DNA of 49,224 nt, from positions 1 to 49,224 of the forward strand of contig JANXSX010000178.1 in the NCBI GenBank assembly GCA_025356475.1, written 5' to 3'. A program made the position numbers and the translations under genes. Of the stretch, positions 1 to 49,224 are shown piece after piece. Under the pieces are notes generated by a model. It was not told the origin of the DNA and did not search any database. It saw only the letters and a program-made list of their open reading frames with translations. Within the stretch, counting starts at the first letter, position 1; every line of letters begins with the position of its first letter. Source of the DNA: Isosphaeraceae bacterium (GTDB lineage Bacteria > Planctomycetota > Planctomycetia > Isosphaerales > Isosphaeraceae).

Positions 1-1230
1 ATGAGGTTCCTCAGACTCTTGATGGCGTTCGAGGTCCCAGCAATAGTGATCGAGTCCGACCTCCCAACACACCCAATTCTCCGGTTACTCTCGGGGCATC
101 GCCAAGGGTTCGATCAACTTCTAAGCGGTTCCTACTGGAAATTATTGGGCTCACTTGGGGGATTTCTTCGAAAGGACTCATTTTCCTCTACGGGTCGCGC
201 ACTCATGCTGTGGCCGGTTGGACTCGCGGTTGGCATGATCGTCACTCTTGTGATCAATTACTATGTTTTAGTGGATCTCTCCCCGTCACTCGAAGGTACG
301 AGCTTCGACTGGTACTTTCGTTTAGGATACGCAATCCTTGTTGGCTTAATCATCATTGGGATCGGTCTGCTTTGGGCTGGGTGGGAACAATTGTCCGGCG
401 CGTTGCAGGCGTTTGACATCCTCCTCCCTTCAGGATTCGCACACGTTCCCGTTAAGCTGAAACCTTTGTTTTCGGGTTCGAAGGTCAGGATGATCGAATA
501 TGGGACTCTCATTCGGCGACAGGTGAAAGCCGTGCGTCATGCTCTGTACTTGTCGGGTAAACCGGCGAAACAGCATTTTAAGGCATTTAAGGCCAATTCC
601 AAGATATTGGAAGACTCGCTCAAGTCGATCGAGATTGATCCACGGCTGTCACCTTTAGAGGACTCTTGGGATAGTTCGGCTCTGGACAAAGCAAAACAGT
701 CTCTGATCGCGACAGATGCATTGTTTCAATTCCTGACGGATCTTGACATGAGATTACCAGCGAGTCAAGTCCACGTTACTCATGAAGCGGACCACGTTGA
801 AGAGGTCAAAGAGGACGATCTTTTTGGACAACTCGAGAATTTGCTAGCGCTTCTCGCGACCGTTTGGATCACGGGGGCCATGGCGAGACTCTGGACGTTG
901 ATCAGCTTTCTCTGTTGCACTTCGATCTTTTTGCTATTCGCGATCACCTCATATCCATTCCCCGAACAAGCTCGTGTCATCGGGATGATCGTAAGCATCA
1001 TCGCCGTGGTCACCGTAGCCGTGTCTCGGGTCGTCCTCGGAGGCAACAGAAATCCCGTGATCAGTCGATTGAGTGGGACCGAGCCTGGAAAAATGACCTG
1101 GGACTTCTCAGTCCTCGGAACCGTGGCGGCATATGTGTTGCCGTTGTTCGGTTTGATCGCCGCGATCTCATTTGAAATGACGGATCTCCTCCGCGTAGTT
1201 CTTGGTCCGATTCTCAGACTGGTTCAGTAA
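1..1230 (+). CDS. Multi-spanning membrane protein of unknown function, 5' end possibly cut by the window edge
   Basis: The reading frame is open from the first base, so the ATG at position 1 may be internal and the true start may lie outside the window. At least five hydrophobic segments are visible: about residues 68-91 and 107-127, then a C-terminal group at about 290-320, 326-348 and 368-392. Between them lies a soluble, charged stretch of about 150 residues (roughly 140-285) without cysteine motifs or a recognisable catalytic signature. This topology (two helices, cytoplasmic domain, three helices) fits an integral inner-membrane protein. I do not recognise the family. A long inverted repeat follows the stop. 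The gene lies next to a transposase remnant, so it may belong to an accessory patch. Confidence 0.6.
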   Translation: MRFLRLLMAFEVPAIVIESDLPTHPILRLLSGHRQGFDQLLSGSYWKLLGSLGGFLRKDSFSSTGRALMLWPVGLAVGMIVTLVINYYVLVDLSPSLEGTSFDWYFRLGYAILVGLIIIGIGLLWAGWEQLSGALQAFDILLPSGFAHVPVKLKPLFSGSKVRMIEYGTLIRRQVKAVRHALYLSGKPAKQHFKAFKANSKILEDSLKSIEIDPRLSPLEDSWDSSALDKAKQSLIATDALFQFLTDLDMRLPASQVHVTHEADHVEEVKEDDLFGQLENLLALLATVWITGAMARLWTLISFLCCTSIFLLFAITSYPFPEQARVIGMIVSIIAVVTVAVSRVVLGGNRNPVISRLSGTEPGKMTWDFSVLGTVAAYVLPLFGLIAAISFEMTDLLRVVLGPILRLVQ

Positions 1231-1255
1231 GGTTTGTTCCGTCTTTGACGAAGGC

Positions 1256-1297
1256 AGACTTGCCCAGATCTCCAACACGAAGGAGGTGGGCAAGTCT
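1256..1297. terminator. Hairpin downstream of the first gene
   Basis: The arms AGACTTGCCCA (1256-1266) and TGGGCAAGTCT (1287-1297) are perfect 11-bp complements. An inner CTCC (1270-1273) can pair with GGAG (1282-1285). There is no T-tract after it, so intrinsic termination is uncertain, but its place 26 bp after a stop codon suggests a 3' end structure. Confidence 0.4.
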
Positions 1298-1433
1298 CTC
1301 TCAAATCTTCACTGGGGAAGCCTGAAGGGGACATCGAGTTCTTGCCCGGGCGATCACTTCTGGGTGCCTTGCGTCGAGTACCACCCCTGGAATGGAACAT
1401 GGAACGCACGACACTAATTGCGTGCTTATAGAT

Positions 1434-1601
1434 TCATGAGACGCATCGATAAGGCCGTTGGCTGCTGGCCTGGACCTCACGCTCCAACCAAAAGAGGCGT
1501 AATCGATCGTCAGCGTTGTGGAAAACCCACGCGCCAGCATTCCCGCGATTGAGGACGTGGTAACAGTAGTTGGCCTGCGAGGCTCTGGTTGTCCGTGGCA
1601 T
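1434..1601 (-). pseudogene. Truncated REP-associated tyrosine transposase (RAYT), copy 1
   Basis: On the minus strand a frame starting at the ATG complementary to 1599-1601 reads MPRTTRASQANYCYHVLNRG followed by NAGAWVFHNADD. This is the characteristic N-terminus of REP-associated/IS200-like Y1 transposases: basic start, then YHVxNRGN with the first histidine region, then VFH. Coding similarity fades after about 32 residues and the frame ends at 1434, whereas a full RAYT has about 150-250 residues with a later HxH-like pair and a catalytic tyrosine, none of which are present. It is therefore a 5' fragment. The first 25 codons and about 59 bp of leader are repeated at 2688-2821. Confidence 0.7.
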
Positions 1602-1660
1602 ATTCTAATGTGAGCAGAATCGGCAAGCGATGTCAATCTGATAGAAGAACGTCCCCTTTT
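1527..1660. repeat. 134-bp direct repeat, copy A (5' end of a RAYT element)
   Basis: Aligns with 2688-2821 at a constant offset of 1161 bp. I see only two mismatches (1540 T/C and 1589 T/C). It covers the RAYT start region and the leader up to the AAAAGGGGAC end on the minus strand. Both copies point the same way and bracket the DUF4214 gene. Confidence 0.9.
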
Positions 1661-1863
1661 GCTCCCGGTTTCTCCATTTCACGTCGAACTATTACGGTTG
1701 TCATACTCAAACCGCGACTGGATTCTTTCTAGATTCCCAAGATAATCGGGCGGCGACTCTGTTTGCGGCCTCTAATGTGCGTGTTTTGGATATGGCGGGT
1801 TGTCGATCGGTATTTCTGGTCGATGGGCTCGGCAACAATGAAGTTAACATCGGAGATTGCAAG

Positions 1864-2565
1864 ATGTCGTCACGCCCCCCCCAGAATCGACGTCGAATGA
1901 CGTTCGATGCTCTCGAGTCTCGTCAGGTTCTGACCAGCGCGACCAACGCGGCCTTTGTTGCTGGGCTCTACACACATGAACTCAGCAGAACTGGTTTGGC
2001 CCCCGAGATCGACGCCTGGGTTCAGCAGATGAATCTAGGACTTAGCAAATCTGACGTTGTCAACTCGTTTGACCATTCGCTCGAGCGGCAGAACAACGAG
2101 GTTAACGATCTCTACAACAAGGTTCTCAAGCGCCAGGCCGATCCTGACGGCTTAAACTCTTTCTCAACGCTCCTGAAACAAGGGAGATCGACCGCGCAGA
2201 TCGAGGAGATCATGTACGCGTCGCCGGAGTACCAAGCGACTCACACTGACGCCTCATCCTTCGTCACGGGACTCTATCATGATTCGCTAGGCCGGTCTCC
2301 GGATGCGGGCGGACTGGATAGCTGGAAGGCATCCCTGGCAGCGGGCACGAGCCGGGACCAGGTGTCCGCCGCATTTATGGGTTCGACCGAGAGGGTCCGC
2401 AACGACGTCGAGCACGCTTACCAAACGGTCCTGGGGCGGGCAGCCGACTCCCCTGGATCCCAGAGTTTTGTGGATCAGATTGAGACTGGAAAAATCAATG
2501 CCGATGATCTCGACAAACTGTTACTCGACTCCACGGAGTTCTCAAACGAGCACGGCGGTTCCTGA
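1864..2565 (+). CDS. Secreted surface protein with LEPR-XLL-like sorting motif and DUF4214 repeats
   Basis: A 233-residue protein. The start at 1864 is chosen because GGAG at 1852-1855 is well spaced from it and because the N-terminus then reads MSSRPPQNRRRMTFDALESR followed by QVLTS. That matches the planctomycete LEPR-XLL-type motif (RR..F..LE.R..LS) found at the start of exported surface proteins. The rest consists of about four DUF4214-like units (around residues 30-70, 75-125, 130-170, 175-225) with the recurring pattern LYxxxLxRxxDxxGLxxW/F. DUF4214 is common in bacterial surface and S-layer-type proteins and its role is unclear. An extracellular adhesive or structural role is inferred only. 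The gene stands alone, has its own terminator, and sits between two copies of a transposase-derived repeat, which suggests past mobility of this segment. Confidence 0.75.
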   Translation: MSSRPPQNRRRMTFDALESRQVLTSATNAAFVAGLYTHELSRTGLAPEIDAWVQQMNLGLSKSDVVNSFDHSLERQNNEVNDLYNKVLKRQADPDGLNSFSTLLKQGRSTAQIEEIMYASPEYQATHTDASSFVTGLYHDSLGRSPDAGGLDSWKASLAAGTSRDQVSAAFMGSTERVRNDVEHAYQTVLGRAADSPGSQSFVDQIETGKINADDLDKLLLDSTEFSNEHGGS

Positions 2566-2594
2566 AGAGGATGGAAAATCGTTGGATTTCACTC

Positions 2595-2625
2595 CCGAGA
2601 GAGGAGCGACTCGCTCCTCTCTCGG
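2595..2625 (+). terminator. Rho-independent-like terminator of the DUF4214 gene
   Basis: CCGAGAGAGGAGCGA (2595-2609) and TCGCTCCTCTCTCGG (2611-2625) form a nearly loop-free perfect stem, 30 bp after the stop. A short TGTTTT follows at 2633-2638. Confidence 0.65.
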
Positions 2626-2636
2626 CTGACAGTGTT

Positions 2637-2762
2637 TTAAGAAGAACGTAATGTATTCGAAGAGTGCAGTCCTGAATTGTGAAAGATCCACGCGCCAGCA
2701 CTCCCGCGATTGAGGACGTGGTAACAGTAGTTGGCCTGCGAGGCTCTGGCTGTCCGTGGCAT
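2637..2762 (-). pseudogene. Truncated REP-associated tyrosine transposase (RAYT), copy 2
   Basis: The minus-strand ATG at 2760-2762 opens MPRTARASQANYCYHVLNRG then SAGAWIFHN, after which the sequence stops resembling a RAYT and ends at 2637. It is nearly identical to copy 1 in DNA through codon 25. Immediately after that, the same residues (W-V/I-F-H-N) are encoded by clearly different codons (GTTTTCCACAAC versus ATCTTTCACAAT), so the near-identity ends abruptly inside the coding sequence. This copy lies directly downstream of the terminator of the DUF4214 gene. Confidence 0.7.
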
Positions 2763-2821
2763 ATTCTAATGTGAGCAGAATCGGCAAGCGATGTCAATCT
2801 GATAGAAGAACGTCCCCTTTT
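2688..2821. repeat. 134-bp direct repeat, copy B (5' end of a RAYT element)
   Basis: Second copy of the repeat at 1527-1660, same orientation. It ends at a CCCTTTT run at 2815-2821, matching the conserved leader edge of copy A. Confidence 0.9.
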
Positions 2822-2846
2822 TCTCTCTCCACTGGGGTATTCTCTG

Positions 2847-3271
2847 CTACCATCCGTCCGTTTTCAGTGTCGTCTGCCGCTTCTTCCCATTGACTACCAA
2901 CGTTAGACTGTTGCATATCAATACCCGTAATCCAATTACTGGAAGCCGAGTGGCGGCGGGAGAATCGTCTGGCACGACGGAATATCCCTTGGTCCATCTC
3001 CAAGATGTGTGTCTGGCCACTCAGCCAACGCTCCCCAGGTTGGTTGCGATGGATATCAAGCGCTGCCTTAAATTGTGGGACAATCTCGCCACCTACTTTG
3101 CTTTCACCAGTCTGCGGCAAGTCGATCCCACTCCATCGATGGAACTGGTGACGCATGATCCCGAAGTTGTGGGAATATCCAGTGTCGAGGATCGCGGGAA
3201 ACGATCGAAGCGTATCATTGATCGATACGCGGACGATGATCTGGTTCCGCTTGACTTGGACAACCCCCCAT
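2847..3271 (-). pseudogene. Frameshifted retropepsin-like aspartyl protease gene
   Basis: Reading the minus strand in pieces gives a protein with FPAILDTGYSHNF, a DTG-type aspartic protease motif preceded by a hydrophobic strand (IIVRVSI), and a C-terminal piece RLPVIGLRVLICNSLTLVVN ending KTDGW. That C-terminus fits the small clan-AA aspartyl-protease-like proteins of planctomycetes. Two lesions interrupt it. First, the natural start MGVVQVKR is in frame only if the C6 run at 3264-3269 were C5; as written, no usable start precedes the DTG motif. Second, the frame must change near 2976-2990, between LEMDQGI and VVPDDSP. The gene lies 44 bp behind the antitoxin-like gene. Two real mutations or sequencing errors are both possible, since the first is in a homopolymer. 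Confidence 0.55.
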
Positions 3272-3315
3272 TTCCCACAGAGATGATGGTGGTTTTGTCG
3301 TAGAGGGGCAGTCGG

Positions 3316-3519
3316 TCAAGAATTCGTATGGCGTGATTGGGTGTCCTCGTAAACATCCAGTTCCCGCTCTGCACTCTCAAGTCCGACAATCTCTCGCATC
3401 TGTCGGTACACGTCCTCACGGATGAGAACGTAGAGCGTGCCAGTCTCCGGATCATTCACGCGTACGGGCTCAATTCCCGCGCGTGCGACGGCCTGTTTCA
3501 TCTCGGTCGTGATCGTCAT
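3316..3519 (-). CDS. Small antitoxin-like protein
   Basis: A 67-residue protein starting MTITTEMKQAV, with the phrase EPVRVNDPETGTLYVLIRED. It resembles short planctomycete and cyanobacterial proteins of the form 'MTIxxEMxxAIxxAGxEPVRxxDPETxxxYVLxRxDVY', which often precede a toxin-like or protease-like gene. The start at the ATG complementary to 3517-3519 is set by an AAGGAG sequence at 3525-3530, 5 nt upstream of it. An upstream in-frame ATG at 3558 lacks such a site. The product is acidic at its C-terminus and has no membrane segment. The broken retropepsin-like gene follows downstream on the same strand. Function is inferred from resemblance and position only. Confidence 0.6.
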   Translation of the reverse strand: MTITTEMKQAVARAGIEPVRVNDPETGTLYVLIREDVYRQMREIVGLESAERELDVYEDTQSRHTNS

Positions 3520-3910
3520 GGGCAGCTCCTTCATCATTGACTGTATCAGAACCCTCACAAGCCGTCAGCGATCTCCCAGGGAGTGAAACGACCCTACTGA
3601 GGTTGTCCACCACGAGATTCGAGATCGACTCGCTTGCGTTGACCGGGCTGTCGATCTTATCGGTGAGGGCCGCGTTGATGAATAACGGAGGTTCTCGATG
3701 CCTGAAGGGACTCGTTCACTCGGGTTACGTGGGAACAAGTAGTGAAGGATCGAGCGAGCCGGCAGAATGCGACCTGGGCAACCCACGAAGCATATTCCGA
3801 TTACGGAATCCTTGTCGTCAAAAATATGGTATCTTCCGTGTAACGGTTGCGTATGCGGTCCTGCGAGGTTGCTGGACTTATTCGCGTAACCCCTACGGAA
3901 GGAATCTCCC
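3520..3910. other. Intergenic stretch with only fragmentary coding signal
   Basis: Nothing here convinces as a complete gene. An ATG at 3698 with a good GGAGG (3684-3688) upstream opens only 14 codons (MPEGTRSLGLRGNK, then two stops). A further plus-strand stretch near 3750-3843 reads like protein (ATWATHEAYSDYGILVVKN) before a stop. The two could be pieces of a decayed small gene. The segment separates the minus-strand antitoxin-like gene from the plus-strand gene at 3911 and must hold both promoters. Confidence 0.4.
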
Positions 3911-4903
3911 ATGTCGTCCCAGAAGCAAATTGAGGCCAATCGGCGCAACTCTCAGCTCAGCACGGGTCCTCGCACGGAAGAGGGCAAGGCGGCGTCTCGC
4001 CAGAACTCGCTCCAGCATGGGATGACCGCGACGATTGTGACGCCCCCGACGCAGGAAAGTGCGCAAAGGGCGCGATTTCAGACCTGGAGCGAGGCTCTCA
4101 AGCCGGAGTCTTGTGTCGAAGTCTTCCAGGTGAATCTCGCGGTCGCCGCATCGCTACGGATCGAACTTTGCCACACGAGTGAGTCCGAACGAAGGGCCGA
4201 GATCGCCGAACTGGCCATGAGCGCCGATTGGGATACGCATCGGTTGATCGAAGCCTATAAACTGGGCGACTCCCTTAAACGCAATCCCGCACTCGTGCTG
4301 CTCAAGCTCCGATTGACTCCTGCGGGACGAGACTGGTTGATTATGCAATGGAAGCAGTTATTGGTCGCCTTCTCGGGCGACGGCGTGCCGAAGTGGACCG
4401 ACACCGAGTACCACGTGGCTCTCGACCTCTTGGGCGTGCCGAAGACCTTGAGGGATGCGCGAACTGACCTCCAAAACACGTTTTACGAGAAGCAGTCTTC
4501 GATGGCGTTGATCCTGGACGAGATCGCCAAGCTTGAAGTCGAGCAGTTGAAGTCCGAAGCGCAGAACGCCAAGCTCCGCAAGATGCATATCCAAGGGTCG
4601 ATCCATCTCGAAGACGCAAGTCTCAAGCTGATCCGACGTTACGAACGCGAGTCGGTCCGCTCGTTCGAGCGAGCCCTCAAGGCGCTCGAGAAGGCCAAGC
4701 CAGCCAAGCAGGTCGCAGACGTCCCGAAACCGGCCGCAATTCTGGCTCCTGTCGTTACCGAAACGAAGCCAATTCCGGTGGTCGCGGTCCCGGTGGTCGC
4801 GGTCGAAAAGGTCGAGCCGACGCAGTCCGGCAACCGGCTTTACCGTCGCAAACAGGAAAAAGCTGCGCGACATCAAGAGTACTTGAGTCGGACTTCTGCC
4901 TGA
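3911..4903 (+). CDS. Conserved planctomycete protein of unknown function (EANRRNSQLSTGPRT family)
   Basis: A 330-residue soluble protein. The N-terminus MSSQKQIEANRRNSQLSTGP, then RTEEGKAASRQNSLQHGMTA, is the hallmark of a large, multicopy planctomycete family of unknown function whose members typically begin 'IEANRxNAxxSTGPxTxxGKxxSxxNALxHG'. The middle is helical and the C-terminal third is rich in Lys, Ala, Pro and Val, with the repeated VVAVPVVAVEK and a basic tail RLYRRKQEKAARHQEYL. No membrane segment or cysteine motif is seen. A GAAGGA site at about 3898-3903 precedes the ATG by about 8 nt. It appears monocistronic. A nucleic-acid-related role is sometimes guessed from the basic ends, but I cannot support one. 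Confidence 0.8.
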   Translation: MSSQKQIEANRRNSQLSTGPRTEEGKAASRQNSLQHGMTATIVTPPTQESAQRARFQTWSEALKPESCVEVFQVNLAVAASLRIELCHTSESERRAEIAELAMSADWDTHRLIEAYKLGDSLKRNPALVLLKLRLTPAGRDWLIMQWKQLLVAFSGDGVPKWTDTEYHVALDLLGVPKTLRDARTDLQNTFYEKQSSMALILDEIAKLEVEQLKSEAQNAKLRKMHIQGSIHLEDASLKLIRRYERESVRSFERALKALEKAKPAKQVADVPKPAAILAPVVTETKPIPVVAVPVVAVEKVEPTQSGNRLYRRKQEKAARHQEYLSRTSA

Positions 4904-5063
4904 GTCTTGTGCCGAAACGAACCCAAATCCGCAGGACTGCTCGAATGAGGACGGTTCCGCCGCTTGATGTCGAACATGCGGGTTCACGGCGAATGACTCG
5001 ACCTTCGAATGGTGGGAGGAAGGCTCGGAGTCGGCAATTCCCCTGCGATGTCGAAAGCTGACC

Positions 5064-5091
5064 TTGAAACCTGGGTCAAGGTATGGATAAT
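5064..5091 (+). promoter_or_regulatory. Putative sigma-70-type promoter for rpmF-rpmB
   Basis: TTGAAA at 5064-5069 and GATAAT at 5086-5091 are separated by 16 nt. Each matches the consensus hexamer at five of six positions. It lies about 50 nt upstream of the rpmF start. Prediction from sequence only. Confidence 0.45.
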
Positions 5092-5142
5092 AGGCCGTTT
5101 TCGCGAGAACCTTTACGCGCGGTCTTTGTTTGGGAGTGCGTC

Positions 5143-5343
5143 GTGGCGGTACCTAAGAGACGGAAGTCCAAGTCGGCCAAGGGGAATCGGAGGAGTCACG
5201 ACGCGTTGGTCGCGATCGCTCTAAACATTTGCCCCCAGTGCAAGCTCGCAGTTCCCCCTCACAAGGTGTGTGAGCTGGTCGAGGAATGCGGCAACGTCCA
5301 GCGGTCAAAGGTCCATAACCCTGCGGCCAAACAGAAGGCTTGA
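5143..5343 (+). CDS. rpmF: 50S ribosomal protein bL32
   Basis: A 66-residue bL32. Starting at GTG 5143 gives MAVPKRRKSKSAKGNRRSHD, the diagnostic bL32 N-terminus; GGGAG at 5132-5136 lies 6 nt before it, so the longer upstream frame is not used. A zinc-binding-type CPQC is followed by a Cys in PHKVC and another in EECG, five residues later, so the second cysteine pair has an inserted loop (VC-x5-C) compared with the usual C-x2-C. bL32 is a structural protein of the large subunit. It lies 97 bp upstream of rpmB on the same strand, with a small hairpin between. In many bacteria rpmF instead neighbours yceD and plsX. Confidence 0.93.
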   Translation: MAVPKRRKSKSAKGNRRSHDALVAIALNICPQCKLAVPPHKVCELVEECGNVQRSKVHNPAAKQKA

Positions 5344-5363
5344 TCCGATCGCAATCGATCGGA
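5344..5363 (+). promoter_or_regulatory. Hairpin between rpmF and rpmB
   Basis: TCCGATCG (5344-5351), loop CAAT, CGATCGGA (5356-5363): a perfect 8-bp stem immediately after the rpmF stop. No T-tract follows, so it is more likely an mRNA-processing or attenuation structure than a strong terminator. Confidence 0.4.
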
Positions 5364-5440
5364 TAGCCTCACACACGTACACATGTTCTTCATCCGAAGA
5401 CACGTTCATTTCAGGGCGTGTCTGTAAGGAGGGTCCCACA

Positions 5441-5761
5441 ATGGGACGCGAGTGCGAAGTTAGTGGTAAGAAGACAACGTTTGGCAACCACGTCACTACC
5501 CGTGGTAAGGCCAAGTATTTGGGCGGTGTCGGCACCAAGTGTACCGGCGTGAGCCGTCGTATGTTCAAGCCGAACTTGCAACGAATCCACGTCTGGCTGC
5601 CCAACGGCACCACCCGCTACGTCCGGGTCGCGACTTCGGTCATCCGTACCGGTATCCTCAAGCTGGAAGTCGACGGCAAGGTTCAGACCTTCCCGCTGAT
5701 CAAAGCCGCCAAGGGAAGCGCCAAGGCTCGGGCCGAGCTCAAGGGCTTGTACCCGATCTGA
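5441..5761 (+). CDS. rpmB: 50S ribosomal protein bL28, enlarged form
   Basis: A 106-residue bL28. The start at ATG 5441 is fixed by a strong AAGGAGGG at 5427-5434 and by the N-terminus MGRECEVSGKKTTFGN, matching the bL28 pattern (R.C.VTGK....GN). The core RRMFKPNLQRIHVWLPNGTT, then RYVRVATSVIRTGI, is typical. It is longer than the usual 60-80 residues: there is an insertion (about KYLGGVGTKCTGVS) before the RRxFxPNLQ motif and an extended C-terminus. It is a structural protein of the large ribosomal subunit, probably co-transcribed with rpmF, and is followed by a strong hairpin terminator. Confidence 0.93.
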   Translation: MGRECEVSGKKTTFGNHVTTRGKAKYLGGVGTKCTGVSRRMFKPNLQRIHVWLPNGTTRYVRVATSVIRTGILKLEVDGKVQTFPLIKAAKGSAKARAELKGLYPI

Positions 5762-5791
5762 CCCTTGCGACGTTGTTTCCGTCCAAACAAC

Positions 5792-5839
5792 AACAAGGAA
5801 CCTCACACAGGTAGCAATCACTGTGTGAGGTTCCTTGTT
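5792..5839. terminator. Strong terminator after rpmB, usable from both sides
   Basis: AACAAGGAACCTCACACA (5792-5809) pairs perfectly over 18 bp with TGTGTGAGGTTCCTTGTT (5822-5839), with a 12-nt loop. It sits between convergent genes: rpmB ends at 5761 and the minus-strand DUF1559 gene ends at 5858. Confidence 0.85.
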
Positions 5840-5857
5840 TCCCCAATGGCCCGCGAC

Positions 5858-6898
5858 TCAGAATGCATCGGCACTAATGACTTCGCCGCCGTTGGGCGTA
5901 CCGAGTGCTCGCCATGTGTAACCGTTCACGCTGCTCTTCACAAACTTGACGCTGCCATCGCCGAACAAAGCATTCACTCCGCCCGGGTGGTAGCTTCGAG
6001 CCACAAGCGCGGCATAGCTCGGCCCGCCGGAAACGATCAGTCGCCCTTCAATATCCAGGTCACCGATCCCTGCCGCGTTCTTGATCACCTTATTCGGTGG
6101 CCATGACGTGGTGACCAAGGTTTCATGCGCGTTACCGTCGGCCCAAAACGTATGTCCTTTACCGGGTACGCATGTTTGATAGCCGGGCTGGACCGTATAT
6201 GGGTCGGCATCAGGCGCGGGGACTGTCCCTGGTGGAGGGCTGACGTTGACGATTGCAGCGAAAGGCCCACATAGAGGGTTGTAGACTTTCACATCTGTGG
6301 CGATCATCGTATTACTCGTGCCGTCAGTGAACTCCGCGATCCTCATGCTGTAGTTCGGGCTGAAGACACCGCGATTTTGAGGAGAGCCGAATCCACCCCA
6401 GATGTACCAATCGCCTGCGTTGAAGCCATAGCTCGTGACGGAAGCCATGACACCGGCAGGTTGGCCATTAATCTGGGTGCGCTGATCCTTATTGATGTCA
6501 CTCGGGCAGAGGAATATGGCCACCTGCATTGCCACGACGGTCGTGTTGTCCGAGCTGGTGTGCTTACCGATGAAGTTCAGACTGTTGAACGCCACCCCCT
6601 GCTCCATGAACGGCAAAAGCCGACAGTGGACGCTAAAACCGTTTGTCCACACGACCTGGTTGGCTGTTCCACCAGGCGTCTGTTGAAGACAATTCTCGAC
6701 AGGGTAGGCACCGGCCACGCTCTCATAATTCGCCAGTCCCAGTCCCATTTGCTTGAGGTTATTGGTGCATTGGATCCGGCGAGCAGCTTCACGAGCCGCT
6801 TGCACGGCTGGTAGCAACAGGGCGATCAGCACCGCGATAATCGCGATCACGACCAGTAATTCGATCAGAGTAAACCCTCGTCGCAGCGATGATGGCAT
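5858..6898 (-). CDS. DUF1559 prepilin-like protein
   Basis: A 346-residue member of the large planctomycete DUF1559 family. The N-terminus [20 protein letters not shown] carries a type IV prepilin/pseudopilin cleavage signal (G|FTLIE, residues 8-13) followed by a hydrophobic helix and the family phrase [20 protein letters not shown]. The globular domain ends with the usual [20 protein letters not shown]. Processing by a prepilin peptidase and location at the cell envelope follow from the signal. The precise role of DUF1559 proteins is not established. A GAGGAC site precedes the ATG. It is convergent with rpmB, sharing the terminator at 5792-5839, and divergent from the second DUF1559 gene. 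Confidence 0.9.
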
Positions 6899-7186
6899 GA
6901 CGTCCTCTACAATTTGTGGAATTGGACGAACCCCTAAAGTTTCACTGATGAATCCAGGTTGGTCAAGCGAATCCCGCTAAAGTCGATGAAATCGTTAGGC
7001 TTCACGCAAATTAGCTTCTCTTAACCAGACACCAGACGTGTTAGAGTAGAGGATCGAACTTGTTGGAGGTCTTGCTTCGGGCGCAGGACTTGTCTAAAAT
7101 CGATCCATCATATCATGGGTAATGCTGGCCAAGGAAGGTGAGCGACCCCCAATTCTCATCGCTGGGCGATGAAGTGGGAGAACGAG

Positions 7187-8182
7187 ATGATCATCGACTT
7201 CGGCCAGCCTGACGTGTCACTCGATTCCAGGAAGCCACGCGGTTTCACGCTTATCGAGCTACTCGTGGTGATTGCCATCATCGCCGTATTGGTCGCCTTG
7301 CTACTTCCCGCAGTACAAGCGGCTCGCGAGGCTGCTCGGCGCGCCCAATGTACGAACAATTTGAAGCAGATCGGTCTTGCGCTCCATGGCTATATGGGGG
7401 TCAACGGCGGTTTGCCTCCCGGTTATATCTCAACTTACGACCGCCTCGTTCGTGCCGAGATCGGGCCTGGTTGGGGCTGGGGGAGTCGGATTCTTCCCTT
7501 CCTCGAGCAACAATCCCTTTACGATTCGATCAATTACTCAGCGTCACTGAGCCAGCCGGAAACCTATACCAGCCGGACAGTTCCGCTGAGTGTCTTCCTC
7601 TGTCCAACGGACACGATGCCGCTAACTTGGATGACCAAGAACGGTGAAATGGTGATCAGGGCTGGATCCATCTGGGAAGTGAGCACCGACATTGCCAAAG
7701 TTGCCGGATCGAACTATGTGGGCATGTTCGGTATCGGTGAGCCAGGCGTCGATGGAGATGGCGTCTTCTTCCGAGACAGCTTCATCACTCCCAAAGACAT
7801 CCTTGATGGAATGTCGCAAACGGCCTGTGTTGGTGAGCGATCGACCGACTTGAGTCGCAACCGAGGTCAGGCGACCTGGGCGGGTTCGGTCCCCAATACC
7901 TTCCTCTGGTCCTGTTCGTTGGTCGGAAACCCGGACCCCGACGCAGGTACTCCCTGTGTCCGGGAGGATGGATCGGGTGCGATTTTGGGGCATACGGGCG
8001 AAGGACACGGACCAGGCGACCGAGGTGCGGACGTCAACCAGTTCTGCAGCGCACACGGGCGCGGGGCTTACTTCTTGTTCTGCGACGGTCACGTTCGCTA
8101 TCTTCGGACTGAGATGAACTACCCCACGTACAAGGCGATCTCAACCAGGGCAAAAGGCGAGGTGATCTCTAATGTCGAGTGA
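7187..8182 (+). CDS. DUF1559 prepilin-like protein
   Basis: A 331-residue DUF1559 protein. The ATG at 7187 (MIIDFGQPDVSL...) is preferred over the in-frame ATG at 7169 because TGGGAG at 7174-7179 is correctly spaced from it. The prepilin-type signal [20 protein letters not shown] is followed by [20 protein letters not shown] and ends with the family C-terminus (CSAHGRGAYFLFCDGHVRYL). It is likely inserted in the inner membrane by the N-terminal helix. The last 11 bp overlap the start of the downstream lipoprotein gene, so the two are probably translated together. It is a different branch from the minus-strand DUF1559 protein next door, so this is a neighbouring pair rather than a recent duplication. 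Confidence 0.9.
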   Translation: MIIDFGQPDVSLDSRKPRGFTLIELLVVIAIIAVLVALLLPAVQAAREAARRAQCTNNLKQIGLALHGYMGVNGGLPPGYISTYDRLVRAEIGPGWGWGSRILPFLEQQSLYDSINYSASLSQPETYTSRTVPLSVFLCPTDTMPLTWMTKNGEMVIRAGSIWEVSTDIAKVAGSNYVGMFGIGEPGVDGDGVFFRDSFITPKDILDGMSQTACVGERSTDLSRNRGQATWAGSVPNTFLWSCSLVGNPDPDAGTPCVREDGSGAILGHTGEGHGPGDRGADVNQFCSAHGRGAYFLFCDGHVRYLRTEMNYPTYKAISTRAKGEVISNVE

Positions 8183-8486
8183 ACGGATTGCACATAGGTC
8201 ATGGATGAGGCAAGCGATCGGGGTCATCGTACTTGTCGGTGGTCTAGGTTGCGGGGAAACCGAGTATCTCGCAACTCAGCGCAATGTGATCAAGATCGAG
8301 GCACTGCCCGCGAACATTCTCGCTGCGGCGAAGAAAGCCCTGCCCAACATCACTTTTGAAGATACCTGGGAGAACCTCGGGAAGGACCAAAAGATCGAGT
8401 CCTACGAGGTTCGAGGCAAGGACTCGAAAGGTAAAATTCGCGAAGTCCGAGTCGGTCTCGATAGTGTGATCCTTGAGGTCGAATGA
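8172..8486 (+). CDS. Small lipoprotein with PepSY-like domain
   Basis: A 104-residue protein. Residues 13-27 form a hydrophobic signal ending in the lipobox LGGLGC|GE, so it is probably a lipid-anchored envelope protein. The mature part (PANILAAAKKALPNITFEDT, then WENLGKDQKIESYEVRGKDS) looks like a PepSY-like fold: 'P..v...i.k..P...i...e....g...YEv......g...ev.vd..G.ill.E'. The ATG at 8172 overlaps the DUF1559 stop, which suggests translational coupling and a shared envelope function. The terminator at 8493-8534 follows directly. The exact ligand is unknown. Confidence 0.7.
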   Translation: MSSERIAHRSWMRQAIGVIVLVGGLGCGETEYLATQRNVIKIEALPANILAAAKKALPNITFEDTWENLGKDQKIESYEVRGKDSKGKIREVRVGLDSVILEVE

Positions 8487-8492
8487 TCCGAA

Positions 8493-8534
8493 ACGCCCCA
8501 ACTCGGAAGCAGCGGCGCTTCCGACTCGGGGCGT
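8493..8534. terminator. Terminator after the PepSY-like lipoprotein gene
   Basis: ACGCCCCAACTCGGAAGC (8493-8510) pairs with GCTTCCGACTCGGGGCGT (8517-8534) with two mismatches and a 6-nt loop, followed by CTTGGTT. It lies between convergent genes and may serve both. Confidence 0.7.
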
Positions 8535-8554
8535 CTTGGTTCGGTAGGATATGC

Positions 8555-9889
8555 CTACTTGTTGCTCGCCATGGTGCTTGACGGCGTTGATGCGGGTACA
8601 GCTTCGCTCGGGGCTTTCAAAGTCTTCAAGAAGCCGACGAGTGCCTCACGGTCTGGTCTGCCCAGGCCTCGATAGGCTTCGTTAACGACCTCGGCATTCC
8701 CATGATGCCGGAGGATGGCGGCATCGAGAGTTGGGCTAGCCCCATCGTGGAAGTATGGGGCAGAGTCGGCAACTCCCCAGAGTGGCGGGGTCTTCCACTC
8801 TTCGGGACGGGGATACTCATGGGGCAATGGGACCGCCGGGGTCTGCTTGGGACCGTAGCCACTCCCGCCGTTTTTCTGGTCATCGAGCCGGTGGAGCAGG
8901 AAGTCGCTGTAGATGCCTTCAACCCCGCCAAGGTCGGGAGTATGGCAAACAGCGCAGCCGATCTTCTTGAAGAGGGCCTTGCCGCTCGCGGTGCGCTGAG
9001 CCTCAGCCTCGGTCTCGGGGGTGACTTCCTGAGGGCGGGGCAACGTATCCACAAACGCGACTAAGGATCGGAACTGACCGCGATCGAGGTCGGGGGGGAC
9101 GTCGGGATAGTTGACCTTGGTCAGAGGTTTCGCCTGAGCCATGAGCGGGTTGCCCAGTCCGATCTCGTTGGCGCACGCGGCGGCAACGAACTCTTCGAGG
9201 GTCGCAAACTGGGCCTTCCAGCCGAACTTGCCGACCCTTCCGTCGGGCAGAATCCGAGGCCGACCCGGGATGATCCCGCCGAAATCCGCGGATAGCTCGC
9301 GACCGATTCGGGACATTGAGGCCTTGAAGCTCTCGTGGTCGATCGTCTTCGAGGGGAGTCGATCGATCCAGCCCGCTCCGAATAGGGCGGTCGAGTTGAT
9401 GCTCTCGGTCCGGACCCGATCAAAGTCGCGTCTGAGGATCGAACAGCCGGACTCAACAAGCTCCCCGCCCACGATGACCGGGAAGAGCTGTCTGAGCGCT
9501 TCCTGCCCTTCCATGAAGTGATTTGTCACAGCGAACGCATGAACCAACCCCGTTCGGACCTCTGGGTCATCCTTGGTGGGGACGGCCTCGAAGGTCTTCA
9601 CGTTCTGTTTGTTGCCACCTCCCCCTCCGGTCCCTCCCTGGAAGTGACACACGACGCAAGACCGACCATTAAACACGGGGCCAAGCCCATCACCTTTGGC
9701 CAGGGGGTCGTGGGGCTGCCACTCATGGGCGAAGAGGGTCAACCCATCAGCCTTGACCTTGGCACTGGCTCGCGGACCCCAGAGAACAGGGATCCCAGGC
9801 GTGAGAATCCAAACGACCCAGGCCGAAAAACCGACCGTCATCACCCAACCGACTCGTCGGCGCGTCCGCGCCAGCTCGTGTCCGTTCAT
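8555..9889 (-). CDS. Di-haem oxidoreductase-like cytochrome c (DHOR/thiol oxidoreductase family)
   Basis: A 444-residue protein with an N-terminal membrane anchor or signal (about residues 12-31) and two c-type haem motifs: CVVCH at 78-82 and CAVCH at 312-316. The haem spacing, the phrase KTPPLWGVADSAPYFHDGAS and the trailing GRPDREALVGFLKTL are typical of periplasmic di-haem oxidoreductase-like proteins (DUF1111/DHOR), which work in electron transfer outside the cytoplasm. The same frame stays open upstream for about 295 more codons, but that part is antisense to ilvN and is not credible. The ATG complementary to 9887-9889 is chosen because it follows AGGGGAG and begins just before the hydrophobic segment. 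It is convergent with the lipoprotein gene and divergent from ilvN. Confidence 0.85.
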   Translation of the reverse strand: MNGHELARTRRRVGWVMTVGFSAWVVWILTPGIPVLWGPRASAKVKADGLTLFAHEWQPHDPLAKGDGLGPVFNGRSCVVCHFQGGTGGGGGNKQNVKTFEAVPTKDDPEVRTGLVHAFAVTNHFMEGQEALRQLFPVIVGGELVESGCSILRRDFDRVRTESINSTALFGAGWIDRLPSKTIDHESFKASMSRIGRELSADFGGIIPGRPRILPDGRVGKFGWKAQFATLEEFVAAACANEIGLGNPLMAQAKPLTKVNYPDVPPDLDRGQFRSLVAFVDTLPRPQEVTPETEAEAQRTASGKALFKKIGCAVCHTPDLGGVEGIYSDFLLHRLDDQKNGGSGYGPKQTPAVPLPHEYPRPEEWKTPPLWGVADSAPYFHDGASPTLDAAILRHHGNAEVVNEAYRGLGRPDREALVGFLKTLKAPSEAVPASTPSSTMASNK

Positions 9890-10120
9890 CGCGGTTCGAC
9901 TCCCCTGGTTTTGGTCTAAAAGCGGTCTTGCGATATGCCTTTTACAAATGTAATCGTTGGGACTCCAGAGGTCAAGCGGTTCGTTTGAAACGTGAACCAG
10001 GGACGGTTCTGGAGTGTCACGGCATTGCGTGGCCTTGTCGTGGGAAGCGTGGGTCACTAAACTACTTTCTTGCCCTCGGCCAGCCCGAGGGTTTGTTTGC
10101 CTTTGGGGAGACTTTGTCCG

Positions 10121-10714
10121 ATGTCGGTGGCCGACCCTATTTCGAACGTGGCACATCCTTCTGGACGCGACCGGCACGTGCTCTCGGCTCTGGTCCAGAA
10201 CCAGCCCGGCGTGCTTGCGCATGTCTCTGGTATGTTTGCCTCGCGTGGTTTCAATATCGATAGCCTGGCGGTTGGCGAGACCGAGGATCCGCACCTCTCC
10301 CGGATCACGGTTGTGGTGATGGGGAATGACCGGGTTCTCGAACAGATCCGCAAGCAGCTCGAGAAGATAGTCACCGTCGTCAAGGTGCTTGATATCTCGC
10401 GAGAAGATTACGTCGAACGTGATCTTATGCTCATCAAAATTGATGCTCCAGCGCCGGTGCGTGCTGAGATTCATGGGTTGGTTGAGATCTTCCGAGGCCG
10501 GATTGTAGATGTCGCTCCCGAGCAGCTCATGATCGAGATTTCGGGTCATGAGCAGAAGATCGAGGCCTTCATCGACATGGTTCGCCCCTATGGGATCTGT
10601 GAACTTGCCCGAACCGGTCAGATCGCCCTCGTCCGAACCAGCCGGGGTAATCGTTCGGCACGAGTCGAAGCCGAAGAGGAAGTCGCCGCAGTGGTCGGCC
10701 ACTCTAGCCTGTAA
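10121..10714 (+). CDS. ilvN: Acetolactate synthase regulatory (small) subunit
   Basis: A 197-residue IlvN/IlvH-type protein. The start at ATG 10121 follows GGGGAG (10105-10110). An N-terminal ACT domain begins near residue 16 (HVLSALVQNQPGVLAHVSGM, then FASRGFNIDSLAVG), followed by the C-terminal small-subunit domain (IDMVRPYGICELARTGQIAL). It binds branched-chain amino acids and regulates the catalytic subunit IlvB in the first common step of valine, leucine and isoleucine synthesis. The catalytic gene ilvB is not in the window. ilvC follows 125 bp downstream, so these two probably form an operon. The C-terminus is slightly extended with Glu/Ala (EAEEEVAAVVGHSSL). Confidence 0.92.
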   Translation: MSVADPISNVAHPSGRDRHVLSALVQNQPGVLAHVSGMFASRGFNIDSLAVGETEDPHLSRITVVVMGNDRVLEQIRKQLEKIVTVVKVLDISREDYVERDLMLIKIDAPAPVRAEIHGLVEIFRGRIVDVAPEQLMIEISGHEQKIEAFIDMVRPYGICELARTGQIALVRTSRGNRSARVEAEEEVAAVVGHSSL

Positions 10715-10794
10715 TTTCATGTGAATCAGAGGCTCAGGATCTCTTGAGTCTTCGATGATTCGTACCCTCTCCAACCCGTCCGAGCCACCCGTGA

Positions 10795-10824
10795 GCGGCG
10801 CGACCGAAATCGAGTCGCCGCCGC
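10795..10824 (+). promoter_or_regulatory. GC-rich hairpin in the ilvN-ilvC gap, just before the ilvC ribosome-binding site
   Basis: GCGGCGCGAC (10795-10804) can pair with GTCGCCGCCGC (10814-10824) with a one-base bulge. A GAGG ribosome-binding site follows at about 10827-10830. Its closeness to the initiation region suggests an effect on ilvC translation or mRNA stability. It could also be chance in GC-rich DNA. Confidence 0.3.
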
Positions 10825-10839
10825 TAGAGGAACCCGCCC

Positions 10840-11844
10840 ATGCCGGCCACCATGTTTTATGACCAGGACGCCGATCTCGGTCTCTTGAAGGGAAAGACAG
10901 TCGCCATCATCGGTTATGGTAGCCAGGGCCATGCCCAGGCCCAGAACCTACGCGACTCGGGCGTAACTGTCGTGGTCGGCCAACGACCGGGCGGGGCCAA
11001 TTACGACCTCGCGATCAAGGACGGCTTCAAGCCGGTCTCAGCCGCCGATGCCGCCAAGGCCGGCGATCTGATCAACATCCTCCTGCCCGACGAGGTTCAG
11101 AGCGATGTCTATACCAATGACATCAAGCCCAACCTCAAACCGGGCGACCTCCTTCTCTGCTCGCATGGGTTTAACATCCATTTCGGCCAGATTATTCCTC
11201 CTGCGGGTGTCGATAGTGCCCTTGTTGCCCCCAAGGGGCCGGGGCACCTTGTTCGCAGCGAGTTCGTCAAAGGGGGCGGAGTTCCCTGTCTGATCGCCAC
11301 CGGCGACAACTGTACACCCGCCGGCAAAGCCCTCGCCTTGGCCTATGCCAAGGGGATCGGCGGCACACGGGGCGGTGTGCTCCAGACCACGTTCGCCGAA
11401 GAGACTGAGACCGACTTGTTCGGCGAACAGGTGGTCCTTTGCGGTGGTGTGAGTGCCCTGGTCAAGATGGGGTTTGAGACCCTGATCGAAGCGGGCTATC
11501 AGCCTGAGAGCGCCTACTTTGAGTGCATGCACGAGCTGAAGTTGATCGTTGACCTGATGTATCAGGGCGGCCTCAACTACATGAGGTATAGCATCTCGAA
11601 CACCGCCGAGTATGGCGACTATACACGTGGACCTCGGATCATCAACGAGAACACACGGACCGAGATGCGGAAGATCCTTCAGGAGATCCGCTCGGGCCAG
11701 TTCGCTCGCGAGTGGATCCTTGAGAACAAGGCTAATCAGCCTGGTTTCAAGGCCACCCGTCGTCTTGAACGCGAGCACCCGGTCGAACAGGTTGGCAAGC
11801 GGCTTCGCTCGCTCATGACCTGGATTGACTCGAAGTCGGTTTGA
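10840..11844 (+). CDS. ilvC: Ketol-acid reductoisomerase, class I
   Basis: A 334-residue short-form (class I) KARI. The Rossmann motif [13 protein letters not shown] lies at residues 25-37, with R49 in the cofactor-specificity loop. The knotted C-terminal domain has [12 protein letters not shown] and the metal/substrate region [18 protein letters not shown]. It catalyses the Mg2+-dependent isomerisation and NAD(P)H reduction of acetolactate or acetohydroxybutyrate in branched-chain amino acid synthesis, in the cytoplasm. The cofactor loop is [12 protein letters not shown], without the usual Ser two to four residues after the Arg, so strict NADPH preference is not assured. It lies downstream of ilvN, probably in one operon, with a GAGG site before the start. 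Confidence 0.95.
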
Positions 11845-11900
11845 TTGAGGAGGGAGGCTCGCCTTTGCCGGCCTCCCCTTCCCCAGCACGGAAGATTCGC

Positions 11901-12137
11901 ATGGCCGATCAGCAGCAGAAGGTCGCCGAGAATGTCGCGGGGCGTTACTACGTCGACGCGACCTGTATCGATTGCGACCTCTGCCGCGAGACCGCTCCCG
12001 ACAACTTTGCTCGTCAGGACAAAGGCAAATACAGCTTCGTAAAGCGTCAGCCGACTGGGCCAGCGGAACATGTCGCCTGCCTTGCAGCGATGGAAGAGTG
12101 CCCCGTCGAAGCTATCGGTATCGACGGGGCGGTTTGA
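11901..12137 (+). CDS. [4Fe-4S] ferredoxin
   Basis: A 78-residue protein. The start at 11901 (MADQQQKVAENVAGRYYVDA) follows GGAAG at 11890-11894; the longer frame would overlap ilvC. The cluster-binding cysteines are C22-x2-C25-x2-C28 (CIDCDLC) and C67-P68 (EECPVEAIGIDG), with an extra Cys at 60. This is the single-cluster ferredoxin arrangement (Fer4_13/Fer4_15-like). It is a small soluble electron carrier whose redox partner cannot be told from the sequence. It follows ilvC by 56 bp on the same strand and may be co-transcribed. Its stop is 11 bp from the end of a convergent broken gene. Confidence 0.88.
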   Translation: MADQQQKVAENVAGRYYVDATCIDCDLCRETAPDNFARQDKGKYSFVKRQPTGPAEHVACLAAMEECPVEAIGIDGAV

Positions 12138-12147
12138 TCGTGGCTCA

Positions 12148-12572
12148 TCATGGGGCGGGGTTAGGCTTTGTGGCTTCCACTGCTTGGATTAGCTTATCAA
12201 GCTTCTTTTCCAGCGCGTCGAGCCGCTGCGTGACTCCGCTCTCCTGCTTGATATCGTAAGGCTTGAACTTCAGTTCAGGGCCCCCCCGCCAAATCCACCT
12301 TCACCTGTGGGTACGGGTTGCTCAATGAGGATGTGCGCCTCGATCATCGACTTGAGTTGATCGACTTCATCACCTTCAAGTTCCCCTCGTTCGGCCTTCC
12401 GGATCATTCGTTGGAGAGGACTACCCGTTGAAAAGATTGGGTCTGTACTCTCGAGCAGTTCGTGGATCAACTCGGGTGAGGATATAACCACAACACCTTC
12501 ACGGACTCCGTACGCCATATGAAGTTGCCTGACCATCACCTGGAGCGCAAACTTGACCGAGACATTGGACAA
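12148..12572 (-). pseudogene. Frameshifted gene with secretin/STN-like N-terminal segment
   Basis: Two minus-strand frames join into one protein if a single base is added in the C7 run at 12281-12287. The upstream frame gives SNVSVKFALQVMVRQLHMAY then GVREGVVVISSPELIHEL. This resembles the STN/secretin N0-type repeat in planctomycete proteins ('v.l.nv.l..AL..ml.ql...y....GvvvIss'). The downstream frame adds PELKFKPYDIKQESGVTQRL then DALEKKLDKLIQAVEA, a short coiled coil ending at 12148. The start is also doubtful: only TTG at 12570-12572 is available, and similarity continues upstream of it (SPVKIEL), up to a stop near 12638. It may be a remnant of a longer gene, or intact apart from a homopolymer sequencing error. 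Confidence 0.45.
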
Positions 12573-12673
12573 CTCAATCTTGACTGGTGAGGTCTCAGTC
12601 CGATCAGAGTCCGCTAGTCCAATCGGATCAAGAGCTCAGATTCGCTTGTCGCGTCGGCCCCGGCCTTGATTGA

Positions 12674-13132
12674 TCAGTCCGCAAAAAACCAAACCCTGGC
12701 TTCGAATGGGTCGAGTGCGAACAGACCAAAGAGTGCGAGCCAAGCGACCGGCAAGCCGACCGCCAAGCTGATGGCATACTCTCGCTCATTCGGCTCGAGC
12801 CGCGAGTGAGTTGAAACGGTGTAAAACCAAACCCCGGTCGTGATCACGATGGCAGGCAGAAATGCAAGGAATAGCATCCAGCCCATGAATTGGAAGAGGC
12901 CCGAGATGCCCTCCAACTGGGTGGGATCGTCAACCCAAGGCTCGGGCTGATGCCCCAACTCCACCCAGCCGCAGAACCAAGCGGCGTAGGTTGATCCAAT
13001 CAATAGAAGGGGATACGTGCATCCCAAAAGGATAGAGCGAGCGAGCCTGTGAGTCGTTGAAGGTGCGTAACGCGGTCGGGCTAGAGCGGTCTGGGGAGGA
13101 GCATAGGGCGATATGTCGGCGTCCTCGCTCAT
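12674..13132 (-). CDS. Small membrane protein of unknown function
   Basis: A 152-residue protein with a hydrophilic, proline-rich N-terminus (MSEDADISPYAPPQTALARP) and three hydrophobic segments, at about residues 32-52, 78-102 and 124-145. The 'PYAPP' start followed by a few helices is common among small planctomycete membrane proteins, but I cannot assign a family. It lies just downstream of the DUF1501 gene on the same strand (32 bp) and may be the last gene of that unit. Confidence 0.65.
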   Translation of the reverse strand: MSEDADISPYAPPQTALARPRYAPSTTHRLARSILLGCTYPLLLIGSTYAAWFCGWVELGHQPEPWVDDPTQLEGISGLFQFMGWMLFLAFLPAIVITTGVWFYTVSTHSRLEPNEREYAISLAVGLPVAWLALFGLFALDPFEARVWFFAD

Positions 13133-13163
13133 CGGCTTGGCCTCGCACGGATAAGGGGGTTTC

Positions 13164-14618
13164 TCAAGCCAAAATCGGCTTCACGACTTGCCCAGCAACG
13201 TCGGTCAAGCGGTAATCTCGGCCGTTGAATCGGTAAGTCAGCTTGGTGTGATCGATCCCGAGCAGTTGCAAGATCGTCGCGTGCAGATCATTGATACTGA
13301 CGCGATCGATCACCGCTTTATGGCCGAATTCGTCGGTCTCGCCGTGGTGGACGCCTCCTTTGACACCGCCGCCCGCCATCCAGGTCGTAAAAGCATGCGG
13401 GTTGTGGTCGCGACCTGTGCCCCCTTTTTGGACCAAGGGAAGGCGACCGAATTCTCCGCAGCAGATGACCAGAGTCGATTCTAAAAGACCTCGCGATTTC
13501 ATATCACTGAGGAGGGCTGCGATTGGTTGGTCGGTCTCGAGCGCGAAGCCTCGGTGATTGGCGGCGATATCGGCGTGACCGTCCCAGCTTCGCTCGTTGT
13601 CCATCCCTCCTGAGTAGATCTGGACCATACGCACACCCCGCTCGACCATCCGCCGGGCCATCAGGCACTGTTTGGCGAAGTGAACACATTTGGGATTGTC
13701 GAGCCCGTAGAGCGACTTGGTCGCGGCCGATTCACGCTCGACGTCTAGTGCTTCGGGGGCGGCCATCTGCATCCTGTAGGCGAGTTCGAACGACTCGATC
13801 CGCGCTGAGAGAGCCGCATCACTGGGATTGAGAGCCTGATGCCGACTGTTGAGCTTGTTGAGAAGGTCCAGTTGTTTCCGCTGATGGCGATCGTCCAGCA
13901 CTGGGTTTAAGTTCTCAATGGGAGAACCCTGGGCCGAGAGCGGCGTCCCTTGGTAGACGCCAGGAAGGAAGCCCGCCCCCCAGTTTGAAGCGTTACCCTT
14001 GGGCAGGCCTCTCCCCAGGGTATCGTACATCACCACGAACCCTGGCAGGTTCTTACTCTCAGAGCCGAGCCCGTAGGTGACCCAGGAGCCTACACAAGGG
14101 AAGCCCATTCGGCTCATGCCGGTATTGATCTGAAACAAGGCTGGCGAATGATTATTCGTGTCGGTATAACAAGAATGAACAAATGCCATATCATCGACAT
14201 GTTTGGACAGGTTGGGAAAGATCTCGGAGACCCAGGCACCCGACTGACCATGCTGAGTGAACTTGAACGGTGACTTCATCAACGGGCCGACCTGGCCGGT
14301 AAAGAAGCCTGTATTCTTGTCAAAGCCGGGGAGTTCCTGGCCATCACGTTTGAGGAGTTCGGGCTTGTAGTCCCAGGTATCGACCTGCGATTGTCCCCCG
14401 TTCATAAAGAGCCAGATGACCGACTTGGCCTGCGATGCGAAGTGGGCAGGCTGCGGAGCCATCGGATCGAGGCTTCGATTGGGGATGCTGGCCCCGAAGC
14501 CCTCGTCCGTGAGTAGGCTCGCGAGCCCAACCAAGCCCGCTCCAGCCCCCACGCGCTGGAGGAACGCGCGGCGGCTGGTGGCGGAGGGAGTGGCGATGAA
14601 GTGCGGGTCGAATGGCAT
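13164..14618 (-). CDS. DUF1501 protein, Tat-exported, sulfatase/alkaline-phosphatase-like fold
   Basis: A 484-residue DUF1501 protein. A twin-arginine signal is present at residues 15-21 (SRRAFLQ), followed by a hydrophobic stretch (VGAGAGLVGLASLL). The domain begins with SVIWLFMNGGQSQVDTWDYK, and it has the family phrases DNERSWDGHADI and VICCGEFGRLPLVQKGGTGR (CGEFGR), then DHNPHAFTTW. DUF1501 proteins are typical of planctomycetes, exported, and structurally related to the alkaline phosphatase/sulfatase superfamily; their substrate is not known. The gene starts 15 bp after the end of the PSCyt1-DUF1549-DUF1553 gene. The two form the canonical planctomycete pair thought to act together outside the cytoplasm. 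Confidence 0.92.
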   Translation of the reverse strand: MPFDPHFIATPSATSRRAFLQRVGAGAGLVGLASLLTDEGFGASIPNRSLDPMAPQPAHFASQAKSVIWLFMNGGQSQVDTWDYKPELLKRDGQELPGFDKNTGFFTGQVGPLMKSPFKFTQHGQSGAWVSEIFPNLSKHVDDMAFVHSCYTDTNNHSPALFQINTGMSRMGFPCVGSWVTYGLGSESKNLPGFVVMYDTLGRGLPKGNASNWGAGFLPGVYQGTPLSAQGSPIENLNPVLDDRHQRKQLDLLNKLNSRHQALNPSDAALSARIESFELAYRMQMAAPEALDVERESAATKSLYGLDNPKCVHFAKQCLMARRMVERGVRMVQIYSGGMDNERSWDGHADIAANHRGFALETDQPIAALLSDMKSRGLLESTLVICCGEFGRLPLVQKGGTGRDHNPHAFTTWMAGGGVKGGVHHGETDEFGHKAVIDRVSINDLHATILQLLGIDHTKLTYRFNGRDYRLTDVAGQVVKPILA

Positions 14619-14633
14619 TGTCCACCCCGATGA

Positions 14634-17096
14634 TCATTCGATGAAGATGAATTCGTTCAAACTCATAAGTGTCTGGCAAAAGTCGATGAGTGAAGATTCA
14701 ATCGCATCTTTGCCGCTCAGGAACTCGGCACCGTCCGATTTCTCGTCAGGTGCGGGATCGCGACCCAAGGCAATCTTGTAGGCCCACATTACCGCGAGGT
14801 CGGGTGATTGGCCGGACTTCGCCTGGACCTGTTCGGCGAACCCCTTGGCCCACGCGCGGACGATCGGGCTATTGAGAAGCAGAAGGGACTGAGGAGCAAC
14901 GGTCGTCGTCTGGCGAAGGCCAACACTTTGAAGCGCTTCGGGGGCGTCGAACAGGACCATCATCGGTACGAGCTGGCTACGCTTCACGGTCAGATAGATG
15001 CTCCGACGCTTGATCCCCATTTCGAGTGTACCTGGCCCGTACATCGTGGTGTCGAGCTGACCGCTGACGGCCAGCAAGGCATCGCGAATGGCTTCGGCTT
15101 CGAGACGCTGTTTAGGGCGACCTCGGAATAACCCCTCATTTTGCTCGGGCGGGGTATTGGACGAATCCTCGCCGAGGGCCGCCTGACGGTAGGCTGCACT
15201 CGTGACAATCAACGTATGAATTGGCTTCAGACGCCATCCATTCTCGATCAACTGGTTTGCCAGCCAGTCGAGCAGCTCCGGGTGGGTCGGCTTTTCGCCC
15301 ATGGTGCCGAAGTCGCTCGGTGTGGCAACGAGACCACGTCCGAAGTGGTGCTGCCAGAGCCGGTTCACCATCACTCGTGCCAGCAGATGCCCTGCCCCAT
15401 CGTTGGTGTCTGTGAGCCAGTTCGCCAGTCCGATGCGTCGATATGAGGTCCGCCACCCCTTGGGGGGCTCGGCCTGCCACTTCGATTCGGTTGCATTCAT
15501 CAATACTTGTAGGAAGCTTTGGGTCGCCTCTTCCTGCTTCTGATTCGGGTCGCCACGCTTGAGGAAATGGGTCTTGTCCAGGAAGTCCCCCCCCTGAGTA
15601 TGGAGTCGTACGGCGGGGAGACCCTCGCTGGAAATTAGGGCCTTTACCACTGTTGGAATCGGCTTGACCTTGGTCTGATCGGCAACCTTGTCACGAAGGG
15701 CCAACCAGTCAGGCTCGATCCCGCGATACCAGCGAAGAATCGCGTCGTTTTGACCATCGGTGCGGAGCTGCTGAGGCGACTTGAGGATTAACTCCACCTC
15801 GGGAGGCAGGGGAGCATCTGACGATCGAGTCGACTCCCACGCTGCGAAGCGATTCGGAAGGGTGGTAGCCTCAAAGGTCGCCAGGTCGGCCTGTCGAGTC
15901 GCCAGCTCTCTCGTGAAGACGGCCAGGCGTGCTTTATCTCCAGCCGGATCAGTTTTGAGGTCGTACTCGGTCCGCACGGTTGTCGTGAAGGTCGAGACCA
16001 GCCGATAGTAATCTGACTGAGGGATCGGGTCATACTTATGATCGTGACAGCGAGCACAGCCGATTGTCAGCCCGAGGAACGCCGTCCCAGTGGTCGCGAC
16101 GAGATCATCGAGTTCGTCGTAACGTTCCTTCTCGACCTGATTCGCGGTGATCTGCGTACTGTGGACTCCAGCCGCGAGCAGGCCCGTGGCCTTCAGGGCA
16201 AGGTTGTCATCAGGGGCGAGTTCATCGCCGGCGATCTGCCAACGGACGAATGTGTCGTAAGGCAAGTCGCGGTTCAAGGCTTCAATGACAAAGTCGCGAT
16301 ACGTGTAAGCGGTAAGTCGGTCGTAGTCATGTTCAAACCCGTGGCTCTCCGCGAATCTGGCGAGGTCGAGCCAATGCCTTGCCCACCGCTCGCCATGTCG
16401 GGGGCTCGCTAACAGCCGAGCCACCAACGTCTCGTAGGCATCGGGAGTTGGATCCTTAACAAACCCTTCAACCTCTTCAGATGTGGGGGGTAAGCCGATC
16501 AGGTCAAAGTTCAAGCGCCGGATCAACACAGATCGGTTCGCCTCGGTCGCTGGTCCTAAGCCACTGGTTTCGAGCTTGGCCAGGATGAAGGCGTCGATCG
16601 GGTTTCGGATCCAAGAGCTGGCGGTTGTTGAAGGGATCGGAACAGGCTTGAGCCGCTGAAACGCCCAATGTGTCTTCCCTTGGGCGATGTCAATCACCCG
16701 CTTGGCTGGTGCGGGGGCTTCAAGTCGAGGGTCGGGTGCGCCTCGTTTGACCCATTCGGTGAGCGTGGCGATTGTATCGGCAGGGAGCTTCCCGGTGGGT
16801 GGCATCGCCAGCGAGGCATCTCCATAGCCGATCGCTTCGATTAGCAGGCTTTCGTCGGGTTTTCCAGGCGTGAGGGCGGGTCCGCTATCACCCCCCTTGG
16901 CCCAGCCTGCTTGCGAGTCGAGCCTCAAACCACCACGAATCTTCTTTTCCGCCGAATGGCATCCCAGACACTTCTCGACCAAGATCGGTCGAACTTTGGA
17001 CTCAAAGAAATCGCGGTCCACCGGAGAGATCTCGCCCGCCAATAAGCGACTGGCGAGCAAAATAGCGACAAGGGCCGGGAAGATCGATCGGGCCAT
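14634..17096 (-). CDS. Planctomycete cytochrome C (PSCyt1)-DUF1549-DUF1553 protein
   Basis: An 820-residue exported protein. The start at the ATG complementary to 17094-17096 is preferred because GAGG precedes it and it gives a proper signal peptide (MARSIFPALVAILLASRLLA). A longer frame to 17216 has no such site. The order is: PSCyt1 haem motif CLGCH (residues 43-47), DUF1549 (around 190-420, including the cysteine/histidine pair CARCHDHKYDPIPQSDYY), then DUF1553 in the C-terminal half (NRLWQHHFGRGLVATPSDFG, then TMGEKPTHPELLDWLA). It is the standard partner of DUF1501 proteins. A role in oxidative or hydrolytic breakdown of complex polysaccharides has been proposed for such clusters but is not shown here. 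It is divergent from the DUF2252 gene. Confidence 0.92.
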   Translation of the reverse strand: MARSIFPALVAILLASRLLAGEISPVDRDFFESKVRPILVEKCLGCHSAEKKIRGGLRLDSQAGWAKGGDSGPALTPGKPDESLLIEAIGYGDASLAMPPTGKLPADTIATLTEWVKRGAPDPRLEAPAPAKRVIDIAQGKTHWAFQRLKPVPIPSTTASSWIRNPIDAFILAKLETSGLGPATEANRSVLIRRLNFDLIGLPPTSEEVEGFVKDPTPDAYETLVARLLASPRHGERWARHWLDLARFAESHGFEHDYDRLTAYTYRDFVIEALNRDLPYDTFVRWQIAGDELAPDDNLALKATGLLAAGVHSTQITANQVEKERYDELDDLVATTGTAFLGLTIGCARCHDHKYDPIPQSDYYRLVSTFTTTVRTEYDLKTDPAGDKARLAVFTRELATRQADLATFEATTLPNRFAAWESTRSSDAPLPPEVELILKSPQQLRTDGQNDAILRWYRGIEPDWLALRDKVADQTKVKPIPTVVKALISSEGLPAVRLHTQGGDFLDKTHFLKRGDPNQKQEEATQSFLQVLMNATESKWQAEPPKGWRTSYRRIGLANWLTDTNDGAGHLLARVMVNRLWQHHFGRGLVATPSDFGTMGEKPTHPELLDWLANQLIENGWRLKPIHTLIVTSAAYRQAALGEDSSNTPPEQNEGLFRGRPKQRLEAEAIRDALLAVSGQLDTTMYGPGTLEMGIKRRSIYLTVKRSQLVPMMVLFDAPEALQSVGLRQTTTVAPQSLLLLNSPIVRAWAKGFAEQVQAKSGQSPDLAVMWAYKIALGRDPAPDEKSDGAEFLSGKDAIESSLIDFCQTLMSLNEFIFIE

Positions 17097-17318
17097 CGGG
17101 CGAGCCTCGGCAGGAATGGGCGGGGTCGGTCCTCGCAACCACGGATCGACTCTTCTAGGATACCCGATCGGTCTTCGCTTGCCAGCCAATTGCTTGACAG
17201 TTGTGGAACCACTCACGTAGGAGCTGGGGTCACTTACCGTTCAAGAGCCGTCTCCCGGTTGCTTTCTCAGGTGGGCAGAGCCATTGTAAGAGTCCCCTGT
17301 TCACGGAGTCTACTTACG

Positions 17319-18503
17319 ATGAAAACCACCAAGCCATCAAGAATCGTCACGGCCCTGACCGAAGCGAATTCTGGTCGTAAGCCCGACGCGCTCCAAGTAA
17401 AATATCAACGGATGGCGGCCTCCCCGTTCGCCTTTTTTCGAGGGACAGATGGCTTGCTGGTTGCGGCGTGGGATCGGATCCATCCACCCGATGTTGGACC
17501 TTCGATCTTGTCATGTGGGGATCTTCACTTAGAAAACTATGGGGCCTATCGGGCCGTGGACGGTTCGATCCGGTTCGATGTGAACGACTTCGACGAGGCG
17601 GCCCTTGCCCCTTGTAGCTTTGACCTCACCCGTTGCACTGCGAGTATTCTGCTCGCTTCCGAAGAGTGGCAACTTGGCCCACTGACCGCAACTGGTATGG
17701 CGATCGGCTTCCTTGACGCCTATCGAGCGGCATTGATGGAGGCCAAGCCGGGCGCGATGGTGGTTGAGCCGGGTAATTCGGCGAGCCAACTCCTCGGGCT
17801 CAGCTCGCTCAAGACCCATGAGGCGGTTCTCGCGTTGAGCACGCAACTTCAGAAGGGTAAGCACCGGATCAAGCGCGATCCCGTGCGGCATCCAGAGGTG
17901 AGTCGCGATCGAGTCGCCAAGGTCACGGAAGCGGTCCAAAGCCTGGGCATTGGGGCCCAATATGACGTTCTTGATGTGACTGGAAGGATTGCAGGGGTCG
18001 GTAGCTTGGGGCTTCGGCGATACCTGGTCCTGACGCGAGGTGACGGAGCCGCTGGGGGTGCCATCCTTCTCGACATCAAAGAATGTGCCCCTTCTGCCCT
18101 CGCAAGCTTTTCGCCCGAGAAAAAGCAGACCGATGACGCCGAGCGGGTTGTGTCGGCGCAGACTCGTCTCCAGTCGGTCCCGGCGATGGGTTTGCAGTCA
18201 CTCAAGATCGGCAAGCGATCCTATCGCGCCCGATGGATGGTACCCGAAGAAAATCGGTCAAGCCTCGATCGGTTCAAGCGCGATCCCAAGCGGCTCATGC
18301 CTGCAGTTCAGATCGCAGGCCAACTTGCGGGCTGGATGCAAATGCGTGGTGCCGGGACAGGTAAGTCGAGCAGCCTTTTGAAAGCTTGGGCGGCAGGGTC
18401 GGCGCTCGATGCAATCCTCATGGCCGCAGCTCGTGCAGCGGAACAAACCAGGATCGACTTCCAGGAGTATGTTGAAGCCTGGCGGGCTGGTGCATTTCGA
18501 TAG
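17319..18503 (+). CDS. DUF2252 family protein (kinase-like fold)
   Basis: A 394-residue protein starting at ATG 17319 (MKTTKPSRIVTALTEANSGR), with GGAG at 17305-17308; the frame upstream of this lacks support. Features typical of DUF2252: the N-terminal KYQRMAASPFAFFRGTDGLL, then the SCGDLHLENYGAYR motif with FDVNDFDEA. These look like the catalytic HxDxxxxN and DxD elements of the aminoglycoside-phosphotransferase/protein-kinase-like fold. This suggests a phosphotransferase, but the substrate is unknown. It is followed 41 bp later by a KaiC-like ATPase gene on the same strand. Confidence 0.85.
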   Translation: MKTTKPSRIVTALTEANSGRKPDALQVKYQRMAASPFAFFRGTDGLLVAAWDRIHPPDVGPSILSCGDLHLENYGAYRAVDGSIRFDVNDFDEAALAPCSFDLTRCTASILLASEEWQLGPLTATGMAIGFLDAYRAALMEAKPGAMVVEPGNSASQLLGLSSLKTHEAVLALSTQLQKGKHRIKRDPVRHPEVSRDRVAKVTEAVQSLGIGAQYDVLDVTGRIAGVGSLGLRRYLVLTRGDGAAGGAILLDIKECAPSALASFSPEKKQTDDAERVVSAQTRLQSVPAMGLQSLKIGKRSYRARWMVPEENRSSLDRFKRDPKRLMPAVQIAGQLAGWMQMRGAGTGKSSSLLKAWAAGSALDAILMAAARAAEQTRIDFQEYVEAWRAGAFR

Positions 18504-18544
18504 GTTGGTCACCCCATTGCCGACAAGCCTATCTCGAACCTACG

Positions 18545-19477
18545 ATGACGGTCCATCAGTTTCCAGGACGATGCGAGCCAAGCGTGATGATGACGGTCAA
18601 GCCGAGACAGCGGTTCCAGTTGGAAGAACTCGACGCGATGCTTGGCGGCGGGCTCCTGCCTGGTACGTTGACCGTGATCGCAGGTGCAACGGGGGCGGGT
18701 AAAACCCAGTTGGGCCTGCGCTGGGCGAACGAAGGGTTGCAGGCCGACGGTCGTCGCGGTGTGATTTGCGATTTGACCAGTCGGGGCGATGCCCAGAACC
18801 ACGCGGACTACGCCTTGCAACAGTTTGGGTGGAATGTCTCGCCTTACGAACTCACGAGTCCAACGGACCTGGCGGAGGTCTGGGACTTCGATCGCCCGAT
18901 CGGTGACTACCTCCATCCCTTCGCCCGAACGGGTCGTCGTGTCACCCGTCGCGATCTCGAACCCGACGAGTGGCATATCTGGAAGACAGACCTGGCGAGG
19001 ATTCTTCGGGGCTCGGTGGCCTTCTTCTACAGCCAGTTTGTTCGAGGGACACGCCGAGTGGTGGTTGATGGCATCGAGCCCTCCGAACGATTCGCGGAAT
19101 CGATCCAGTTCGAGTTCTTCGAGTATCTCTATCATCAAGTGTTGCGAAAAGAATATGACTGGGCCGCGCGCGAGCTTTTCCGCGAACACTTCCGCGCCAA
19201 CATTCCGCAGATCGAAGCCCACCCTTACGATTCGACCAAGGTTGGATGCCTCTATCTCTATACAACGCCTCACGTGTTGCTTGACGATCTGATCGGTCAG
19301 CCGCTCGGAGAGGGGGATATCTTCTCCAACGCAAACACCATTATCTTGATGGGGCGGACCCGTCAGGAAGGTCGGCAAGGCCGGTCGCTCTATGTGGCCA
19401 AGCATCGGGGGAGTGCGTGCTCGGATGATATTCGCCCTTATCGATTAACCGATTCGGGGCTCTCGTTTGACGTCTAA
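18545..19477 (+). CDS. KaiC/RecA-like ATPase
   Basis: A protein of up to 310 residues (Walker A GATGAGKT at 47-54 in this numbering). The segment before it, LEELDAMLGGGLLPGTLTVI, is the classic KaiC/RadA lead-in to the P-loop. A Walker B-like strand occurs later (TRRVVVDGIEP), and the C-terminal part has LYLYTTPHVL and TIILMGRTRQ, as in single-domain KaiC-like ATPases. A signalling or DNA-related role for such stand-alone ATPases is only a guess. The start is uncertain: ATG 18545 and the tandem ATG ATG at 18587/18590 are all in frame and no strong ribosome-binding site decides between them. The epoxide-hydrolase-like gene begins 15 bp downstream. Confidence 0.75.
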   Translation: MTVHQFPGRCEPSVMMTVKPRQRFQLEELDAMLGGGLLPGTLTVIAGATGAGKTQLGLRWANEGLQADGRRGVICDLTSRGDAQNHADYALQQFGWNVSPYELTSPTDLAEVWDFDRPIGDYLHPFARTGRRVTRRDLEPDEWHIWKTDLARILRGSVAFFYSQFVRGTRRVVVDGIEPSERFAESIQFEFFEYLYHQVLRKEYDWAARELFREHFRANIPQIEAHPYDSTKVGCLYLYTTPHVLLDDLIGQPLGEGDIFSNANTIILMGRTRQEGRQGRSLYVAKHRGSACSDDIRPYRLTDSGLSFDV

Positions 19478-19492
19478 ACTGGGGACCAATCT

Positions 19493-20401
19493 ATGCTACG
19501 ATTGTCGCTATTCTTGTGTATGTTCATGCTGGCTCCTGTACGTGCTGACGAGCCTGAGCCGACCATCCCGGGGCTTGAGCTCGAGCATGGGTTCGCCGAT
19601 TCGTCTGGGGTAAAGATTCACTATGCCGCTGCAGGCAAGGGGCCTGTTATCGTCCTGATCCACGGCTTCCCCGATTTCTGGTATACCTGGCGGGCACAGA
19701 TGCCTGCGTTGGTGAAAGCGGGGTACAGGGTCGTAGCGATCGATCAGCGCGGTTATAACGCGAGCGATAAGCCCGAGCGTGTCGAGGACTACGCTCTTCC
19801 CCGACTGGTTGAGGACGTGGTCGCGGTCCTGAAGCATCATGAGGTGAAGAAGGGAATCATCGTTGGGCACGATTGGGGTGGGCTCGTGGCGTGGACGTTC
19901 GCGATGACCCATCCCGACATGATTGATCGCCTTATCATCCTCAACCTCCCGCATCCTCGCGGAATTTGGCGGGAACTGGCCAATAACCCGGACCAACAGA
20001 AGGCGAGTGCCTATGCACGTGCCTTCCAAAAGCCCGATGCGGCCAAGCTGGTTACTGCGGATGGACTCGCCTTCTGGATCAAAGATCCTGAGGCCCGTGA
20101 AACCTACAAGCGAGCCTTTCGAAAGTCTTCACTCGAAGGAATGCTCAACTATTACAAAGCAAACTATCCTCGTGAGCCGTACGCCGAACTTCCGGAATCC
20201 AGCTACCCACAAGTCAAATGTTCGGTGCTTCAGATTCACGGCCTGGCGGATACCGCGCTTCTACAGGGCGGTCTCAACGACACGTGGAAGTGGGTTGATG
20301 CCGACTTGACACTGGTCACAATCCCCAAAGTCGGTCATTTTGTCCAGCAAGATGCAGCGGAGTTGGTGACCAAGACGCTCGTTGCATGGTTGAATCGCTG
20401 A
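19493..20401 (+). CDS. Exported alpha/beta hydrolase, epoxide hydrolase-like
   Basis: A 302-residue protein with a signal peptide ([20 protein letters not shown]). The alpha/beta-hydrolase core has the oxyanion motif HGFPDFW (58-64), the nucleophile elbow VGHDWGG with Asp127, a probable acid in HGLADTAL (Asp253) and the catalytic His282 in VGHFVQQD. An aspartate nucleophile together with HGFPD is typical of epoxide hydrolases and haloalkane dehalogenases. Lid tyrosines (for example the NYYK pair at 220-221) favour the epoxide hydrolase type. The signal peptide implies action outside the cytoplasm, which is unusual for the family. It follows the KaiC-like gene closely. Confidence 0.85.
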
Positions 20402-20603
20402 CACGAATCGTCCATCTCACAATGAAGTTTTTAGGTGATGTCTTGACAGCCTTGCCGCGCTTGGGATATTCGATTGTGAAGACGCAGGTGTCACGGGTCG
20501 TGCAAGGTCTCGTAACATTCATCAATTCGACTCAGGATTTTCATCCCTGGATCGGTTGATTCTTGCTATACTTCTTCTCTCTCGCTATTTCGGGAAAAAT
20601 CCA

Positions 20604-20831
20604 ATGTCCGTTCTGACCCGCATGACGCGGGGCCGGTCGCTGTTTGTCATCGTCTTGTGTTTACCGATCCTTCCACTCGTTGGTTGTGACTCGGGTTCCA
20701 CGGCAAGTCAAACGGATACGGCTGCTCCCTCGTCCGCCATCACCAAGAAGTCTAAGAAGGAACAGGAAGCGTTCGACAACCTCACCCCGCGTGAAAAACG
20801 CGCGATGAAGAAGGCGAAGGGTGAAGGTTAG
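20604..20831 (+). CDS. Small lipoprotein
   Basis: A 75-residue protein starting [20 protein letters not shown], with a lipobox LPLVGC|DS. The mature part is short and charged ([20 protein letters not shown], then MKKAKGEG). Similar tiny lipoproteins next to DUF1559 genes are frequent in planctomycetes. The DUF1559 gene starts 65 bp downstream on the same strand. No catalytic motif is visible. An upstream in-frame ATG (20556) would precede the signal with an unlikely extension. Confidence 0.65.
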
Positions 20832-20895
20832 TCCGCTCCTGGTCGTGGGTTCAATTCCTAGTTGTTTTCCCTCGTTGCGTACAAGGAGATCTCCG

Positions 20896-21951
20896 ATGCC
20901 GAAGATGTCTCGTCGTGGATTTACTCTGATCGAACTTCTCGTCGTGATCGCGATCATCGCAGTGCTCATCGCACTGCTCCTGCCTGCAGTTCAGGCTGCG
21001 CGTGAAGCGGCTCGTCGGATTCAGTGCGTGAATAATATGAAGCAACTCGGCTTGGCGACCGCTAACTACGAAAGCACCAATGGCACATACCCGATGGGTG
21101 ACCATCAGGGACGCGGCAGCAATGGTGGAATGATTCGCCAGAACTTTGGCCCTTTTTTGGCGCTGACGCAGTACTACGAAGGAGGCAATATTTGGAATAC
21201 CTTCAATTCAAGCCTTCAGTGCTACATCTGGCAGAATAGCACCACGAACGGCTTCGCCGTTGGCATGCTCTGGTGCCCGAGTGATGGTCAGATCTCCACA
21301 CTGAAGTATCCGGGCATGCCAGATGATGGTTGGGAAGGTTCACCCGTGCCGATGACCTATGCGAGCTATGCCGGTAGCCTTGGGCCTTTGACATACTTCA
21401 CAAGGAATCCGGGCACGAATTACATGGCCCAGATGCAAGGGATCTTTTCCTACATCGGTGGCTGCTGTGGTGATGGCAAGCCGAGCGTTTCCCCGACGTC
21501 CCTGGCCTCGATCACTGACGGGACCAGTAACACGATCATTTACGGCGAACATGCCCACGGTAAGATCGCTGCCTCGGATCCGAATGGTGACAAGTACGGA
21601 ATCAACTGGTGGACTTCGGGTGACTATGGTGACACCACCTTCGCGACGACCTTCCCACCCAACTATTTCAATGATGATGTCAGCGCCACGACCGGTTATT
21701 GGGGAAGGGTCCAGCTCTCCCCACGCGGCGATAACTTCTCAATGGATTCCAACAGTTTCCACCCTGGCGGGGCGAATTTTGCGTTCTGCGACGGGTCGGT
21801 CAGGTTCATTAAGAGTACGATCAATTCGTGGAACCCTAAGGGTCTCACCTACTCCAACAATGTCTACACCCTCGGCGGCCAGGCCAATGGTGTCTTTCAG
21901 GCCATCTCTACCCGCAACGGTGGTGAAGTCGTCTCGGCAGACTCCTTCTAA
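20896..21951 (+). CDS. DUF1559 prepilin-like protein
   Basis: A 351-residue DUF1559 protein, the third in the window. The start at 20896 is fixed by AAGGAG at 20882-20887. The N-terminus [20 protein letters not shown] is a prepilin-type signal with the family continuation [20 protein letters not shown]. The C-terminal part has [20 protein letters not shown] and ends [11 protein letters not shown], nearly the same ending as the minus-strand DUF1559 protein at 5858-6898 ([11 protein letters not shown]), so these two are close paralogues. It is an envelope protein of unknown role, probably in an operon with the preceding lipoprotein, and ends at a terminator. Confidence 0.92.
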
Positions 21952-21979
21952 ACGCGAACGGATCGCTGTATAACCCCAG

Positions 21980-22016
21980 TGGCATGCCCGAGACCGAGTC
22001 CCGGGCGTGCCATTTT
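21980..22016 (+). terminator. Intrinsic terminator after the third DUF1559 gene
   Basis: TGGCATGCCCG (21980-21990) pairs with CGGGCGTGCCA (22002-22012) with one G-U pair, followed at once by TTTT (22013-22016). It is 28 bp after the stop. Confidence 0.85.
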
Positions 22017-22071
22017 GCATTCTGATAACCCAACCGTTCATTTTTCTGACCTGAAACCTTGGTGAGATCGC

Positions 22072-23277
22072 ATGGAGACAACCTCAAAGCCTGCTCGCAT
22101 CGATTCGCTTGACCAGTTTCGGGGCTATACCGTCGCCGGCATGGTTGTGGTGAACTACCTGGGCGACTACCCGGCGATCCACTCGGTGTTCAAGCATAAT
22201 AATAACTATCTGAGTTATGCAGACACGATCATGCCGAGCTTCTTGTTTGCTGCGGGAGTTTCCTATCGCCTTACCACGGTTCGCCGACTTGAAACGATCG
22301 GCTCGCCGGGCACCACGAGACGCGCAGTGGGTCGAGGCTTTGGATTAATCTTCATTTCGCTCATGCTCTATGGATTTGATCAGGCATTCAACTCCTGGAA
22401 TGATATGACATCGGAAGGTGTTCGCGAGTTCATTGCGAAACTCCTCAAGGCGGATCTCTGGGAAACCCTGGCGATTATTGGTGCGTGTCAGCTCTTGGTC
22501 CTTCCCTTGATTGCACGGTCAGCCATGGTTCGCGCAGGGGCCTTGATCGCATTCTTGGCAATTCATGTGAGCTTAACGTATGCATTCAACTGGAACTTTG
22601 TGAATGGTCAGCCGAATGTCTTGGACCCAATCTGGGGCGCGTCCACTTCCCGTGCATGGGACGGAGGGTTCTTCGGGCTTCTGATGTGGTCCTCGTTAAT
22701 GCTCATGGGAACGTTCGTTTATGACATTATCGCTTCCGGGCCCAAGTTTGGTCGTTTGCTAGCGTTAGGAATCCTCTTGATGGGGGTGGGCTGGGGGCTA
22801 TCCTGTCTCACGCGACTCTATGATATTGAGCCGGGAGAGGTGAGCATCGGGGAACAATCCCCCGTTCTGCCACCGCTGGGCGACCTGGCACGTCGTGAAT
22901 GGCGATCGCTGCTCGCGGAGCCGCCGTTTGTGGCTCCTCCGCCCAAAGAACTTCGCGCTGAAAACTACTGGATGATGGGTAAGAGGATCGTGAGCTTGAG
23001 CTTTGTGCTATTCGCTGGCGGGTTCGCTTTCGCAGCCTCAGGGCTGTTCGTGGCGATCTGCGACGTTGGCGGGCTGAAGCTTGGTCTGTTCCGAACCTTT
23101 GGAATGAATCCCCTCGCGGCCTACGGCATCCATCATATGCTGGAACAAGGTGCCCACCAGGTTGTTCCGAAGGACTCGCCACTCTTCTGGTGTTTGATCG
23201 GTCTCGCAGTCTTTTTCGGCCTCACGTACTTCTGCATCCGATCCCTGGAGCGTCAGGGAATCTTCTTACGGCTCTGA
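22072..23277 (+). CDS. Heparan-alpha-glucosaminide N-acetyltransferase-like membrane protein (DUF5009 type)
   Basis: A 401-residue multi-spanning membrane protein. The N-terminus RIDSLDQFRGYTVAGMVVVN with NNNYLSYADTIMPSFLFAAG is characteristic of the HGSNAT-like/DUF5009 acyltransferase family ('R..SLD.fRG....M..VN......H..W.G....D.i.P.F.f..G'). About ten hydrophobic segments follow, and the C-terminus has FRTFGMNPLAAYGIHHML. HGSNAT transfers acetyl groups across a membrane to glucosamine, and bacterial relatives probably acylate envelope glycans. In this protein the usual W.H.P motif region reads AIHSVFKHNNNYLSYAD, with a His retained. The substrate is unknown. The gene appears monocistronic and faces the antiporter gene. 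Confidence 0.85.
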   Translation: METTSKPARIDSLDQFRGYTVAGMVVVNYLGDYPAIHSVFKHNNNYLSYADTIMPSFLFAAGVSYRLTTVRRLETIGSPGTTRRAVGRGFGLIFISLMLYGFDQAFNSWNDMTSEGVREFIAKLLKADLWETLAIIGACQLLVLPLIARSAMVRAGALIAFLAIHVSLTYAFNWNFVNGQPNVLDPIWGASTSRAWDGGFFGLLMWSSLMLMGTFVYDIIASGPKFGRLLALGILLMGVGWGLSCLTRLYDIEPGEVSIGEQSPVLPPLGDLARREWRSLLAEPPFVAPPPKELRAENYWMMGKRIVSLSFVLFAGGFAFAASGLFVAICDVGGLKLGLFRTFGMNPLAAYGIHHMLEQGAHQVVPKDSPLFWCLIGLAVFFGLTYFCIRSLERQGIFLRL

Positions 23278-23325
23278 GGCCACTTTCACTGGCCGCTCTC
23301 ACTGAGAAACCCGGACAGCTCCGAA

Positions 23326-24546
23326 TCAGGGTTCGTTCACGAGTTCACCGATTCCATCCTCGGCCTTGTTAGGCTCGCCCTTCTGGGTGAGCAATCGCTT
23401 CAGTAACGGAGGAGTGACAAAGGTGGTCGCCATGACCATGAGTGTCACAGCTCCGAAGAGTTGAGGGTTGAGAACCCCTTGATTTACTCCCATCTGCGCG
23501 AAGATCAGCCCAACCTCTCCGCGCGGGATCATCCCAACTCCTACGACCGACTTTCGCCCCTTGAACCAGAAAGGGGCGAAACCCGCTGCAAACTTGGAGA
23601 CCATCGCCACGATGATCATCAGGCCGCCGAGCATCAGGGTCGTATGGTTGCCCGTATCGAACGGGTTGAAGACTTTGACATCGACCCCAGCTCCCACCGC
23701 GACAAAGAAGATGGGGACGAAGAAGTGGCCAAGCGCGGTGATTCCGTGCTCGACCTCCTCGGTCTGACGTGTTTCATTGACGAGCAAACCGGCGGCGAAC
23801 GCACCGATGATCGGCGCGAGCCCACAGCGGTGGGCGATCCAAGCCAGCCCGAAGGCGAGAATCAAGCCCACGCTCGTCATCGTTCCTGCGTGCTTCGTTC
23901 GGCTGAGGAAGTCAAACACGCGCGGGACGATCACCCGTCCAACCAAGACCGTTCCCACCAAGAAGCCGAACGCCAATCCGGTTGTGGTCGCGATTTTGGT
24001 GAGTGTGACCCCGCCCCCACCCGTTAAGCCTGCGACCACGGTAAGGATGATCAGGCCGATCACGTCATCTATTATCGCTGCACCCAAAACGACTTGCCCT
24101 TCAGGTTCGCGTAGTTTGCCTAGCTCGCTAAAGACCCTTGCTGTGATCCCGACACTTGTCGCTGTCAATGAGGCACCGACGACAATGGCCGTAAGTTCCG
24201 GCTGTCCAAGGGATTTGCAGAGGATGTAACCCAGGACGAACGGGAACACGACACCAGCAATCGCTACGACTGCCGCAGTTCCTCCAACCCGCATCAGGCG
24301 CTTGAGGTCGGTTTCGATTCCTATAGCGAATAGAAGTAGAAGCACCCCGAGCTCGCTCAGTAGGTGGACGATTTCCGCCTTGGAATCGACGACTCCTAGA
24401 ACCGAAGCGCCGAGGATGACTCCAGCCAAAAGTTCGCCTAGGACCGAAGGTTGACCAAGCCTCGCGGCACCCGCCCCGAGGAGCCGGGCGACACCCAGAA
24501 TCAGGATCAGCATGGCCAGGAAATGCGGTACGTCGAGATGGTCCAT
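23326..24546 (-). CDS. Monovalent cation:proton antiporter (CPA2/KefB-like)
   Basis: A 406-residue membrane protein with about 12 helices. Typical CPA2 features: LGQPSVLGELLAGVILGASV in the N-terminal part, the VGASLTATSVGITARVFSEL stretch, and the ion-binding double aspartate in GAAIIDDVIGLIILTVV, followed by IGAFAAGLLVN and a PRGEVGLIFAQMG helix. It exchanges Na+ or K+ for protons across the inner membrane. It lacks the C-terminal TrkA-N/RCK domain of full KefB/KefC and ends shortly after the last helix (LTQKGEPNKAEDGIGELVNE). It is convergent with the acyltransferase gene and divergent from the coiled-coil gene at 24810. Confidence 0.9.
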   Translation of the reverse strand: MDHLDVPHFLAMLILILGVARLLGAGAARLGQPSVLGELLAGVILGASVLGVVDSKAEIVHLLSELGVLLLLFAIGIETDLKRLMRVGGTAAVVAIAGVVFPFVLGYILCKSLGQPELTAIVVGASLTATSVGITARVFSELGKLREPEGQVVLGAAIIDDVIGLIILTVVAGLTGGGGVTLTKIATTTGLAFGFLVGTVLVGRVIVPRVFDFLSRTKHAGTMTSVGLILAFGLAWIAHRCGLAPIIGAFAAGLLVNETRQTEEVEHGITALGHFFVPIFFVAVGAGVDVKVFNPFDTGNHTTLMLGGLMIIVAMVSKFAAGFAPFWFKGRKSVVGVGMIPRGEVGLIFAQMGVNQGVLNPQLFGAVTLMVMATTFVTPPLLKRLLTQKGEPNKAEDGIGELVNEP

Positions 24547-24639
24547 GCAAGCCTAATTCCCTACGAGTGACCAAAGGTTCTTGGAATCAGACACAGCCGT
24601 TTGCACGTATCTTGTGAGATTGCAAACTGTTGTGTCGAT

Positions 24640-24686
24640 TTTCGAGGAATTCCACAGCGGAGACTATCTGTGGAAAATTCTCGAAA
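24640..24686. promoter_or_regulatory. Imperfect inverted repeat upstream of the coiled-coil gene
   Basis: TTTCGAGGAATTCCACAG (24640-24657) faces CTGTGGAAAATTCTCGAAA (24668-24686), complementary except around the central AATT. It lies about 125 bp before the start at 24810 in the divergent region shared with the antiporter. It may be an operator or a transcript hairpin. Confidence 0.35.
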
Positions 24687-24809
24687 GAGGTCTAATAATC
24701 AGGTAGACCGTGCGAATTTTCTAGTACAAGGGACGACGAATCCAAGGCGGCCAGTCAGAGGCCGAGCGTCGAACCAAACGTCGGTTGGACTGAACGAGGA
24801 GAACGCGAC

Positions 24810-25619
24810 ATGACTTGCTCACTGATTAAGAAGGGTGTGATGGGTGCCGCCTTGGGTGCTGGGGCTCTTTACCTAGCCTTTGGCACCTCGGCTCCGAGCT
24901 ACATCAAGACGGCCTTTCATAAGGTCCGCCATAACGTCAAGGCGACGGTCCCCGTCCAGTTCGAGATCGACCGTGCCCGCGACCTGATCACTGGCCTCGA
25001 ACCGGCGATTCGCGACAATATTGAACACCTCGCCCGCCAGGAAGAGGATGTGAAGTCGCTCGCCACCGAGATCACTTCCTATCGCGCTAACATGGATCGC
25101 GACCAGAAAGAAATGCTCGCCCTGCGTGAGGAGCTGAAAAACGGTGGCGTCCGCCTGACCGGTAACGTCTCCTACACGACCGACGAAGTGGAAGCCGACC
25201 TCACTCGCCGGCTGGACTCCTTCAAGCGTTGTGAATCGATCTTGAAGGATAAGGAAGAGACCCTCAAGTCCAAGCATAAGTCCGTGATTGCCGCTCGTCA
25301 GAAGCTGAACGATATGGGCAACCGCAAGCGGGCTCTCGAAGTCAAGATCGAGGAGATTCAGGCCAAGCTCAAGGCAATCGAAGCGACCAAGAGCTACCAG
25401 GAGTTCAACTTCGACGACAGCCAGTTGGCCCAGGCCAACAAGGCGATCGCCGACCTCGACAAGGAACTCAGCATCCTCAGCCGTCGTGACGAGTTGATCG
25501 GTCGCTACACCGATCCCGGTGTTCCGGTGATCGTTGAGCCCAAGCGGGACGTTCTGAAAGAACTCGACACCAAGTTCGGCAGCCCGGTCAAGAAGACTTC
25601 TTCTGAGAAAAGCCTCTAA
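24810..25619 (+). CDS. Membrane-anchored coiled-coil protein
   Basis: A 269-residue protein. An N-terminal hydrophobic segment (about residues 8-27, GVMGAALGAGALYLAFGTSA) is followed by a long region predicted helical with heptad-like spacing (about 55-235: EIDRARDLITGLEPAIRDNI ... KRALEVKIEEIQAKLKAIEA). It ends in a short unstructured tail (PVKKTSSEKSL). This architecture, one anchor plus an extended coiled coil, suggests an envelope scaffold. It resembles conserved planctomycete coiled-coil proteins of unknown function rather than PspA itself. The ATG follows GAGGAG closely. It is the first gene of a block of kinase, FHA and membrane genes, but has its own strong terminator. Confidence 0.75.
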   Translation: MTCSLIKKGVMGAALGAGALYLAFGTSAPSYIKTAFHKVRHNVKATVPVQFEIDRARDLITGLEPAIRDNIEHLARQEEDVKSLATEITSYRANMDRDQKEMLALREELKNGGVRLTGNVSYTTDEVEADLTRRLDSFKRCESILKDKEETLKSKHKSVIAARQKLNDMGNRKRALEVKIEEIQAKLKAIEATKSYQEFNFDDSQLAQANKAIADLDKELSILSRRDELIGRYTDPGVPVIVEPKRDVLKELDTKFGSPVKKTSSEKSL

Positions 25620-25662
25620 GGCTTAATGCGGGTATGCCGACAAACGCGGGAACACTCTCCCA

Positions 25663-25712
25663 CCCTGAGGGGCCGATCAACCGATAAGGTTGACCGGCCC
25701 CCAGGGCGTTTT
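25663..25712 (+). terminator. Terminator after the coiled-coil gene
   Basis: CCCTGAGGGGCCGATCAACC (25663-25682) pairs with GGTTGACCGGCCCCCAGGG (25688-25706) with one bulge, loop GATAA, followed by CGTTTT. Confidence 0.8.
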
Positions 25713-25734
25713 CGATGGTTGTCAAAACCCGCTG

Positions 25735-25753
25735 CGAAATCTCTGAGATTTCG
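25735..25753. promoter_or_regulatory. Perfect 8-bp inverted repeat before the FHA gene
   Basis: CGAAATCT-CTG-AGATTTCG at 25735-25753, a dyad with a 3-bp centre, about 70 bp before the FHA gene start. It could be a protein-binding operator. Nothing else supports it. Confidence 0.3.
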
Positions 25754-25820
25754 GCGCAAAATCATGAATGCCGGGGCCTATCTTCCGAATCACTTATAGG
25801 TCCAAGTGGGTGTTCCCCCC

Positions 25821-27335
25821 ATGGTCCATCCGGACAGCGAGTCAACCATGCTGGGACAATGGCGAATGGTCTTACGACAAGCGGAAGAAGCGGCCCGCGC
25901 AGGTCGTTATGACGAGGCACTGTTGCTGGCGAGTCGGCCCGACGTGGCTGATCACCATCATGCCGTGCGGCTCCGTTCGCGATTGGCGTTGGACCTGGTG
26001 AGCCGGGCCTCACGGCGTGGCGAAGCCGACGATCTCAACGGCGCGATCGACGACCTCGATCTTGCCGAACGACTCGGGGCTGCCCCCGATGTCCTGGCTG
26101 CCGCTCGTCTCAACTTGGGCGATCGTGTCGCAGGGGAAGTCAAACAGAGCCTCGAAGTTGGCGATCCCGACCGGGTCGTTGAACGCGTTGAGGCTCTCGC
26201 CAAACATAAGATCGGCGGGCCTACTCTCCGCCGTATCCGAGACGCTGCCGAGGCCTGGAGTCTCGCGATTTGCGAGGCACGTCGTGGTGAATTTGGCCGG
26301 GCGCATCAGGCGCTCGATCGGGCAGATTTGCTCGCGGCTGGACTCGCGGTGATAGCTCTGACGGCACTTCGCAGTGAGCTGGAGGCGCGCCGGAAGGGCG
26401 TCGCTCCGCGAATTGAAGCACTCTACGCGATTCTGAGTGATGGACAGTGGGGGCCGATTTTGAGCGCGGCCGATGCCGTTCTCGAACTGGTCCCCGAACA
26501 TCCCGCCGCTCGACAGGCTCGTCAGCGGGCCTGGCAGCAGATCGCTGCGATCGGTCCTGGCGCTATGGCCTGGCCGGATCGCGGCAGTCGGTTCGCCAAA
26601 GTTTCGATCGAAAATAGAGTCGCTGCCGTAGAGAAGGATAACAAGTTCCGCGTTGCCCCGAGCCCGAAGGCGAGGCCAGTGGTGGCAGATGCCATATTGA
26701 CGACTCCCACCGCGAAAGCGATTCAGCCGAGTTCCGAGAGCCGGTGTCTGCTTTGGGTGGATACCGTCGGTGGATACCTCGTCTGTTTCGACCCAACGAT
26801 CATTCTTGGTCGAGCGGGTGTGGATAGCCCTGCCGACGTCCCGCTCCTGGGCGATGTTTCTCGTCAACACGCAACTCTGACCAGGGAGGGCGACGGCTAC
26901 CTTCTCCGGGCCAACCATCCGACATTCGTCAACGGGCGTCAGGTGGATGCGACTTCGCTGCGGGATGGTGATGTCATCCGACTTGGCTCATCTCTTGAGA
27001 TGGAGTTCCGTCAACCTAGCCCCGTGAGCGCGACCGCTCGGCTATCGATTGTGAGCCGACATCGCATGCCCTTGGCGGTTGACAGCATCATTTTGATGGC
27101 AGAGACCTGCATTTTGGGCTCGAACTCACAAGCACACATCCCAATCTCGAACCTCTCCGATGCCATGGTGCTCTATCGCCAAGGGACAACCCTCTGGTGC
27201 CGATCCTCTGGGCGGTTTGAGGTTGATGGCAAGCCCGTTTCAGGACGGGCCCCATTGAGCTTAAAGTCGAGCGTGCTCGGCGACGGGGTCTCGTTCAGTC
27301 TCGAGCCGCTTGGCACCGGTTCCCGAACCATTTGA
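25821..27335 (+). CDS. FHA-domain protein with helical N-terminal repeats
   Basis: A protein of about 504 residues. The N-terminal half (about 1-230) is alpha-helical and Ala/Arg/Leu-rich, in a TPR-like pattern (EEAARAGRYDEALLLASRPD, later GEFGRAHQALDRADLLAAGL). The FHA domain lies at about 320-400, with the phosphothreonine-binding signature GRAGVDSPADVPLLGDVSRQ, then HATLTREGDGYLLRANHPTF and VNG: the GR...SRxH...N...NG residues are all present. After it comes a second beta-rich segment (ETCILGSNSQAHIPISNLSD) that looks like a degenerate FHA-type repeat. FHA domains bind phosphothreonine, and the gene directly precedes a Ser/Thr kinase, so a kinase partner is plausible. The start is uncertain between ATG 25806 and 25821; neither has a strong ribosome-binding site. 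Confidence 0.8.
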   Translation: MVHPDSESTMLGQWRMVLRQAEEAARAGRYDEALLLASRPDVADHHHAVRLRSRLALDLVSRASRRGEADDLNGAIDDLDLAERLGAAPDVLAAARLNLGDRVAGEVKQSLEVGDPDRVVERVEALAKHKIGGPTLRRIRDAAEAWSLAICEARRGEFGRAHQALDRADLLAAGLAVIALTALRSELEARRKGVAPRIEALYAILSDGQWGPILSAADAVLELVPEHPAARQARQRAWQQIAAIGPGAMAWPDRGSRFAKVSIENRVAAVEKDNKFRVAPSPKARPVVADAILTTPTAKAIQPSSESRCLLWVDTVGGYLVCFDPTIILGRAGVDSPADVPLLGDVSRQHATLTREGDGYLLRANHPTFVNGRQVDATSLRDGDVIRLGSSLEMEFRQPSPVSATARLSIVSRHRMPLAVDSIILMAETCILGSNSQAHIPISNLSDAMVLYRQGTTLWCRSSGRFEVDGKPVSGRAPLSLKSSVLGDGVSFSLEPLGTGSRTI

Positions 27336-27485
27336 GATCTCTGTGGATCGAAATCGCCAAATAACCGTGGAATGAAGACGAATCTCAGAGCATGATGGGG
27401 AGGTAAGTCACGTGTTGTTTCTCATCTCTCCGACACGCGACAGACCGAACCGACCGCAACCGGTTAGCTTTCTGGAGAGTTCTCG

Positions 27486-29357
27486 ATGAACGCGATGGCC
27501 CCGAAAATGCCTGACGCGGCGATGGACGAGACAGTCGCCCATCGCCCCAACGTCGTCGCCGGCCAAGGGCCAGCCGCAGTCGTCGGTGGAACTTTCAACC
27601 CGACGCGCGGTCCCCGGTATACCTTCGGCTCGGGTTCCCGTCCCTTGGATGGCTTTACGATCAAGCGAGCGATCGGTCGTGGTGGCTTCGGCGAGGTCTA
27701 TTACGCCACCAGCGATGCCGGTAAGGAAGTTGCGCTCAAGTTGATCGTCCGCGACGAGGAAATCGAGTGTCGCGGTGTCATCCAGTGTATGAACCTGAAA
27801 AGCCAGAACCTGATCGCCATCCATGACTTGAAGAAGACCGACGAGGGTGACACCTTCGTCATTATGGAGTTCATCGCCGGTCCGAGTCTCGCGCAGATTC
27901 TGGAAAAGTACCCCAAGGGAATGCCTTTGCCCGAGGTGCGTGCCTGGCTGAAAGGCCTGGTCGACGGGGTCGAGTACCTTCACGATCACGGGATCGTTCA
28001 TCGTGACCTCAAGCCCGCGAACCTCTTCCTGGAAGAGGGAGTCGTCAAAATTGGCGACTACGGCCTCTCGAAGCTCATCACGGCGAGCGCTGGCAATGGT
28101 CAATCGGCGAGTGTCGGCACTTGTCACTATATGGCACCAGAGATCGGCACAGGCAAGTATAACAAGCCTATCGATATCTATGCCTTGGGAGTTGTCCTGT
28201 TCGAGATGCTGACCGGGCATGTTCCCTTCGATGGCGAGTCTGCTCAGGAGGTGCTCATGAAGCACTTGACTGCCCAGCCCGATCTTTCCGCGTTGCCCGA
28301 GCCTTATCGCTCGATCGTTAAGAAGGCGATGTCCAAAAAGCCCGATGATCGCCAATCGCGAGCCTCGGAGTTGCTGGGTCTTGAGGCACCTGCTCCTCCA
28401 GAGATGCGGATCATCGGCGACAACAATCCCTACATTCCGCTCCAGCAAGCCGGGCCAAAGCCCCCATTGAAACCCGCCGAGGACATCCTCCTGATCGGTC
28501 CTGAGGAAGAGGTCTTCTACATCGGCCCTGAGACACGCCCCGCCCGCCCGAAACGAGGGTTGGCCGGTTGGCTTGGCCGACAGAATCGAGTGGCCAATCT
28601 TCCTCGAGTGGCACCAGGTCGCACGGCTCCAGCGCGCCCTCAAGTTCAACCGGTCGTGAAACGGGTGGCTGTGCCTCCGCCGCGTCCAATCACTCCCCCC
28701 GAGCCTCCCCCGCTGCCGAGCCCTCGGATACGGGTGGCGGAACTTGCCACCTCCATGCTCTGGGCGACCCCCGTGGTCGGTCTTTTTGGCATGGTTGCGT
28801 CGACTGCATACGGCGACGACATCATGGCTCAGCCCCAGCTCTTGGCGTTACTTGTTGGGGTTACACTCCTGAGTACCTGGGGCACTCTCGCGACCGGGAA
28901 GATGTTCGACGGTCGGCAGAGCGATTTGATGACACGTCGGATTGTCTTCCTGGTCCTCGGAACGATCCTTGGAGGTCTCGGCTACCTCCTTGCCGACTGG
29001 ACCCAGACTGGGCCCTCATCTGCCCAGGTGAAGCCCTTTCATATCCTGATCGAGGATGGGTATGATTTCGCATTCCGACTTCCAAATCTGTTTCAAATCC
29101 TGTCCTTTTTTGGGCTCTCATTTTTCGCCCTGAACTGGTCGGCCCTTACAGCTCGGGACCGTAAGAAGCGATTCAGGTTCTGGCCTGTGATGTTGGCGGG
29201 ACTGCTTGGGGCTGTGTTGTCCCCCATGTTCTGGCCGATGGACCGTCCTTGGGGCGTTGGAGTTTTGGTTTTGACCGCGATCGCCGTCCAGCTTTCTAGC
29301 CCGTGGAGCGAGGCCGCCGCAAAGTATGCCGCATGGCGACCCCGCCGGGTCGCTTGA
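27486..29357 (+). CDS. Ser/Thr protein kinase with C-terminal membrane helices
   Basis: A 623-residue protein. Kinase domain at about 55-320: glycine loop GRGGFG (64-69), Lys85 in VALK, catalytic loop HRDLKPAN (172-179, Asp174), metal motif DYG (191-193, in place of the usual DFG), activation segment ending MAPEI. A proline-rich linker (about 390-420, VAVPPPRPITPPEPPPLPSP) leads to several hydrophobic segments in the last 200 residues (for example SMLWATPVVGLFGMVAS and MTRRIVFLVLGTILGGLGYL), so the kinase is membrane-bound with the catalytic part at the N-terminus in the cytoplasm. GGAG precedes the ATG. It follows the FHA gene by 150 bp and ends at a hairpin. It probably phosphorylates envelope or regulatory proteins, perhaps creating ligands for the FHA protein. 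Confidence 0.9.
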   Translation: MNAMAPKMPDAAMDETVAHRPNVVAGQGPAAVVGGTFNPTRGPRYTFGSGSRPLDGFTIKRAIGRGGFGEVYYATSDAGKEVALKLIVRDEEIECRGVIQCMNLKSQNLIAIHDLKKTDEGDTFVIMEFIAGPSLAQILEKYPKGMPLPEVRAWLKGLVDGVEYLHDHGIVHRDLKPANLFLEEGVVKIGDYGLSKLITASAGNGQSASVGTCHYMAPEIGTGKYNKPIDIYALGVVLFEMLTGHVPFDGESAQEVLMKHLTAQPDLSALPEPYRSIVKKAMSKKPDDRQSRASELLGLEAPAPPEMRIIGDNNPYIPLQQAGPKPPLKPAEDILLIGPEEEVFYIGPETRPARPKRGLAGWLGRQNRVANLPRVAPGRTAPARPQVQPVVKRVAVPPPRPITPPEPPPLPSPRIRVAELATSMLWATPVVGLFGMVASTAYGDDIMAQPQLLALLVGVTLLSTWGTLATGKMFDGRQSDLMTRRIVFLVLGTILGGLGYLLADWTQTGPSSAQVKPFHILIEDGYDFAFRLPNLFQILSFFGLSFFALNWSALTARDRKKRFRFWPVMLAGLLGAVLSPMFWPMDRPWGVGVLVLTAIAVQLSSPWSEAAAKYAAWRPRRVA

Positions 29358-29389
29358 CGGAGCACAGCAATACTGCTGCAGATTATCTG

Positions 29390-29432
29390 GGGCTCACGAT
29401 TCAAACCATGCAAGTGATTGAATCTTGAGCCC
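29390..29432 (+). terminator. Hairpin after the kinase gene
   Basis: GGGCTCACGATTCAA (29390-29404) and TTGAATCTTGAGCCC (29418-29432) pair over 15 bp with one mismatch and a 13-nt loop. The following sequence TTCGTGTT is only moderately T-rich. Confidence 0.6.
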
Positions 29433-29564
29433 TTCGTGTTCCTGCCGAACTGCTGTAGAACTGGGATTCTGGCCTTAATATCGGTCGACCCAAGACGAAT
29501 CACTAGTAACGAGTCCGAGCCAGGCCGACGTCTGGACGGGATGTGTGGAGGGATCGGAACGACC

Positions 29565-30308
29565 ATGAAACGTCTCGCGTTGATCATTGTGCTTGGTGTC
29601 GTGGCCGTGCAGTGGATTCACCACTCCGAACGCCGCGCGCATGTTCGTTCCCAGAACACGGTCGTGATTACCCCCAACAACTCGCGTGTCGAGTTCTCAA
29701 ACGAGGTCGACTCACGGATCGTCAGGGTCCAGTTCTCGGCCGATCCTGTTGCACCTCAGCCGCCGGAACCTCCCCGGGCTCCTGAGCCACCGAAGCCCCC
29801 GCGTAGAGGCAAGAAGGCGTCTCGATCCGTGCTCGCCCCGGTCGCCCCGGTCGTGAGTCACGAGGCGGTTGGACGTCTATCAGCCACCGAAGATCGAGCC
29901 AAGGCCGATGCCCTTCGCCAGCTCAAAGAGGATGTCACCAAATGGCTTGACAGGGATGTTCCTTCGGCCTGGGCCAATCTGGATTCAGAAGTCGGCAAAT
30001 TGCTCGTCGAGACGCGAGTTGTTCCGCTCGAACGCGACTATGCCACCGTGTATAAGGCGACTATCGAGGCCAATTTCTCGTCCGAGCGCCGCGCAGCGAT
30101 CATTGCAAGGTATCAACATGAAATTGTCATGACCCGTCTTTTCAAGCTGGGATCAGGCGTTGGCTTTACCCTTGTCTGTCTAGCCAGCCTTGCTGGTTAC
30201 ATCAAGGCAGATGAGGCGACAAAGGGTTACTATACGAAACGGTTGAGGGTGGTCTCGGCGGCTGGGGTTGGTGCTGCGGGCGTTGCCCTTTATCACGCAC
30301 TGGTTTGA
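29565..30308 (+). CDS. Envelope protein with proline-rich linker and C-terminal helices
   Basis: A 247-residue protein starting at ATG 29565 (MKRLALIIVLGVVAVQWIHH), with GGAGG at 29547-29551. An N-terminal membrane segment is followed by a periplasmic-looking stretch, a proline-rich linker (PQPPEPPRAPEPPKPPRRGK at about residues 65-84), a helical domain of about 110 residues (KADALRQLKEDVTKWLDRDV), and two C-terminal hydrophobic segments (FKLGSGVGFTLVCLASLAGY and VVSAAGVGAAGVALYHAL). The helical domain may lie outside the cytoplasm between the anchors. I do not recognise the family. Its 3' end overlaps the next gene by about 40 bp, and the two downstream membrane genes follow on the same strand. 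Confidence 0.65.
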   Translation: MKRLALIIVLGVVAVQWIHHSERRAHVRSQNTVVITPNNSRVEFSNEVDSRIVRVQFSADPVAPQPPEPPRAPEPPKPPRRGKKASRSVLAPVAPVVSHEAVGRLSATEDRAKADALRQLKEDVTKWLDRDVPSAWANLDSEVGKLLVETRVVPLERDYATVYKATIEANFSSERRAAIIARYQHEIVMTRLFKLGSGVGFTLVCLASLAGYIKADEATKGYYTKRLRVVSAAGVGAAGVALYHALV

Positions 30309-30741
30309 ACGGGTTCGAGTCCAGAAAGTTGGCGATCTCGTGATAACGTGGCTGATCGCCTTTCTGGTCTTTAGTTTTTTGCTCGGATGGATCAATCGAC
30401 AGACCGCCCGCCCCTGGAAGTTAAGAGACTGGCGGATTCGTTTGATCCATCTTCAGATTCTGGTTGCAGGATGTGCCTATTTTCTGGCGATCGTCAAGGC
30501 GGGACGTGGTCAGGAAGGACTTCTGATAACGATCGCCGCGTTGTTCCTGGTCGGGCTCTTTCTTCGCGTCTGGGTCCGTGAGGTTCGCAGATTGATCGCT
30601 CTTTCTGACGATTCCTTTCGCGGTCGGTCTGGGCGAATCTACTGGGTGGTGATCTTGATCGTGTTCGCACCGATCGGGGTCTGGATGTTCCGCTCGTCCT
30701 ATCCCGCCGAGCTTCTCAGTGCGACTCATTCGCAGCAATGA
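30268..30741 (+). CDS. Small membrane protein, paralogue of the next gene
   Basis: A protein of up to 157 residues from GTG 30268, overlapping the preceding gene by 41 bp in another frame. A second in-frame GTG at 30340, directly before the first helix, is the alternative start. Four hydrophobic segments are visible. The C-terminal part, LSDDSFRGRSGRIYWVVILI then VFAPIGVWMFRS, aligns with LRDDAFQGHNDKLIWAILMI then VLPPVGVGVFRS in the next gene, so the two are tandem paralogues. The 'W...I...P.GV..FRS' pattern recalls small membrane modules such as PLDc_N, but the match is too weak for a family call. Confidence 0.6.
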   Translation: MVLRALPFITHWFERVRVQKVGDLVITWLIAFLVFSFLLGWINRQTARPWKLRDWRIRLIHLQILVAGCAYFLAIVKAGRGQEGLLITIAALFLVGLFLRVWVREVRRLIALSDDSFRGRSGRIYWVVILIVFAPIGVWMFRSSYPAELLSATHSQQ

Positions 30742-30762
30742 CCAGACTAGGGAGTCAAGTCC

Positions 30763-31143
30763 ATGTTCGAAACCATTTCTCATCGCTTCGAAGACTTTTT
30801 CGCCTGGGTACGTGTGACCCAGCCTTGGAAGTCCATGCTCCATGCGACTGGTTTTGTGTGCGTTTTGGCGCTCGCCATGACGCTCATTATCGAGACGTTT
30901 CCGTTCCTCCTAGTCGCTGGCCTTCTCGTGGGCCTATTTCTGCTCGCGACGAGTTGGCTCAAAGAGTTCCGATTCTTGATGAACTTGCGGGATGACGCCT
31001 TCCAAGGGCACAACGACAAGTTGATTTGGGCGATTCTCATGATCGTGCTTCCACCGGTCGGAGTCGGTGTGTTTCGTTCGTATCGATTGCAAAGATGGCC
31101 GGCAGCCAAGGTTCCTACATGTGCCGTCGGTGACTTGTCGTGA
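30763..31143 (+). CDS. Small membrane protein, paralogue of the preceding gene
   Basis: A 126-residue protein (MFETISHRFEDFFAWVRVTQ). It has helices at about 27-44, 46-65 and 87-106, and the conserved ending LRDDAFQGHNDKLIWAILMI, then VLPPVGVGVFRS. It shares this C-terminal half with the preceding protein, including the acidic pair and the P-x-GVxxFRS signature. The start ATG has GGAG about 12 nt upstream (30749-30752). It is separated by 21 bp from the preceding gene, so they are likely co-transcribed. Function unknown. Confidence 0.65.
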   Translation: MFETISHRFEDFFAWVRVTQPWKSMLHATGFVCVLALAMTLIIETFPFLLVAGLLVGLFLLATSWLKEFRFLMNLRDDAFQGHNDKLIWAILMIVLPPVGVGVFRSYRLQRWPAAKVPTCAVGDLS

Positions 31144-31266
31144 TCCGTTGATTTATATATGGAGGGGTGGGCAACCGATCGGCGGCGTGGGTACAATCTT
31201 GGACTGTGACGTTAGCACTTTCAGACCTGAGTCCACTTTTACGAACCGGCAGGTCGAGCTTCTCCG

Positions 31267-31896
31267 ATGGCCAATACCGACGCCGAAATTCTCCTGATTC
31301 GCCAAGTCCGTAGTGGCGATGCGCCCGCGTGGCGTCTGCTGGTCGAGCGTTATGAAGGGCGATTGACCGCGTTTGTCGACAGTCGGCTTCGCGATCGACC
31401 TGCAAGCGAAGACGTCGTCCAGGAGACCTTCATCGGGTTCCTGACAAGTCTCCCGCATTACGATGAGAATCGTGATCTCGAAGCCTATCTCTTCTCGATT
31501 GCTGCGCACAAACTGACCGATCACCTTCGCAAGCAAGGCCGGCGACCGATCGATCAATTGGGTTCTGATGGCAACGGTCGTCCTCTTGATGAGGTGCCGG
31601 GCGATATCCGAGCCGCCTCATCGATTGCGCGGAGCGATGAGCAACGATTGGCTGAAGAACGCCTCTTGGCCGAGTCGATCACCCAACTGATCGACGAGTG
31701 GCGAGATAAGGGGGACTTTACCCGGTTGAAGTGTCTTGAGCTCTTGATTGTTAAGGGAGCCGCCAACAAAGATGTGGCTCGCAACTTGGGGCTCAGCGAA
31801 CAGGCCGTCGCCAGTTACAAGTTTCAGACGATCGCTCGCATGAAGGAAATGGCCCGTCGCGCAGGGCTCTCCCTCAGCAGTTGGGGCCAAAGTTGA
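31267..31896 (+). CDS. ECF-type RNA polymerase sigma factor
   Basis: A 209-residue sigma factor. Region 2 is at about 18-95 (RLLVERYEGRLTAFVDSRLR, then DRPASEDVVQETFIGFL, with the usual D-x-VQETF core-binding helix). Region 4 is at about 145-200, with the helix-turn-helix NKDVARNLGLSEQAVASYKF. The linker between them is long and charged (SDGNGRPLDEVPGDIRAASS). It is a planctomycete ECF sigma factor directing RNA polymerase to specific promoters, the signal being unknown. It is followed 43 bp later by a zinc-finger protein that is the likely anti-sigma partner, and convergently by a Ser/Thr kinase, an arrangement seen for kinase-linked ECF groups. The GAGC before the ATG is a weak ribosome-binding site. 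Confidence 0.88.
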   Translation: MANTDAEILLIRQVRSGDAPAWRLLVERYEGRLTAFVDSRLRDRPASEDVVQETFIGFLTSLPHYDENRDLEAYLFSIAAHKLTDHLRKQGRRPIDQLGSDGNGRPLDEVPGDIRAASSIARSDEQRLAEERLLAESITQLIDEWRDKGDFTRLKCLELLIVKGAANKDVARNLGLSEQAVASYKFQTIARMKEMARRAGLSLSSWGQS

Positions 31897-31939
31897 TGCG
31901 AACACATGTCCTTGTCCGAGCTTACTTGTGGAGCTTTCG

Positions 31940-32368
31940 ATGAGTCGGCACCCGATCGACGATGAGACGCTAATCGCCTATCTTGCCGACGCTCTGCCGG
32001 GCGAGGACCTGGCTCGGGTCGAGAAGGCGTTGCGCGAAAGTGCTGAACTCCGGGACCAGCTTGAACAGGTTCGAGACGGTCGGCAGGATTCCAACTTGCA
32101 CACGCTAGGCGCGATCTGGAGACGTGGGCGTCTCACATGTGCCACACGTCAGCAGTTAGGGAGTTATTTACTCGACGCTCTTGACCCCGAGATTGCGTCC
32201 TACATCACGTTTCACGTCGATGTCATTGAGTGCGTCTTCTGCAGAGCAAATCTCGACGATCTCCGGAGCAAGGCTGCGGCTGCCACTTCCTACTCGACGG
32301 CGCGACACAATCGGATCATCCAGTCGAGCCGACACTTATTGCCCGAGGAACCGAATCCTCGCAAGTAG
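31940..32368 (+). CDS. Probable zinc-finger anti-sigma factor
   Basis: A 142-residue soluble protein starting MSRHPIDDETLIAYLADALP at ATG 31940, with GGAG at 31930-31933. The N-terminal helix pattern 'DDETLxAYLxDxLPxExxxxVExxLRxS' is typical of planctomycete anti-sigma N-termini. The middle contains TFHVDVIECVFCRANLDDLR, a zinc-binding-type H-x5-C-x2-C, versus H-x3-C-x2-C in the classical ZAS motif. No membrane segment is present, so any signal would be cytoplasmic. It is directly downstream of the ECF sigma gene, which strongly suggests that it binds and restrains that sigma factor. Confidence 0.7.
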   Translation: MSRHPIDDETLIAYLADALPGEDLARVEKALRESAELRDQLEQVRDGRQDSNLHTLGAIWRRGRLTCATRQQLGSYLLDALDPEIASYITFHVDVIECVFCRANLDDLRSKAAAATSYSTARHNRIIQSSRHLLPEEPNPRK

Positions 32369-32399
32369 GCGACGTGCCTTAGGGCAGCCGGAATCTCAC

Positions 32400-34985
32400 T
32401 CACTTTTGGGTGCCCGCACCGACTTGGAGCGGGTCTGCCCCGGCGATCTTTGCGACTTCATCAGAAAGCCCAAAGTCTCTAGGCATGGGGCGGTCGGTCA
32501 ACTGTTCGATTGGAGTTGCGAACTCCAGTTTGATCATCGCCGCATTCTTGTCGTTGTTTTCTGCGACACGACTATTCCACGCTTCGAGAGTTGAAAGCGT
32601 GGGGTCGGGGGCGACGGCTCCACCCAGAGCCGAGAGCACAACAAATGGTTCTTTGTCAGCGATCTCGTAACGGTTATCTTCGCCAATCCAATGCAAGCTG
32701 CTTGTGAAATTCAACTTCGCGGGAGGTGGCGGCCAGCCCAGCATCGCATTTGCTCGAATCGCGGTCTGTGCCATCTCGACGCGAAGTGGGCGCCAGGCGG
32801 TCAGGCCCTTAGCCGAGATATCGATCGCACCGGCCATGTTGATGGTGCATCGCTTGAAACGGACGACAGGGTCCTGCGGTTTAGCACCTTTAGCGACAGC
32901 ACCTGCCGCTTTGACCTCCGCGAGGACCGCCCAACCCGCCAATTGGCCGAACTGACTCGCGTTTACAAAGGTGGTTTGTTCAAGGTCGAGCGTGCTGTTC
33001 GCGGTCGCAAGGAACTCGATTGCACGACCGAAGCCGTTGAAGAAGCAACCTCGGATTGTCGTTTGTCGTCCTTCCACGTGAATCGCCCGACCTTCCTCTC
33101 CGGCGCTCTTGGTGTGGAAACTGCATGATTCGACAGTGATCCGGTCGCTCGCCCAGATTAACGCGGGAAGACGAACGGTGTCCGAGTACTTGACATGAAT
33201 CGTCAGGCCACGAAGGGTCACCGGGGCACCGGACCTCGTAAGAAGCCAGGGGACCTGCCCCTTCAGCTCGACTTCGAGGACCGGAGTCGCCCCCTCCCCA
33301 GCGCGAATTGTCAGAGGCCTTCCCGAGATTTCGATCGACTTTGCGTCCGAAATCTTGATCGGAATGGAATTGGTCAGCACAACTTCACCGCCACGCGCCA
33401 ACGCCACTTGAACCGCTTCGCGAAACGTCGAGACCGATCGCGGCCCCTCCCCCTTCGCGTAGACCGTGATCCCGGTGTCTGTACCCTTCCCCGCTTCAGT
33501 CCCCTTACCTTTCCCCGAGTCAAAACTCTCTTGAGTTTTGCTCTTTGAGACTTCTCCGGCATTCGACCCTTTCGCCGGAACAATCTCCACCAGGCTCGGA
33601 CGGGCTCGCATCCACAGTCCTGCACCAGTCAGGACGGTGCTTAATCCGGCCACCAGGCCAACCGCGAGCCATTTCCGAGTCTGATTTTGGCCATTCCCGA
33701 CGGCTACGGCCGGTTTCGGCCTGGGTTTTGAAGTGAGGCCGGTCACCAGTGGACCATCGAGTCCGAGGTCGATCGGAGGTAGGGCCACGAAGGGGTCTGG
33801 TTTGGAGCCCGACCCTACATGGTCTGGGGCAGGTGTGTTCGATGGTGACGTGGCCGAGTTCCCTGCTGGAAGCATCATCGGCAGTGCGGGAAGTGGCTTT
33901 GTATCATCTTCCGGTGATCGCCCCGACTTCGTGTGCGGATACCTCCTAGGAATCGGTGTGGCGTCATCACCGATGAAGGGTTCAAGGGCGTTTGCCACCG
34001 CGAGCGGGGTCTGAAACCGGTCAGCAGGGAGTTTCTTCATCATCCTTCGAACGATCAGGTCGAGCGAAGGAGGGATGCTCGACACAATGTCCGTCAGTGG
34101 AACAGGGTCTTGCAGTTGATGGGCGTAAAGCTTCTCGGGCAGGCTAGAGTAGGGAAACGGAACCTGCGCAGTGAGCATGTGATAGAGCGTACAGCCCAGC
34201 GAATAGACGTCACTGCGGGTGTCGACCCCATGCGAGTTGCGGGCCTGTTCCGGAGAGACATAATCAAATGTGCCAACCGTAGCCCCGTCGCGAGTGACAT
34301 CGGCGCTATCCGCCAGGTCAATCGCCAATCCCAGGTCGGTCAGCTTCGCGGTCCCGTCAAATGTGACCAAGATATTCGATGGGTTGACATCGCGATGGAT
34401 CAGCCCTTTCTGGTTGGCATGTTCCAGCCCGAGTGCGACCTGACGCGCTAATTTTGAGGCCAGCATCGGAGGCATCGGCCCCCCCTCACCGATCACCTTG
34501 GCGAGGTTTTTGCCATTAATATGCTCCATGACGAGGAAGGGTAAACCCCCCGCATTACCCTCGTCGTAGATCCGAACGAGGTTCTCGTGCTGGAGCTGGG
34601 CACCGACCTTCGCCTCTCGTTTGAAGCGGGCGATCGCTCGAGGATTGTTCATTCGCTCAGGAGAAAGAACCTTCAGAGCAACATTTCGATTTAGCCTGGT
34701 GTCCTTTGCGAGATAGACCCGGCCCATCCCCCCCTGCCCGATTCGATCCAAAAGGATATACTTATCGATCTTATATCCTGAGCTTTTCCCAGCCAGCAGT
34801 TGTTGAGCCTGCCAGAGGGTCAGTTTATTGTCCGTGACGGCCTGGCGTGCGAGCCGACGATCGATCGCGTCGGCGGTCCGCTTTTCTTCCGGGAGTGCAT
34901 CCCAGCACGTCCTGAGGTCTTTTTCAGAAATCAAGCCAGATTGTAGTCCGACATGCCAAAATCGCGACGAGCTCGGCTCAAGCAT
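32400..34985 (-). CDS. Ser/Thr protein kinase with transmembrane helix and large ectodomain
   Basis: An 861-residue protein. N-terminal helical segment (1-70, LISEKDLRTCWDALPEEKRT) of the kind found before planctomycete kinases. Kinase domain about 75-335: GQGGMG (83-88), Lys105 in VALK, HRDVNPSN (197-204, Asp199; Asn replaces the usual Lys of HRDLKPxN), DLG (217-219), and VSPEQARNS. A linker leads to a transmembrane helix at about 435-457 (WLAVGLVAGLSTVLTGAGLW). The outside part is about 400 residues: a basic/glycine linker, then beta-strand-rich repeats (VTLRGLTIHVKYSDTVRLPA, then VESCSFHTKSAGEEGRAIHV) resembling a right-handed beta-helix. It is a receptor-like kinase that may sense an extracellular ligand. 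It is convergent with the sigma/anti-sigma pair. Confidence 0.9.
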   Translation of the reverse strand: MLEPSSSRFWHVGLQSGLISEKDLRTCWDALPEEKRTADAIDRRLARQAVTDNKLTLWQAQQLLAGKSSGYKIDKYILLDRIGQGGMGRVYLAKDTRLNRNVALKVLSPERMNNPRAIARFKREAKVGAQLQHENLVRIYDEGNAGGLPFLVMEHINGKNLAKVIGEGGPMPPMLASKLARQVALGLEHANQKGLIHRDVNPSNILVTFDGTAKLTDLGLAIDLADSADVTRDGATVGTFDYVSPEQARNSHGVDTRSDVYSLGCTLYHMLTAQVPFPYSSLPEKLYAHQLQDPVPLTDIVSSIPPSLDLIVRRMMKKLPADRFQTPLAVANALEPFIGDDATPIPRRYPHTKSGRSPEDDTKPLPALPMMLPAGNSATSPSNTPAPDHVGSGSKPDPFVALPPIDLGLDGPLVTGLTSKPRPKPAVAVGNGQNQTRKWLAVGLVAGLSTVLTGAGLWMRARPSLVEIVPAKGSNAGEVSKSKTQESFDSGKGKGTEAGKGTDTGITVYAKGEGPRSVSTFREAVQVALARGGEVVLTNSIPIKISDAKSIEISGRPLTIRAGEGATPVLEVELKGQVPWLLTRSGAPVTLRGLTIHVKYSDTVRLPALIWASDRITVESCSFHTKSAGEEGRAIHVEGRQTTIRGCFFNGFGRAIEFLATANSTLDLEQTTFVNASQFGQLAGWAVLAEVKAAGAVAKGAKPQDPVVRFKRCTINMAGAIDISAKGLTAWRPLRVEMAQTAIRANAMLGWPPPPAKLNFTSSLHWIGEDNRYEIADKEPFVVLSALGGAVAPDPTLSTLEAWNSRVAENNDKNAAMIKLEFATPIEQLTDRPMPRDFGLSDEVAKIAGADPLQVGAGTQK

Positions 34986-35038
34986 GGATGCTCCCGCCAG
35001 ATCTTTTTACGTCCAATTGGATCCTATCGATCGCGATA

Positions 35039-35281
35039 TCAATCTAGCGATTTAACCCAGTCGAAGAGAAAAAGTAGTTTAGCCCACCACTCTCTTTGGG
35101 GCAATGCACGCAAGGTTGAGTCGAAATGACCGTAAGACGTCCTGAGCAGGACTACCTTTGCTCCTATCCAGTAGTTTCCACGCAACTTCAAAGCTGTGTA
35201 AGATCTGTCATCCGATCGAAGAATAGTGACCAGCTCGCTGTGTCCTCGGGTGATCTGGCCATGGCCGTCTTGATCTGTCAT
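35039..35281 (-). CDS. Small protein of unknown function, last of three overlapping short reading frames
   Basis: An 80-residue frame MTDQDGHGQITRGHSELVTI ... ALPQREWWAKLLFLFDWVKS. Its ATG overlaps the stop of the preceding 33-codon frame in an ATGA (35278-35281), which suggests coupled translation. No known motif. It could also be chance; the DNA here is less GC-rich than the rest of the window. There is no Shine-Dalgarno-like site of its own. Confidence 0.35.
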   Translation of the reverse strand: MTDQDGHGQITRGHSELVTILRSDDRSYTALKLRGNYWIGAKVVLLRTSYGHFDSTLRALPQREWWAKLLFLFDWVKSLD

Positions 35282-35379
35282 TTTAGCTCAACATCGGACC
35301 ATCGCGACACCGCAGCTCTCGCCAAGAACCCAGCTTGTGTCGGGAAATCACCATAGACGTCGGAATTTGCAAAATTCAT
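35278..35379 (-). CDS. Possible 33-residue protein, middle of three overlapping short frames
   Basis: MNFANSDVYGDFPTQAGFLA then RAAVSRWSDVELK. It begins in an ATGA overlap with the frame before it (35376-35379) and ends in an ATGA overlap with the frame after it. A GGAG lies close upstream (CGGAGAACC at 35383-35391). The support is only the pattern of overlaps. Confidence 0.3.
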   Translation of the reverse strand: MNFANSDVYGDFPTQAGFLARAAVSRWSDVELK

Positions 35380-35525
35380 GATGGTTCTCCGTAGCCATTT
35401 GCGTCGCTGTTCACCTTATCTCTGACTTCGGGGGTGTCCAAGATGTCAGCCGTAGCGCAGTCGATCAGCGAACTGTCGCAGACCCCTGCTGGTGTAATGC
35501 TTTTTTGCCTTAGAGTAATCGCCAC
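35376..35525 (-). CDS. Possible short protein, first of three overlapping short frames
   Basis: From GTG complementary to 35523-35525 the frame reads about 49 residues, with a protein-like stretch TADILDTPEVRDKVNSDANG and the ending YGEPS. Open upstream to a TAA near 35550, so the start is uncertain. Its stop overlaps the next ATG by four bases. It may be the decayed 3' end of a longer gene. Confidence 0.3.
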   Translation of the reverse strand: MAITLRQKSITPAGVCDSSLIDCATADILDTPEVRDKVNSDANGYGEPS

Positions 35526-35844
35526 TTCAGGTGGGTTTTGGGGTAATTATGTAGAAGTTCGAGACGGCACCAAAGACCTGATCCGGCGATGCTGCGGCCT
35601 ACCGCCAGAGCTTCCAAAACCGCCCCAGATACAAACCGGCCCAGTACCGATGCAGACGTGGCGACCTATCAATAAGTAATGCGATGATAGCAATCACAAC
35701 CGCGATTTTGCTCTGAGTTCACTATCCTAATTTCTATCGGCTCGGATGAGTTAGACTCACATGGGGTGTTGACAATCGCCGATAACTTCGGTAAACTTAA
35801 GATCATAGTGTATATTTCTCGTTAGAGAGAAGGGAGTAACCACA
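35526..35844. other. Gap with no convincing gene
   Basis: A-T-rich for this window. A plus-strand frame 35434-35679 exists but overlaps the minus-strand short frames and shows no motif. A good AAGGGAG at 35830-35836 marks the ribosome-binding site of the broken gene that follows, so that gene's promoter should lie here. Confidence 0.4.
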
Positions 35845-36112
35845 ATGCCTTGGGAAACTTCCCGAAACTTCCCGAAATTTAACGGCTTTGGTTCCTCAGA
35901 GTCTGCAAACGCGGATTGAGTTAGCTCGTGAGCTTTTCTAGGAGTTCCGTGCGCTCTGTTTCTGGCATTTCCTGCCTGATTTGGAAATCACTGAGGATCT
36001 CATTCCCGTTGTCGCAAAGGGCCTGCGCGCAAACGGTGGCAGGCGAGGTTTCATCCTCGCTGGGACGCTTCAGCCGCGAGTTTCTGAACAAGAATCGCTG
36101 GGATGCCGTTAA
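35845..36112 (+). pseudogene. Broken partner gene of the nucleotidyltransferase module
   Basis: ATG 35845, preceded by AAGGGAG, opens MPWETSR. If one copy of the 10-bp tandem duplication at 35854-35873 is removed, the frame continues NLTALVPQSLQTRIELAREL, reaches an in-frame TAG at 35939-35941 (after LF), and then reads EFRALCFWHFLPDLEITEDL then IPVVAKGLRANGGRRGFILA to a stop at 36110-36112. The last part resembles short proteins encoded just upstream of AbiEii-like nucleotidyltransferases ('CFWH..pDL.IT..dIp.vakGLR..GGR.GF..A..L'). Its end overlaps the nucleotidyltransferase start by 10 bp, so they were translated together. It carries two independent lesions. Confidence 0.6.
35854..35873. 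repeat. 10-bp tandem duplication causing a frameshift
   Basis: GAAACTTCCC at 35854-35863 is repeated exactly at 35864-35873. Removing one unit restores the reading frame between the start at 35845 and the rest of the gene. Confidence 0.9.
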
Positions 36113-36917
36113 CTGACTTTCAGAAGGGCGTTGCCCGCGTAATCGCGGTGAATCGAAAGCCGGAAAGTTACATTGCGGGCGGAGCGGTTATCAATCGAGG
36201 GGCGTCAGGACTCCGCACCCCTGACGACCTCGATATCTTCCACGATGCATACGGCGGTAGCTGCGACTCGGCTGCAATCGTTGCCGCATCCGCCGTCGCC
36301 GATGAGAAATCGCTTACAGCGGTCGGTTATACCCTCGAATGGGTAATCCGGCAGCCTGGTCTCGTAAAAGCGATTGTCCGTCGAAACGACGGGCATGTTC
36401 GGCTTGATTGGACAGGCGATTCCGCCTGCCGATTCTTCCCGATCCAGCAAGATGAGGAATTCGAGTACTGCTTACATCAAGCTGACTTGGCGACGAACAA
36501 GGTTCTCGCCCTCGTCGGACGCGTCGAAGTGCGTGCTTTCTCGATATCCTTCAATTAGACCAAAACTATCTAAGCCTCGGTGCAATCATATGGGCCGCTT
36601 GCGGAAAAGACCAAGGATACACACCGCAGTTGATTCTCGATATGTCAAATCGCCACTCCCGCTACCAAGAGAGCGACCTGAGAGCCGAAAACCTCGTCCG
36701 TAAAGTCGATCTCATAACATTGAAACGCCAGTGGCTTTACGCCCGAGAGCGTGCCCAATCCTTATTTGATCTCTTACCTCCAGAAGAAATTGGCTGCCTT
36801 TATCTTCGCCGCAATAACAACCCTGTGACTCCCAATCCGGCGAGCCCCGACTTCCCTAAATTGGACCGCCATTTGTCGACGCATTGCGGTGCCTGGCCAA
36901 CGTTTGTCGACGCGTAG
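36103..36917 (+). pseudogene. AbiEii-like nucleotidyltransferase with a single-base frameshift
   Basis: The first 144 codons read MPLTDFQKGVARVIAVNRKP then ESYIAGGAVINRGASGLRTP and DDLDIFHD, the nucleotidyltransferase signature (GG at 26-27, D-x-D at 42-44), and further on DLATNKVLALVGR, the conserved Lys-containing helix of AbiEii/MNT-type proteins. In the frame as written it stops at 36556-36558. Adding one base between 36535 and 36536 (CGTG[A]CTTT) restores the family phrase R-D-F-L-D and continues ILQLDQNYLSLGAIIWAACG, then KDQGYTPQLILDMSNRHSRY, and a C-terminal domain to a stop at 36915-36917. The original protein would have about 271 residues. The loss of its C-terminal half would probably inactivate it. 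It is the toxin-like member of a two-gene module with the broken gene upstream. Confidence 0.65.
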
Positions 36918-36972
36918 GCTACTGCTAACTAAAAGAAAGTGAATCAGGGGACCTTGCGGTCCACATCTTCAT

Positions 36973-37095
36973 TTAATGGTTGGCGTAATAGGTCTTGAAG
37001 TCAATGAACCAAACCACGGCATCACCGTCCTGTTGGGTCATCCAGGCTTTCTCGGCTTCAGTGAACGTCAGCCCATTGAACATGGTCATGGACAT
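36973..37095 (-). CDS. 40-residue protein with a strong ribosome-binding site
   Basis: MSMTMFNGLTFTEAEKAWMT then QQDGDAVVWFIDFKTYYANH. AGGGAGG at about 37102-37108 lies 6 nt before the ATG complementary to 37093-37095, one of the strongest ribosome-binding sites in the accessory part. No membrane segment or cysteine. I do not recognise it. It may be a small stand-alone protein or the preserved start of a lost gene. Confidence 0.4.
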   Translation of the reverse strand: MSMTMFNGLTFTEAEKAWMTQQDGDAVVWFIDFKTYYANH

Positions 37096-37381
37096 GGAAA
37101 CCCTCCCTCGAAAAGTCCGAATTGTACAGGTTTTTTCAAGAGAGAACGCCACTGATCGTCAACCAGCCTCTTCGTCTTCTCCTGAGGCATCTCCGGGATT
37201 ACTTAGTCCAGTTCCCGAAGGTCATTGAGCCGTTCGGTCACTACCACAAGAAGTGTAGAGCTTCAGCCCAGTTTGGGCTGAAGCTGAGCGCAAATTGCAA
37301 CGGCCTCGATTTGTCCACTTGCCTGGCCGAGAGGAGCACGAGCCCTGACTGGCGATGGGTGATCCGCCGAATTCATGACTC
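37096..37381. other. Gap holding a perfect 12-bp hairpin
   Basis: AGCTTCAGCCCA (37259-37270) and TGGGCTGAAGCT (37274-37285) pair perfectly around a 3-nt loop. Otherwise no credible gene is seen. The dyad could be a terminator for the small minus-strand gene at 37382-37816, which reads toward it, although no T-tract follows. Confidence 0.45.
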
Positions 37382-37816
37382 TCATCGCGGCGGGATGGGT
37401 ATCTCCGCTACCCTTCTGCCGGACTCTGAAGCCCTAAAATGAGAAATCCAGGTCTCAAGTTCCTGGGGAGTGATTGGCCCTGAGGGATTGGAAGGCAAGG
37501 GGTTCTTTCCATCCCCAACGATGGCCTTATGCCATTTTTCGCTGTGTGCCTGGGGTGAGGCTACACATTGATACTTTCCGTCCTCAAACGCAAACCAAAT
37601 GACGGTGGTCGAGGCATCTTCCAAGATCGCCTCCTGCTCCCGACCCTCAAACCCGCTCGTTTCCCAGAAGACCACGTAGGTCACACCGTTCGCCATAATC
37701 TCAAAGTAGTCTCCCGCCTGACCAGGTCGATCATTTATCACACGGATGATGCCCAGTTGGGGAAATATACTATTGTAGGAACGGACCCAGCCGACGGACT
37801 GTTGTATTGATCGCAA
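37382..37816 (-). CDS. Protein of unknown function, TTG start, possibly a remnant
   Basis: A 144-residue frame beginning at TTG complementary to 37814-37816 (a stop lies directly upstream in frame). It contains FEIMANGVTYVVFWETSGFE and TTVIWFAFEDGKYQCVASPQ and ends SESGRRVAEIPIPPR. Composition is protein-like, with alternating hydrophobic beta-strand patterns. No family is recognised. The unusual start and the position between accessory pieces make an N-terminally truncated gene possible. An internal ATG near 37691 is an alternative start. Confidence 0.45.
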   Translation of the reverse strand: MRSIQQSVGWVRSYNSIFPQLGIIRVINDRPGQAGDYFEIMANGVTYVVFWETSGFEGREQEAILEDASTTVIWFAFEDGKYQCVASPQAHSEKWHKAIVGDGKNPLPSNPSGPITPQELETWISHFRASESGRRVAEIPIPPR

Positions 37817-38102
37817 ACTTAGCAGTCATTGAACGTTCTCGTTGCGATTTGGTCTCAGGATCGGTAATCGGGAACACATCACTGAGTCTATCAGATCTCG
37901 GGGTCAACCCTCTGCCACCCGGCGGATGTTCCAGATCTTTGTAATCGATTGTGAGTAATCGACTCTCTACTCCGAAGCGTCAAATGGAGCTTAGAAGGTT
38001 ACTTACATCTAAAGCTAGCCCGCTGGCCGAGTCTCCAGGTTCAGGATAAACCACGTGTGCCCGCGCGGTTCTCGTCGTGGGGATGAGCCCGAGCAGTTTC
38101 GA

Positions 38103-39875
38103 TCAATCTTCGAGGTTGAGGACGGCTTTTTCGAGGCTACCACCCTTCTGAGAGTGATACCTCACGTGTGCCGGTCCTTTCCCTTGAATGATCCAACGGA
38201 CGCGAACGGTGGAACCGCCGCCAACTCCGCTGTTCAGCCGGAGTGTTGCCGGTTCAAATTCCGCAGCGTCGATCTCGCCCGTATCTCGATTCGCGAGTGG
38301 ACCGCCCGCCAGCACCTTTAGGTTGTCTCCATGGATCGTGATCGTGTCGGGGAGACCAATGCGTCGATTAGCCGCCTGCTGGGCAACGCTCGGGATGCTT
38401 CGGATGTTCTTCACCGACGCTGTGACCGTGAACAGGCCGGGGTTGAGCTTCGCAACGGTGACGTCGTCCCAGATGAGCTTCGGCATCTGGTCGGCGTGAT
38501 ACATCACAAAAGCGGCGTTGCGATGGCAAAGGTCTTCGAGCATGAACATCGGTGGAACGCGCTGGGTTTCCTTGACGAAGCCGCCGATCTCGATGTCGCC
38601 GTAGAACGGGTGCTTGAAAGGCTTCCAGGGTCGGTAATTTGACCCGAAGAGGAGCCGGTCTGAGGCGAAGAGCTGATCATCCTGTTCGCCACCGCCAATG
38701 GCACGTTCCAAGGTCGTCCCCGTTGTGGCAGACCGACCGAGCAACTGCTCGTTGTTCCACAGTTCGTTCGTGAACGAGAAGATTCCCAGGTGCTCATAGG
38801 TCCAGCCAATGAAGCCGCCATGGACGCCATAGAGATCTTTGTAGGTGACAAAGTTGCGGTAGAACGGCAACATTTTCTCGCCAACCTTGCCAATCTCGTC
38901 ATGAATCCGGTCGTCACCTGCGGGGTAATCGGCCTGGCGCGAGGGATGGCCGGGGCCTCGGAGGATCATACCGGCCGCGTTGTGGAAAGCCTGGACACCG
39001 GCGATGTTGGTGTGGTCGCGGATAAAGTCGGCGATGCACCGAGTCTCTGGCCAGCAGAGCGGATAATCGCCAGCTCCGAACTGGACATGCTCGGGTTGCC
39101 AGTCGGCCGGCCAGTTGCGGTTCATGTCGTAACCACCCGGCCCATCTTCATTGATCTGGCCGTCGCCGTCGTTGTCGATCCCTTCGGAGCCGAGGAGCTC
39201 GTAATCACCCTCTTCTTCGGGCTTCGTGACCGCGATCATGATGCGGGGGTCGGTGGGCGAAAGTTTGAACCTTCCCCCTTTAATCTTGCGCCTCATTTGA
39301 GTGATCTGGCCATCACCGTTCAAGTCTTCATATCCATCTTCATCGGCGACCCCGTCTCGGTCATCGTCGATCGGACTCTTGCCGCTCCGTGAGCTGTTGG
39401 TGGTATTTGGGCCTGTAAACCACCAGGCTCGTCCGTCGGGATTCACCGTTGGGATTACGTAGAAGACTCGCTCGTCAACGAGTTTGGTGATCGTCTCAAC
39501 GCGTCCATAGTTTTCGGTGAGATACCAGATCAGGTACAGGCACGTCTCCGCCGCCTGGACCTCGTTGCCGTGGATGTTGCCATCGACATACATCGCCGGT
39601 TTCGATCGATCCGAGCCAGTTTTGGAGTTATTGATTGTGACGCACCACATGTCACGTCCTTCAATGCTTTTGCCGATGCTCTTCATCGTCAGCAAGTCAG
39701 GGTGGGCGGCCACCAAGGCTTTAAGTTGCTCGACGAGTTCTGGGTAATCGTAAAGCCGGTTGAAGGCAATCGAAACCTTGGGCGGCGGCGTGACCTTTGT
39801 ATCCGCCGCATAAGCTTGGGCGGCGGACAAGGCGACGGCTATCGTCAGGAGCAGACCAGGCGTCCGAAGGTGCAT
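38103..39875 (-). CDS. Exported M14 family zinc carboxypeptidase
   Basis: A 590-residue protein with a signal peptide (MHLRTPGLLLTIAVALSAAQ). M14 features: the zinc motif H102-x2-E105 in GNIHGNEVQAAE, the substrate-binding phrase GYDMNRNWPADW, the third zinc ligand in VQAFHNAAGM, and the catalytic Glu in FSFTNELW. Two aspartate-rich inserts, PIDDDRDGVADEDGYEDLNG and IDNDGDGQINEDG, look like calcium-binding thrombospondin-3-type loops. A C-terminal beta-rich domain of about 130 residues follows the catalytic part. It probably cleaves C-terminal residues or murein-type peptides outside the cytoplasm. The second M14-like gene lies 64 bp upstream on the same strand. Confidence 0.9.
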   Translation of the reverse strand: MHLRTPGLLLTIAVALSAAQAYAADTKVTPPPKVSIAFNRLYDYPELVEQLKALVAAHPDLLTMKSIGKSIEGRDMWCVTINNSKTGSDRSKPAMYVDGNIHGNEVQAAETCLYLIWYLTENYGRVETITKLVDERVFYVIPTVNPDGRAWWFTGPNTTNSSRSGKSPIDDDRDGVADEDGYEDLNGDGQITQMRRKIKGGRFKLSPTDPRIMIAVTKPEEEGDYELLGSEGIDNDGDGQINEDGPGGYDMNRNWPADWQPEHVQFGAGDYPLCWPETRCIADFIRDHTNIAGVQAFHNAAGMILRGPGHPSRQADYPAGDDRIHDEIGKVGEKMLPFYRNFVTYKDLYGVHGGFIGWTYEHLGIFSFTNELWNNEQLLGRSATTGTTLERAIGGGEQDDQLFASDRLLFGSNYRPWKPFKHPFYGDIEIGGFVKETQRVPPMFMLEDLCHRNAAFVMYHADQMPKLIWDDVTVAKLNPGLFTVTASVKNIRSIPSVAQQAANRRIGLPDTITIHGDNLKVLAGGPLANRDTGEIDAAEFEPATLRLNSGVGGGSTVRVRWIIQGKGPAHVRYHSQKGGSLEKAVLNLED

Positions 39876-39939
39876 CGTTCCTGTCTCGCCAAGAAAGTAG
39901 AGGGAATTCGCAGAAATATGAGGGACGAGAGGTGCGAAA

Positions 39940-41811
39940 TCACTTCAATTCGATGGTGCTCGTGGTCGTCCCGACTTTAGGGTGACTCACGACGAGATTG
40001 AGTGACTTGGTCCCCTGGGGAGCGAGGATGAGCCAACGATATTCTTGCTTGCCACCATTTCCCGCGAGCGAATCGACCCGGTAAAGCGGTCGCCCCGACA
40101 GGATCTTGGCGTCACCCAACTCAAGTTTCACCAGCAGCGGACCTGGCCTCCGGACACGAACACCCTGAGCGAGAGTCGTGGGCAAGAGCCCTTCGTTTGA
40201 GACCGTAGCCTTGATCTCAAAGAGGCCTGCCCCCCTGGCCGTAACCGTGACGTCCTTGACGTCAATCTTGGGGAGCCTGCCGATCAGATCCTTGAGAAAT
40301 ACGAGTTGGGAGCCTGCGATAGCGTCGATCGATTCTGCGGGGGGGTTGAGTCGAACACCGGGTCGCCAGCCACCGATTTCGACTTTGCCGAGCCTGGGAT
40401 GGTCGAATGCCTTCAGGGGGACGAATGCCCGCCCTCCAACCACTTTATCGTTCCAGTAGAGCCAGCGAGCCTCTCCATCCGCAGGAGGTTTCGCCGCACC
40501 CTCCGCAGGATCGGCGATCTCGGGCGTGGCCCACAGGCGGGACGAAATCCCGATGACTCCCAACTGATGGTACGCCCACTCAGCGAGCGAGCCATCGGTG
40601 GTTCCATTCAAATCACCTGCGGGTGCGGACGCTGGAGCCGGCGGAGCTGTCTGGGGAACTCCGCCGCCACCTGGTCCGCGACCGCCACGGCCTCCGCCGC
40701 CCTGTCCCTTCGCTTTCGGAGTGTCCTTGGTCTTCCCTTCCGGAGCGACCTTAGCCTTTTCAACGGGGGCTTCAGCCCCGGTCTTGGCCGTCGGCTCTTC
40801 CTTCTTCTCCTCAGCCTTGGTGGCCTCCTTGGCTTTAGCAGTCTCCTTGGTCGTCGCCTTCAGATAGGCTTTCGAGAGGTCGACAAAGATCGGAAGGTCG
40901 GCGTCGTCAATTGTCGAGCCCGGCTTCTTGGGCTCGGTAGTGAGCGAATCGGCCAGGGCGAACGTCCAGACGGCGACGATCTCGGGATGTTCCGAGGTAA
41001 ACTTCATGAGTGCCAAGGTTGCGGGCTCGCTGGCGGGGTTCGCACCGGCCTCGGGGTCGTATTCGGACCAGCGGTGCGGGAAATTCCGGTTAAGATTGAC
41101 ACCGCCGAGGGGATCTTCATTGATCTGGCCGTCGCCGTCGTTATCAATTCCCTCTGAGTAATCCGAATAGACCGGTCGTTCCTTTTTGGCGACATCCGGT
41201 TTCCGGAGAATTCGGGGATCGGTGCTATCGGCTATGAGTGAGGCTTTGGGATCCTTGGCGCGCATTCTGGTGATGACCCCGTCACCGTCGAGATCATCGG
41301 GTCCATCCTCGTTGAGCCGACCATCGCGGTCGCGGTCCATTGCCCGGACGTTGAGGCGGAAGTCGGCTGAAGGCTTGGACTTAAGGAGCTGATCGGCCCC
41401 GTCGGAATTGAGTCTGGGGATGACGTAGAGCGTCACCTGGTCGAGAATGCCAGCTCCCTTGGCTGCAACCTGTTCGATTAACCGGAGTGCGACATGGCTG
41501 CCGACCAGATGGTCAGCTTCCAGGTTTGCCACCAGCAACACGGCCGGTTTCTTGACCTTGGGGTCATGCCCGAGCGTGGCCAACCAGAGGTCACGGCCCC
41601 CGAGCGTCTTGGTCAGCGAAGTGACTTTGACAACCAGCGGAAATTCCGTCTCAACCTTCTTTATAGCGATCGTGAGAGCATCGTGGTCCAGATACCCATC
41701 GGGAAACAGGGTCACCTGCTTAGGTGACTCCGGTGTCTGAGTGTTTTGGGCGAGTAGCCACGAAGTACCGAGGACCAAGGCCAGGGTCATTGTGAGAACG
41801 GAAACCTTCAT
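39940..41811 (-). CDS. M14 peptidase-like protein with lost catalytic residues (probable pseudoenzyme)
   Basis: A 623-residue paralogue of the neighbouring M14 peptidase. The start at ATG complementary to 41809-41811 (MKVSVLTMTLALVLGTSWLL) gives a signal peptide. It keeps the fold markers (GGRDLWLATLG, YVIPRLNSDGAD, NLNRNFPHRW) and both calcium-type inserts (AMDRDRDGRLNEDGPDDLDG and IDNDGDGQINED). However, the zinc motif HGNE is replaced by E98-A-D-H101 in ANLEADHLVG (His and Glu swapped), the third-ligand His region reads VAVWTFALAD without His, and the catalytic FTNELW reads GISSRLW without Glu. A low-complexity insert of Lys/Ala/Glu followed by a Gly-rich run (about 355-410) interrupts the domain. 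It is probably non-catalytic, perhaps binding peptide or partnering the active enzyme. Confidence 0.85.
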   Translation of the reverse strand: MKVSVLTMTLALVLGTSWLLAQNTQTPESPKQVTLFPDGYLDHDALTIAIKKVETEFPLVVKVTSLTKTLGGRDLWLATLGHDPKVKKPAVLLVANLEADHLVGSHVALRLIEQVAAKGAGILDQVTLYVIPRLNSDGADQLLKSKPSADFRLNVRAMDRDRDGRLNEDGPDDLDGDGVITRMRAKDPKASLIADSTDPRILRKPDVAKKERPVYSDYSEGIDNDGDGQINEDPLGGVNLNRNFPHRWSEYDPEAGANPASEPATLALMKFTSEHPEIVAVWTFALADSLTTEPKKPGSTIDDADLPIFVDLSKAYLKATTKETAKAKEATKAEEKKEEPTAKTGAEAPVEKAKVAPEGKTKDTPKAKGQGGGGRGGRGPGGGGVPQTAPPAPASAPAGDLNGTTDGSLAEWAYHQLGVIGISSRLWATPEIADPAEGAAKPPADGEARWLYWNDKVVGGRAFVPLKAFDHPRLGKVEIGGWRPGVRLNPPAESIDAIAGSQLVFLKDLIGRLPKIDVKDVTVTARGAGLFEIKATVSNEGLLPTTLAQGVRVRRPGPLLVKLELGDAKILSGRPLYRVDSLAGNGGKQEYRWLILAPQGTKSLNLVVSHPKVGTTTSTIELK

Positions 41812-42062
41812 GCGGTCGCTCGGTGCCAAAGTGTCACTGTTGCGGGTTCCGGACACGCTATTTCGATGTTAACCAAGTCTTCATGCTGTTGCGAGCGACC
41901 TGACTGAGGTTTCTCGATTCCGTGGGTCTTCGTCAATGAAGGAATTGGTCACAAAGGTCTGCATCTCAACCGTTGGTTGCGTTAGAATGGTGACTTCACC
42001 CGGCAAGGAAGTCACGCTCGACACTGAGGATCGTCATTGGTTCGCGAGAGGAAGTCAGACGC

Positions 42063-42386
42063 ATGTCCTTGTCGGAATCCGAGCATCCCAAAGCAATCTT
42101 GGTCGGGCAATTGCCCCCGGGTTCGCCAGTCACACTCAGCAAGACGCTCGAGGCAGTGGCGCGGGTTAACTTCGAAAAAGACACCTTTCACTACGTCCAG
42201 AGTCATCGAAGAGCGTGGGTCATCTCGAACGTGGTTTTTGCCACCCTGTGCATCTTATTGGCGACGATTTGGATGTATCGCGAATGGACGTGGATGCAGG
42301 AGCGTGCCCAGCTCCAGCGTCGGATTTACGAGGGGATGATCGGAGGTCAGAACGGCCTGACTCCTCCCGGCAATTCGTTCCGCTGA
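42063..42386 (+). CDS. Small single-pass membrane protein
   Basis: A 107-residue protein (MSLSESEHPKAILVGQLPPG). One hydrophobic segment lies at about 52-70 (VISNVVFATLCILLATIWMY), followed by a short basic/helical tail (REWTWMQERAQLQRRIYEGM). A GAGGAAG site precedes the ATG. It is divergent from the M14 genes and convergent with the following minus-strand gene, so it stands alone. No family recognised. Confidence 0.6.
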   Translation: MSLSESEHPKAILVGQLPPGSPVTLSKTLEAVARVNFEKDTFHYVQSHRRAWVISNVVFATLCILLATIWMYREWTWMQERAQLQRRIYEGMIGGQNGLTPPGNSFR

Positions 42387-42393
42387 CCCCGAG

Positions 42394-42993
42394 TTAACCT
42401 TCTTCCGGGCCGGATTTCCCCCGATCCCAACTTGCCGCCATCTTGCGGAGCGGGACGGCCTCGGAGGGGAGATCCATTGCCTCATAGCAACGGGCGAGCC
42501 CTTCGACGGCGTCATAGATTGGGGCGTTCTTTGGGCTCGCGCTGGGGAGTCGTCCCCGAAAGTCGCGCGGGAGGGCTCGATAGGCGAGTTCGAATGCATA
42601 CCCGAAGTGGCCGCGCGCCAGTTCAGCGTCATTGAACGCTTCGAGCGCGATCTTGCCGAGCGCGACGTGGACCCAAAGGTTATCGCCACAGCCACCCAGC
42701 GCATAACGCAGAGCGTCGCAAGCGGCCTCCGGGTCGCCGGCTTCCCAGATCTCGATCCCTTCGGCGTAGTCCAGTTCCATCTCATCGACACACTTGGGGT
42801 GAGTTAGCTCGAAGTCATTACCCCCCAACCGTTTCAGGCCGATTGGCGTTGCACGAAGGGGCCGACCGTGCCCCGTTGATTTCTGACCTGGAGTCTTGCC
42901 GGCGGGCGGACCGGGTCGCTGGCCGCGAGGAGGGGGTCCACTCCCAGGTCGTCTCGGTCCCCTGGTCCGATCATCTCCGCCGCGTTCCGCCAT
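42394..42993 (-). CDS. TPR-like protein of unknown function
   Basis: A 199-residue protein. The start at the ATG complementary to 42991-42993 (MAERGGDDRTRGPRRPGSGP) follows AAGGTGA; a longer frame to 43203 is less likely. The first 45 residues are disordered, Gly/Pro/Arg-rich. The rest is helical in a TPR-like pattern (AEGIEIWEAGDPEAACDALR, then LWVHVALGKIALEAFNDAEL and ARGHFGYAFELAYRALP). TPR-like domains mediate protein contacts, and the basic N-terminus might bind nucleic acid. Partner unknown. It is monocistronic and convergent with the small membrane protein. Confidence 0.65.
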   Translation of the reverse strand: MAERGGDDRTRGPRRPGSGPPPRGQRPGPPAGKTPGQKSTGHGRPLRATPIGLKRLGGNDFELTHPKCVDEMELDYAEGIEIWEAGDPEAACDALRYALGGCGDNLWVHVALGKIALEAFNDAELARGHFGYAFELAYRALPRDFRGRLPSASPKNAPIYDAVEGLARCYEAMDLPSEAVPLRKMAASWDRGKSGPEEG

Positions 42994-43199
42994 GCGCTCA
43001 CCTTGGTCTAGGATCGTTCGACACGTTCTGTGCATCCAAGATACGGTAACTGACCATCCAGAATCCACCTCAACGTGTTCGGGACCCGGAACCAGGGTGC
43101 GATTCTCGCCCCTTCGCTCTGTTCGAGAACGCCGTTGGCGTTCAGGGACGAGTCGTGTCTGAACACGACCAGAATGCCTAACGCCGTAGCCGTTTGACA

Positions 43200-44069
43200 T
43201 CATAGTGAAGGGTCGCGAAGTGCTCCCTGGATAGATTGGACCGGAACCTTCGCAAACAATACGTCGATCGCTTCCCGGGCTTCCTTCGACACCGCCAGCT
43301 TGACGAGGTACTGGATCGCCAGTTCCTCAGAGCCAGGGGTGTTGGAATTGAGGTTTTGTTCCAGAACAAGGCCGATCGCGTGGCTTGCAGCTCCTTCACC
43401 GAATTCATGCAGATGCAAAAGATCTATCGATCTGGGTGGCCAATCCAGGTTTCGGGAAACGGGTGGAAAAAAATCACATAGCTCAATATCTCCACTTGCA
43501 ATTCCATCGGCTAGCCCCGAGGTGAGGCTTTCCTGGGCATTCATCAACTTGGCGGTCAAAAGCATCTGGATCCCACGCTCGAGCCCGACTCGTCGGCAGA
43601 TGCGACCGATCCCTCCCCATCCGGGGATCAGGCCCAGCTTGATCTCGGGGAGGCCGAGTTGGGTATGGGGGAGGTTGATCGCAATGATCGAGTCGCACGA
43701 CATCGCCAGCTCAAGTCCTCCTCCCAGGCAGGTTCCATGAACCAGAGCAACTGTGGGGATCGTGAGCTCGGACAGGTGAGTAAACGCCCTTCGGCCCTTT
43801 CGGAGTAGGACCTCGACCTCTTGGTCACGCTGGCAGTTGCGAATCGCCTTCAGGTCCGCACCCGCGCAGAATCCCTTCGGTTTTGAGCTTCGAACGATCA
43901 GGCCGCGTAGTCCCCCCGACCACTGTTCAATCTCGGTCACCCGCTCGTCGAGTTCGTCCAGGGTAGGCCCATCAAGGGAATTTTGCGACGAGCCGGGCCG
44001 GTTGAACCACAGAGTTGCAAGCCCATCAGGGTGGGTTTCGATTCGCCAAGCATGCGGGAGGATTGACAT
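43200..44069 (-). CDS. Enoyl-CoA hydratase/isomerase family protein
   Basis: A 289-residue crotonase-fold enzyme. The start at the ATG complementary to 44067-44069 (MSILPHAWRIETHPDGLATL) matches the usual N-terminus of this family; the frame remains open upstream through a transposase remnant. The CoA-binding/oxyanion motif GFCAGADLKAI is followed by GTCLGGGLELAMSCDS, with the first catalytic Glu (in LELA), and GLPEIKLGLIPGWGG, with the second catalytic Glu. Both glutamates are kept, so hydratase activity on 2-enoyl-CoA is likely. The sequence resembles the N-terminal half of FadJ-like multifunctional enzymes, but it stands alone here. An acyl-CoA dehydrogenase gene 1.4 kb away could serve the same beta-oxidation pathway. 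Confidence 0.85.
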   Translation of the reverse strand: MSILPHAWRIETHPDGLATLWFNRPGSSQNSLDGPTLDELDERVTEIEQWSGGLRGLIVRSSKPKGFCAGADLKAIRNCQRDQEVEVLLRKGRRAFTHLSELTIPTVALVHGTCLGGGLELAMSCDSIIAINLPHTQLGLPEIKLGLIPGWGGIGRICRRVGLERGIQMLLTAKLMNAQESLTSGLADGIASGDIELCDFFPPVSRNLDWPPRSIDLLHLHEFGEGAASHAIGLVLEQNLNSNTPGSEELAIQYLVKLAVSKEAREAIDVLFAKVPVQSIQGALRDPSL

Positions 44070-44489
44070 CGTTTGTACCTGTCTGAGGGGGCCCCATTCG
44101 AAATTGGCACTTATGCGGTCGACCAGTACTTGTCCCAGTCTGTCGCGTGCCCGAGGCGGATTAGTTCCACCATCGGCCCGATGCGGTCGGTTTTCCATCG
44201 AGCACCAGTTTTGCTTGATCCGACGGCTCACAAGTTGTTTGATCGTTCCCTCGATCAATCCTGAGCCTATCGATGCGCGGCGGCGGAGTCGAGCTGCATC
44301 CATTATGCGGTCTTGAGGACCCGACAGGTAGTTCACTACCCGAGTGTAGGCCGCCTCCAGCGCCGCAGAATTGCTCAACTTGACTGTACTCCGATGTGCG
44401 AATTCGCAGACTCCCGTCCAACCATCGGCCACCAGTGCGTGTTGGGCTTGATCGATCCGCTTCTGCACCGCTTTTGTGTCCGTGCCCAA
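44070..44489 (-). pseudogene. 3' remnant of a transposase gene, in frame with the enoyl-CoA hydratase gene
   Basis: The minus-strand frame upstream of the hydratase start reads TDTKAVQKRIDQAQHALVAD ... AAYTRVVNYLSGPQDRIMDA then ARLRRRASIGSGLIEGTIKQ and LVSRRIKQNWCSMENRPHRA. The 'xGSGxxExxxKxxVxxRxK..g..W' pattern marks the C-terminal part of an IS transposase of the ISKra4/ISLre2 kind. The N-terminal portion and any upstream start are missing (a TAA lies at 44535-44537), and the element's own stop is also gone, so the frame runs on into the hydratase. Edges are approximate; no terminal inverted repeats could be identified. Confidence 0.65.
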
Positions 44490-44737
44490 GCCCGCTCGCG
44501 CCAGATCGGCGAGATATATTGAAGCAACCGCAATTTACTGTTTCAAACATAGTAGTATAAATTGAGTTCATAGGGAACCAATTTTGTTCGCGGCAGCATG
44601 ATACCCGCCATAGGTTAGCGTCGTTAACCAAAGCGAAGGATCAAGGGGAGGGCAAGCGTTGATGACCGTGGGGTCGAAACTGCATGGCAAAAATTGTCAT
44701 TTTGTGATACGGTGGGACTTATAGGAGGTAACAGCTT

Positions 44738-45001
44738 ATGACGACTATGAACATTTCTCTCTCAGATGAAATGAAGGCGTTCATCGAAACACAGGTGTCG
44801 CAGGACGGCTTTGCGTCCGCGAGTGAATATTTGCGTTGCCTGATCCGCGATGCTCAGAAACGCCAGGCCAAGCAGGCACTGGAATCCAAATTCCGTGAAG
44901 CATTGGAAAGTGGCCCCGCCACACCGATGACGCGGAAAGATTGGGATTCGATTGAGCAGGAAGCGATGAAGCGTTGGACGAACGAACAACCAAGCCAATG
45001 A
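44738..45001 (+). CDS. parD: ParD-like antitoxin
   Basis: An 87-residue type II antitoxin. The N-terminal ribbon-helix-helix part, MTTMNISLSDEMKAFIETQV then SQDGFASASEYLRCLIRDAQ, is the standard ParD pattern (NISLxxxxxxFIxxQVxxGxYxSxSEYxRxLI), and the acidic C-terminus would bind ParE. A perfect AGGAGG at 44723-44728 lies 9 nt before ATG 44738. The last bases overlap the parE start (ATGA), so toxin and antitoxin were translated together. ParD represses its own operon and neutralises ParE. The toxin gene is broken, so this antitoxin may now be orphan or act on a related toxin elsewhere. Confidence 0.88.
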   Translation: MTTMNISLSDEMKAFIETQVSQDGFASASEYLRCLIRDAQKRQAKQALESKFREALESGPATPMTRKDWDSIEQEAMKRWTNEQPSQ

Positions 45002-45354
45002 GCATTCTCGAAAAGCGACTCTCGGCACGTAGTGATCTCGTTGACATCTTCTTCTACTACTTACGTGAGGGTAGTTTTCCGACGGCCCAGCGTTTTCTTG
45101 CCCAGGTTGAATCCACTTTTCAGCAATGAGCTGACATCCCCGGGCTCGGCACACGTTAGGAACCGTATGAACCGCTCTATGCCGAGTTGCGATTCTTTCC
45201 GGTTTCCCGTTTTCGGGTCTATCTCGTGTTCTACCGTCTGATCCCAGGCGGTATTGAGGTGTTCCGTGTGCTACACGGTGCACGCGATATGGATGGCATT
45301 TTGGCCGGGGACTTTGGCATCGGCGTGGATTCTGAGGCGGAAACCGATGAGTAA
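44998..45354 (+). pseudogene. parE: ParE-like toxin gene with two in-frame stops
   Basis: ATG 44998 overlaps the parD stop. The frame reads MSILEKRLSARSDLVDIFFY then YLREGSFPTAQRFLAQVEST and FQQ, then meets TGA at 45127-45129. It continues ADIPGLGTR, meets TAG at 45157-45159, and runs on as EPYEPLYAELRFFPVSRFRV then YLVFYRLIPGGIEVFRVLHG and ARDMDGILAGDF to a TAA at 45352-45354. Both halves are in the same frame and match ParE (RelE/ParE fold), including the 'FRVYLVFYRxxxxGIEVxRVLHGARD' strand pair. So only two nonsense mutations separate this from a normal toxin of about 118 residues. Truncation at residue 43 should abolish activity. Confidence 0.8.
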
Positions 45355-45518
45355 GATCTGGACACCACCCTTTTCGCGATAGACCGCAATGATTGTGGGT
45401 CGGACCTGTCTAAGGCAACTAGCCCTAGGGGTGGCTGACGGATAGACTTCAACGTATCCCTTCGCTTCTCCCCGGTCGATCAGTGCGACGATCGACTGAC
45501 ATCATCGGAGGTCCGGTC

Positions 45519-47312
45519 ATGTCCACCGCCGCGCCGGTTCGTCCCGTAGTTTCCGAATCCGATCGTCTGGCTGAACGCGATAAACAGATGAAGCAGGCGG
45601 AGGAACTTCTCTTCTCCGAACCATCGCGAGCCGGATTCGTGAAGGCGCTCTATCGCGGCGAGTTTCGTGGAGGAGCCATCTTTCCGTATCCTGAGCTTTC
45701 TACAGAGGATGCGGTGACGGTCCAGGCTGCGGAAGCCCAGGTTCGGCACTTCGCAGAGACGGAGATCGATGCGGAAGCGATCGATCGTCAGGCGGAGATT
45801 CCCCGATCCGTGATCGATGGCCTGGCTCGCCTCGGAGTCCTGGGGATGACGGCCCCGGTGGAATACGGCGGGCGTGGGTTCTCGCAACTGGGCTACTGCC
45901 GGATCATGGAGATCCTTGGTGGACATTGTGCGTCGACAGGAGTCTTTGTCAACGCGCACCACTCGATCGGGATCCGAGCCTTGGTCCTGTTTGGAACGAC
46001 CGAGCAGAAGGCACGTTGGCTGCCGATGCTGACGAAAGCAGAGAAACTCGCGGCGTTCGCACTGACCGAGGCTGAAGCGGGGTCAGACGCATCGAACGTC
46101 CAGACGGTTGCGACTCCAAGCGAGGATGGTCAGACGTTCATTCTCAATGGAACCAAGCGCTGGATCACCAATGGAGGGATCGCCGACGTCTTAACCGTGA
46201 TGGCTCGGACCCCTGACCCCAACGGAGGTGATTCGAAGATCACCGCCTTCCTCGTCACTCCAGATCTCCCCGGTTTTGAGGTCGTCGAGTCGCACATGGC
46301 AAAGTGCGGGATCCGTGGGACGGCGACCGGACGGTTGGCGTTTCACGACATGCCCGTTCCCGCCGCCAACATCCTTGGGCCGCGAGGCAAGGGGCTCAAG
46401 GTTGCCCTGACCGTCCTGGACTTCGGAAGAACCACGTTTGGCGCGAGCTGTACCGGGGTTGCCAAGCGCTGTCTCGCGGCGGCGGTCGCTCACGCGAACC
46501 GGCGGAAGCAGTTTGGTCGGACCTTGGGCGAGATCGAACTCGTCCAGAAGAAGATTGCCTACCTGGCCGCGACCGCCTACGCAATGGAGGCGACCACCTA
46601 TGAGACTGCCGCCTTGATCGATCGAGGGGCGGAGGACTACATGCTCGAAACCGCAATCCTCAAAGTGTTTGCGACCGAAATGCTCTGGAATGGCGTCTAC
46701 GAGACGATGCAGATTTATGGCGGCAAAGGCTACTTCTTGGACGAACCTTACGAACGATGGATGCGGGACGCTCGGATCAACACCATTGGCGAGGGATCCA
46801 ACGAGGTCCTCAAAGCCTTCATCGCCCTCGTCGGGATGCGCGATACCGGCGAAGGTTTCCGGACGACGCTTGAAGGACTCAAGAAACCAACCCGTTTTGT
46901 CCCAACCCTATTCGGGTTCGGTCGTGATCACCTTGCCCACTTCTTGAGTAGTCCCCAGGCTCCAGAGGTCATGTCGTCACTGGTCGGACCTCGCGATGCT
47001 CTCCTCAAACGCGTCAAGACATTCGGCTGGATGGTCGAGAAGCAACTGATCCGCCACCGCGAAGCCCTCCTCGAGATGCAGTACATCCAGGAGCGAATTG
47101 CAGACGCCGCGATCGCAATGTACACCGCCTCATGCACTCTTGCTCGATTGGATGCCCAGCTCCGTGCAGGAAAGCTGCCCCCCGCAGATCAGGCGGCAGC
47201 GTTGCATTACCTGAACATGGCAAATCGGACATTTGACCAATCGCTTCACGGCCTCCGCCACAACGACGATGCCAGTTCCAAAGCTGCCGCGATCGCAGCG
47301 TTGGGAAGTTGA
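45519..47312 (+). CDS. Acyl-CoA dehydrogenase (VLCAD/ACAD9-like, C-terminally extended)
   Basis: A 597-residue enzyme. The start at ATG 45519 (MSTAAPVRPVVSESDRLAER) follows GGAGG at 45508-45512. The core has the FAD/substrate signature AFALTEAEAGSDASNVQT, then ILNGTKRWITNGGIADVLTV, the RKQFGRTLGEIELVQKKIAY helix, and the catalytic Glu in RINTIGEGSNEVLKAF. Beyond the usual 380-residue core there is an extra C-terminal helical domain of about 170 residues, as in very-long-chain acyl-CoA dehydrogenases. It oxidises acyl-CoA to trans-2-enoyl-CoA, passing electrons to ETF. The enoyl-CoA hydratase-like gene nearby would act next, although it is on the other strand. Confidence 0.92.
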   Translation: MSTAAPVRPVVSESDRLAERDKQMKQAEELLFSEPSRAGFVKALYRGEFRGGAIFPYPELSTEDAVTVQAAEAQVRHFAETEIDAEAIDRQAEIPRSVIDGLARLGVLGMTAPVEYGGRGFSQLGYCRIMEILGGHCASTGVFVNAHHSIGIRALVLFGTTEQKARWLPMLTKAEKLAAFALTEAEAGSDASNVQTVATPSEDGQTFILNGTKRWITNGGIADVLTVMARTPDPNGGDSKITAFLVTPDLPGFEVVESHMAKCGIRGTATGRLAFHDMPVPAANILGPRGKGLKVALTVLDFGRTTFGASCTGVAKRCLAAAVAHANRRKQFGRTLGEIELVQKKIAYLAATAYAMEATTYETAALIDRGAEDYMLETAILKVFATEMLWNGVYETMQIYGGKGYFLDEPYERWMRDARINTIGEGSNEVLKAFIALVGMRDTGEGFRTTLEGLKKPTRFVPTLFGFGRDHLAHFLSSPQAPEVMSSLVGPRDALLKRVKTFGWMVEKQLIRHREALLEMQYIQERIADAAIAMYTASCTLARLDAQLRAGKLPPADQAAALHYLNMANRTFDQSLHGLRHNDDASSKAAAIAALGS

Positions 47313-47534
47313 TCGGAATCAACATAGCAGAGCCACGGATGGCGGACGCTTGGGGATTCTCTAGGTCGGCTAGGAGAGGGTGCCTTTCCTGAGCTGCCCA
47401 AATTGTGGCTCCCGAGAGTTGCCTCTTCGAATTCTCGGAGGAGGAACAGCCAGACGGTCAACCGTGTTCTAGGTTGACGTGGCGGCTGGGCTCGCTCGAA
47501 TCCGAGCCGGCGCTGTTTTCAAGGATGCTGCGCC

Positions 47535-49037
47535 ATGGCACAACAAATACGACTCCTCTGTCTGAACTGTTTGAAGAGTGTTGAGACCAGTATTGAAGTC
47601 GGTGGTCAAGTGACTCCGGCCCATTGTCCGTATTGTAAAGGGATACTGGGCAACTATCCGTTCGAGGAGACTGCCGAGCAAGGTTCTGAAGATGCTCCGA
47701 CCTTCGAGATCAATCTTGAACCGGACTCCGCAACGTCGTGGAGCAAGGTCTGGCAGGAAGGCACGATCGGCAAGCTCGGTCGATTTCAGCTCCGGGAAAT
47801 CCTCGGGGAGGGGGGCTTCGGGACAGTCTATAAGGCCCACGACCCGAGGCTCGATCGTGATGTCGCTCTCAAGACGCTCAAGCCGAACAAGATGACCGAA
47901 CAGGGCATGGGTCGGTTCTTCCGTGAGGCAAGAACCGCCGCCAGGCTCGATCACCCTCGCATCGTCAAGGCCTTGGATGCCGGTCGGGACGAACAAGGCT
48001 GTTGGATCGCCTTCCAATTCATTCCGGGAATGACACTCTCAACTCATGTCGCCCAGAATACGCTCAATGTCCGTTCTGGGGTCCGAATGATTCGCGATCT
48101 CGCCGACACAATGCAGTACTGCCACGACCAGAAGGTCATCCACAGGGACCTGAAACCCTCAAACATTCTGCTCGACGACAAGGGTAACCCCTGGCTGATC
48201 GATTTTGGGCTTGCCCGCTGGAACGATCATAACAGCGATCTGACACTCGAAAAAAGTATTATTGGTTCTTATAATTACATGTCACCAGAGGTCATGGCAG
48301 GTAATAGCAGACAGGCCGATGCGCGTTCGGACGTGTATAGTCTCGCTGCGATCTTGTTTGAATTGATCTGTCATGAGCACCCGATCCAGCTCCCTATCGG
48401 TGTCCCGCTCAACAAGGTCGATACCTCCAAGCCGCCGCCTTCACTGAGGGAGTTCAACACCAAAGCGCCCCATGTGCTAGAACAGATCTGCTCGAAGGCA
48501 CTTCAGCCAATGCCCATCAAACGTTATCAAGACATGAAATCATTTCGTGATGACCTCGATCGATGGCTCGAGCACAAGGCGATGGTGGGTCGGATTGGCT
48601 CGGTCGCCGCCATCTTCTTGATCGGGACGATCTTAGGGCTAACGATCCCCGTCGCAATCAATCTGGGGCGGGACCCGGTTCTCGCCGTTAAGCCGGTTGA
48701 GAAAACGGACCAGCCAGCTCAGGCTCCTGGCGGGTTCAAGCTACCTTTGGGCGCGGTCGAGGAAACCAAGAAGACGACCCACACCGATCAAGCGGTCGCT
48801 GCGGAAAGCTCCGAAAAGTCTCCGATCGAGCCACCTCTGGGTGCTGGAAGCCGCGAACCTCATGCTCCGCCTGAGGTGATGCTCGTGCTGAACACTGCGA
48901 GCAACAAGATTCACGCGGAGGGTTGTCGCGATATACCGAAAGTCCTATCAAACAACTGGATGAAGGTGAGCGCTTCGTCTGAGTGGGCGAGAGGTCGGGC
49001 ACTCTGTGCTCACTGCTACCCCAAGATCCCCCTGTAA
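47535..49037 (+). CDS. Ser/Thr protein kinase with N-terminal zinc ribbon and C-terminal Cys/His domain
   Basis: A 500-residue protein. Residues 9-34 form a zinc ribbon (CLNC at 9-12, CPYC at 31-34). Kinase domain about 84-345: GEGGFG (91-96), Lys113, HRDLKPSN (203-210, Asp205), DFG (223-225) and MSPEV. A single transmembrane helix follows at about 357-377 (SVAAIFLIGTILGLTIPVAI), then a low-complexity stretch. The last 50 residues are MLVLNTASNKIHAEGCRDIP ... GRALCAHCYPKIPL. The 'N....K.H...C......N.........G...C..C.P' pattern resembles the small Cys/His domain attached to some thermonuclease- or Ada-type proteins. That domain would be outside the cytoplasm and could sense metal or redox state. 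No strong ribosome-binding site is visible before the ATG. Confidence 0.85.
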   Translation: MAQQIRLLCLNCLKSVETSIEVGGQVTPAHCPYCKGILGNYPFEETAEQGSEDAPTFEINLEPDSATSWSKVWQEGTIGKLGRFQLREILGEGGFGTVYKAHDPRLDRDVALKTLKPNKMTEQGMGRFFREARTAARLDHPRIVKALDAGRDEQGCWIAFQFIPGMTLSTHVAQNTLNVRSGVRMIRDLADTMQYCHDQKVIHRDLKPSNILLDDKGNPWLIDFGLARWNDHNSDLTLEKSIIGSYNYMSPEVMAGNSRQADARSDVYSLAAILFELICHEHPIQLPIGVPLNKVDTSKPPPSLREFNTKAPHVLEQICSKALQPMPIKRYQDMKSFRDDLDRWLEHKAMVGRIGSVAAIFLIGTILGLTIPVAINLGRDPVLAVKPVEKTDQPAQAPGGFKLPLGAVEETKKTTHTDQAVAAESSEKSPIEPPLGAGSREPHAPPEVMLVLNTASNKIHAEGCRDIPKVLSNNWMKVSASSEWARGRALCAHCYPKIPL

Positions 49038-49163
49038 GCACGCCTCGAATGAAGATTCGATGGCTCATGTCCCTGGTTCGGTGGTTGGCCATTTCAGACC
49101 ACGTTTCTTTCTGGTCTTTTAGGAGTCTGGACTCTCGATGGCCCACCTCACTGAGACATTTCC

Positions 49164-49224
49164 ATGGATTTCCCGATTATTGACCTGATGGATCAAACGA
49201 CCTGCTACCAGAAGCTCATGGACC
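49164..49224 (+). CDS. Start of a further gene, cut by the window edge; possibly a transposase
   Basis: ATG 49164 opens MDFPIIDLMDQTTCYQKLMD, open to the edge. The phrase 'FPIxDLMDxxxCYxxLxxxLHPxGLxCPRC' occurs at the N-terminus of some planctomycete IS transposases with a zinc ribbon, so a transposase is a reasonable guess. Only 20 residues are visible, so this is uncertain. Confidence 0.35.
   Translation, partial: MDFPIIDLMDQTTCYQKLMD

Follow-up and report, generated by a model that had tools for sequence, protein, structure and literature searches.

The end of the window, the whole 49,224-nucleotide stretch of Isosphaeraceae DNA that was analysed, raises the question of what a planctomycete membrane kinase senses and to which partner it signals. 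An open reading frame with an ATG start (47535-49037, + strand) encodes a Hanks-type transmembrane Ser/Thr kinase of 500 residues. Two Cys pairs, C9/C12 and C31/C34, precede the kinase domain in a zinc-ribbon-like and presumably cytoplasmic N-terminus (CxxC...CxxC, C9-C34; 47559..47636, +), assigned from Cys conservation together with weak matches to generic zinc ribbons and to the rubredoxin domain of PknG. The kinase domain (residues ~80-347; 47772..48575, +) was recognised from Pfam, invariant columns and fold matches. Pkinase PF00069 covers residues 85-291 with an E value of 9.4e-47, the top fold matches are the kinase-domain structures of M. tuberculosis PknB, and the catalytic residues K113, E131, HRD-K-N (203-210) and DFG (223-225) are present. 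A membrane helix, identified by hydropathy and flanking charge (residues 357-375; 48603..48659, +), is the sole hydrophobic segment of the protein, with a mean hydropathy of 2.46. It is followed by a variable linker of low conservation (residues 378-446; 48666..48872, +) and by a C-terminal module, predicted to be extracytoplasmic, that is Ada-like by profile and Pfam matches, with a modest fold match (48873..49034, +) and carries the motif H460, C464, C491-x2-C494. An earlier sequence-only reading of this DNA had described a CxxC...CxxC, a kinase, a single helix and an H...C...C-x2-C end, and all of these were located in the one frame. Two further Ser/Thr kinases are encoded in the window, at 27486-29357 and 32400-34985, near an FHA-domain protein at 25806-27335 (window 25806-35000).

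Forty-five genomes of the family to which the window belongs were searched for orthologues. Thirty loci were obtained, of which 27 are orthologues that cover the full length, from the zinc ribbon through the kinase to the tail; L037, L038 and L039 were excluded as other or truncated kinases. At the threshold used, 18 of the 45 genomes gave no full-length orthologue. Summed over the 27 proteins, the 15 residues flanking the helix hold 116 Lys/Arg before it vs 61 after it. The excess lies before the helix in 23 orthologues and after it in none, the two sides being equal in four, and the kinase is therefore placed inside and the Ada-like module outside. Three orthologues (L031, L032, L035) have no segment above a mean hydropathy of 1.6. 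The full-length predicted model of the window kinase has a mean pLDDT of 76.4; pLDDT falls below 50 over residues 380-443, where the linker is predicted to be disordered, and the C-terminal module is confident at about 81-92. The architecture that these data support well is that of a single-pass protein with a predicted cytoplasmic zinc ribbon and kinase and an Ada-derived His-Cys3 module outside.

Among the 27 orthologues, K113, H203-R204-D205, D223-F224-G225 and the glycines G91, G93 and G96 are invariant in the alignment. A lack of Cys/His conservation among orthologous kinases had been named beforehand as the outcome that would speak against the proposed sites; instead, C9, C12, C31, C34 and H460 are each present in 27/27, C491 in 26/27, and C464 and C494 in 25/27 each, a second alignment differing slightly. 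The mean frequency of the top residue is 0.18 in the linker (378-446) and 0.38 in the module overall. As the presumed ligand residues are kept while the linker and the rest of the module vary, the Cys/His pattern is evidently not due to chance. The complete motif H-x3-C-x(22-30)-C-x2-C occurs in 23 orthologues, including the long-tailed L032, and is incomplete in four (L016, L026, L033, L036). On inspection by eye, the loss in L016 resembles a late frameshift relative to its near-twin L018.

Taken by itself, the module of the window protein matched nothing in Pfam or NCBIfam and no PDB sequence convincingly, and its kinship with Ada therefore rests on the orthologues. A profile was built from 22 modules (L016, L026, L033, L035 and L036 were omitted). 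It matched the E. coli Ada N-domain chains with E values of 4.8e-7 to 1.3e-6, the next match being at 0.73. In the opposite direction, Pfam Ada_Zn_binding (PF02805) matched 18 of the 22 modules at E<=1, with a best value of 6.7e-10, and the module of L029 scored 37.1 bits against a cut-off of 23. The structural match is modest. A separate model of the window module (pLDDT 81.8) was compared with 17 chains only, of which four reached Z>=2, all of them Ada (best 1u8b, Z 5.2, rmsd 2.2 over 49 aligned residues); a Foldseek search with the same model gave a weak match, E 1.1. The likeness to Ada-type proteins put forward in the sequence-only reading is thus borne out by a profile search with the C-terminal module, one of the checks it had proposed, which reached Ada through the orthologue profile and not through the window sequence alone.

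In the alignment with Ada, His460 falls on Cys38 and the three Cys of the module fall on Cys42, Cys69 and Cys72, a numbering of the ligands consistent with a figure legend in PMC10814553. The same review (PMC10814553) describes Cys38 of Ada as a zinc ligand that also accepts the methyl group. The four-Cys ligand set of Ada is not found here: the first ligand position is His in 27/27 orthologues, giving His-Cys3, and the methyl-accepting Cys38 is absent from the module. Because His460 aligns with the methyl acceptor, the metal site has probably been kept and the repair chemistry lost. A working Ada-type domain for repair or sensing of methylphosphotriesters on the kinase is hence hardly credible: homology to N-Ada speaks for it, but the exchange at the Cys38 position in every orthologue and the predicted location of the module outside the cytoplasm speak against it, and methyl-transfer repair is largely refuted by the sequence itself. 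The replacement of Ada Cys38 by His, like the phoR-pst-phoB context described below, was missed in the sequence-only reading.

The module is not confined to kinases. Its profile matches 34 of the 45 family genomes, and 21 further places beyond the kinases were inspected. Eight are proteins of 500-660 residues that begin with a hydrophobic stretch and include a CxxCH part. Every one of them is of the His type, and PSCyt1 was confirmed by Pfam in all four that were scanned. These eight (L072-L076, L079, L084, L085) are apparently exported and run from a His-Cys3 Ada-like module through a planctomycete cytochrome C domain to an unassigned C-terminus. Six others are staphylococcal-nuclease-type proteins, mostly with a clear hydrophobic start and again all of the His type, with SNase confirmed by Pfam in 3/3 scanned. 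The motif had been likened beforehand to that on some thermonucleases, and exported thermonucleases of this family do carry a His-x3-Cys module. The nuclease modules (L077, L078, L080, L081, L082, L083) keep H-x3-C and have a single Cys in place of the terminal C-x2-C. Of the remaining places, a further protein and a fragment carry His, a second fragment carries Asp, and four are Ada-type proteins, all of the Cys type.

Outside the family, with up to 22 candidates scored per genome, matches were found in 42 of 264 genomes of the class (75 of 297 overall, 33 of them in the family). Nine places from eight of these outside genomes were inspected: six proteins with Cys, which we take to be Ada-type from inspection of their motifs, two membrane proteins, and the short L166. 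The two membrane proteins come from another family of the class. The small protein L161 (1075-1542, -) crosses the membrane once and ends in an Ada-like tail of the His type, and L162 (654-1340, +) combines a LuxR-type HTH and a membrane helix with an Ada-like tail that is degenerate. No kinase was present among these nine places, inspected out of the matches in the 42 outside genomes. A scan of genome contigs recovered only one distant kinase. The ectodomain, earlier judged uncommon for a bacterial kinase, was accordingly met on kinases only in the family of the window, within the searches made. Among the proteins inspected, His appears to track exported or membrane-anchored proteins and Cys to track cytosolic, repair-type proteins.

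Gene neighbourhoods were compared with the cluster of G004 as the query. In that cluster, PstS, PstC, PstA and PstB score above the NCBIfam cut-offs, and PhoB and PhoR/PnpS below them. For 12 of the 27 orthologues (G004, G007, G011, G013, G016, G018, G019, G020, G021, G022, G023, G044), the next gene downstream, on the same strand, encodes a PhoR-like kinase; in G022 about 1.2 kb separates the two. Wherever the contig extends, pstS-C-A-B and phoB follow downstream, with the exception of G007, in which PhoR alone was recovered. Several clusters have trxB on the far side of phoB. Two more cases, the genome of the window (G000) and G015, were counted as inferred linkage at contig ends. In G015 the kinase frame reaches the contig end and phoR runs from base 330 of another contig. 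The contig of the window (C29) stops 187 bp past the kinase, where it is broken by an insertion sequence that we take to be IS1595-like and that occurs in multiple copies; the left end of this element lies at 49062..49224 (+). Contig C101 of the same genome opens inside an insertion-sequence end and carries phoR from base 243, followed by a hydrolase gene, pstS, pstC, pstA, pstB, phoB and trxB, the names other than PhoR and PstS being given by resemblance to the G004 genes. A 12-bp inverted repeat is common to the window end and the first 140 bp of C101. The two insertion-sequence ends are flanked by GATTCGAT and GATTTGAT, and both ends are multi-copy in the genome. The phoR cluster was placed beside the window kinase because the insertion-sequence ends match, which suggests, across the contig gap, a single insertion between kinase and phoR.

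In 13 of the 27 orthologues (G001, G002, G006, G008, G014, G026-G032, G043) the kinase is not adjacent to phoR. When the region upstream of phoR was searched in the 20 genomes without known linkage, over about 5 kb in most and less in a few at contig ends, a kinase was met only in G008, 14 kb off. In the kinase-domain tree, in which the window kinase forms a long branch, the linked rows are spread throughout and the unlinked rows of g2 and g17 make up one clade of eight. The minimum number of changes is five, in a count that omits L032 and the three non-orthologues and scores both inferred cases as linked. Since linked rows occur across the whole tree and the unlinked ones partly form one clade, linkage to phoR-pstSCAB-phoB looks ancestral and repeatedly lost.

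On the other side of the kinase, an acyl-CoA dehydrogenase gene (45483..47312, +) is an upstream neighbour conserved in some relatives; it adjoins the kinase or is near it in G004, G014, G015, G018 and G019. Further upstream in the window, at 44738-45001 and 44974-45354, a ParD-type antitoxin (Pfam PF03693) is followed by ParE-like pieces in two frames. We take the two-frame pieces to be ParE, and the set is, to judge from its reading frames, a decayed toxin-antitoxin pair. In the enoyl-CoA hydratase frame at 43200-44489 (-), the ECH match is confined to residues 155-332, and the frame extends upstream by about 150 residues that look transposase-derived by eye.

A tentative reading, to which we give somewhat less than an even chance, is that the protein is an extracytoplasmic metal-site sensor kinase tuning PhoR/PhoB signalling. 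The His-Cys3 site would hold zinc, and a ligand or the state of the metal would alter the contacts or the dimerisation of the module. This change would switch the kinase, as ectodomains do in PASTA kinases, and the kinase would phosphorylate PhoR or PhoB, so that the expression of phosphate-starvation genes would be adjusted. Candidate signals are zinc, the redox state, phosphorus compounds and nucleic acid. For the last step, PknB acting on the PhoB-type regulator RegX3 in mycobacteria offers a precedent: a review (PMC12189002) indicates that M. tuberculosis PknB can downregulate SenX3/RegX3 signalling via phosphorylation of the response regulator. The conserved ligands, the Ada profile and Pfam matches, the topology, the exported His-type modules and the phoR linkage all favour the sensor-kinase reading. 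Counting against it are the lack of a convincing database match for the window module alone, the modest structural match of that module, the long branch of the window kinase and the four orthologues with an incomplete motif. Against the tuning of the Pho system stand the 13 unlinked orthologues and the 18 genomes that have no full-length orthologue though phoR is present in 43/45. Since phoR is this widespread and 18/45 genomes gave no full-length orthologue at the threshold used, the kinase is dispensable for the Pho system. PhoU is the usual partner of PhoR; the kinase as a replacement for PhoU was considered and ruled out, PhoU being present in 45/45 genomes.

The same absence of linkage in 13 orthologues would be expected if the module were a zinc knob serving structure, dimerisation or anchoring in the envelope, on a kinase with a general envelope role, and if the pho genes nearby reflected an inherited order with no functional tie, and the conservation of little besides the ligands and a few other residues within the module also points that way. 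This explanation is nevertheless unlikely, though to be taken seriously, as the linkage is maintained in many genera and across the tree, always on the same strand, and the order apparently survives an insertion between kinase and phoR in the genome of the window. The Cys residues could instead make the protein a redox sensor, in which oxidation would strip the metal from His-Cys3 and form disulfides that switch the kinase, the zinc ribbon acting likewise inside. A redox role has been proposed for the rubredoxin domain of PknG, to which the zinc ribbon is weakly matched; Cys-rich sites are conserved at both membrane faces, and trxB lies past phoB in several clusters. The exchange of Cys for His, however, is a change of metal ligand and not of a thiol switch, and the site would be prone to breakage in an oxidising periplasm unless protected by metal, so that redox sensing is considered improbable. 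Distinctly improbable, in turn, is that the His-type module is an exported module for recognition of nucleic acids or phosphodiesters and that the kinase reports extracellular DNA to PhoR/PhoB. The module would then be a new use of a domain whose contacts are with the backbone phosphates of DNA, and it would hold nucleic acid for exported nucleases; if true, a membrane kinase sensing extracellular DNA as a phosphorus source would be coupled to phosphate acquisition.

Planctomycetes are already known to have membrane Ser/Thr kinases with varied ectodomains, as described in PMC11032199, the main text of which does not mention Ada save as a word start in a reference. No report of an Ada-like His-type kinase ectodomain with Pho linkage was found in the open-licence literature, nor anything relevant on the sunset domain, a weak NCBIfam match. 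The protein is a case of a DNA-repair metal domain re-used, by its predicted topology, outside the cell, with His as the ligand in place of the reactive Cys. Its gene order also links a Ser/Thr kinase with the classic two-component system for phosphate. Both features make it testable what the many membrane kinases of planctomycetes sense and which partners they signal to.

Among known systems, the N-terminal domain of Ada (PF02805; 1adn, 1eyf, 1u8b, 1zgw, 1wpk) is like the module in its near-full-length profile match and in the alignment of the three other ligands; the modelled module has a modest structural match to it (Z 5.2, Foldseek E 1.1). Unlike Ada, the module has His in place of Cys38 and no methyl acceptor, and it is predicted to be extracellular on a kinase without AraC-type or methyltransferase parts. 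The exported nuclease-type proteins of the family share the His-x3-Cys start of the module and the exported side; they have no kinase, and their module ends in one Cys where that of the window kinase ends in C-x2-C. The PASTA kinases PknB, Stk1 and PrkC are likewise single-pass Hanks kinases with an ectodomain, PknB being the closest kinase fold, but the window ectodomain is Ada-like and has no PASTA match in Pfam; NF033483 (NCBIfam) scores 241.5 vs a cut-off of 450 and matches residues 82-348 only. PknG also has a Cys4 metal-site domain ahead of a Hanks kinase, to judge from the weak match. It is soluble and has TPRs, whereas the window kinase is membrane-bound with an ectodomain. In the action of PknB on SenX3-RegX3, a Ser/Thr kinase likewise meets a phosphate two-component system; gene linkage is not mentioned for that pair in the passage of PMC12189002, whereas the gene of the window-type kinase precedes phoR.
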